NCBI GenBank assembly: GCA_022649925.1
Contig: JALCOX010000013.1
Location: 1 to 35,131, forward strand
DNA from: Bifidobacteriaceae bacterium
GTDB taxonomy: Bacteria > Actinomycetota > Actinomycetes > Actinomycetales > Bifidobacteriaceae
Direction of reading: 5' to 3'
Length of the DNA stretch: 35,131 nt
The translations under genes were made by a program, and so were the position numbers. How positions within the stretch are numbered: the stretch's first letter is position 1; each line of letters starts with the position of its first letter. The notes below the pieces were generated by a model. The model was not told the origin of the DNA. It ran no database searches and was given only the letters and a program-made list of their open reading frames with translations. Positions 1 to 35,131 of the stretch are shown here, piece by piece.

Positions 1-126
1 TCAAAAATGAGTGAAACCGAGTCGAATTGGAAAGTATCGAAAAGTCAATATTTGCAATGCCTCAAGTAATATTGTCTTAGTGCCACTGAGACCCGTTTTA
101 GGGTTCGAGTCTCTCATCGCCCACCT
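1..126. repeat. Left copy of the 126-bp attachment-site direct repeat
   Basis: Identical to 34605-34730 over its whole length. It begins at the first base of the window, so it may extend further left. Its last bases (about 102-125, gTTCGAgTctctc followed by atcgcccacc) look like the T-loop, 3' T-stem and 3' acceptor strand of a tRNA whose 5' strand would start GGGCGAT, as in many actinobacterial tRNA-Val genes. The 5' part is AT-rich and does not fold as a tRNA. Only the 3' part is therefore likely to be the true integration core. Confidence 0.85.
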
Positions 127-152
127 GTGATTACCATTGGAATGACGCTGAT

Positions 153-1283
153 TTAAACACTTCGGAACTCATTTTTGAGCACATTTTGAGCGCATTTTAT
201 TTTTTCTACTTTCTTATCTATGTCGTTCGCCACTTCGTCAAGGTCAGAGTTGAAAAGGTCGGCATAGGTATCGAGTGTCATGGCTGCGGACTCATGGCCG
301 AACATGAGCTGGATCTGCTTCACGTTAGCCCCACTGCTGACGGCGATGGAAGCGGCCGTATGTCGCAGGTCGTGGGGTGGTAGCAATGGCAGACCTGCCT
401 CCTTGAGCGCGTGCTTGTACCATCCCTTTGCGGAAGGTCCCACGCTCTGCGGCCGCAGGGGCTTGCCGCTCGGATCAGTGAACACCAGGTCACCCGGTGC
501 CTTCCTCTCGCACTGCTTCACGAGCGCGTTGAGCGCGATCAGCGCCACGGGAACATCACGGTATTTATCGCTCTTCGGAGTCACGGTGTCGCGCCCCGCG
601 TCCGATACGGTGAGATTCTCCACGATGCGTAGCCTCCGCTTCTCGACGAGCACATTCTCGACCCTGAGTGCCGACAGCTCACCCCATCTCAATCCGCAGA
701 AGCAGATCGTGAGAATGATGGCGCGTCGGGACTCGTCGACAGTACCGGCAAGCATCAGCACCTGCTCGATCGTGAGGTACTTATGGGCCTTCTTTACCTT
801 CTTAGGCTGGGCGATACGCTCGGTGGGATTGACCTTGATTCTCTGATCGTCGATAGCGGATTCGATGATTCCCTTTAGCAGCCCGTAGTTGCGCTTGACG
901 ACGGTGGCCGACTTGTCCTTCGCTTGCTCCGAGACCCATTCCTGCACTTCGCTGTGCTTAATTGAGGAGAGCGAACGCTTCCCCCACTTCGGCTCGACAT
1001 GGTTGCGCCATGCCGCCTCATTACTTCTCCACGTACTTGGCTTCCATATGGGCTTCTTGGACTTAACCCACTTTCCTCCATATTCCCCGACCGTTATCTT
1101 ACCGTCGGAGGGATTCACGAAGGTTCCCTCGCTCAGAGCGGTGGTGACATATTTTGCCGCCCAGTCGGCGGCATCGCGCTTGAGCCTGAAACCGCGCTTG
1201 TAGGTGCTTGTGTGGTCAGGCTTGCGGTATCTGACCGCGTATCGCGTGCCCTTCTTGGTCTCATAGGACTCTATCGATGCCAC
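153..1283 (-). CDS. int: Tyrosine-family phage integrase
   Basis: This 376-residue site-specific recombinase catalyses attP x attB integration and, with Xis, excision. An N-terminal arm-binding-like region (about 1-55) is followed by a SAM-like core-binding domain (about 65-160) and the catalytic domain. The catalytic set is visible: Arg199 (GLRWGEL), Lys237 (TPKSDK), His304 and Arg307 (HDLRHT), His330 (GHES) and Tyr340 (DTYADLF). GTG at 1283 was chosen because an AGGAG lies 8 bases upstream; the in-frame GTG at 1292 overlaps that AGGAG and is less likely. The gene reads toward the left attachment repeat, its stop being 27 bases from it, and its last codons overlap the tandem TTTTGAGC boxes. 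An imperfect palindrome just upstream (1299-1329) may regulate it. The assignment is firm. Confidence 0.97.
   Translation of the reverse strand: MASIESYETKKGTRYAVRYRKPDHTSTYKRGFRLKRDAADWAAKYVTTALSEGTFVNPSDGKITVGEYGGKWVKSKKPIWKPSTWRSNEAAWRNHVEPKWGKRSLSSIKHSEVQEWVSEQAKDKSATVVKRNYGLLKGIIESAIDDQRIKVNPTERIAQPKKVKKAHKYLTIEQVLMLAGTVDESRRAIILTICFCGLRWGELSALRVENVLVEKRRLRIVENLTVSDAGRDTVTPKSDKYRDVPVALIALNALVKQCERKAPGDLVFTDPSGKPLRPQSVGPSAKGWYKHALKEAGLPLLPPHDLRHTAASIAVSSGANVKQIQLMFGHESAAMTLDTYADLFNSDLDEVANDIDKKVEKIKCAQNVLKNEFRSV
167..194 (+). other. Putative integrase arm-type sites, left end
   Basis: Two contiguous 11-bp direct repeats, TTTTGAGCACA (173-183) and TTTTGAGCGCA (184-194), match the pair at the right end of the prophage in the same orientation. 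Bases 167-178 (ACTCATTTTTGA) are also the exact inverse of window bases 1-12. Paired short direct repeats flanking the core are typical arm-binding sites of tyrosine integrases. These lie inside the 3' end of the integrase gene. The binding role is inferred. Confidence 0.55.
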
Positions 1284-1298
1284 TTTTCGCACTCCTAG

Positions 1299-1333
1299 CC
1301 GTTTCGACTAGAATGTGTAGCCGAAACAGTTTC
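1299..1333. promoter_or_regulatory. Imperfect palindrome upstream of integrase
   Basis: CCGTTTCGACTA (1299-1310) and TAGCCGAAACAG (1318-1329) are inverted repeats matching at 10 of 12 positions with a 7-bp spacer. A second 11-bp palindrome, GAAACAGTTTC, overlaps at 1323-1333. They sit directly 5' of the integrase ribosome-binding site, where an operator would be expected. The binding protein is unknown; Xis or the repressor are candidates, although the sequence differs from the immunity-region boxes. Confidence 0.35.
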
Positions 1334-1395
1334 TACCGAACGTGTTTTACCGGCTCTGTGGATGCACCAACATCTGCAGAGCCATTCTTCTCCTT

Positions 1396-2124
1396 TTACT
1401 CCTTCAGTTCTTTTGCTGAAATAGCTAGTGTGAGAGTCCCTTCACCATGATCCCAACCCACGTAGTAATTGCCTGCGAGTCTGTTCCAATCTTGTGAATC
1501 CGCGGTCTCTATCTCTTCGGTGATACTTTCATCAAAGCTCAACTGGAAAGAGATACAGGCCAGGGCCCCCGATCCATCCTCGCTATCAATATCCATTGAA
1601 TCAAGGCCAAGTACGTTATTTTTAAATTCGAGCGATTCCTGGTCTCCAACTTCACTCTGGCAGTATTTATTAAGCCATTTAAGCGTTTGTGTACCATAGT
1701 ATGCTTGCGAATTCTTGGTAGGTGGCAACAATCCAAGGTATACACCTAGATGCAAATTATCCCGATACCAAGAGACGTAGAGATTATCTGTCTTGTCGGT
1801 AATTTGCTTACTCTGCTTTGATTCCATCCGTTCGCTGATACGGTCAGGTATTTTAAGGCTATTGAATACACACTTAAAGAGATCAGATTCTGTACCCTGT
1901 TCCCCGTCCTCAAGAGCGTTATACCACGCAGAAATCTCAAGAGACGTATTACCTCTCTGCGTCTCGACCGCCGTCATATCATCCTCATCGTTCGCACATT
2001 TCGAGCGAGCTGAGCTTATACTCTTCTGAGTGTACGTAAGCGCTGCCGTAGTTGCACCACATGCCGATAGCGCCATTACGGCAATCACAGACAACCCGAG
2101 GGATAAAAGCTTCTTAATAGCCAT
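1396..2124 (-). CDS. Lysogeny-module lipoprotein, possible superinfection exclusion
   Basis: This 242-residue protein has a clear lipoprotein signal: positively charged start (MAIKK), hydrophobic core and the lipobox LSAC at about residue 21. It would be anchored on the outer face of the membrane. The mature part is hydrophilic and acidic, with scattered Cys and Trp and no domain I recognise. ATG at 2124 is preceded by a perfect AGGAGG; a longer frame to 2184 lacks a signal peptide at its start. It lies between int and the repressor/ImmA pair in the same direction. Phages of Gram-positive hosts such as Streptococcus TP-J34 carry a superinfection-exclusion lipoprotein (Ltp) in the same place, so blocking DNA entry by related phages is a reasonable inference. 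No sequence match to Ltp is claimed. Its AT content looks higher than that of the head and tail genes, consistent with a moron. Confidence 0.75.
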   Translation of the reverse strand: MAIKKLLSLGLSVIAVMALSACGATTAALTYTQKSISSARSKCANDEDDMTAVETQRGNTSLEISAWYNALEDGEQGTESDLFKCVFNSLKIPDRISERMESKQSKQITDKTDNLYVSWYRDNLHLGVYLGLLPPTKNSQAYYGTQTLKWLNKYCQSEVGDQESLEFKNNVLGLDSMDIDSEDGSGALACISFQLSFDESITEEIETADSQDWNRLAGNYYVGWDHGEGTLTLAISAKELKE

Positions 2125-2180
2125 ACCATTCCTCCTGTTTACGGTGCTCATCGATGAGTACCAAATCTCAATATCAGCAC

Positions 2181-2612
2181 TCACGCACTGATTCTTCTGC
2201 CGATATTCTCAGCACACTCTTCCAAATACCGTTGGTAGTCACGGACGCACTGCACTGTGACTCCGAGATCGCAAGCGATCTGATATGCGTAGCCTCCTGT
2301 TTCCTCCGCGATCCTGTACGCCTCTGGATTCACGAGCCTAATCGCCACCTCGCGACGTGTCGCCAGCTCAATTTTGCTGAATGGTGCAGCCGCACAAGAG
2401 GCATCGTGACGTTCCGCATGGATGAGCTCGTGCGCCAGTGCAACCCGCTGCTGTTCCTCGAGGATTCGTGATTCCACGAGGATGAGTCGATGCGACTCCG
2501 AGTAGAGACCAGTAAGGAGGTCGGGCAGCGCCCTTTCCAGTACGCGCAGCCCTCTCCTCTCCGCCAGTTCGAGAAGCATCTCATAGTCAAGCTGCGACCA
2601 TCTACCGTCCAT
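2181..2612 (-). CDS. ImmA/IrrE-type metallopeptidase
   Basis: This 143-residue protein carries the zinc-peptidase motif HELIHAERH near residues 68-76, with upstream hydrophobic helices and a C-terminal helical region typical of the ImmA/IrrE family. Such proteins cleave or inactivate the neighbouring HTH repressor in response to a cellular signal, triggering induction. The start at 2612 overlaps the end of the repressor gene by 11 bp, and a GGGGTGG purine run precedes it; an in-frame start further upstream (2666) would overlap the repressor more. The overlap supports translational coupling and a joint repressor-antirepressor role. The substrate is inferred from context only. Confidence 0.88.
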   Translation of the reverse strand: MDGRWSQLDYEMLLELAERRGLRVLERALPDLLTGLYSESHRLILVESRILEEQQRVALAHELIHAERHDASCAAAPFSKIELATRREVAIRLVNPEAYRIAEETGGYAYQIACDLGVTVQCVRDYQRYLEECAENIGRRISA

Positions 2613-3012
2613 CGCCACCCCGCGCTTCCAGCCACTTATCTTTCTCAATGTCAGCCGCCAATCCAAGAGTCTTGTTATCGCCTTTTGAAAAGCTTTTGAT
2701 CATATCTTCGGCGTCGGACTCATCCTTCGCGTACTGTGTCTTCGTTGATTCCTTATCGTTTTCTTTGGCGCTTTCGATGACCTGCTGAAGTGTCTTCGGA
2801 GCGTCGAGGCCGAATGCCCAGCACAAAGAAAGGAACTCGACTAAAGTCGGCGTTCCGTTTTTCATCTTCTCAAGATCAAGCACCCTGGTGTGATTCATTC
2901 CGGTCAGTTCGCCGAGCCGCCTGTATGAGTAACCATTCTCGCTGCGAAGCTTTCCGAAGATACGCATGGTTGCGATATCGATACCGCTCCATTCTCTGCC
3001 CTGTCTTGCCAT
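2602..3012 (-). CDS. HTH phage repressor (CI-like)
   Basis: This 136-residue protein has an N-terminal XRE-type helix-turn-helix (about residues 15-70; MRIFGKLRSENGYSYRRLGEL, then a recognition helix around TGMNHTRVLDLEK). It is followed by a charged linker and a short C-terminal region, with no LexA/CI-type Ser-Lys peptidase domain. That fits repressors switched off by an ImmA partner rather than by RecA-stimulated self-cleavage. ATG at 3012 was chosen because a TAAGAT -10-like hexamer ends 7 bases before it, implying a leaderless message; no Shine-Dalgarno is visible. A GTTCGAAT box lies in the presumed promoter spacer, suggesting autoregulation. Confidence 0.85.
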   Translation of the reverse strand: MARQGREWSGIDIATMRIFGKLRSENGYSYRRLGELTGMNHTRVLDLEKMKNGTPTLVEFLSLCWAFGLDAPKTLQQVIESAKENDKESTKTQYAKDESDAEDMIKSFSKGDNKTLGLAADIEKDKWLEARGGDGR

Positions 3013-3025
3013 AAACGAAATCTTA
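3013..3025 (-). promoter_or_regulatory. Repressor promoter, leaderless
   Basis: On the minus strand, TAAGAT (3025-3020) is followed by 7 bases and then the repressor ATG (3012), so transcription would begin at or next to the start codon. No good -35 is seen 17 bp upstream (GCGTGT), as is common for repressor-maintenance promoters that need activation. Confidence 0.45.
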
Positions 3026-3028
3026 TCT

Positions 3029-3114
3029 GTTCGAATTTTAGGACACGCCGACAAATCGAATTGACAAACAGTCCGAATATTCATACATTAAATGTCATGG
3101 TTGAAAGTTCGAAC
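3029..3114. promoter_or_regulatory. Immunity operator boxes (four GTTCGAAY-like sites)
   Basis: Four related boxes lie in the divergent region: GTTCGAAT (3029-3036), ATCGAAT (3055-3061), GTCCGAAT (3071-3078) and the perfect palindrome GTTCGAAC (3107-3114). The first falls in the spacer of the leftward promoter, the second touches the rightward -35, the third lies between the rightward -35 and -10, and the fourth is just inside the Cro-like gene. This is the arrangement expected of CI/Cro operators. Which protein binds which box is inference. Confidence 0.6.
3061..3089 (+). promoter_or_regulatory. Early rightward promoter (PR-like)
   Basis: A consensus TTGACA (3061-3066), a 17-bp spacer and TACATT (3084-3089) form a strong sigma-70-type promoter. 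The ATG of the Cro-like gene is 7 bases after the -10, so the early transcript probably starts at or within a base or two of the start codon and is leaderless. Confidence 0.75.
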
Positions 3115-3333
3115 AAAGTAGCAGCGAGAGCCGTCGAGTTACTTCGCAAGGCGGCGCTCGTGAGCGAGATACCGAAAACCAAGATTGCGTCACAGATCGG
3201 TGCGCGTCGCCAATCCGTTGCCGCTCGATTTGAGAAAGGAGACATGAAGATGACCGACTACTTAAAGACGGCGAACGCGATCGGAGTCAATCCGGTCGAG
3301 ATTCTGCAAGAGGCTACCGACGCGAACAAATAA
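3097..3333 (+). CDS. Cro-like HTH regulator
   Basis: This 78-residue protein has a compact helix-turn-helix fold: an N-terminal helix (VAARAVELLRKAA), a first HTH helix around KTKIASQIG, a recognition segment ARRQSVAARFEKG, and two closing helices ending NPVEILQEAT. It is the first gene of the rightward early operon and faces the repressor, which suits a Cro role in the lytic decision. ATG at 3097 was chosen over an in-frame TTG at 3061 because that TTG is the -35 hexamer of the promoter. A GTTCGAAC operator-like palindrome lies within its first codons. Confidence 0.8.
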   Translation: MVESSNKVAARAVELLRKAALVSEIPKTKIASQIGARRQSVAARFEKGDMKMTDYLKTANAIGVNPVEILQEATDANK

Positions 3334-3336
3334 AAA

Positions 3337-3360
3337 TGCCTCGCGCTGGAACACGAGGCA
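3337..3360 (+). other. Stem-loop after the Cro-like gene
   Basis: TGCCTCG (3337-3343) pairs with CGAGGCA (3354-3360) around a 10-base loop, four bases after the stop codon. No T-run follows, so it is not a clear intrinsic terminator. It may stabilise the leaderless early transcript or act as an attenuator. Confidence 0.4.
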
Positions 3361-3392
3361 ACAAAACAGGTTACACGAGAAAGGCTACCACA

Positions 3393-3647
3393 ATGGCAAC
3401 TCAAGTGGTTTTCAAGGACGGCATCGGACGAGGACACGACCCCATCACGATCCCAATCAACGATGAGAATGCTGACGACCCCAATGCGATCGCCAACGCA
3501 GTGTACGGCGTCGCGCGCACGCATCTTATGAGCTCATACCCCGATGTTGATGTTGATCTTAAACAGAAGGCGGTCTTGGTTTTCGCTGGCTTCCACACAG
3601 TAGGCGAAGGAATTATCGAGCACACAGCAGGTGAATCCCATGAGTGA
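3393..3647 (+). CDS. Small early protein, unknown
   Basis: This 84-residue, mildly acidic protein (MATQVVFKDG...) has no domain I recognise. An Asn/Asp-rich stretch (residues 18-30) separates a short N-terminal beta-like segment from a predicted helix and a hydrophobic C-terminal half (KAVLVFAGFHTV). ATG at 3393 follows a GAGAAAGG ribosome-binding site 8 bases upstream. It is co-directional with the Cro-like gene and overlaps the next gene by 8 bp, so it is part of the immediate-early operon. Confidence 0.75.
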   Translation: MATQVVFKDGIGRGHDPITIPINDENADDPNAIANAVYGVARTHLMSSYPDVDVDLKQKAVLVFAGFHTVGEGIIEHTAGESHE

Positions 3648-3987
3648 GGCGTTATCAAGGCACAGTAACCCATTGACCTCGTTCGCAGCAGCCGCGAGCG
3701 TGGATGTTCCCCGTCAGATGGGGCATGTATTAGATGCGCTCTGGTTTGCCAGCAATCACAACAGGCGGCCTGTCACGGACACGGAGATTCGCAACGCGGC
3801 ATGGACGTTGGAGTTCGGTGATTCGGAGCAGGGTCTGCGCAGTCGCAGGAGCACCCTCAAAGATTACGGCTTCATCAGGGCAGTGGATATGAATGGTGTC
3901 TCTCCTAAGGGGCGACGCGCGATCCGCTGGCAACTCACCGACTCGGGAGAGTATCTCTACCTTCGCATGAGCGGGGTGACGGTATGA
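3640..3987 (+). CDS. Winged-helix DNA-binding protein, putative
   Basis: This 115-residue protein has a pattern suggesting a winged helix (about residues 24-112): helix RQMGHVLDALWFAS, a helical pair around VTDTEIRNAAWTLE, a recognition helix near LRSRRSTLKDYGFI and a beta wing IRWQLTDSGEYLYLR. This resembles phage proteins that read host or phage promoters, but no family is certain. ATG at 3640 has AGGTGA five bases upstream and overlaps the preceding gene by 8 bp; the following gene overlaps its stop by 4 bp. A role in early transcription control is inferred. Confidence 0.7.
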   Translation: MSEALSRHSNPLTSFAAAASVDVPRQMGHVLDALWFASNHNRRPVTDTEIRNAAWTLEFGDSEQGLRSRRSTLKDYGFIRAVDMNGVSPKGRRAIRWQLTDSGEYLYLRMSGVTV

Positions 3988-4205
3988 GCACGGTTACACA
4001 AGCCAGGCCAAGCGAGGATCTTCTCACTGTCGAACAGGTTATGGAGATCGTCCACAAGTCAAGGTCAACGCTGGCGCAATGGCGCTTCTACGGCAGGGGG
4101 CCAGCGTTTGTGAAGACAGGTCGCAGCGTTCAGTACAAGCGCGCGGAGCTCGACAAATGGCTGGACAGGCAAAGCTTCTCCGGCACCTCGGAGTATTCGA
4201 GATGA
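3984..4205 (+). CDS. xis: MerR-like HTH protein, probable excisionase
   Basis: This 73-residue protein matches the small HTH_17/excisionase family: LLTVEQVMEIVHKSRSTLAQWRFYGRGP followed by VKTGRSVQYKRAELDKWLD, the classical winged 'tool-kit' HTH. Such proteins bend DNA at attachment sites to drive excision, or serve as small regulators. It overlaps neighbours on both sides by 4 bp (ATGA junctions), so it is translated as part of the early operon. It is not next to int, so the excisionase role rests on family and size; a transcription regulator is the main alternative. Confidence 0.75.
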   Translation: MSTVTQARPSEDLLTVEQVMEIVHKSRSTLAQWRFYGRGPAFVKTGRSVQYKRAELDKWLDRQSFSGTSEYSR

Positions 4206-4396
4206 GGCGGCGCTTGAAGACATGGGCAAAGTTCTGGCTAGTGTGCAGCCTGCTGGGCGCAGGGTTTCCCGTGGCGGGAATCGGCGCATACGTCAGAGAC
4301 CCCGTCCTGTATGTTCCTGGCATTATCGCTCTGCTCGTTGGCCTATTGCTCATGTGGGTATGGAGTGACGCGCTCGAGACGGAGGACCTGCTGTGA
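4202..4396 (+). CDS. Small two-helix membrane protein
   Basis: This 64-residue protein has two hydrophobic segments, about residues 9-26 (FWLVCSLLGAGFPVAGIG) and 34-53 (VLYVPGIIALLVGLLLMWVW), a basic N-terminus and an acidic tail ending ETEDLL. By the positive-inside rule both ends would be cytoplasmic. Its ATG overlaps the Xis stop codon (ATGA). The function is unknown; membrane microproteins in early operons often modulate host physiology or exclusion, but nothing here proves that. Confidence 0.75.
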   Translation: MRRRLKTWAKFWLVCSLLGAGFPVAGIGAYVRDPVLYVPGIIALLVGLLLMWVWSDALETEDLL

Positions 4397-4551
4397 GCCC
4401 CGCACCACAGTGGGCAGTCGATGACTACATCGCCGCGTGCCGCAAACCCGCGGCCGCCCGGAGCCGGTACGAGGAGCGTCTGCGAGACCTCTTCCTTATG
4501 CGTTTTCCCACGCACATCACTCATGAATTTATTGCACACACATTTATTTAA
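4393..4551 (+). CDS. Very small early protein (GTG start), unknown
   Basis: A 52-codon frame starts with GTG at 4393, with a perfect GGAGG seven bases upstream, and overlaps the preceding stop (GTGA). It encodes a basic, helical peptide (WAVDDYIAACRKPAAARSRYEERLRD...) with a different, His-rich tail. Position, overlap and ribosome-binding site make it credible despite its size. The product is not recognised. Confidence 0.6.
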   Translation: MSPAPQWAVDDYIAACRKPAAARSRYEERLRDLFLMRFPTHITHEFIAHTFI

Positions 4552-4560
4552 GGACAAGAA

Positions 4561-4905
4561 ATGACAAACAAAACGGAACCCCAGAACAACGACGGTCTTG
4601 GAGATCTCATTTATGACGCGATTGACAGACTGTTTGGCAGTTCACACCCGAGCGCCAATGAGGCAGATGCGGCACTCGATGCGCTCAGTGAAATCATTAG
4701 CGCCCTGTCGAAATCACTAGAAAGCCTTCAGGGTGTCGCCGGCAGCAAGGAAATCGAAAACCTTGTAAACGGTGTTATGCACGCGGTGGGGTCGACTGTC
4801 GACGACATCAAATCAAAGCTCAGCCCCGAGGATCTAGAGCTGGTGCGCGTCCACGCTCGCGAACGCGCTGAGCAGGCTGCGGCCGCTGTCGAGGTGATCA
4901 AATGA
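4561..4905 (+). CDS. Hypothetical acidic helical protein
   Basis: This 114-residue acidic protein is predicted to be mainly helical, with heptad-like Leu spacing in ALDALSEIISALSKSLESL and an Ala-rich C-terminal helix. No domain is recognised. AGGAC precedes the ATG by a few bases. It lies directly upstream of, and overlaps by 4 bp, the RecE-like exonuclease, so it may serve the recombination or replication module. Confidence 0.7.
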   Translation: MTNKTEPQNNDGLGDLIYDAIDRLFGSSHPSANEADAALDALSEIISALSKSLESLQGVAGSKEIENLVNGVMHAVGSTVDDIKSKLSPEDLELVRVHARERAEQAAAAVEVIK

Positions 4906-5759
4906 GCCACATTAAAGTGATGGACGACCCGGAGTATTTCGCCTCGCCTGCGTTAGACCAATCCGCGTTAAAAAGGTTCATGGTGAGTCCCCTCGCCTAC
5001 CGCAGCTACATGCTGCACGGTTTGGACGTAAGCCGCGGCGCTCTCGATTTCGGCAGCGCCCTGCACTCGATGGTGCTGGGTCGCGGCCCCGAGATCGTCG
5101 AGAAGCCGAACCTGCGCACGAAGGAGGGCAAGGCAGAGGCCGCCCAACTTGTTGCGAACGGTGCCGTTATTCTCTCCCCTGCCGACATAGAGAAGGCCAG
5201 CCTCATGGCACCCATGTGCCGCGATTACATCCGTTCGATTCCCGGCCAGCCCGAGATGGCATTGTTCGCTACGGATCCGACTAGCGGCATTCATTTGAAA
5301 GGCAAGGCTGATTGGCTGCCGTCACAAACGGATTCTGATGGTGTTTACCGGATCAGGGACTATAAGACGACAGCGGGAAACGCGCAAGATTTTCCGCGCA
5401 CGGCAGTGAATTTCGGTTACCACATCCAAGCTGCCTTCTACATGCGGCTCGCCCGCCTGAGCGGCATCACTGCTGAGCTTGGCTTCGAGTTCGTCGTGCA
5501 GGAGAAGCAGCGCCCCTACGACTGGGCGGTATGGCGGTTCGCGGAGGACTCCCCCGAAATCCACATCGCCTCAGATCTCATCCACGGTGCGCTTGACGAC
5601 ATGGCTTTCCTCATCGCAGTGCACGGATCCGACTGGTGGAGGAACGAGGTGGAGGGGTACGACAAGACGCCCCATGAGATCGAGTTCCCCAAGTGGGCGC
5701 TCGACCAGGAGGAAGCGAAGATTTCAACAAGCGAGGTGGACCCATGGGCAGCGAACTGA
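4902..5759 (+). CDS. RecE-like PD-(D/E)XK exonuclease
   Basis: This 285-residue protein belongs to the PDDEXK exonuclease group (RecE C-terminal/DUF3799-like). It would resect double-stranded ends to give 3' overhangs for the annealase encoded next. Visible motifs are an N-terminal SALKRFMVSPLAYR segment, GSALH (51-55), the metal-binding Asp137 (GKADWL), Asp153 and Lys155 (DYKTT), and a downstream QAAFYM helix. Length is close to that of phage versions. It overlaps the Bet/RecT gene by 16 bp, the usual exonuclease-annealase pairing for phage recombination and concatemer formation. Confidence 0.9.
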   Translation: MSHIKVMDDPEYFASPALDQSALKRFMVSPLAYRSYMLHGLDVSRGALDFGSALHSMVLGRGPEIVEKPNLRTKEGKAEAAQLVANGAVILSPADIEKASLMAPMCRDYIRSIPGQPEMALFATDPTSGIHLKGKADWLPSQTDSDGVYRIRDYKTTAGNAQDFPRTAVNFGYHIQAAFYMRLARLSGITAELGFEFVVQEKQRPYDWAVWRFAEDSPEIHIASDLIHGALDDMAFLIAVHGSDWWRNEVEGYDKTPHEIEFPKWALDQEEAKISTSEVDPWAAN

Positions 5760-6685
5760 CGATAGAAGAGAACCAGAAAGGCTTTACTGGCGCGCAGCTG
5801 GCAGCATTGAGCCATGCGGGCGTGCAGAACGCAGGTCAGGGCGATCTAGAGGTGTTCTTCCACCAAGTGCAGCGCACTGGTCTAGATCCGTTTGCTCGCC
5901 AGATCTACATGATCCAACGCCAAGGCAAGCAAACAATTCAGGTGGGCATCGATGGTTTTCGTCTCATAGCACGTCGTGCGGCAGATCATAGTGGCGAAGC
6001 ATTCGGTGAGCCCGAAACCCTGTGGTGCGGCCCTGATGGAGTATGGAGTGACGTGTGGTTGGATCCCAAGCTACCTCCTGCAGCTGCGAAAGTAGTCGTG
6101 CAACGTGGGCAGGGAATATTCCCTGCAGTAGCCCTCTATTCCGAATACGTGGGCAGGAAGCGCGATGGGCATGTGAACTCAATGTGGGCGAGTAAGCCCG
6201 CCATCATGCTCGCCAAATGCGCCGAAGCGCTCGCCCTGAGAAAAGCCTTCCCGCAGGATCTCTCGGGCCTCTACACCAGCGACGAGATGGATCAAGCCGA
6301 CAACCACGCACCAGCCCGACAGGCGACCGCACCGGCCACGCAAGCCAAATCCGCTCCGCACGCGCCCACCAAGCAACAGCTCGTACAGGTCGCACGCCTC
6401 ATGCAGCAGGGCGGCGTCGACACCCCGGAAAAGGCGGAGGCCGCGTTCATGGCGCTCACCGGCAAGGCAATCCACTCCACCTCGCAACTCGACATCGCCG
6501 ACGTGGAGGCCCTACTCTCCGCACCGCAGAAGGTCGTCGATGACACGAAGGCGGCCCTGGCAAAGGTAGAAGCAAAAGCTACGCAAGCGGAAGAGCCCGC
6601 ACCTGCTGAGGAGCCACCCATCGAGACGACTGTCGAACCGGATGAGGGATTCGCAGCGGAGGAAACCCCGGAGGTCGTGAGTTGA
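5744..6685 (+). CDS. bet: Bet/RecT-family single-strand annealing protein
   Basis: This 313-residue protein carries the family signature around TGLDPFARQIYMIQR and the following QVGIDGFRLIARR (about residues 45-80), with a conserved region through SMWASKPAIMLAKCAEALALRKAFP. From about residue 190 it turns into an Ala/Pro/Gln-rich linker and an acidic C-terminal tail. It anneals complementary strands during phage recombination. ATG at 5744 has GAGGTGG upstream and starts inside the end of the exonuclease gene. The acidic tail may contact SSB or other replication proteins, which is inference. Confidence 0.93.
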   Translation: MGSELTIEENQKGFTGAQLAALSHAGVQNAGQGDLEVFFHQVQRTGLDPFARQIYMIQRQGKQTIQVGIDGFRLIARRAADHSGEAFGEPETLWCGPDGVWSDVWLDPKLPPAAAKVVVQRGQGIFPAVALYSEYVGRKRDGHVNSMWASKPAIMLAKCAEALALRKAFPQDLSGLYTSDEMDQADNHAPARQATAPATQAKSAPHAPTKQQLVQVARLMQQGGVDTPEKAEAAFMALTGKAIHSTSQLDIADVEALLSAPQKVVDDTKAALAKVEAKATQAEEPAPAEEPPIETTVEPDEGFAAEETPEVVS

Positions 6686-6879
6686 TCGACCGCAGTTACA
6701 CGCGCTTCGCCAGACGGCGCAAGATACCCCAATGCCACTGCGATTATTGTCGCGACAATCTCAACCCCGGTCTACGCAAACCATGCCAGTACTGCGGCAA
6801 ACTCGATTGCCCGGCAGCACAAGAGCACTGGCAAAAATGCAGAACAGAATTCAGCAACCAAGAAAAGAGAACGAAATGA
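6682..6879 (+). CDS. Small Cys-rich zinc-binding-like protein
   Basis: This 65-residue basic protein starts at a TTG that overlaps the annealase stop (TTGA), with GGAGGT six bases before it. It contains two closely spaced Cys pairs (CHCDYC and CQYCGKLDC), suggesting a zinc ribbon or treble-clef microdomain. Function unknown; small zinc proteins next to recombination genes may bind DNA or proteins. Confidence 0.65.
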   Translation: MIDRSYTRFARRRKIPQCHCDYCRDNLNPGLRKPCQYCGKLDCPAAQEHWQKCRTEFSNQEKRTK

Positions 6880-7313
6880 CAGCACGCAAGAAGCCCATTG
6901 TCTGGGATCTAGTAAAACCCGACAAGGATCACGAGCCGCTTACAGTCGGCGATTATGTGAAAGTTCACAACAGATACAAGGACAGCTACGGCCTTGTCAC
7001 TGCAGTGGATATCGAGGCGAGCTCATGCCACATCGTCGTAACCGTACCGAAAGTCAGTCGGTATCGGGAAGAAGAAGCCTTCGATGAAATACATCTGCAT
7101 GGATACGACGAGGCGTGCCTTTTCAGAATCATCGACTCTGAACTCGTCGAGGAGTACTTCGACCACCTTGATTCCAAGGCACTAGGGGTTATCAAGAGCC
7201 TGAGAGAAGACATCGAGGAGGCTCAGGCTCGAATGGATGCGTTCAACGAGAGAGCTATTGAGATCGACAGGTTCCGAGAAAACCTACTCGAATCATTGAA
7301 AGAGAGTGAGTAA
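6876..7313 (+). CDS. Hypothetical protein with KOW-like start and coiled-coil end
   Basis: This 145-residue protein was started at ATG 6876, overlapping the previous stop by 4 bp. The N-terminal half (GDYVKVHNRYKDSYGLVTAVDIE) resembles a small SH3/KOW-like barrel. The C-terminal third (LREDIEEAQARMDAFNERAIEI) is a charged helix likely to form a coiled coil. It lies between the annealase and SSB, hinting at DNA metabolism. I cannot name a family. Confidence 0.7.
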   Translation: MTARKKPIVWDLVKPDKDHEPLTVGDYVKVHNRYKDSYGLVTAVDIEASSCHIVVTVPKVSRYREEEAFDEIHLHGYDEACLFRIIDSELVEEYFDHLDSKALGVIKSLREDIEEAQARMDAFNERAIEIDRFRENLLESLKESE

Positions 7314-7835
7314 ATGGCAGGCGAAACAGTCATTACCGTCATTGGCAACGTCACCGCTGACCCTGAGCTGCGTACTATCGCGTCGGGCGCTTCGGTCGTC
7401 AATTTCACCGTCGCTTCGACACCGCGCACGTACAACCGCCAGACCAGTCAGTGGGAGGACGGCGACGCCCTCTTCATGCGCTGTTCTGCGTGGCGTGACA
7501 TGGCCGATCATATTCAGGCAAGTGTCACCAAGGGCATGCGTGTGATTGTGCAGGGCCGTTTGAATCAGCGCTCCTATCAGACGCAGTCGGGTGAGAACCG
7601 GACTGTGGTGGAGCTGCAGGTGGATGAAATCGGCCCCTCACTGCGCTACGCAACCGCTGCGGTGACCAGAGTGCTGCGTCAGAATCAGGGATACGGGCAG
7701 CAGGGCGGTGGATACACGCAGCAGGCCGCCGAAGGCACTGGCTACACGGGCCAAACCGGCACCGGTTACGGCGCTGGTACGTATAGAGGCGCGGATCCGC
7801 TCGGCGCTCCCCCGATGGACGAGCCGCCGTTCTGA
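7314..7835 (+). CDS. ssb: Single-stranded DNA-binding protein
   Basis: This 173-residue SSB has an N-terminal OB fold (residues 1-110: [41 protein letters not shown]). A flexible Gly/Gln/Tyr-rich linker and the acidic tip MDEPPF follow, corresponding to the DDIPF-type tail that docks partner proteins. It covers single strands during phage replication and recombination. The ATG follows the previous stop directly, and its last base overlaps the RusA start. Confidence 0.96.
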
Positions 7836-8257
7836 TGACATCACAGGAACAGATAGAGACGCTCTACACGACGAGCATCGACATTGATATTCCCGCGGCC
7901 TTATGGCTGAGCGCCAACAGTCGGATGCACTGGCGAGCAAAGGCAGAGATCACCAAGCAACTGCGATGGCTGGGGCAGGTCAGTGCACGTGGAGCTGTCG
8001 GCGATCATGTCAGGTTCAAAGAATGCGAGGTAGTGGTGAGCGTGGCATATCCGCGCAGAGGCCGTGCCGATCCTCCCAACTCCTCGCCCACAGTGAAGGC
8101 TATCCTCGACGGTTTCACTGACGCAGGACTCTGGGCGGACAACGATTCGGAGCACATCGTGCTCACCTCATTCCAGCGAGAGCCCGAACCCACCGGAGTC
8201 AAAGGCCTCCACCGGCTCTACATCACCATTCAAGGTACAGCGGAAACCGAGTCGTGA
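7835..8257 (+). CDS. rusA: RusA-type Holliday-junction resolvase
   Basis: This 140-residue protein matches the RusA fold: an N-terminal LSANSRMHWRAKAEI strand-helix region, the signature RADPPNSSPTVKAILDGFTDAGLWADNDSEH with the acidic metal-binding residues, and a closing beta strand. It cuts Holliday junctions formed by the upstream recombination proteins, resolving branched phage DNA before packaging. The start overlaps the SSB stop by one base. Confidence 0.92.
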   Translation: MTSQEQIETLYTTSIDIDIPAALWLSANSRMHWRAKAEITKQLRWLGQVSARGAVGDHVRFKECEVVVSVAYPRRGRADPPNSSPTVKAILDGFTDAGLWADNDSEHIVLTSFQREPEPTGVKGLHRLYITIQGTAETES

Positions 8258-8286
8258 ACGTTTAAATCATGAAAAGGACAAGCGAA

Positions 8287-8910
8287 ATGATCGAATTACA
8301 GCATGTTTACGCGATGAGCGAGTTTTCGCAAGTGATCCACAGCAAGGAAGCACCACCCGCACTCCACAAAACAAAGTTCAGGGAATCGGACGAGTTCTTC
8401 TACGTGCTTCTTTTCCCTCCTGCAGAACGGGGCGCGCGGATCTGCAGCACGCACCTGACCCACACCGTGCGCAATCTCATGGAAGAGAAGAGGTTCACCT
8501 GCACTAATACAGCCCTCACACGACTGGCCGAACTTGAAAATCACATCACACCGCCTGCGAAGGCAGGCGATAAGCCTCTGAAAATCTATGCATTCTGGGT
8601 TGACAATCTTGACGATTCAGGTGTGGAAAGATTCGGAGCCGGCACGCACCGTGAAGCCAAGAAAATGGCTCTCTGGGAGTTCAAAGGTGACCTTGACAAC
8701 ACTACGTGGGAAATCATGAAAAGCCTGCGCGGCGGCATCGTCCGACGCCCAAACAGTCATGAACCCGTCACTACGCAGCATAGTGGCCAGCTCGATGACT
8801 CCGAGCTTGCCGAATCCGGCATCACGTGGAATGAGGATGAGCAAATGTACGACGTCGCTGAGAGTGCGCCAGCTACGCAAGCTGATTCAAAGGAGATGGT
8901 GTCTGAATGA
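8287..8910 (+). CDS. Hypothetical early protein (207 aa)
   Basis: This 207-residue acidic protein has no family I recognise. An N-terminal mixed region (to about 90) precedes a compact-looking middle (KIYAFWVDNLDDSGVERFGAGTHREAKKMALWEF, then a WEIMKSLRGG segment) and a disordered acidic tail. Start 8287 was chosen because AAGGA lies 8 bases upstream; an earlier ATG at 8269 has no ribosome-binding site. It follows RusA after a 29-bp gap and overlaps the next gene by 4 bp. Confidence 0.7.
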   Translation: MIELQHVYAMSEFSQVIHSKEAPPALHKTKFRESDEFFYVLLFPPAERGARICSTHLTHTVRNLMEEKRFTCTNTALTRLAELENHITPPAKAGDKPLKIYAFWVDNLDDSGVERFGAGTHREAKKMALWEFKGDLDNTTWEIMKSLRGGIVRRPNSHEPVTTQHSGQLDDSELAESGITWNEDEQMYDVAESAPATQADSKEMVSE

Positions 8911-9176
8911 GTGTGTACCGAGGACATTCCAAGCCTTTCCACGAGCATGAGATTGGTAGTTCTCCGATCAGTTTTAACGATGTGGCTCGATGTGAAATAT
9001 GCGGGCAGTGGTTTGTTGCCGACTGGTGGCAAATACCTGGTGAGTACGCGAGGTCCAGAGATTTTAACGGGCACATTGTGATTACTCCTCTTCTGAAATG
9101 GGTTAAAGCGCCAACATGGAAGGTTCTTATCTGGCATTTTTCTGCCTATATTTCGTTGCTATTAGGAGGCAGATGA
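8907..9176 (+). CDS. Small protein with one CxxC pair
   Basis: This 89-residue protein has a CEICGQWFVADWW segment typical of half a zinc ribbon, several aromatic residues and a hydrophobic C-terminus (ILIWHF-type) that could be membrane-associated. It overlaps the preceding gene by 4 bp. Function unknown. It begins a run of four small genes, three of which carry CxxC motifs. Confidence 0.6.
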   Translation: MSVYRGHSKPFHEHEIGSSPISFNDVARCEICGQWFVADWWQIPGEYARSRDFNGHIVITPLLKWVKAPTWKVLIWHFSAYISLLLGGR

Positions 9177-9371
9177 GTGATGAGTGAGGGATTGTTCGCG
9201 CGAGTCCGTCGATATATCAGCCGCCATCGACGACTCGACGATTTCGAGTATGTGGAACCAGTCTTTGGCTGGTTCGGATGGTGCGCGGAATGCGGCAAAC
9301 AGACCGATTTAAACGAGAACAACCAGTGTCGTGACTGCTGGGAGGACAAGAACGGAAACGAGTGGCTATGA
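9177..9371 (+). CDS. Zinc-ribbon microprotein
   Basis: This 64-residue protein has two CxxC pairs, CAEC and CRDC, 13 residues apart (WCAECGKQTDLNENNQCRDC), a textbook zinc ribbon, after a basic N-terminus. AGGAGG lies 7 bases before the GTG at 9177, with ATG 9180 as the next codon; either may be used. It directly follows the previous stop. A role in nucleic-acid binding or host modulation is possible but unproven. Confidence 0.65.
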   Translation: MMSEGLFARVRRYISRHRRLDDFEYVEPVFGWFGWCAECGKQTDLNENNQCRDCWEDKNGNEWL

Positions 9372-9637
9372 ACGACCAATGGAGGAAAATCCGCGAGGAA
9401 TTCGAGAACATTGTTGGTCACCGTGATCCCAACTACCGGCTGCTCGTAGCAGATTGGCATTGCCCCATGTGCGGTATGAAACTCAATTTGCGCTCAGCAC
9501 CATTGAAGAACGACGCGGGCATTGTATGGCGCGGCGAGTGCACGAACCGTTTGCACTACCACTCCCAATGGCATCGCACCCAACGCGGCGTTCTCATGGA
9601 GCTCATCGCCACATTCGAGACAGGAGGCACGAAATGA
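9368..9637 (+). CDS. Small protein with CPMC motif
   Basis: This 89-residue protein has a CPMC knuckle near residue 33 and a later Cys/His cluster (CTNRLHYHSQWH), so it may bind zinc through C2/CH ligands. The ATG overlaps the preceding stop by 4 bp, and the next gene overlaps its stop in turn. No family recognised. Confidence 0.6.
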   Translation: MNDQWRKIREEFENIVGHRDPNYRLLVADWHCPMCGMKLNLRSAPLKNDAGIVWRGECTNRLHYHSQWHRTQRGVLMELIATFETGGTK

Positions 9638-9801
9638 GGAAATCATTAGCAACTCGCATCGTTGATCTGATAGGCGACGAGGACGAGACCATGAGCCTGG
9701 AAGACCGGAACCTGCTCATCATACAGAGAACGGGTGCGCCACTCCCCCTCATCCAACGGATTCGCAAAAATACCACGATCAAGAAGGGACCGGATTTCTA
9801 A
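9634..9801 (+). CDS. Very small protein, unknown
   Basis: A 55-residue protein starting at ATG 9634 with AGGAGG 6 bases upstream. A helical N-terminus (SLATRIVDLIGDEDE) is followed by a basic C-terminus. It overlaps the previous gene by 4 bp and ends the early gene run; 72 bp without a gene follow before the replication initiator. Confidence 0.55.
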   Translation: MRKSLATRIVDLIGDEDETMSLEDRNLLIIQRTGAPLPLIQRIRKNTTIKKGPDF

Positions 9802-9873
9802 CCGTATAGTGCCGGACGGTAATCCACGCAAATCATGTTCTCATTAATTTGACACTTCAAGAAAGGAGTATGA

Positions 9874-10767
9874 ATGGCACGCACTGGTTACGCAAAGCTG
9901 AGCAACAGCTTTTATTTGAGCACCAAAGTGAAGAAGCTTAGACGACAACAGCCGACCGCTGTGATCGTGTACGTCATGGCGATCAGCTATTGCAGCGACA
10001 ATCTTACAGACGGTCGCCTATCAGGCGACGACCTGCTATATCAGCTCGACGCCACCGACGAGGACATCAATGAGCTATGCACAGTCGATCTCCTCGAACC
10101 AGATGGCAATGGCGGCTATCTCATTCACGATTATCTCGACTATCAATCCAGTAAGAACCAAGTGGAAGAGCAGACCGAGAAAGCCCGAGATCGCAAGAGA
10201 AAATGGCGCGAGTCACAACACAGTCACACAAATGTCACAACGGGACACAAACGTGACAAAGATGTCAGTCACACATGTGTCACACCCACGGAGACGTACA
10301 ACCAAGAACCAAGAACCAAGAACCAAATAACTATTCCCCCTACCCCCTCACGAGGGGGCACGGCGGAGGAAATTCAGTTCGACAGGTTCCTCAAGGCGTA
10401 TCCGAAGTTCGCAAACAGGGCGGCGAGCCTGAAAGCGTGGAACGAGGTCGTAACCCCCGGGCTCGTGGACGCGGACACGCTCATCGCCAGTGCCAAGGAA
10501 TTCGCACGCCAGTGGAAGCAATCCGGGAAAGAAGCACGATACGCTCCCGCACCGAAGGACTTCATCACGGGAGGCTGGGAGAAGTACAAGCCCACGCAGC
10601 ATGCCGCTCCCCTCAGCGAAGCGTTCATCAGCAACCTGCTCGGAAGACTCCCACCAGACGCCGGATTCACCGCCAGACGCGACATCATCCGACTCCACCA
10701 GCACGGCACACCACTACCCGACATCGAAAACCAGATCACCAGCCACTACGCACCACAGGAAGCTTGA
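9874..10767 (+). CDS. Phage replication initiator (replisome organizer)
   Basis: This 297-residue protein has the two-part layout of phage replisome organizers. The N-terminal winged-helix region (about 1-95; SNSFYLSTKVKKLRRQQPTA, then a TVDLLEP...GYLIHDYLDYQ segment) should bind the origin. A polar linker and a C-terminal helical region (about 165-290; FDRFLKAYPKFANRAASLKAW) follow, like the DnaB-loader-binding part of such proteins. AAGGAG sits six bases before the ATG. The linker is encoded by DNA carrying phased GTCACA repeats, the lambda-O-like case of an origin inside its initiator gene. No separate helicase loader is seen. Confidence 0.82.
   Translation: MARTGYAKLSNSFYLSTKVKKLRRQQPTAVIVYVMAISYCSDNLTDGRLSGDDLLYQLDATDEDINELCTVDLLEPDGNGGYLIHDYLDYQSSKNQVEEQTEKARDRKRKWRESQHSHTNVTTGHKRDKDVSHTCVTPTETYNQEPRTKNQITIPPTPSRGGTAEEIQFDRFLKAYPKFANRAASLKAWNEVVTPGLVDADTLIASAKEFARQWKQSGKEARYAPAPKDFITGGWEKYKPTQHAAPLSEAFISNLLGRLPPDAGFTARRDIIRLHQHGTPLPDIENQITSHYAPQEA
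10212..10284 (+). other. Putative phage replication origin (GTCACA iterons)
   Basis: Five GTCACA hexamers begin at 10212, 10223, 10234, 10268 and 10279. Intervals are 11, 11, 34 and 11 bp, so most lie on one helix face; a reversed-like GTGACA sits at 10253. An A-rich tract with three CCAAGAA/CCAAATA units (about 10301-10327) follows, a possible unwinding region. The location inside the initiator gene matches lambda-type origins. Confidence 0.6.
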
Positions 10768-10768
10768 A

Positions 10769-11605
10769 ATGACAGGAGACAACACAAGATTGAAGACAAG
10801 AACCAATGATGCTGAGCCTCACACGTTTGGTGTTGAAAACGCGCGTCACGAGGGTTGCTGCGTGTGCAACGAGTGGCCTCACGGTCGTCTCTGCCGCAGG
10901 CACAGACGTGCCCTCGCTGAGGATCTGACTTCACTGCGCACTGGCCTGTACGAGCTGCAGAGTGTGGCGCTGCGTGAAGAGCGTGTGAGTAGTGGCGGTG
11001 AGGGCCATGCTAATCCTGCGTTCGCCTCCACGCCGCTGGATCTTTCGGCGCAGGATCTTATCGATGAGGCGGAGGACGTGTTACAGCAGGTTGCGTCCGA
11101 TTGCGGCGTATGGGCTGGCGGACAATGGCAGCGGATCCTCCGCCGCCTACCTGCCCGCGTGAGCCGCGTACAGACGTTGCGCGACTATGAACGCATCGAA
11201 CGGATCTCAGGCAAGGTGCGTGATCGTGTGACACCGCCCGCAGAACGCATTGTGATCGGCCCCTGCCTCACCGCGAAATGCGATGCCATACTGAGCATCG
11301 CACGCGGTCAGAAGAGCGTCCAATGCCGCGTCTGCGGAAGCGTGCAAGCAGTCAGCGAAGTGTGGCAGGTGCATCGCGACGGGCTGCGCAAGCACGCCAC
11401 GCCGATGAAGCCGCGTACGCCGTCGCAAGCGGCCAAGTGGCTGACCAACGAGACACATGTGCCAGTGTCGCGGCAGGCCGTATTCATGCGTCTGAGCCGC
11501 GGCATGATGCCCAGCAGCACGTTCCTCGGCGATGGATTCTATGCGTTCGACCGAGGTGATTTGCTGGATCTTGCCGAAGCGATCCTGATTCACGGCGTGT
11601 CGTAA
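10769..11605 (+). CDS. Cys-rich protein with C-terminal HTH, possible late regulator
   Basis: This 278-residue protein combines an N-terminal Cys/His cluster (EGCCVCNEWPHGRLCRRH), a helical middle, a second zinc-ribbon-like unit (CLTAKC...CRVCGS, about residues 171-193) and a C-terminal HTH-like segment (PSQAAKWLTNETHVPVSRQAVFMRL, then a wing around GFYAFDRGDLLDL). ATG 10769 was chosen because AGGA precedes it and the initiator gene ends two bases earlier. As the last early gene before the packaging module it is well placed to act on the late promoter. That role is inferred. Confidence 0.65.
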   Translation: MTGDNTRLKTRTNDAEPHTFGVENARHEGCCVCNEWPHGRLCRRHRRALAEDLTSLRTGLYELQSVALREERVSSGGEGHANPAFASTPLDLSAQDLIDEAEDVLQQVASDCGVWAGGQWQRILRRLPARVSRVQTLRDYERIERISGKVRDRVTPPAERIVIGPCLTAKCDAILSIARGQKSVQCRVCGSVQAVSEVWQVHRDGLRKHATPMKPRTPSQAAKWLTNETHVPVSRQAVFMRLSRGMMPSSTFLGDGFYAFDRGDLLDLAEAILIHGVS

Positions 11606-11792
11606 TTTGCTTGTGCAGCTCGTTTACGAAAAATGGATATTGTTGGTTTTCATCGAGAGATGAGATCGACACGCCAAGCCCGGCCCTTGTCCCCGGGCTT
11701 TTCTCATGCCCGCATCAAACGCGAGCGCAAACCTTGGCCAGGCTTCATGCTCTCCAAGGTTTCTCATATTTGACTTCATCGAAGGATTTCTC
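11606..11792. other. Early/late intergenic region with two stem-loops
   Basis: No gene is seen in these 187 bp. It holds a terminator-like hairpin (11676-11704) and a perfect 9-bp inverted repeat AAACCTTGG (11729-11737) / CCAAGGTTT (11754-11762). TTCTCAT occurs three times (11701, 11761, 11788), the last overlapping the next start codon. A late promoter is expected here, but I cannot point to a convincing -35/-10 pair. Confidence 0.5.
11676..11704 (+). terminator. Intrinsic terminator, end of early operon
   Basis: AAGCCCGG (11676-11683) pairs with CCGGGCTT (11693-11700) around a 9-base loop, followed by TTCT. The T-run is short, so termination may be partial. Confidence 0.6.
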
Positions 11793-12146
11793 ATGGCAAC
11801 GAATCTCTTGAATCAGGCAACCCCACTCGCCATCATCGGTGCCGACGGTGCCGTGACATCACCCGGCACGGCAGCAGACACCGGCACGACCACTAACCTC
11901 CTCAATCAGGCCAAGCCCGTCGTTATCGTCGGCGCTGACGGAAAGATCCACACATTAGACGGTGGCACTAGTTCTTCCGCTCCCGCATACACTCTGCCCG
12001 CCGCGACAGCCTCCGCTCTCGGTGGCGTGAAGCAGTTGGTGGCCATCGCCGACCTTGCGGAGGACGCGGACGCTGCGACCATCGTCACTACAGTCAACAA
12101 CCTGCTCGCCGGCCTCCGGACAGCCGGTATTCTCGCCACCAAGTAA
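11793..12146 (+). CDS. Head-fibre-like protein
   Basis: This 117-residue protein has an internal duplication of about 20 residues (TNLLNQATPLAIIGADG, then TNLLNQAKPVVIVGADG). Its C-terminal half (YTLPAATASALGGVKQ, then IVTTVNNLLAGLRTAGIL) resembles the conserved part of phi29-type head-fibre proteins. Such fibres decorate capsids and may aid adsorption. ATG 11793 has GAAGGA upstream. It is the first late gene, before the small terminase, an unusual place for a capsid decoration. The family call is by pattern only. Confidence 0.6.
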   Translation: MATNLLNQATPLAIIGADGAVTSPGTAADTGTTTNLLNQAKPVVIVGADGKIHTLDGGTSSSAPAYTLPAATASALGGVKQLVAIADLAEDADAATIVTTVNNLLAGLRTAGILATK

Positions 12147-12211
12147 CCAGGTAAAGCAAGTCACCTCCCGCAGCCGAAACGGCATAGCGAAACGCACAGC
12201 CCGGAGGCAGC

Positions 12212-12682
12212 ATGAGTAAACCATTTAGCAAAGCAGAAGAACGCAAGCTCAAGAAACTCCATGGTGAGGGCAAGAGCTTGACCTTGATAGCCAAAACACT
12301 CAAGCGCAGCACCGAGACCATCAGCCGCCACGCTAAAGCCCAGGGTCTCAGCTTCGACCGCGAGCGCACTAAGAAAGCCACAGAAGCTCACGAGGCCGAC
12401 GCAGCACAGTTGCGATCTACTCTGAAGTTGCGGCTTCTTCACGAGGCTGGCTTGTTCCTCGATCAATTGCACCAGCCGTACACCGTGTACGCATTCGCCG
12501 GCGCGGACGGTTACTTCGACTCGCACGAGCTCGACAAGCCTCCCGCCGACCAGGCCCGTAACATCATGACAAGCGTCGGCATAGCGTTGCAACGGTCGCT
12601 GGATTTGGAGAAGGCGGACCAGAAGAGCAAGACCAGCACAACGGTCATCGACGAATTCCTGGCCCACCTCGGAGTGAAGTGA
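12212..12682 (+). CDS. terS: Terminase small subunit
   Basis: This 156-residue protein begins with a helix-turn-helix (FSKAEERKLKKLHGEGKSLTLIAKTL, with recognition helix RSTETISRHAKAQG) that would bind the packaging site, followed by helices for oligomer assembly. GGAGG precedes the ATG. It precedes the large terminase by 2.4 kb; an unusual accessory cassette separates them. Its stop abuts the end of an oppositely transcribed gene. Confidence 0.82.
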   Translation: MSKPFSKAEERKLKKLHGEGKSLTLIAKTLKRSTETISRHAKAQGLSFDRERTKKATEAHEADAAQLRSTLKLRLLHEAGLFLDQLHQPYTVYAFAGADGYFDSHELDKPPADQARNIMTSVGIALQRSLDLEKADQKSKTSTTVIDEFLAHLGVK

Positions 12683-13078
12683 TTACTTCGAATTCTTCTT
12701 GATTACATCAGATTGCTTGATGATGAATTGAAGCACTTCATGCTCAGCATTGGCCGTTGTGGCATCAGTCGCATCTGACGTCGGGCGCGTGTAACCCTCT
12801 GTCACAAGGGTTGAGGCCAGCGCATTAATCACAGGTAGCATTTTAGTTTTCTCAGCCGAATCCCCTGCGAGACTGTATGACTGGTAAGCAGCGTAAAGAT
12901 CACCGGCCCGCGATATCAGCCACTCCGCGTGCTGGATTCTCGCGTTCTTTTTAGACCTTCGATTCGCTGCGAGCCCCACAAAGAGAGCGACAAGGGCGGC
13001 GATAAATGTCGCTATCGCAACCGCAACGTTTGCTACGATCGCCCACTCATTCGCATTTAATCCATCTAAGAGGTTCAT
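12683..13078 (-). CDS. Single-pass membrane protein on the antisense strand (moron)
   Basis: This 131-residue protein has one strong N-terminal transmembrane helix (about residues 13-38, AIVANVAVAIATFIAALVALFVGLAA), a basic stop-transfer (NRRSKKNARI) and a soluble helical C-terminus ending KKNSK. It is the only minus-strand gene in the packaging and head region. It fits exactly between the small-terminase stop and the next start. A TAAAAT hexamer ends 8 bases before its ATG, so it may be transcribed leaderless in the lysogen. A role in lysogenic conversion or exclusion is inferred. Confidence 0.72.
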   Translation of the reverse strand: MNLLDGLNANEWAIVANVAVAIATFIAALVALFVGLAANRRSKKNARIQHAEWLISRAGDLYAAYQSYSLAGDSAEKTKMLPVINALASTLVTEGYTRPTSDATDATTANAEHEVLQFIIKQSDVIKKNSK

Positions 13079-13092
13079 GTGAGGTGATTTTA

Positions 13093-13749
13093 GTGCATGA
13101 CACCGTCTCACATCGCTTGCGCACTGACCGCGAATACAATCTCCCCGGCTTTCACGAGCTCGAGACCGCAGGCCGTTGGGATATGCCAGTGATCCAACCG
13201 TGTGATGTAACACCGGATGATCTCCTGCCGTTCAACCTCACCACTGGCAACAAGCCGGATACGAATACGGCCGTGCACTTCTTCATCGATGATTACCAAT
13301 TCCAGCGCGTGTGGAATGCGCCTGAACGCTATGTGGACTTATTCAAGCGCTTCCAAGCCACACTGACTCCGGACTTCAGCCTGTACATGGACATGCCTCA
13401 AGCGATGAAACTATGGAACGTATACCGCAGCCGCTATCTCGGCGCGTGGTGGCAGGCGCAGGGCGTCAGCGTGATCCCAACACTTCAGTGGGCGGATCCA
13501 CAGACATACGCCTATTGCTTCGATGGATTACCACACGACAGCACGGTAGCCGTGAGCACGCTCGGCGTCATCGGAGACCCCGAGGCTGAATCCGCATGGA
13601 GCGAAGGCATGAGCCTCGCGCTCACACTCCTCCACCCCTCGCTCGTCCTCCACTACGGAAAGCCAGTGCCGGGCTTCGACTGGCAGGGCACAGACATGAT
13701 CCGGTACAGCAATCACGTGATCGAGAGGATGAAAGCTCATGGGCGGTAG
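13093..13749 (+). CDS. DUF4417-family protein
   Basis: This 218-residue protein fits the DUF4417 family seen in phages and mobile elements: VIQPCDVTPDDLLPFN, VHFFIDDYQFQRVWNAPERY, DFSLYMDMPQAMKLWNVYRSR and QGVSVIPTLQWADP. The biochemical role of that family is not established. GTG at 13093 was chosen because GAGGTG lies 6 bases upstream and no ATG is available. It overlaps the next gene by 11 bp and so belongs with the MGGRG cassette that follows. Confidence 0.75.
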   Translation: MHDTVSHRLRTDREYNLPGFHELETAGRWDMPVIQPCDVTPDDLLPFNLTTGNKPDTNTAVHFFIDDYQFQRVWNAPERYVDLFKRFQATLTPDFSLYMDMPQAMKLWNVYRSRYLGAWWQAQGVSVIPTLQWADPQTYAYCFDGLPHDSTVAVSTLGVIGDPEAESAWSEGMSLALTLLHPSLVLHYGKPVPGFDWQGTDMIRYSNHVIERMKAHGR

Positions 13750-14356
13750 AGGAAGCCACAGCAGCTCATACAGCACGGTTCGCAAGACACCCACTTTCGA
13801 GTCCCTGGATGTCAAATCCACAAAGGAATTCGACACTCTCCCCGATGACACGAAGACAACCGTTCTCGCAAGCATCGACCGCATGTATTCGGAGCTCCCA
13901 AAGCTCAGAGGCGAGATCGCCTACGTAGACTTCTACGAACGCCCCAAACGCAAAATTAAAGCCAGCAACGCTGGTGAGCTCGCACACGTCAAACCGTACG
14001 GCGACAAGTCCAATGTCACCCTCTTGGAAGGATTCAAGGACACTAAGCGACTCAACGCCCGCGTCTCCTCTGATAAGAGCGGGGTCAATGGACAGGACGT
14101 GAAGAGCGTTCTCTACCATGAGATCGGTCACGCGGCAGTTAACCGCATACGGCGCAACACTGGCAATCCCAGCATCGAGACCAGTATCGTGAACAAGGCA
14201 TCATCACACGGCAAGGCCAGCGACATCAGCCGATACGCCACCAGAAACAACAACGAGACCATTGGTGAAGCCGTTAGCGACTACATGACGCACGGGAGTA
14301 AAGCGAACCCGATGTCTATCAGCATATGGAAGCAGCTCAAAAGCTATCTGTCGTAA
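13739..14356 (+). CDS. MGGRG-tagged putative zinc metalloprotease
   Basis: This 205-residue protein starts with the tag MGGRGSHSSS, shared with the next gene. A zinc-peptidase motif HEIGH occupies residues 127-131, and Glu177 lies in GEAVSDY, echoing the third ligand of thermolysin-like gluzincins (NExxSD). The start overlaps the DUF4417 gene. GGRG-starting proteins recur next to phage head genes and can carry toxin or enzyme domains. Here the substrate is unknown: possibilities are a prohead-associated protease, an injected effector or a toxin. The motif is clear; the role is inference. Confidence 0.7.
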   Translation: MGGRGSHSSSYSTVRKTPTFESLDVKSTKEFDTLPDDTKTTVLASIDRMYSELPKLRGEIAYVDFYERPKRKIKASNAGELAHVKPYGDKSNVTLLEGFKDTKRLNARVSSDKSGVNGQDVKSVLYHEIGHAAVNRIRRNTGNPSIETSIVNKASSHGKASDISRYATRNNNETIGEAVSDYMTHGSKANPMSISIWKQLKSYLS

Positions 14357-14365
14357 GGAGCGCAC

Positions 14366-14821
14366 ATGGGCGGACGCGGAGCCAGCAGCGCAAGCGACAA
14401 AGAGTATTCGCACGATGGCAAGACCTTCAAATACGGCGACGAATACGAAACGAAGTTCGTGTCCGATGGCATGAAGTTCATTCAGCAGAAGGATTCTAAG
14501 CCCACCAAAGCACCTATTGAATCCCAGACGCCCGGCCGCATATACGCCACACTCGATAATGACCGCAACCCCGCATGGCAGGCGAAAAACCGACCGCAGT
14601 CGATTCACGATCTCACCTTTGTTGGTTCTGACGGGCGCGTGTCAAAGCAGATCCACACCACCAACCATGGCAGCCTCGGCGCTCACGCGCACGAGTGGAA
14701 GACCTACCCCGATGGAACATACCGGCCGGTTGCCCCTAGAGCGCTCACGGCTGACGAGACTAGAATGCTAACTAAAGCCAAAGCGGACTTCATTAACTGG
14801 CGGAAAGGCAGGAAATCATGA
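14366..14821 (+). CDS. MGGRG-tagged protein, unknown domain
   Basis: This 151-residue basic protein begins MGGRGASSAS, the same tag as the preceding protein, then diverges completely. The C-terminal half (GRIYATLDNDRNPAW, RVSKQIHTTNHG, AHAHEWKTYPDGTY) is rich in His and aromatic residues and has the look of a small enzyme or toxin domain, though I recognise none. AAGGAG precedes the ATG. It overlaps by 4 bp a small acidic protein, an arrangement typical of an effector with its partner. Confidence 0.65.
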   Translation: MGGRGASSASDKEYSHDGKTFKYGDEYETKFVSDGMKFIQQKDSKPTKAPIESQTPGRIYATLDNDRNPAWQAKNRPQSIHDLTFVGSDGRVSKQIHTTNHGSLGAHAHEWKTYPDGTYRPVAPRALTADETRMLTKAKADFINWRKGRKS

Positions 14822-15087
14822 CAGACGCAACAGTGAAGACAAATATGGATGTCTGGTTCCAAACCGCCCTTGAGAACTCCGAAATGTTCTTCACTCTCCA
14901 CGGCACCCGTTACGAGATGTCAGTGAATCCCACCGACAACGGCGGGTCCGAATGGACATTGTGGAACACGGAAGAGAAGAAGCCTGCTAGCGGCAAATAT
15001 CCGAACATGTTCGCGTTCGCTGCCGCACCCATCTGGGATGACAGGCCATTGCTCAACGCATGGCCAGACATGATATTGGACGACTGA
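14818..15087 (+). CDS. Small acidic protein, possible partner of the MGGRG protein
   Basis: This 89-residue acidic protein (NSEMFFTLHGTRYEMSVNPTDNGG...) has a predicted beta-rich centre and an acidic end (DMILDD). Its ATG overlaps the stop of the MGGRG protein (ATGA). Size, charge and coupling would suit an immunity or chaperone partner, but no family is recognised. The large-terminase gene begins 19 bp later. Confidence 0.6.
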   Translation: MTDATVKTNMDVWFQTALENSEMFFTLHGTRYEMSVNPTDNGGSEWTLWNTEEKKPASGKYPNMFAFAAAPIWDDRPLLNAWPDMILDD

Positions 15088-15106
15088 TTAAACCCGGGAG
15101 GCTCCT

Positions 15107-16435
15107 GTGGCAACGTTGGAGCCTCTCACAGGCAAAGCCGCAAAAGCCGTTGACATTCCCTCGTGGGCGAAGATCATCGCCTGCGATGGTGCAGTGCGCA
15201 GCGGTAAAACCGTCAGCGAACTATTGCTCTGGGTCAAATACTGCCTGCACTCCCCCGCAGGCCTGCTGCTCATCGGCGGGCGCACGGAACGCACGATAGC
15301 CAACAACTTGATCTACCCGCTGCAGTCATGGTTCGGCGCGGAGAACGTACAATACCGTTCGTCCACGGGCATGTGCTGGATCTTCGGACGCGAATGCCTC
15401 GTGGTCGGCTTCAACGACGCTCAGGCGCAGACCAAGATCCAGGGACTGACGCTCGCGGGCGCACTTCTCGACGAGGCGGCGGTGGTTCCCGAAGCGGCAT
15501 TCACCATGCTCGTCAGCCGTCTCAGCATCCCCGGCGCACGCCTGTTCTTCACCTGCAACCCGGAAGCGCCAGAGCACTGGCTGAAGAAGAAATGGCTCGA
15601 CCGCGCGCGCCTGTGGATCGACAAGGACGGCAAAGCCCACGAGAACCCCGCAGACGATTCACTGAAGCTGTTCCGCGTCACGTTCGTACTCGAGGACAAC
15701 ACCTGGCTCGTCCACAACAATCCCGATTACATCGCCGAACTCAAGCTCCAATACACGGGCCTATGGTACCGGCGCATGATCGAAAGCGAGTGGGTGGCCG
15801 CCGAAGGCGCTATCTACCCCATGTGGGAGCCACAGAGATACGTGGTGCCATGGGAGAAGCTGCCCAAGATGAGCCAGATCCTGGCTGTGGGCTGCGACTA
15901 CGGAACCACCAACGCAAGCACCGGCCTCATGCTCGCCCTGCATGACATCGTGGACGACACAGGCCGCATCACCGGCCACGACCTCTACGTGATCGACGAG
16001 TTCCGCTACGACTCGCGCGCGGGCAATCCACGCATCACCGACGCGGATCTGAGCGAACGGTTCAGACGCTGGCTCCATACCGAGCATCTCCCATACGAGA
16101 CCGCACTCGAACCGGATTACGTGTTCGTGGATCCGGCCGCCGCCTCGTTCAAGGTGCAATTGATCGAGGATGGAATAGAAAACCTTGGAGACGGCGAAAA
16201 CAACGTGACGTACGGCATCAGTCGCGTGGCCTCGTTGCTCGACACCGACAAGCTGCACATATCCTCTCGCTGCAAAGGCCTGATCGAGGAGTTCCCCGGC
16301 TACTGCTGGGATCCCAAAGCGTCAGATCAGGGCATTGACAAGCCCATCAAAGTCGCAGATCACTCACTCGATGGCCTCAGATACGCCATAGCCAGCACGG
16401 AATCCGTGTGGCAACCACTCATCACCAACACATAA
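15107..16435 (+). CDS. terL: Terminase large subunit
   Basis: This 442-residue packaging motor shows Walker A (GAVRSGKT, residues 28-35), Walker B with catalytic acid (LAGALLDEAA, about 116-125), the coupling motif FTCNPE, and a C-terminal RNase-H-like nuclease with acidic residues in CDYGTTNAST, FVDPAAASF and ADHSLDGLRYA. It resembles the PBSX/SPP1-like terminase group, which suggests headful packaging, an inference. The GTG start at 15107 has GGGAGG a few bases upstream. Full length. Confidence 0.96.
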   Translation: MATLEPLTGKAAKAVDIPSWAKIIACDGAVRSGKTVSELLLWVKYCLHSPAGLLLIGGRTERTIANNLIYPLQSWFGAENVQYRSSTGMCWIFGRECLVVGFNDAQAQTKIQGLTLAGALLDEAAVVPEAAFTMLVSRLSIPGARLFFTCNPEAPEHWLKKKWLDRARLWIDKDGKAHENPADDSLKLFRVTFVLEDNTWLVHNNPDYIAELKLQYTGLWYRRMIESEWVAAEGAIYPMWEPQRYVVPWEKLPKMSQILAVGCDYGTTNASTGLMLALHDIVDDTGRITGHDLYVIDEFRYDSRAGNPRITDADLSERFRRWLHTEHLPYETALEPDYVFVDPAAASFKVQLIEDGIENLGDGENNVTYGISRVASLLDTDKLHISSRCKGLIEEFPGYCWDPKASDQGIDKPIKVADHSLDGLRYAIASTESVWQPLITNT

Positions 16436-16454
16436 CAAGCCTTGGAGGCTCAGC

Positions 16455-18095
16455 ATGGCACTGCCTGACAGCAACGCACAATGGCCGCCCACCAGCCTCA
16501 ACAAGCCGCTCAGCGAGATCAAGCGCTACGACGCATGGTATCGCGGCGACATCGACGACCTCGAGCAGATCTACAGCACGCAAGTAAGCGGTGGCTTCTG
16601 GGGGCAGATGAAGCGCTTCTTCATGGGAGCGCCCAAGCTCGGCGAGACCGCGCAGCGCCCCGACAAGGTGCACGTGCCACTGCCCGCCGAGATCGCTAAA
16701 ATGAGCGCCGCGCAACTGTTTTCCGAGATGCCGAACGCGCACTTTGGAGATATGGACGGCGATCTTGACGACAAGGGCATCACCAACGCGACTCAGGGCG
16801 ATAAACTCGAGAAAACCCTCACCGACCTGCTCGACGATGAGACTCATGCCACGTTGCTCGAAGGCGCAGAGCTTGCCTCGGCCCACGGTGGCAACTTCTA
16901 CCGCATTGCATGGGACGCGGGCGTGGCGGATCACCCATTCATCACTCCTGTGGCCGCTGACATGGCCGTTCCTGAATTCCGCTGGGGCAGGCTTTCGGGC
17001 CTCACCGTGTGGAGTGATCTTGAACCGTTGAAGGGCTCGCGGATGCGCTATAAGCTCCTCGAATACCACACGGCCGGATCCATTGAATACGGACTCTACG
17101 AATCGTCCGACGAACGTTCTATCGGTGTTCGCGTTCCCCTCGAGACCCACCCTGCTACAGCTCCCCTCGCCGCTTTGGTGAATGCGGACTCGCAGGTGCC
17201 AACCGGTAGCACACTGATGACCGCCTGCTATATCCCCAACGTGAAGCCGAACCGCTCAATGCGCTCCGACCCTATCGGCCAGCACCTCGGCCGCTCCGAC
17301 TTCGATGAGGCGGAAAGCCTGTTCGATCAGATTGACGAATGCTACAGCTCTTGGAGCCGCGACATCCGGCTCGGCAAGGCGAGAATCTTCGCCAGCCGCG
17401 ACATGCTCAAGACCGGCAAGCCCGGCGAGGGCAGCAGCTTCAACACGGATCAGGAGATCTTCACGCCGCTCGCCATGCCACCCGGCAGCCAGCTCAACCA
17501 CGAGAAGATGCTCGAAATGTTCCAGCCCAACATCCGCTGGCAAGAGCATCAAGCCACCGCGCAGGACTTGATCGAACGCGCCTACACAGCGTGCGGGTAC
17601 AGCTCTTCGACATTCGGCCAATCCGGTGACGTGGCGATGACCGCTACCGAGGCGCAGGCGCGAGAGAAACTGACCATGCTCACCCGCTCCTCGAAGATCC
17701 TCTACACACGGCCTCAATTGCGCAAGCTGTTCGCCGCGCTCATGGACGTGAATACAGCCGTGTTCAACGGTCCGTCACGTGGCGAGGCGATCCCCGACAT
17801 CGAATTCCCGCCCGCCGCCACCGACGCCCCCAACGTGGTTGCGCAAACCCTCAATCTCCTGGCATCTAGCGAGTCGGCGTCGATCGGCACGCGCGTGCAG
17901 ATGCTGCACCCGGGATGGAGCGACACGGAGATCGGCGAGGAAGTCGCCAAGATCCAGCAGGAAACCAGCGCAGCCGTGCCGATTCCCGACATCAGCGGGT
18001 TGGAGGGCATTGAATCCGCTGATGTTTCAGAATCTACCGATAATCAGCCCGCGGATTCCGCTGATTCTCAGGATGGTGACAGCGAGGAGGAGTGA
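16455..18095 (+). CDS. Portal protein (SPP1 gp6-like)
   Basis: This 546-residue protein fits the SPP1-gp6-type portal family: an N-terminal wing with RYDAWYRGDIDDLEQIYS, a central region YSSWSRDIRLGKARIFASRDML, the stretch SSSTFGQSGDVAMTATEAQAREKLTMLTR near the stem and crown, and an acidic C-terminal tail. It forms the dodecameric DNA gate at the capsid vertex and docks the terminase. GGAGG lies 9 bases before the ATG. It is followed immediately (TGATG) by the minor head protein. Confidence 0.92.
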   Translation: MALPDSNAQWPPTSLNKPLSEIKRYDAWYRGDIDDLEQIYSTQVSGGFWGQMKRFFMGAPKLGETAQRPDKVHVPLPAEIAKMSAAQLFSEMPNAHFGDMDGDLDDKGITNATQGDKLEKTLTDLLDDETHATLLEGAELASAHGGNFYRIAWDAGVADHPFITPVAADMAVPEFRWGRLSGLTVWSDLEPLKGSRMRYKLLEYHTAGSIEYGLYESSDERSIGVRVPLETHPATAPLAALVNADSQVPTGSTLMTACYIPNVKPNRSMRSDPIGQHLGRSDFDEAESLFDQIDECYSSWSRDIRLGKARIFASRDMLKTGKPGEGSSFNTDQEIFTPLAMPPGSQLNHEKMLEMFQPNIRWQEHQATAQDLIERAYTACGYSSSTFGQSGDVAMTATEAQAREKLTMLTRSSKILYTRPQLRKLFAALMDVNTAVFNGPSRGEAIPDIEFPPAATDAPNVVAQTLNLLASSESASIGTRVQMLHPGWSDTEIGEEVAKIQQETSAAVPIPDISGLEGIESADVSESTDNQPADSADSQDGDSEEE

Positions 18096-19228
18096 TGGCC
18101 CAGCCTCAGGACTCCACGCCGAACCAGCCGTCGCAGACCGCCCTCACGGTCACAGCGGCTGCAGCTGCCGTCACCGCGCTGTACATCTGGGCGGAGATGC
18201 GCGTGGTCACCTCGATCACCAAAGGCCTGCGCAGCCTCGCCGCCTCGCATGGATGGATCTCACCCATCAGCTTCCTCACGAGCCTGCGCCAGACCAAGAA
18301 TCAGGTGTTCAATCAGCTTGAAAAGCAGACACCGATACTCCTCGACCAGCTCGAGAAGTCAATTCTCACTGCAGAACCAATTCCCACGATTCACATTCCA
18401 CCACCTCAAGGCCCCATAAATTTAGGAAAACAGCAGGGTGGCGGCGACGACTTCGACTTCACCAAACCACTCGCCGAGCGCGCCATAGAGGCAATCCGCA
18501 CAGACCTGAGCAACGAGCTCAAGGACGCGCGCTTTCGCATCCTGCGTGTGGATGATGATATCTACAAGTGGCTGGGGGCGGGTGCCGCACAGGACGCGGA
18601 CAAGGACTCCGGCCGTACTGTTCGCCAGGCCATGCGCACCATGTACAACGAACTACTCGCCCACGGCGTCACCGGCTTTACCGACAAGGGCGGGCGCGAC
18701 TGGTCGCTGAGCAGCTACGTGGAAATGGCCGTGCGTACGGAATCTGCTCGCGGTTTGCGTGACGCGCACATGCAGGTCATGCAAGCCGCAGGCATCCACC
18801 TCTTCATCGTGCCCACGCAGTCACACCCGTGTCCCAAGTGCTTCGCATGGCAAGGCAAAGTGCTCAGCGTGGAACCTGATAAGCGCGCCGACGCCACCAT
18901 AGAGGAAGCCACCATAGGTGGCCTCTGGCACCCCAATTGCGAGCACCATCTCAGCGCCTACATTCCCGGCCATACGAAGCGGCCGAAGCCACGCGAATGG
19001 ACGGAGCGCGACGAGGCGCAGTGGAAGGCCACGCAGAAGCAGCGCAGCCTCGAGGTCAAGGCCCGCAAGACGAAGCGCCTTCTCGCCGCGTCCTCGGATC
19101 CCGAACTCTCCCGCGGCCTGCGCTCCGATTCGCGCGCCACCCAGCAGCAGATCCGCGATCTGACCGCCGAGCACAGGCTGCTACGACGCAGGCAGCGCGA
19201 GCAAGTCAATCTCGGCCTGCACAAATAA
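18095..19228 (+). CDS. Phage minor head protein (min_cap2/SPP1 gp7-like)
   Basis: This 377-residue protein contains the family signature in its middle: AVRTESARGLRDAHMQ, then PCPKCFAWQGKVLS and GGLWHPNCEHHLSAYIPG (Cys/His residues at about 247-295). The N-terminus (residues 10-35) is Ala-rich and hydrophobic; the C-terminus is a long basic helix. Such proteins are few per capsid and may enter the cell with the DNA. It starts at ATG 18095, overlapping the portal stop by one base, with AGGAGG upstream. Confidence 0.88.
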   Translation: MAQPQDSTPNQPSQTALTVTAAAAAVTALYIWAEMRVVTSITKGLRSLAASHGWISPISFLTSLRQTKNQVFNQLEKQTPILLDQLEKSILTAEPIPTIHIPPPQGPINLGKQQGGGDDFDFTKPLAERAIEAIRTDLSNELKDARFRILRVDDDIYKWLGAGAAQDADKDSGRTVRQAMRTMYNELLAHGVTGFTDKGGRDWSLSSYVEMAVRTESARGLRDAHMQVMQAAGIHLFIVPTQSHPCPKCFAWQGKVLSVEPDKRADATIEEATIGGLWHPNCEHHLSAYIPGHTKRPKPREWTERDEAQWKATQKQRSLEVKARKTKRLLAASSDPELSRGLRSDSRATQQQIRDLTAEHRLLRRRQREQVNLGLHK

Positions 19229-19234
19229 GATTTC

Positions 19235-19260
19235 GCTTCACCGAAACGGTGGGGCTTTTT
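19235..19260 (+). terminator. Intrinsic terminator after the minor head gene
   Basis: GCTTCACCG (19235-19243) pairs with CGGTGGGGC (19247-19255, two G-T pairs) around AAA, followed by TTTTT. It lies between the minor head and scaffold genes, so probably partial read-through sets relative expression. Confidence 0.7.
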
Positions 19261-19286
19261 AATAACCAATCCGAAACGGAGAAACC

Positions 19287-19838
19287 ATGGCAGACGACGC
19301 CACAACCACCGCAGAGTCAACCACCTCACCCGCAGCCGAATCTGAAACAGGTTCACCTACACGCGAGACGACCACTACGGAGACAGATCACACAGATCTG
19401 GCCGCAGAAGTCGAAAAATGGAAAGCCCTGAGCCGAAAGAACGAAGCGCGCGCAGCAGAGAACGCGAAGAAAGCACAGGACTACGACGCTTTCCAAGAGT
19501 CTCAGAAGAGCGAACTTCAGAAGGCCCAGGAGGCAGCAACTAACTGGGAGAACAAGTTCAAGCAGTCGCAGATCACCGCACTACAGGCCGAAACGGCCGC
19601 AAAGAACGGCCTGCCCATCGAACTCTTGACTGCGACCACCCAGGACGCTCTGGACGCACAAGTTGCAGCATTGCAAGCGTTCAAGACTCCCATTGTTCCC
19701 AAGGCGAGCGGCGTCGACACCAGCGGATCCGACCCCAAACCCACGTACACGCGGGCCCAACTGTCAGACCCGAAATTCTACAAAGATCATCACGATGACA
19801 TTCTCCTCGCCTCACGCGAGGGGCGCATCACCGCATAA
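19287..19838 (+). CDS. Capsid scaffolding protein
   Basis: This 183-residue protein has a Thr/Glu-rich N-terminus, a highly charged helix predicted to form a coiled coil (about residues 35-95, LAAEVEKWKALSRKNEARAAENAKKAQDY) and a basic-polar C-terminal part. This is the usual build of scaffold proteins directly upstream of the major capsid gene. It would nucleate prohead assembly and then leave. The ATG is preceded by an ACGGAGA site. Confidence 0.85.
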   Translation: MADDATTTAESTTSPAAESETGSPTRETTTTETDHTDLAAEVEKWKALSRKNEARAAENAKKAQDYDAFQESQKSELQKAQEAATNWENKFKQSQITALQAETAAKNGLPIELLTATTQDALDAQVAALQAFKTPIVPKASGVDTSGSDPKPTYTRAQLSDPKFYKDHHDDILLASREGRITA

Positions 19839-19853
19839 CCGAAAGGCATCAAA

Positions 19854-20783
19854 ATGGCTCAGGCCAACATCACCACCACCGAGGCAGCCGCCTTCGTCCC
19901 AGAGATTTGGGCGAACGAAGCTCTCGACATTCTCCGCTCCAACATCGTTATGGCCCCCTTGGTCACCAAGGACACCGATCTGGCCGCGGCACAGGTCGGC
20001 GACACTCTCCACATCCCCTTCGTTGACACCCTCAAGGCCAACGACAAGAAGGCCAACACTCCGGTCACCCTACAGACTGCGACTGCCACGGACACTACCG
20101 TGAAGCTCGACAAGCACAAGGAAGCCACCATCTTGGTGGAGGATTTCGCGCGTACGGTCGCACAGCCGGTTCTCATGAACTCCTACCAGCGCGCACAGAT
20201 CGTCGCACTAGCTGAAGCCGTAGAAACCGACCTCATCGGTACCTACTCCGCGTTCTCTGGTTCCGTGGGAACCGCTGGCACCGACCTCGACGCCGCGACC
20301 CTGCGCGCGGTCAACAAGAAGTTCACCGATAACAAGGCACCGCGCGGAAACCGCCACCTGTTGATTTCCACGAAGGATTCCGCAGCCCTCCAGGCCGACG
20401 CCTCCCTGCAGAACTTCTTCGCATTCAACGAGGGGGCGCGTGGTGACATCTCCAACGGACTGATCGCCAGCAACATTTACGGCCTCCAGCTCCACGAGTC
20501 CCAGCTCGTCCCCGAGGTCGCAGGTGCGGCAGAGGGAGACCCGGCAACCACGAATAACTTCGCGTTCGACCCAGGTGCCGTGATCCTCGCGTCCCGTCCC
20601 CTCGCCGCCGCCCCCGTGGGCACCGGTGTCGCACAGGCCGCCGTCACCGACCCCGCCTCTGGCATCGTGCTGCGCGTCTCCATGAGCTACAACCCAGACC
20701 AGCTCGGCGTTCAGATCACCTACGACGTGCTCTACGGCGTCGCCAAGCTGCGCGACGCGCTTGGCTTCGCCGTCCTCGCCTAA
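19854..20783 (+). CDS. Major capsid protein
   Basis: This 309-residue protein begins AQANITTTEAAAFVPEIWANEALDILRSN, a pattern common to major capsid proteins of Gram-positive siphophages with the HK97 fold. Internal segments such as VGDTLHIPFVDTLKA, KLDKHKEATILVEDFAR and GYLR-like C-terminal YDVLYGVAKLRDALGFAVL support it. No long cleavable N-terminal delta domain is present; a separate scaffold does that work. Codon use is strongly biased to C-ending codons, as expected for the most abundant product. A strong hairpin follows. Confidence 0.93.
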   Translation: MAQANITTTEAAAFVPEIWANEALDILRSNIVMAPLVTKDTDLAAAQVGDTLHIPFVDTLKANDKKANTPVTLQTATATDTTVKLDKHKEATILVEDFARTVAQPVLMNSYQRAQIVALAEAVETDLIGTYSAFSGSVGTAGTDLDAATLRAVNKKFTDNKAPRGNRHLLISTKDSAALQADASLQNFFAFNEGARGDISNGLIASNIYGLQLHESQLVPEVAGAAEGDPATTNNFAFDPGAVILASRPLAAAPVGTGVAQAAVTDPASGIVLRVSMSYNPDQLGVQITYDVLYGVAKLRDALGFAVLA

Positions 20784-20790
20784 CAATTCA

Positions 20791-20830
20791 CGCGCCCGCG
20801 GTTCTCCACATCTCTTCGCGGGCGCGTTTT
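20791..20830 (+). terminator. Strong hairpin terminator after major capsid
   Basis: CGCGCCCGCG (20791-20800) pairs perfectly with CGCGGGCGCG (20817-20826), 16-base loop, then TTTT. It probably reduces transcription from the abundant capsid gene into the connector genes. Confidence 0.8.
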
Positions 20831-20858
20831 CATTCCTAAATCTATCTGAAAGGCAGTT

Positions 20859-21176
20859 ATGGCTGCTAAGTCGAAGGACGCACCGAGCGTCCATTACGTT
20901 AAGAATGCCGCGGGCGGCGTGCAAATCGTCTCCGACGAGCATTTCACTTATTACCTGCTCACCAGTTACGACGAGGCAGGCACCGCACACCTCAAGCCCG
21001 GCTACTCCGAGCTCACCGCCGCCGAAGCACGCAAGACGAACCCACAGCTCTTCGGCGCGCTCGATCCTCAAATCCGATACACGCCCAAGGAACTGGTCGC
21101 CAAGGCGGAATACGCCAAGCAGCTCGCCGCGCTCAAGGCCACCAACGCCACAGCGGAGACCGAAGAAAAGGCCTGA
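20859..21176 (+). CDS. Hypothetical head protein
   Basis: This 105-residue protein has a beta-like N-terminus (VHYVKNAAGGVQIVSDEHFTYYLLTSY) and an Ala/Lys/Glu-rich helical C-terminus. It sits between the capsid and first connector genes, where small head-decoration or connector-associated proteins often occur. AAAGGCAG precedes the ATG. No family is certain. Confidence 0.65.
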   Translation: MAAKSKDAPSVHYVKNAAGGVQIVSDEHFTYYLLTSYDEAGTAHLKPGYSELTAAEARKTNPQLFGALDPQIRYTPKELVAKAEYAKQLAALKATNATAETEEKA

Positions 21177-21179
21177 ACC

Positions 21180-21608
21180 ATGCTCACGTACGCCACCGCA
21201 GACGATTACAAGGAATGGAACGACCTCGAGGCCGTTCCGGCGAACGCCACCGCGCTTCTCCGCTCCGCGTCGCTTGCGGTGCGCGAAGCCACCAGCCTCG
21301 ACGTATACACCACCGACGACACTGGCCTGCCAACTGATGCCGACAAGCTACAGGCAATGAGGGACGCGACCTTGATTCAGGCCACCGCCCTCAATGCCTT
21401 GAAAATTGATGCCGCTCTAGGTGGTGTCATCACTCCGAGCACCACCACGTCGAAGAGCATCAACGGGGCGAGCCTGAGCTATTCCGCTGCCGAAGTGCAA
21501 GCTGCCGCTACCGGTAAGGCTCAAGCCGCACAAGCTCTCGTGTCCGCTGCCGTTCAGGCCCTGCGTCTGGCCGGGCTCGCCAGTAACGAACCATGGCGGG
21601 TGGGTTGA
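21180..21608 (+). CDS. Head-tail connector (adaptor) protein
   Basis: This 142-residue, mainly helical protein starts LTYATADDYKEWNDLEA and contains ALLRSASLAVREAT, as in the gp6/gp15-like adaptors that form the ring below the portal. Its position directly after the capsid block and before the stopper-like gene supports the call. The next gene's ATG overlaps its stop (TGATG). Confidence 0.75.
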   Translation: MLTYATADDYKEWNDLEAVPANATALLRSASLAVREATSLDVYTTDDTGLPTDADKLQAMRDATLIQATALNALKIDAALGGVITPSTTTSKSINGASLSYSAAEVQAAATGKAQAAQALVSAAVQALRLAGLASNEPWRVG

Positions 21609-21943
21609 TGGACGAGCTCAACGAATTCTACGTACATACTGTCGTCGTCGAAACCAAGTCCGGTACCAATGGACTTGGAGAACCGGTCGCTGAGTTCTCG
21701 GATCCGATTCCCTGCTTCATCCGCAACAGCACTCGGCTGATCCGCGACCAGGCGGGCCAGCATCTCATCGGAGCCACCGAGATCACCTGCAACAACCAGT
21801 ATTCGGATCTGTTCACGCCAGATTCCGACGTGTACCGCGTTGAGGGCGACGCGCGCTCTCGTATGGGTAGCGTCCAGCTCGTCGATGTCGCCAGCAGTGG
21901 CGATCTTATACTGCCCGATCACACTACCGTCACCATCGTCTAG
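21608..21943 (+). CDS. Head-tail stopper-like protein
   Basis: This 111-residue beta-rich protein (YVHTVVVETKSGTNGLGEP... ending DLILPDHTTVTIV) has the size and order of SPP1 gp16-type stoppers that close the capsid after packaging. ATG 21608 overlaps the adaptor stop; GGCGGGTGG is the likely ribosome site. An in-frame ATG at 21593 is an alternative. Called from synteny and fold pattern. Confidence 0.65.
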   Translation: MDELNEFYVHTVVVETKSGTNGLGEPVAEFSDPIPCFIRNSTRLIRDQAGQHLIGATEITCNNQYSDLFTPDSDVYRVEGDARSRMGSVQLVDVASSGDLILPDHTTVTIV

Positions 21944-21953
21944 GAGGCCCGTC

Positions 21954-22316
21954 ATGGAGTTCACTGGCCATTTCGATTTCGACGGCCTGGCAGGCGCGGG
22001 CGAATCCGCACTCACTACCGGCCTCATGAAAGCCGGAGAGCATGTTAAGGAAATAAGTAGTCGTCTCGCGCCGAAGGAAACTGGGCACCTGGCGGGATCC
22101 GCCGACGTGCGACTCGTTTCCCAGGGTTACGTGGAGATCCGCTACCCCGGTCCCTACGCCAGATATCAGGAGTTTGGCGTCTACTACCGTCACGGCAGGA
22201 TGGGCAACATTTTGCATCATGACAACGGGCAGTCGTTTTATCTGACTACCGCAATGCTCGCCAACCGTGACAAGGTTGGCGAAATCGTGGCGCAGAGCGT
22301 GCGAGGTGAGATCTGA
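21954..22316 (+). CDS. HK97 gp10-like neck/tail-completion protein
   Basis: This 120-residue protein has the HK97-gp10-like pattern: an N-terminal helix-rich part, the PKETGHLAGSADVR segment (compare 'PxdTGxLrxS') and YPGPYARYQEFGVYYRHG (compare 'YaxyvEfGT'). These proteins join head and tail or complete the tail. AGGAGG six bases before ATG 21954 fixes the start. Confidence 0.82.
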   Translation: MEFTGHFDFDGLAGAGESALTTGLMKAGEHVKEISSRLAPKETGHLAGSADVRLVSQGYVEIRYPGPYARYQEFGVYYRHGRMGNILHHDNGQSFYLTTAMLANRDKVGEIVAQSVRGEI

Positions 22317-22771
22317 TGGCATCACCCACAAGCGATGTGCTCGAGGAGCTGGCAAAGCTCCTCTCCGCGGCAGGTGTCGGCATCTGGAAGGACTCCACAT
22401 CATACGACGCTAACGACACGGCCATCTTCATGAAGACCATGCCAGAGAGCCCAGATCGTTGCATCGTGCTCAATCTCACTCCTGTGACCGACAACGCGAC
22501 ACTACCTACTGGCACCATGCTGCTGCAGGTCGCCTGCAGGGGTAGCCAGTCGAAGCCACTAGATCCCGACGACCTGTGCGACCAGTGTTTCGACGTCCTC
22601 CACGGGCTCACCGACCATATGTGCGGCGACTGCACCATCGTGCAAGCTAACCGCATCTCGTCAGCCTCTATGGGTGATGACGATACTAAACGATGGGTAC
22701 GTGCCGACCAATACGAGCTTGACGTGGATTATCCCCCAACAAATTTGCGCCCCATTCGGGGAGCTTGGTAA
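22316..22771 (+). CDS. Tail terminator / minor capsid-like protein
   Basis: This 151-residue protein (VLEELAKLLSAAGVGIWKDS, then CIVLNLTPVT and MLLQVACRGSQSKPLDPDD) has the helix-strand pattern of phage tail-terminator proteins and the right place, just before the major tail gene. It would cap the tail tube to fix its length. Several Cys residues cluster in CDQCFDVLHGLTDHMCGDC. It overlaps the previous gene by one base. Confidence 0.7.
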   Translation: MASPTSDVLEELAKLLSAAGVGIWKDSTSYDANDTAIFMKTMPESPDRCIVLNLTPVTDNATLPTGTMLLQVACRGSQSKPLDPDDLCDQCFDVLHGLTDHMCGDCTIVQANRISSASMGDDDTKRWVRADQYELDVDYPPTNLRPIRGAW

Positions 22772-22799
22772 ATCAATCAATTCCCGAAAGGAAAACAAT

Positions 22800-23774
22800 A
22801 TGACAACCGCACTCGCGCGTCGATTCCTCGTTGACGTGTCAGAAGACAATCAGAACTGGGTGCCACTGCGCGGCATCGACGACCTCGATCCCTCGGTGTC
22901 GCCCACCACGCAGGACGCCAACGACTATGATTCCGACGGCTGGGGCAGCAAGGAAATCACCCTGCAGGAATGGTCCCTCGACATCAAGGCGCTGCGCAAG
23001 GTGAATGCCGGGAAGATGGATCCCGGTCAGGAGCTGTGTCGCAAGCGTGAGGGCAAGTTCGGTGATGATGCTCGCATTTATGCGCGCTGGTACGACCGCA
23101 ACGGCAATGATGAGGCCTACTCCGGCCGCGGTATCGTCACATGGAAGCGCTCCAAGACGGGCGTCACCGACCTCGAGGAAATTCAGGTCACCATTTCCGG
23201 GGACGGCCCTCGCCTCGAGATTGACAACCCCGTGAACTCTGCGACTACTCCCACTATTGTGAGCATCCTGCCTGCTGGCGCTGCGGTTGGCGACCTCGTA
23301 CAGATCACAGGTAGTGGCTTCTCAGGTGCTACCGATGTTGATTTCGGAGGCACTGCCGCCACCTCGTTCACTGTCGCCTCTGATGCTCTCGTAGTCGCTG
23401 CCGTGCCCACCACGGGCAAGCAAGCAGTCACTGTCACAAGTGCGAGCGGCGCGTCTAACGCCGTGGACTATGAGGCTGGTGCAGCAAACCCCAGTGAACC
23501 CGCTACCGTAACGGTGGGGTCAGTGACACTGACCCCAGAAACCGTATCGGTGGAGGCGGGAAAAACCGCTGACGTTGCCATCGCGTTCTCCCCAGAGAAT
23601 GCGACAGACACAACCATCAGCATCAATGACGCCGTAGATACGAGCATCGCAACCGCAACGCTCTCGGGTGCGACGATCACCGTCACCGGCGTAGCAGCAG
23701 GCTCCACTACCATCTCCGGCACTGTCGGAGACAAAGAGTTCAGCCTCACTGTCACCGTCACTGCAACCGCATAA
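22800..23774 (+). CDS. Major tail protein with two C-terminal Ig-like domains
   Basis: This 324-residue tail-tube protein has the tube domain at residues 1-145 (VDVSEDNQNWVPLRGIDDLDP, ITLQEWSLDIKALRK). An IPT/TIG-like Ig domain follows at about 150-228 (PTIVSILPAGAAVGDLVQITG, GKQAVTVTSASG), then a Big_2-like domain at about 240-324 (VTLTPETVSVEAGKTADV, GVAAGSTTISGTVG). Ig domains on tail tubes may help weak attachment to cell-surface carbohydrate. They are fused in frame here, without a frameshift. AAAGGA precedes the ATG at 22800. Confidence 0.88.
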   Translation: MTTALARRFLVDVSEDNQNWVPLRGIDDLDPSVSPTTQDANDYDSDGWGSKEITLQEWSLDIKALRKVNAGKMDPGQELCRKREGKFGDDARIYARWYDRNGNDEAYSGRGIVTWKRSKTGVTDLEEIQVTISGDGPRLEIDNPVNSATTPTIVSILPAGAAVGDLVQITGSGFSGATDVDFGGTAATSFTVASDALVVAAVPTTGKQAVTVTSASGASNAVDYEAGAANPSEPATVTVGSVTLTPETVSVEAGKTADVAIAFSPENATDTTISINDAVDTSIATATLSGATITVTGVAAGSTTISGTVGDKEFSLTVTVTATA

Positions 23775-23793
23775 ACCGGCCATACCTTATCCG

Positions 23794-23835
23794 TCCCGCT
23801 TTCACATCCATGCTCCTTGTGAAAGCGGGATTTTT
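23794..23835 (+). terminator. Intrinsic terminator after major tail protein
   Basis: TCCCGCTTTCAC (23794-23805) pairs with GTGAAAGCGGGA (23819-23830), 12 bp, followed by TTTTT. It is a clear hairpin-plus-U-tract structure at the end of a highly expressed gene. Confidence 0.85.
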
Positions 23836-23868
23836 CATACTCCAGGAGCAGCCCATACAGGAGCAATC

Positions 23869-24300
23869 ATGGCATTCAAAGACTATTCAGAATTGGCAGA
23901 CGAACCCCTTGCCTTTCCCATCAACGGCACGGTTTACACAGTGCCGCCCATCAGCGCCAAGGATGGCCTCAAAGCTCAACAGCTCATCCAGCGCAGCGTC
24001 GAGGGCGAACCCATTCCGATGAGCGACCTCGCTTCGCTGCTACTCGGTTCCGCTCAGCAACAGATGCTCGACGACAATGTGCCGCTCGCTGCCTTCACGC
24101 GCGCCACTATCACTGCGATAGCCGACTTCCAGCAGGGACGCGAGATCGCCGAGGCGACATGGGAGACCGCGGGCGACCCAAAAGCACTCGAGGCGTTCCT
24201 CAATCACCTGAACACAAAGCGGGTCGCGGCAACTACGACCCAGAAACCGGCCTCTACGAATGGTACGAAAACGTCCCAGAGCAAGCCAAAGGCGGCGTAA
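23869..24300 (+). CDS. Tail assembly chaperone (gpG-like)
   Basis: This 143-residue protein precedes the tape-measure gene, and its 3' third overlaps another open frame in -1 register, the standard gpG/gpGT arrangement. Residues 1-105 would be shared with the frameshift product; the remaining 38 (to SQSKPKAA) are specific to this form. It coats the tape measure during tail-tube assembly. A CAGGAGCA site precedes the ATG. Confidence 0.85.
   Translation: MAFKDYSELADEPLAFPINGTVYTVPPISAKDGLKAQQLIQRSVEGEPIPMSDLASLLLGSAQQQMLDDNVPLAAFTRATITAIADFQQGREIAEATWETAGDPKALEAFLNHLNTKRVAATTTQKPASTNGTKTSQSKPKAA
24177..24183 (+). other. -1 ribosomal frameshift site CCCAAAA
   Basis: In the gpG frame this reads C CCA AAA, a canonical X XXY YYZ slippery heptamer. 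After a -1 slip, reading continues from AGC at 24183 in the downstream frame, which is open from before the site to 24503. It is the only such heptamer I find in register in the overlap. Confidence 0.8.
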
Positions 24301-24503
24301 TCGCCCCCACGTGGACTGAGCTGCTCAACCAATGGGATCTGCTCGTTATCGATTTCCAGAGAAGCTACGCGCTCGAGATCGACGATCTCACGCTCCTCTC
24401 CCACCGCTCATGGCAGTGGCTCCTCCGCCGCATCAGAGGACTCCTCGCCGATCCGCAGTCACTCATCCGCCGCCACCTCGAAACACAGCAGGAAAAAGAA
24501 TAG
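24183..24503 (+). CDS. Frameshift extension of tail chaperone (gpT-like part)
   Basis: Read after the -1 slip at 24177-24183, this adds 106 residues to the first 105 of gpG, giving a 211-residue gpGT-like fusion. The extension contains a Tyr/Glu-rich segment (NYDPETGLYEWYENVP), then TWTELLNQWDLLVIDFQ and a basic helix (SWQWLLRRIRGLL). It has no convincing start of its own: the in-frame ATG at 24159 lies inside gpG coding and lacks a ribosome site. It ends 12 bp before the tape-measure gene. Confidence 0.8.
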   Translation, partial: STRGVPQSPEHKAGRGNYDPETGLYEWYENVPEQAKGGVIAPTWTELLNQWDLLVIDFQRSYALEIDDLTLLSHRSWQWLLRRIRGLLADPQSLIRRHLETQQEKE

Positions 24504-24515
24504 AAAGGCTGAACA

Positions 24516-27500
24516 ATGGCCGATACCTCCGTTGGATCCATCAGGGGTGAGCTGGAACTCGGTGTCTCTGACTGGATGGAGAGCATCGGCAAAGCCAAGA
24601 CGGCCGTTGACAGCCTCAAAGACACGGACGACATCACCCTCGACGCGGACGTCAGCAGGGCCCTCGCCAAAATCGAGGAAGTCCGTGCCTCTGCCGCCGC
24701 TCTCTCCGATGACCGCCTGGCGGGACCCTCGGTTTCCGGCGACAGCTCCGATGCTATTGCCAAGTCAAAGGCAGTAGCCGCCGCCACCCGGGACCTCGAC
24801 GCCGCCAATCAAGGGGTCGCCGCCAGCTATCAGAAGCTCGACGAGGCTCAGTCTGCCGCCGGTGAAGGATCCTCGCGTTATCTCACTGCGCAGGCCGGCC
24901 TTACTCGGTCGCTCAATCAGCAGCACAGCGCGTTCGACAAGCTCAACACCGCTATCGACACTGAGAAAACGAAGCTCTCTCAGTCGGAATCTGCCACTAA
25001 TAATGATGCGAAGGCCAAGGCCACACATGCAACCGAGACTAATCGAGACGCTCAGTCACAGAACAGTCTCCTCAGTGCGCTGATTCCGCTCGCTCCTGCT
25101 CTTGTTCCTATCGCTGCTGGCGCGGTTGGCGTGGGAGCAGCACTGGGCGGTATGGCTATTACTGGAGTGGCTGCCATCATGGGTGTGAAGGCGGCTATGG
25201 CGCAGGGCACTGCAACAGGTGACGCTTACAACCGAGATCTCACAGCACTCAAAGTTTCTATGAGTGGCCTAGCGAGTACGGCCGCAGCGGGCGCGCTCGA
25301 GGGATTCCATCGTTCCGTCTCAGCTATCAACGCTGACATGCCTGTAACCAACCGTCTCGTTGCTCTCATGGCGCAGGACGCAGGCCGCATTACTGGCAAT
25401 GGAGTTGCCGGATTCCTCGGTATTCTCAACAATCTGCAGCCTGTCATCCAGCAGGTGGACGCATGGCTCGTCCGAGGATCCGAATCGTTCGCACAATGGG
25501 GAACTGGTAACGGAGCGAAGGAATTTGTCGCCTATCTCCTCGGCGCACTGCCAGGGGTAGAAAACACTCTCAGCAGCCTCTTCACCGCTGCTGGACACAT
25601 CGTGCAGGCGTTCGCTCCATGGGGATCCATCGTTCTCACTGCAGTAACCACCGTGGGGAATGCGATCAGCGCAATCCCCGCCCCGATCCTCACCACTCTC
25701 GCAGTGGGTGGCATGGCCGTGTTTACTGCGTTCAAAGCCTGGAGCGCGATCAGCGGCATCATCACCGGCGTTAAAACAGCCCTCGTAGGAATGGCCGCCG
25801 CCACCGGTATTGCAGCTGGACCCATCGGCCTCGTCGTTGCTGGCATCGGTCTCCTCGCTGGAGCCTGTGCCGCATTCTCTAGCAGCAGCCAGAGTGCCAC
25901 CGACGCACAAACCGATTTCACCAGTGCCCTACAGCAGTCCAACGGTGCTCTCGATGAGAACGTTCGCGCGCAAGCTGCAAAACAGCTCCAGGACGCGGGT
26001 GCAATTGACAAAGCAAAACAACTCGGCATCAGCACCCAAGAACTCGTTGACGCCGCACTCGGTGAGGGCGACGCCTATGACACAGTGAGCAACAAACTAC
26101 AAAAAACAGCTGACGCGCATAAAAACGCAACCAGCGCTGGAGCTATGGGGGTAACAACGTGGGATTCCGAGGGACGCGCAGCCCAGGACCTGTCCTCCGC
26201 TCTCGCAACCACTCACGACGGACTGTCGAACGCTGTGCAGGACCAAAAGGAGCTCGATGACGCCACTAAGGGATCTATGGCCTCCTCCACTGGGGAACAG
26301 ACAATCCTCGGCGTCACCTCTGATAAGTTCAACCAGCTGAGCACGGCAACGAATAACGCAACTACGGCCGCCAATAACTACAAGACAGCTCTCGATATTC
26401 TCAATGGTGGCGCGCAGGCCGTAGAAGCGTCCCAGATCAAACTGTCGCAAGACTTCACCAATGGCGCTAGCACGATTCAGAGCAACATCAAGTCCACTGA
26501 CAAGGCCACCGCCACCTCCATGGATGTGAACACCAAGTATGGTGCTGCGAACCGGCAGACGATTCTCGGCATGATCCAGGACTCGCAGCAGCTCGCCGAC
26601 TCGATCATTAAGAACGGGAAGGATGACGAGGCTACGCGGCAGAAAGCCAACGCCTCGCTCACCCAATCCAAGCAGAAGATTCTCGAATTCGCGGCGGCAA
26701 ACGGCCTGAGCGAATCAGCGGTGAAGAAAATGCTCGCCTCTATGGACCAATACAACGCAAAAGATGTACCGGCCAAGACCATCAAGGTGACGGATCTCGC
26801 CTCGAAAGTGTTCGAAGCAGTTGGTCTCAAGGCCAAAAGCATCAAGAACGGCAAGGTCACTATTAGCGGTAATAACAAGGCCGCCATGGCAGCCATCTCA
26901 CAAGTCACAGGTGCAAAGATCAACAAAAAGACCGGCACCGTCACGATGAACAAGAAGCAGTATGACGTGGCTCTCGCAGTCGCAAACGGTGCGAAACTCG
27001 ACACTAAAACGGGCTACCTGCTTGGCAACAACAGCGACGCATTCAGGAAATTCGCTGCCGCACAGGGTTGGAAGATTGATCCTAAAACCGGTCATATCAA
27101 GGGCGAGAACGGTGATTTCATGGCGAAGAAGAGAGCCGTGGAAAACACCACCATCGCAGGCAAAAAAGTCAACGTCAGCGCTGAACCGAGCAGTTTTTGG
27201 GGGACAATGGGTGGAATCCTCTCCCATATTTTTAGTGTCAACGTTGGGGTGAATGCCTCCAAGCACGCTGGTGGCGGTGAGATCAAGGGTCCAGGTACTG
27301 GCACGTCAGATAGTGTGCCTATTTATGCGTCTGCGGGTGAGCACATGCTGACCGCAGACGACGTGAATGCTATGGGTGGGCAGAAGGCCGTGTATGCATT
27401 CCGTTCCTCTCTCCACTCTGGGAGGACGGCTGATACTAGTTCTCTCGGGGTTGGTTCAGTCAGTAAAACCAGGACAGCTACACAAACTACGCTGCCCTCA

Positions 27501-27614
27501 ACGATCACGCTGGTGGATGCTGACGGCAGTCTGCTCGGCCACATGAAGGTCATTGCGGGTCAGGCCGTCACGCAGCAGAACAAGAGTCTGAGAAGGAGCT
27601 TGATCAATGGTTAG
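24516..27614 (+). CDS. Tail tape measure protein
   Basis: At 1032 residues this is the longest gene; its length sets the tail length. The N-terminal part is helical with coiled-coil character (about 1-180). Hydrophobic segments follow (about 190-235, LIPLAPALVPIAAGAVGVGAA, and again about 400-450), typical of tape-measure membrane regions. From about 798 to 868 three short repeats of the form G-x-K-[IL]-[DN]-x-K-T-G occur. A C-terminal GGGEIKGPGTGTSDSVP, then a SAGEHML segment, is a common end of these proteins. AAGG precedes the ATG; the next gene overlaps its stop by 8 bp. Confidence 0.95.
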   Translation: MADTSVGSIRGELELGVSDWMESIGKAKTAVDSLKDTDDITLDADVSRALAKIEEVRASAAALSDDRLAGPSVSGDSSDAIAKSKAVAAATRDLDAANQGVAASYQKLDEAQSAAGEGSSRYLTAQAGLTRSLNQQHSAFDKLNTAIDTEKTKLSQSESATNNDAKAKATHATETNRDAQSQNSLLSALIPLAPALVPIAAGAVGVGAALGGMAITGVAAIMGVKAAMAQGTATGDAYNRDLTALKVSMSGLASTAAAGALEGFHRSVSAINADMPVTNRLVALMAQDAGRITGNGVAGFLGILNNLQPVIQQVDAWLVRGSESFAQWGTGNGAKEFVAYLLGALPGVENTLSSLFTAAGHIVQAFAPWGSIVLTAVTTVGNAISAIPAPILTTLAVGGMAVFTAFKAWSAISGIITGVKTALVGMAAATGIAAGPIGLVVAGIGLLAGACAAFSSSSQSATDAQTDFTSALQQSNGALDENVRAQAAKQLQDAGAIDKAKQLGISTQELVDAALGEGDAYDTVSNKLQKTADAHKNATSAGAMGVTTWDSEGRAAQDLSSALATTHDGLSNAVQDQKELDDATKGSMASSTGEQTILGVTSDKFNQLSTATNNATTAANNYKTALDILNGGAQAVEASQIKLSQDFTNGASTIQSNIKSTDKATATSMDVNTKYGAANRQTILGMIQDSQQLADSIIKNGKDDEATRQKANASLTQSKQKILEFAAANGLSESAVKKMLASMDQYNAKDVPAKTIKVTDLASKVFEAVGLKAKSIKNGKVTISGNNKAAMAAISQVTGAKINKKTGTVTMNKKQYDVALAVANGAKLDTKTGYLLGNNSDAFRKFAAAQGWKIDPKTGHIKGENGDFMAKKRAVENTTIAGKKVNVSAEPSSFWGTMGGILSHIFSVNVGVNASKHAGGGEIKGPGTGTSDSVPIYASAGEHMLTADDVNAMGGQKAVYAFRSSLHSGRTADTSSLGVGSVSKTRTATQTTLPSTITLVDADGSLLGHMKVIAGQAVTQQNKSLRRSLING

Positions 27615-29052
27615 TCTCACTGCGACCCCAGATCCGGATTCCCTGCCGCCCGACATCGATGTGCGTTTGCAAGCGGCGACCGGCGCGAAAATCAACACCG
27701 TCACCATCTCGCGCATTAAGGGCGGTGTGGAGACTGTGTTACGCCGCCAGCCCGCCACGGGCACAGACGGCACGGTGTCACTGGACGTGGAAGCCCCGTA
27801 TGAGGCGGATGTCACCTATCACGCTACCGGTACTCTGACGCCACCTTCGGTTTCCTCCAAGTGGGCCGGTACCGCCCGCGCCTCGAACTCCCTGCTGCTG
27901 CTCGACGGCACCACGATAGCGACGAACAGGATCCCGGCCGCTACTCCGGTTCATGGCGATCCTTGGTCTTCTCGATGGAGTTCGGCGGATACCATTGTAG
28001 ATCCTGGCATTCTGCACAACGTGCCTTCGATCGATGGAAAAAGATGGCAGGCGGGACTCATGTACCCGTCGAATCCCGACGACACGGCACCTGCCGCCCA
28101 GTCAGGGTTCTCCCCGCTCATCGAGGGTGCCGGAGACTACGTGCTCGTCTGGCAGCAGCGGCACACGGGGCCTACTGCCTCGAACGTGAAAGTATCCATT
28201 GGATACACGGCTGATTCCAAGACGTGGACGATGAAATTCCCGACCGCCACGGAGACGTTCGACGGAGCGAACTGGGTATGGCGTATGGTGCCCTTCACCG
28301 TCTCCTCGGCAGGACGTATCGCCTTCTATCTCGAGACGCAGGCGGAAACGCCGTTCGTCGATGGTGACGCCTTCGACTTCAACGATTTCGGCCTCTACAC
28401 TGCCGCCGAATATGCGGCGATGAAAGCCTCGGGAGTCTTTTTCTTTGATGGCACGCGCATTGTGAAGGTTGCTGACACCAGCTTCGACGTGAAGTCCACG
28501 GCGGTCACACTCTCCACCAATTCAGGCTGGCTCATTCACCCGGCGAACCCGGCGAAGAGCATGGCCGTGCCGAGCCGCTACGTGACCTCGCTCGAATCCG
28601 TGGTGCGTCCCTCAAGCGCGGTGCGTCACGACGTGATGCGCTCCCGTTACCCGGTATTCACGATTCCAGGTCAAAGGCGTTCGCGCCAGTTCACGCTGAA
28701 GCTGCGGACTCAGACGAGCGATGACGAGAGCCTGCTCGCAGCGCTCACGGCCGATCAAATTCCCATTCTCATAAACTTCCGTCCTTCGGACAGGATCCCC
28801 GTGGATCCGATCTACGCGCAGATTCTCGACGTTCAGGAAGATCCATTCGCGCAGATGGCCTATCCAAGCGGTGGCCCGGGCGCGTGGCGCGTCTGGCAGT
28901 TGGCGTGCGTTGAGGTTGATTCTCCTGCCGTTGTGCAGGATCTCGTCGGCTGGACGTACACAGACCTACGGAATACTGAACGCAGTTACGCAGACCTACT
29001 CACCCACTACGCCTCCTATGCGGACGTGCAGGCGAATACACCGAGGAGCTAG
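27607..29052 (+). CDS. Distal tail protein (Dit-like)
   Basis: This 481-residue protein directly follows the tape measure, the normal place for the distal tail hub. Beta-rich segments fill residues 1-100. The middle (about 170-270, VLVWQQRHTGPTASNVKVSIGYTADSKTW) has a carbohydrate-binding-module-like jelly-roll look. The C-terminal third (VVRPSSAVRHDVM, PGQRRSRQFTLKLRTQTSDDE) resembles actinophage minor tail proteins. It starts inside the tape-measure gene. The CBM-like insert is an impression, not a family match. Confidence 0.75.
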   Translation: MVSLTATPDPDSLPPDIDVRLQAATGAKINTVTISRIKGGVETVLRRQPATGTDGTVSLDVEAPYEADVTYHATGTLTPPSVSSKWAGTARASNSLLLLDGTTIATNRIPAATPVHGDPWSSRWSSADTIVDPGILHNVPSIDGKRWQAGLMYPSNPDDTAPAAQSGFSPLIEGAGDYVLVWQQRHTGPTASNVKVSIGYTADSKTWTMKFPTATETFDGANWVWRMVPFTVSSAGRIAFYLETQAETPFVDGDAFDFNDFGLYTAAEYAAMKASGVFFFDGTRIVKVADTSFDVKSTAVTLSTNSGWLIHPANPAKSMAVPSRYVTSLESVVRPSSAVRHDVMRSRYPVFTIPGQRRSRQFTLKLRTQTSDDESLLAALTADQIPILINFRPSDRIPVDPIYAQILDVQEDPFAQMAYPSGGPGAWRVWQLACVEVDSPAVVQDLVGWTYTDLRNTERSYADLLTHYASYADVQANTPRS

Positions 29053-29054
29053 CA

Positions 29055-30194
29055 ATGTACTCAGTCACTGAGGAATACCTGGCCGCTCTTAATACGACGC
29101 ATACAACCAGTGCTACAGCAATCGCCACACCAGTTTCCGGGGCGGCGGTGACGCTGCAGATTGTCTCCGGCAGTGTCACCGCCACGTATCAGCAGGGCAC
29201 GCGCCGCACCGCAGCATTGGAATGTTATGCGGTCGGATCCGCAGGCGGCAAATCGATCCCACCCCAACAGGTAATAACCCTGCTCAAAAATCCCGGCACC
29301 CGCGTCACCGTGCAGGCTGGAATCGGCACTAGTCGTATGACAGAGGTGCTCATACCAATGTGTACGGGTAGACCCACTGACCCCCAGTGGATCGTAGGAG
29401 AGGGAACATTGTCCCTCTCCGTCACCGACGACTGGTGGCGCGTCAGCCAGGGTAGGTTCACCACCACGTGGGCTCCCACAAAGGGGATGCGACGAGTTGA
29501 TGCTGTTAAACAACTCATGCTGCAGGTCGCCCCAAAAGCGAAAACTAGTATCACTGCTACTGACACGGGCACTATTAGTGTTGCTGGTGATTGGGGTGAG
29601 AACCGAGATAGCGCGATCAATACGATCTGCACGGACGGTGGATTCGACGCCTATTTCAACCGATCCGGCACTATCGTTATCGAGGACTCGAAAACAACTA
29701 GTGATCCTGTTCGTTGGACGATGAAAGCAGGCGACGGCGGCGTGCTCGTTGACGCCACCACTGGCGTAGAGGAGTCAAAACTCTATAACACTGTCGTCGT
29801 CAAACCATCCGGAACCGACGACAAACAAAAATGGACTCCACAAGTCGCTAAACTCTCCTCTGGTCCGCGCGCACCCGCCACACTCGGTGTCACAATCCCC
29901 TATTTCGTCGCCTCCCCTACAGCTAAAGACTCCGCCGCCGCCATGAAGATTGCGAAGGCGCGCCTCGATTTCGTTACCGGTACAGCCGAAACACTCGACA
30001 CCACAGCTATCGCAAACCCTGCACTCGACGAAGGTGATGTGATTCAGGCAATCGTGCCTGGTGACACGTATTGGCAGGAGTCAGCGACCTCGTGGAAATA
30101 CTACGTGGATTCAATCTCATGGGATCTCATCAACGGATCTATGAGTCTCAAAGCCAGAAACGAGGGGGCGGTGAGTGACGATGACGCAAGCTGA
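29055..30194 (+). CDS. Tail hub/baseplate protein (DUF5047-like)
   Basis: This 379-residue protein starts MYSVTEEYLAALNTTHTT. It has the layout of actinophage DUF5047-type minor tail proteins, with a hub-like domain (GSVTATYQQGTRRTAALECYAVG) and a later segment NTICTDGGFDAYFNRSGTIVIED seen in Tal-like hub proteins. It sits between the Dit-like and receptor-binding genes and probably forms the tail-tip hub. Start 2 bp after the previous stop. Confidence 0.75.
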   Translation: MYSVTEEYLAALNTTHTTSATAIATPVSGAAVTLQIVSGSVTATYQQGTRRTAALECYAVGSAGGKSIPPQQVITLLKNPGTRVTVQAGIGTSRMTEVLIPMCTGRPTDPQWIVGEGTLSLSVTDDWWRVSQGRFTTTWAPTKGMRRVDAVKQLMLQVAPKAKTSITATDTGTISVAGDWGENRDSAINTICTDGGFDAYFNRSGTIVIEDSKTTSDPVRWTMKAGDGGVLVDATTGVEESKLYNTVVVKPSGTDDKQKWTPQVAKLSSGPRAPATLGVTIPYFVASPTAKDSAAAMKIAKARLDFVTGTAETLDTTAIANPALDEGDVIQAIVPGDTYWQESATSWKYYVDSISWDLINGSMSLKARNEGAVSDDDAS

Positions 30195-30414
30195 TGTAGT
30201 CGAATTAGCGAGTCTCCTCCGCTCGCCCTCCTCCGCAACCTCTGTAACCGCACGATTTGGCACAGTGAAAACCGTGTCACCAGTCTTTGCCGCCTGTGAG
30301 GGCGTCGATTTCGAGTGCCGTGCAATCAGTGGACAAACTCTCACTGTCGGCGCGTCCTGCGTAATTCTCACACTCGGTATCGGCACCACTCCTATCCTCA
30401 TCCAACTCGTCTGA
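30181..30414 (+). CDS. Small baseplate-associated protein
   Basis: A 77-residue beta-rich protein (TARFGTVKTVSPVFAACEG, VDFECRAISG, GASCVILTLGIGTTPILIQLV) starts inside the end of the hub gene and ends 11 bp before the receptor-binding gene. It looks like a small OB-type barrel. ATG 30181 or an in-frame GTG at 30175 may be used; the GAGGGGGCGGTGAG run upstream serves either. Confidence 0.65.
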   Translation: MTQADVVELASLLRSPSSATSVTARFGTVKTVSPVFAACEGVDFECRAISGQTLTVGASCVILTLGIGTTPILIQLV

Positions 30415-30425
30415 AAGGCAATATC

Positions 30426-30932
30426 ATGGCATCAATCGGCGCACATAAACTCCCAGTCCCTGCATCCTCAGCAGACCCCAACATCCCCTCCGACCTGACA
30501 AAACTCGCCACCGCAGTAGACTCTGCCCTAACGAGTGTCGCCTCTACGGCCGCATCCGATACCAAATCCGTGCGGGATTCTCTATCCCAGACGGGCACGT
30601 TGACCCCAGTCAGTGGCTGGAAGGCCTATCAGCCGATGAACGCACAGGTTCTGGGCAAGCGGTGTTTTTTGGCTGGTGCTGTGCAACGAACGAGTGCCAC
30701 ATTCACTGCAACTGCGTGGGATCCCAAGGACGTCGCCAAGGTCAGTCCTGCGCCCACGCAACGCTTCGATTTTGCTGTTCCAACAAACGCTCCAGGGTCG
30801 AACGGCATCGCCAATATTAGGATTGGTACGGACGGAGTCGTGTATGTGATGAATACTCACTCGGACAAGATGGAAATTACCCAAAATGAGTCCTGGTTCA
30901 GCCTCGCAGGAATCAATTATCAGATCAAATAG
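30426..30932 (+). CDS. Receptor-binding tail protein, expressed version
   Basis: This 168-residue protein has a constant N-terminus (1-50, mostly helical, PSDLTKLATAVDSALTSVAS) that would attach to the tail tip. The recombination-site-encoded residues DSLSQT (51-56) follow, then a beta-rich variable C-terminus (57-168) ending NESWFSLAGINYQIK. The C-terminus shares a layout with the silent cassette on the other strand (NIRIGTDGVVYV versus NIQINPDGTITV; both end in an aromatic-rich strand). AAAGG precedes the ATG by about 9 bases. It is called a receptor-binding protein from position and from the inversion system built into it. Confidence 0.82.
   Translation: MASIGAHKLPVPASSADPNIPSDLTKLATAVDSALTSVASTAASDTKSVRDSLSQTGTLTPVSGWKAYQPMNAQVLGKRCFLAGAVQRTSATFTATAWDPKDVAKVSPAPTQRFDFAVPTNAPGSNGIANIRIGTDGVVYVMNTHSDKMEITQNESWFSLAGINYQIK
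30575..30593 (+). repeat. Left inversion site
   Basis: GGATTCTCTATCCCAGACG. It includes the dyad GGAT-TCTCT-ATCC (GGGAT/ATCCC with the flanking base), which suits two recombinase half-sites around a short crossover. It encodes DSLSQT within the receptor-binding gene. Confidence 0.9.
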
Positions 30933-30939
30933 CCGATGG

Positions 30940-31293
30940 TCAGTTGATACTCCACCATGCGCCATCGAGAACAATATACGGGTTGGCAGTAGAGCTTGTT
31001 CCACCAGGCTCGCCTTTGACAGTAATAGTTCCGTCAGGGTTGATCTGGATGTTCGCTCGGTTTGCTGACGACCCGTTTACTGTTACGTACGTGGCTTCAC
31101 TAGGTCGGTAACCCGTGGGTATCGTGCCGAACGGTTTCTCACCGTTTTTCACGGTGCCACTACCTTTTCGATGGGATACACCGCGTGCAAAAACAATGTT
31201 GCCCATCCGCATGATTGCAGGCGCGTGACCAAACGACTCAGCCTGGTAATTGCTGCCGTAACCGATAGTTTTCCACGTCTGGGATAGAGAATC
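30940..31293 (-). pseudogene. Silent alternative C-terminus of the receptor-binding protein
   Basis: This promoterless, startless frame of 117 codons opens at DSLSQTWKTIGYG, immediately after an in-frame TAG that lies at the inversion site, and ends DGAWWSIN. It is not a decayed gene: after inversion it would be fused in frame to residues 1-50 of the tail protein, producing a 167-residue variant. An internal ATG at 31212 can mislead gene callers. The domain is beta-rich and shares spacing with the expressed C-terminus but little identity, consistent with a different receptor specificity. Confidence 0.88.
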
Positions 31294-31294
31294 C
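31276..31294 (-). repeat. Right inversion site
   Basis: Exact reverse complement of 30575-30593. On the minus strand it encodes the same DSLSQT at the head of the silent cassette. Its last base on the plus strand is also part of the recombinase stop codon. Confidence 0.9.
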
Positions 31295-32154
31295 TATCCG
31301 GTGATGAGAGCATTAAATTTTCTCTGAGCCTCAGTGATCACGCTCAGATCGGGGTGCAGATAGTGGGCAGCCGTGGTCTCGATACTGGCGTGGCCGAGAC
31401 AACGAGATACGACACTGATATCAACCCCAGATTTGAGTGCGAGCGTGGCCCACGTATGACGCAGAGACTCAGGTGGAACATACGGCAATTTGTGTATCTG
31501 ACACCATGTCTTATAACGTCTGGCAACCTGCGGCGGTGTGAGTGTTCCAGTGAGTCTGCCCCTCTGATGCTGTTTGAGCTGTTTTAATCGTTTTCGCGCA
31601 TAGGCAGGCAATATGAGGTCACGTCGGCTGAGTGTGGTTTTGGGTGGCACGATGGCCTCGTGCCCGTTAATCCATTGGATTCCCCGTTCGATGCGCACGA
31701 TCCCACTGCGTAGATTCATATCCTGCCACTCCAGTCCCATCGCCTCCTCAGGACGTAAACCCAGACTCACACTCACGATTACCCATGCCTCGAGATTCCA
31801 CCCCCAGCAGCCACGCAGGAGCGCACGTACCCCATTTGTGTCAAGCACAGGTGCCTCGTAATGCGGCACCTGCGGAAGATCGATCAATAACGCAGTTACA
31901 TCTGTACTGGTAATACCCTCACGCCGTGCCCGTCGTAGCATCGCGCGTATCAGCGCCCACGCTTTCCGGGCAGCCCCCGGTCGCTCAATCCCGTCCAACC
32001 ACGACTGCACCGCCTGCGAGTCGACCGCATCCATATCCAACGAGGCTAGTGGCACACAATGCAACCTCCATGCACTCTCATACCCAATCCTCGTACACTC
32101 ACGCAATCGTGAACACGAGTCGTAATAATGCAGCCAGTAATCACTCAATAACAT
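31294..32154 (-). CDS. Tyrosine recombinase, tail-protein invertase (Rin-like)
   Basis: This 286-residue recombinase has an N-terminal core-binding domain (1-90) and a catalytic domain with Arg134 (GLRPEEA), Lys172 (PPKTT), Arg232 (ESLRHT), His255 (GHAS) and Tyr265 (AAHYLHP). The first His of the usual HxxR box is Glu229 here. Its stop codon touches the right inversion site, and it lies inside the tail-lysis region far from the attachment site, so inversion of the tail cassette is its likely task. ATG 32154 has GGAG five bases upstream; a longer frame to 32229 lacks a ribosome site. Confidence 0.9.
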   Translation of the reverse strand: MLLSDYWLHYYDSCSRLRECTRIGYESAWRLHCVPLASLDMDAVDSQAVQSWLDGIERPGAARKAWALIRAMLRRARREGITSTDVTALLIDLPQVPHYEAPVLDTNGVRALLRGCWGWNLEAWVIVSVSLGLRPEEAMGLEWQDMNLRSGIVRIERGIQWINGHEAIVPPKTTLSRRDLILPAYARKRLKQLKQHQRGRLTGTLTPPQVARRYKTWCQIHKLPYVPPESLRHTWATLALKSGVDISVVSRCLGHASIETTAAHYLHPDLSVITEAQRKFNALITG

Positions 32155-32247
32155 TTCCACTCCATTCCGCGCGGGACAATCCCACACGAAACACCACCAT
32201 CCCACCCGTAATCGCGTGCGGGATTTCAAATTACACAGGGAGACTCA

Positions 32248-32664
32248 ATGCAACATATCCTCAGCGAGATTATTAGTGGCATGGGCGGCGGCGGAGTCCT
32301 CATAGCCGCGATTGGCCTCGTTCTCAAACTCGCCCCAGGATTGTGGCAGAGAGCCGCCGACTCCCTCTTGAACACTGTGGATTTCAGCAAGCTGGATGCC
32401 GACTCGCAGGCCAGAAAACTCTACGAGACGGTCTCGCAGGAGGAGGACTATCACACCAAATTTGATCACCGTCTCGACGAGGTGCAAAAGGACCAGATCA
32501 AACCCGTCATCATGCAACTGATCTCACTGCCCGGCGACCATAGCCACGAGGTTGCATACGAAATGGACAAATTGGAGGATCTGGGCGCGGACTGTTGGAT
32601 CATGCCCGTCGCCAGAGACTACATCGCAGACCACTCACACAAACCAACCACTGAGGAGAAATAA
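32248..32664 (+). CDS. Lysis-region membrane protein
   Basis: This 138-residue protein has one N-terminal hydrophobic helix (about 12-30, MGGGGVLIAAIGLVLKLAPGL) followed by a long charged, helical, His-containing soluble part. It lies directly upstream of the holin and may be an accessory holin, an anti-holin or a tail-chaperone-like protein. AGGGAG precedes the ATG. No family recognised. Confidence 0.65.
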   Translation: MQHILSEIISGMGGGGVLIAAIGLVLKLAPGLWQRAADSLLNTVDFSKLDADSQARKLYETVSQEEDYHTKFDHRLDEVQKDQIKPVIMQLISLPGDHSHEVAYEMDKLEDLGADCWIMPVARDYIADHSHKPTTEEK

Positions 32665-32667
32665 CTA

Positions 32668-33102
32668 ATGGCTACACATGCCGAAACCAAATCACTCAAC
32701 CTGCCAGACGCAGGCACTATCGCCCGTACAGCAGTCCTCGGACTCGCTATCATCAACCAAATCCTCACCGCCACCGGACATTCCGTTCTACCGTTCAGCG
32801 ACGAGGCGGTCACCAATACGATCACCACCGTGTTCACCGGTGCCGCCGCGCTCGCGGCCTGGTGGAAGAACAATAATTTCACCAAAGCGGCACGTGAAGG
32901 CTCACAGGTCACCAAGGCATTGAAAGCAGTGCCCGCGGCTGAAGCTACTGACATCGCGGCTAACGTTTCCGAGGGTGCGGAGCAGGAGGGTGATGACCTC
33001 ACCGACGCAGGCCTAGATCCTGAGTTGGATGAATCCCCTGACCGAATCGAAACACAGGAGGAATCTGCTGAGGAGATTTCTGTTGAGGGTGGTGAGGCTT
33101 AA
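32668..33102 (+). CDS. Holin (SPP1-type, phage_holin_1)
   Basis: This 144-residue protein contains two hydrophobic segments (about 19-35 and 49-66) in the pattern ARTAVLGLAIINQILTATG, then FSDEAVTNTITTVFTGAAALAAWWKNN, the signature of SPP1-family holins. The C-terminal 60 residues are a strongly acidic tail. It would form membrane lesions that release the endolysin. The endolysin start overlaps its stop by one base (TAATG). Confidence 0.9.
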   Translation: MATHAETKSLNLPDAGTIARTAVLGLAIINQILTATGHSVLPFSDEAVTNTITTVFTGAAALAAWWKNNNFTKAAREGSQVTKALKAVPAAEATDIAANVSEGAEQEGDDLTDAGLDPELDESPDRIETQEESAEEISVEGGEA

Positions 33103-33842
33103 TGGCGATGCGCACGACTGGTGAGGCACTAGCAGTGGCTAACACTGTCACTGTGGGATACGGGGGATTGTGTCTGGCGTTTGTTCAGCATTGTTACGCG
33201 GCGAGTGCTCGGTATGGGTCAGCCATCGCCGCGTGGAACGCGAGCCAACACAAACACTACTGCAGCTCCACATCCTCTATCCCGGTGGGTGCTCCCATTT
33301 ATTTCAGTCCCCACGGTAGTCCCTACGGGCATATTGCTGTTTACGCGGGTAGCGGCCGAATGCGGACTACGAATTCAGCGACCGGGCGCGTGAGTACTAA
33401 TAGCGTCGCCAGCTGGGAGGCTGTAGGCTATCGACTCCTCGGCTGGACCAGTGATATTGAAGGCCAGATCATTCCTAATCTAGAAAAGAGTTCACCTATG
33501 ACATTATCAAACAAAGACATCAAAGCAATCGCGCACGCGGTTGTCTACTACGGCATTAATGATGTACCGGGAACCAAGCACGAAACCCTACGCACCAAAG
33601 TGGCATGGGCTCACAGGAACACGGATTTGATCCGTTCCACCCTCAAAACTCTGACTCCCGCAGCTATCGCTAAAGCGGTGTGGGAGTACGGCATCAACGA
33701 TGTAAAAGGCACTCTCCACGAAAAAGCCAAAACGAAACTCGCGTGGGGACACCACAACACGGACCTGCTTCGTGACCAAGACACCGCTCTCACCAAACGA
33801 CTCGACACCATCGAAGCTAAACTCGACAAGCTCACCAAATAG
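33102..33842 (+). CDS. Endolysin with CHAP-like domain and two C-terminal repeats
   Basis: This 246-residue protein has an N-terminal CHAP/NlpC-type amidase or peptidase domain with Cys24 (YGGLCLAFVQ) and His77 (YGHIAVYAG), as expected for a thiol hydrolase cutting peptidoglycan. After a linker come two copies of a roughly 40-residue module (IAHAVVYYGINDVPGTKHETLRTK, then IAKAVWEYGINDVKGTLHEKAKTK), each ending in an xHxNTDL segment. These are probably the wall-binding part. A charged helix ends the protein. It has no signal peptide, in line with release through the holin. Confidence 0.9.
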   Translation: MAMRTTGEALAVANTVTVGYGGLCLAFVQHCYAASARYGSAIAAWNASQHKHYCSSTSSIPVGAPIYFSPHGSPYGHIAVYAGSGRMRTTNSATGRVSTNSVASWEAVGYRLLGWTSDIEGQIIPNLEKSSPMTLSNKDIKAIAHAVVYYGINDVPGTKHETLRTKVAWAHRNTDLIRSTLKTLTPAAIAKAVWEYGINDVKGTLHEKAKTKLAWGHHNTDLLRDQDTALTKRLDTIEAKLDKLTK

Positions 33843-33853
33843 AACGGGAGACG

Positions 33854-34114
33854 ATGAAGCAGACATTAGCAGACACTATCCCGCTCATGCAGAGCGCGGA
33901 TTACCAGGATCGGTTCAGAGCGGAATATGAGCAGCTGACGATCCGCGCTAAGAAGCTCGAGTTCATGATTGGCCGTTACGAGCGCAACGAACTCGACTTC
34001 ACGCCCAAGACTCCCTTGCCTCTCCTCCGCGCGCAGTTCTCGAGCATGGCCACCTACCTCGACGTGCTCGACTATCGCGCAGAGATCGAAGGCATCAACC
34101 TCAACGCCTCCTGA
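33854..34114 (+). CDS. crAss001_48-like small protein
   Basis: This 86-residue protein matches a small phage family named after crAss001 gp48: YQDRFRAEYEQLTIRAKKLEFMI, then LDFTPKTPLPLLRAQFSSMATYLDVLDYRAEIEGI. The function is unknown, although the family is widespread in gut phages. It follows the endolysin by 11 bp and ends the late operon. GGGAGACG precedes the ATG. Confidence 0.75.
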   Translation: MKQTLADTIPLMQSADYQDRFRAEYEQLTIRAKKLEFMIGRYERNELDFTPKTPLPLLRAQFSSMATYLDVLDYRAEIEGINLNAS

Positions 34115-34171
34115 TCGATTCTGCCGAAGGTTCACTCCTACAGGAAATTCTTACACCCGATTGTTATACAT

Positions 34172-34213
34172 ATTGCCCCGTCTCTCACACACGAGAGACG
34201 GGGCAATTTTTTT
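34172..34213 (+). terminator. Strong intrinsic terminator, end of late operon
   Basis: ATTGCCCCGTCTCTC (34172-34186) pairs perfectly over 15 bp with GAGAGACGGGGCAAT (34193-34207) around ACACAC, with seven T residues at its end. It is the strongest terminator in the window. Confidence 0.93.
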
Positions 34214-34267
34214 ATCAATATCATTCCGATATGCTTAGAAAGCAACACCAGAGCACTAGGAGAGAAA

Positions 34268-34576
34268 ATGATTCATGATAAATCAATCAAAGAATTCGAC
34301 AATATTAATTCGTTCTTGTCGACGCTTTCAGGCCCAAAGTCGCAGATAGACATCGCCTTTGGATTCCAAGATACAGATAATTCATGGAAAAAACTTGACT
34401 CCTATCGCCTGATTTGGATTGGGGACATTGAGAACTCGAAAGCTCTCGGCCCTCTGATTGCAGAAAACATTCGTACAGGAATCGTCTATGAAATTATCGA
34501 AGAGGCGTCTTACCCTCAAGTCCGCGCAATAACCGACGATTGGATCGACGCCTCTGACAGGGAAGCACACGATTGA
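34268..34576 (+). CDS. Right-end moron, unknown acidic protein
   Basis: This 102-residue acidic protein (IKEFDNINSFLSTLSGPKSQ, SYRLIWIGDIENSKALGPLI) is unlike anything I recognise. It lies after the late terminator and next to attR, so it needs its own promoter (a TATGCT hexamer near 34229 is a weak -10 candidate) and could be expressed from the lysogen. It is visibly more AT-rich than the late genes. AGGAGAG lies 5 bases before the ATG. A lysogenic-conversion or anti-phage role would fit the position, without direct evidence. Confidence 0.7.
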   Translation: MIHDKSIKEFDNINSFLSTLSGPKSQIDIAFGFQDTDNSWKKLDSYRLIWIGDIENSKALGPLIAENIRTGIVYEIIEEASYPQVRAITDDWIDASDREAHD

Positions 34577-34577
34577 T

Positions 34578-34599
34578 TTTTGAGCGCATTTTGAGCGCA
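34578..34599 (+). other. Putative integrase arm-type sites, right end
   Basis: Two contiguous TTTTGAGCGCA units (34578-34588, 34589-34599) match, in orientation and spacing, the pair at 173-194. In the circular phage the two pairs would lie on either side of the attachment core. Confidence 0.55.
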
Positions 34600-34604
34600 A
34601 AACT

Positions 34605-34730
34605 TCAAAAATGAGTGAAACCGAGTCGAATTGGAAAGTATCGAAAAGTCAATATTTGCAATGCCTCAAGTAATATTGTCTTAGTGCCACTGAGACCCGT
34701 TTTAGGGTTCGAGTCTCTCATCGCCCACCT
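34605..34730. repeat. Right copy of the attachment repeat (attR)
   Basis: Perfect copy of window 1-126. Phage sequence is on its left and host sequence on its right. The tRNA-3'-end-like part is at its right edge (about 34706-34729), where the chromosome resumes. Confidence 0.85.
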
Positions 34731-34845
34731 CGCTCTCAAAGCGGCCGTCTGCTACAGCCGCCGATCGAGCACGACAGAATTTCTTACGTCGCACAAATTC
34801 CTCACGACGCAAGGCAGTAAGAAGAAGCCTATTCAGGCAGCGAGC
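34731..34845. other. Host intergenic region
   Basis: Between attR and the host gene there is no credible coding frame. A short GC-rich inverted repeat (GCGGC at about 34740, GCCGC at about 34758) might be the terminator of the tRNA whose 3' end the phage carries, but it lacks a T-run. Confidence 0.4.
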
Positions 34846-35131
34846 TCAGCGCTCCTGGCGACCCTTACCAAAAGACACCAGACGAACGCCATTCCAATTC
34901 TCGCTGACCGTGACCGGAGTCGTTACGTTCATCCCGGCGTTTTTCGCAGCATTTTGAATGGTAAAGGAGCTCGCAGCACCGTCACGACCTGGCTTGGGCG
35001 TGACAATCCAGAAAGGTGCATCCTCGCCACGTGTGGCCTCGGCGTCGACAATGGTATCGGCGAGTTCGTCCTCGTCGTCACCGTCACGCCACCACAGCAC
35101 AACGCCATCCGCGACGCCGTCATAATCTTCG
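34846..35131 (-). CDS. Host DUF3052 protein, 3' part (cut by window edge)
   Basis: This frame is open to the right edge, so the N-terminus is missing. The visible residues (YDGVADGVVLWWRDGDDEDE, then FWIVTPKPGRDG, AAKNAGM and NWNGVRLV) follow the pattern of actinobacterial DUF3052 proteins (LWWRD, W-LLTPK-GR-G, AGL, W-GTRL). Function is not established. It is the main evidence for an actinobacterial host and marks the chromosomal side of attR. Confidence 0.8.
   Translation of the reverse strand, partial: EDYDGVADGVVLWWRDGDDEDELADTIVDAEATRGEDAPFWIVTPKPGRDGAASSFTIQNAAKNAGMNVTTPVTVSENWNGVRLVSFGKGRQER

Follow-up and report, generated by a model that had tools for sequence, protein, structure and literature searches.

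The stretch of DNA analyzed here (35,131 nucleotides; hereafter, the window) contains, after a run of tail genes and before the holin gene, a putative receptor-binding protein (RBP) gene that converges with the gene of a tyrosine recombinase (Table 1). As assembled, the RBP consists of 168 amino acids and is laid out as 50 codons, a site that is read as DSLSQT, and about 112 residues from a cassette, of which there are two, A and B. The site is one arm of the inverted repeat GGATTCTCTATCCCAGACG, the two arms of which are complementary at 19 of 19 positions and are separated by 682 nt, and the 720-bp segment flanked by these arms (30575-31294) holds the two cassettes as convergent, in-frame C-termini. 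The frame of the silent cassette is open from the repeat onward, and the TAG directly before it terminates the recombinase gene (31294-31296; LITG*DSLSQT) and shares its last base with the right repeat, of which that base is the first. Inversion of the segment in silico yields a full-length protein of 167 amino acids, again with DSLSQT at the junction. The original prediction had described this arrangement, down to the perfect repeats around the segment, the TAG just ahead of the open silent frame and the two protein lengths with their common junction, and all these points were reproduced by arm complementarity, frame analysis and in silico inversion.

Table 1 Features of the two-site Rin locus and its surroundings in the window
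Feature	Position	Strand	Comment
Prophage's own integrase	153..1292	-	Tyrosine recombinase; N-terminal SAM-like domain, weak arm-domain match
Tail protein phrog_1887	29055..30194	+	Conserved tail module
Small tail-module gene	30175..30414	+	Directly upstream of RBP; 79 aa; 50% identical and syntenic in L107
Constant N-terminal part of RBP	30426..30575	+	50 codons; ORF from ATG 30426
Left crossover site (rix-type)	30575..30593	+	Encodes hinge DSLSQT; core CCGTGCGGGAT-TCTCT-ATCCCAGACGG
Cassette A	30594..30932	+	C-terminus expressed as assembled; 112 codons + stop TAG
Cassette B	30937..31275	-	Silent C-terminus, in frame from right crossover site
Right crossover site	31276..31294	-	Inverted copy; outermost base is last base of recombinase stop
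Rin-type tyrosine recombinase	31294..32154	-	286 aa; R134, K172, R232, H255, Y265
DUF3052 gene	34846-35100	-	Beyond right copy of 126-bp repeat

The 19-bp pair is the longest among the perfect inverted repeats within 1 kb in the window; in 60 length-matched random sequences (first order), the longest reached 16. With up to two mismatches allowed, the 16-bp core of the site occurs twice in the 1.7-Mb assembly, both times at this locus. Scans of the locus for promoters and terminators gave signals at chance level, with no clear promoter.

An exact 126-bp direct repeat (1-126 and 34605-34730) is a candidate for attL/attR; together with the left-end integrase and a gene beyond the right copy that looks chromosomal, it suggests that the element is an integrated prophage.

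The recombinase matches the Phage_integrase family (Pfam PF00589, E=1.4e-16) and comprises only the core-binding and catalytic domains, the N-terminal arm-binding domain being absent. Among solved structures, the profile of its family is closest to XerD (2.1e-15), and this and the Pfam match set it apart from the serine recombinases of the Cin/Gin/Min/Hin type. The closest sequences, 46-57% identical, come from Bifidobacterium genomes and phages, including phages PMBT6 (53%) and ctl617 (52%), B. pluvialisilvae (53-54%), B. catulorum (46%), and many other prophages. A 67-sequence tree places the window recombinase, on a long branch (0.66), together with 49 recombinases of Bifidobacterium and its phages in one clade (SH-aLRT 99), that of Rin, the recombinase of the shufflon described in the Bifidobacterium breve/longum dnaJ2 prophages Bb423phi1, Bl157phi1, and Bl30698phi1 (PMC6109161); the window integrase falls outside this clade, among other integrases. 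Arg134, Lys172, Arg232, His255, and Tyr265 are invariant across the 50 Rin members. The His-II residue usual in tyrosine recombinases is missing throughout the clade, the corresponding position being Arg in 43 of the 50 and Glu229 in the window; the +9 position of the window recombinase is His rather than Tyr, and both this His and the Glu are rare in the set. The tyrosine recombinase at the right repeat, with its stop inside the repeat, is distinct from the integrase, as anticipated from the DNA alone, and the kinship with the Rin systems of bifidobacterial prophages that had also been proposed holds, given the clade, the rix-type site and the in-frame cassettes. The window host falls in the family of the Bifidobacterium genomes but in a separate genus. 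Across 189 genomes of this family, Rin was found in three genera, that of the window host being represented by this genome only, and none of 396 genomes sampled from the order contained another Rin.

Among the relatives, a rix-type site that follows TTCnSTAWCCC or a variant of it is found at a distance of 0-14 bp from the stop codon of the recombinase gene, and at least one partner in inverted orientation sits within the RBP gene. Across 146 distinct sites, the consensus reads TTC-N-S-TA-W-CCC, with G at position -3 in 99%; the window site TTCTCTATCCC matches TTCnSTAWCCC and shares the conserved position beside the recombinase stop. The frame encoding DS(L/V)(S/T) is open for at least 80 codons at 112 of 120 distinct sites, compared with 1 and 22 for the other two frames. 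Arms that flank an asymmetric spacer are usual among tyrosine recombinases. When the left window site is laid out as in Table 1, its arms agree at 9 of 11 positions, and over all sites, symmetry reaches 0.47 at the chosen center versus 0.22-0.30 at shifted centers; we infer the exact positions of strand exchange at the window sites.

Evidence that this family inverts in nature comes from pairs of near-identical loci. The GenBank records MK932884 and MH444512 of phage PMBT6 show at least 99.9% identity in the stretch compared, apart from one inversion, an exact 435-bp flip between copies of TAGCTTTCCGTAA beside the recombinase and within the silent cassette array (L022, 5336-5770; L023, 5382-5816; ~30792-31226 in both records). 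The expressed RBP is identical in the two records, so this inversion is a shuffle of silent cassettes. In other pairs, the recombinase and the constant part of the RBP are 100% identical (L071/L072 and L065/L073) or 99.2-99.9% identical (L045/L046 and L062/L063) and the expressed C-terminus differs, most breakpoints lying no more than about 12 bp from the site centers. From these pairs and the PMBT6 inversion, we conclude that the family inverts; the window copy presumably flips as well. The loci L065 and L073 are two Rin copies on one 83.7-kb IMG/VR contig, with identical recombinases and different expressed C-termini.

For the window locus itself, no copy in the opposite orientation and no second strain was found in the IMG/VR searches, in which patterns for the recombinase, the RBP and a tail protein gave zero matches or none that was confirmed, and a single-protein scan of genome contigs for relatives yielded no match. 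Six IMG/VR matches to GATTCYCTATCCCAGAC (L027-L032) were rejected as relatives: the Rin recombinase is absent from all of them, and they were therefore taken as chance matches.

For cassette B, phmmer (5.8e-6) and a subsequent profile search showed kinship with other Rin cassettes, and its AlphaFold model, built with 15 related cassettes in the alignment, has a pLDDT of 82. The model resembles the heads of phage RBPs, namely, Listeria phage PSA gp15 (Z 12.1) and the lactococcal phages TP901-1 (Z 10.4) and p2 (Z 10.0), which supports cassette B as a predicted RBP head of the TP901-1 type. Cassette A shows a weak match to the minor tail protein phrog_3285 (0.014-0.015), and the full RBP as assembled, which carries cassette A, was modeled without an alignment at a pLDDT of 37; PDB sequence searches with either cassette returned nothing useful. 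From its place in the locus, cassette A would also be a head, and the two heads would presumably differ in receptor. The identification of the gene product as an RBP, already made in the original prediction, is upheld by the predicted fold of cassette B and by a gene order typical of RBPs.

Taken together, the anatomy of the locus and the family evidence support well a recombinase-driven two-state switch of the RBP, and we are highly confident that the locus constitutes, in the tail-tip region of a prophage, an invertible Rin module with two sites. At each of these inverted sites, the recombinase would bind the short arms (GGGAT/ATCCC core) on either side of the asymmetric spacer, and strand exchange at both would flip the 720-bp segment, such that the 50-residue constant N-terminus would be joined to cassette A in one orientation (168 aa) and to cassette B in the other (167 aa). 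Because the site doubles as codons for the hinge, both junctions would remain in frame. The cassette not in use would be parked past the stop of the recombinase gene, its end facing that of the expressed cassette. Given two orientations and two heads, the prophage population should yield particles with either receptor-binding head.

Some features of the locus could instead be those of a former Rin inverter that is now locked, for example, with the recombinase inactive or unexpressed: the rare Glu229 and +9 His, the long branch of the recombinase, the unseen opposite orientation and the lack of a clear promoter-like signal. Decay, however, would be expected to break the sites, the frames or the recombinase first, and here the sites are still identical at 19 of 19 positions, both cassettes are open in frame and the recombinase is full length with its R, K, R, H, and Y residues intact; we consider a relic quite unlikely. 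A role for the recombinase at the attachment site, as a second integrase or an excisionase, with the inverted repeat as a by-product, is extremely improbable. A separate integrase lies beside the candidate att repeat, the recombinase groups with Rin and not with integrases, and Rin recombinases are located between tail and lysis genes by site arrays of varying order, all of which outweighs the "integrase" label in PHROGs and the naming of relatives as integrases in database records.

The other question is what the switch would change. Given that cassette A has no confident match, the module might alter a function other than host recognition, such as that of a tail-assembly or virion-stability protein. 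Against this stand the resemblance of the predicted fold of cassette B to the RBP heads of PSA, TP901-1, and p2 (Z 9.6-12.1) and the position of the gene between the tail genes and holin, which is that of the RBP genes of the relatives, and such a function appears very unlikely to us. In the preferred reading, that of a switch between two receptor-binding heads, the kind of switch is one already known, that is, Rin, and what distinguishes the window locus is its compactness and its unusual scaffold.

As in the published Rin system (PMC6109161), an XerD-like tyrosine recombinase without an arm-type domain adjoins the RBP gene, short asymmetric sites (published by Mavrich et al. as rix, TTCCCTAACCC) open each variable C-terminus, and a constant N-terminus is combined with a C-terminus of about 100 residues with a TP901-1-type head. 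The published loci, however, have several cassettes compared with two cassettes and two sites in the window, an 11-bp rather than a 19-bp repeat, and a constant part of 168 rather than 50 residues, the window part having no detectable homology to the collected Rin constant parts. The Rin-type loci of PMBT6, ctl617, B. pluvialisilvae, B. catulorum, B. saguini, B. platyrrhinorum, B. vansinderenii, and B. mongoliense share with the window a recombinase ~46-57% identical, a site beside the stop codon and, mostly, a DS(L/V)(S/T) hinge, but differ in their RBP N-termini and mostly have more cassettes; none is a close nucleotide relative of the window locus. A Rin-like shufflon has also been reported in an Eggerthella prophage (PMC8778435).

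With two sites and two cassettes, compared with the more than two variable cassettes of a shufflon, the window locus is a two-site Rin rather than a shufflon. It had been proposed as a minimal two-state form, perhaps the simplest version of such modules; the two-state layout is confirmed, but the locus is not a one-off. The clade includes at least seven other two-site Rin loci (L048, L053, L054, L089 with L098/L099, L095, L034/L042, and L037/L077), so that the two-state layout with a dedicated recombinase recurs among Rin loci; since other members of the clade also have two sites, we do not count more than two cassettes as defining the Rin recombinase family. In the literature searched, no description of a two-state Rin with its own recombinase was found.

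A second inversion locus, of ~500 bp and without an adjacent recombinase, has been described in the tRNA-Met prophages 689b-1 and Bb423phi2 (PMC6109161). As in the window, its inversion has two states and takes in both the 3' terminus of a structural gene and a small gene next to it, and its 8-bp site CAGGGTTA corresponds, on the other strand (TAACCCTG), to the 3' half of many rix sites. Judging by name and locus tags, Bb423phi2 appears to have the same host strain as Bb423phi1, which carries Rin; action of Rin on the Bb423phi2 site in trans is therefore conceivable. The Cin, Gin, and Min systems of phages P1, Mu, and p15B follow the same logic, with inversion exchanging the variable end of an adsorption protein, but employ a serine recombinase, whereas the window system employs a tyrosine recombinase.

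The constant part of Rin-controlled RBPs is usually about 163-168 residues long in many loci, and the 50-residue N-terminus of the window has no relative among the other collected Rin loci. A comparable scaffold occurs in L107, a prophage whose host belongs to a different genus of the family and whose tail genes follow the same order (40% identity of the tape measure protein and 33%, 52%, and 50% for the subsequent genes). Its RBP (172 aa) has a fixed C-terminus, and the first 35 residues are 60% identical to the window RBP; neither a Rin recombinase nor an inverted repeat of the window kind was found in this prophage. The simplest reading suggested by these sequences is that the window phage gained the Rin module on a tail protein that previously lacked one, loss of the module in L107 being the alternative. 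If gain is the correct reading, the comparison suggests that a tail protein previously devoid of a switch can acquire one. More generally, Rin might be a portable cassette grafted onto unrelated tail proteins, such that a recombinase, two sites and a second head are added to a small RBP and the crossover site itself would provide the new protein hinge; we regard the case for and against this view as evenly balanced. If true, the window carries a self-contained two-state switch on a scaffold unseen in the other collected Rin loci.

Being self-contained, with two sites and a perfect repeat, the locus is a convenient minimal system for studying how a tyrosine recombinase that lacks the arm domain achieves inversion without deletion. 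It is also suited to asking whether bifidobacterial phages, for which plaques are hard to obtain, adsorb differently once their RBP heads are switched.

A further peculiarity of the locus is that the silent cassette shares the frame of the recombinase, immediately after its TAG (31260-31330, minus strand), so that read-through would yield a recombinase-cassette fusion; this arrangement is probably a by-product of the shared site.
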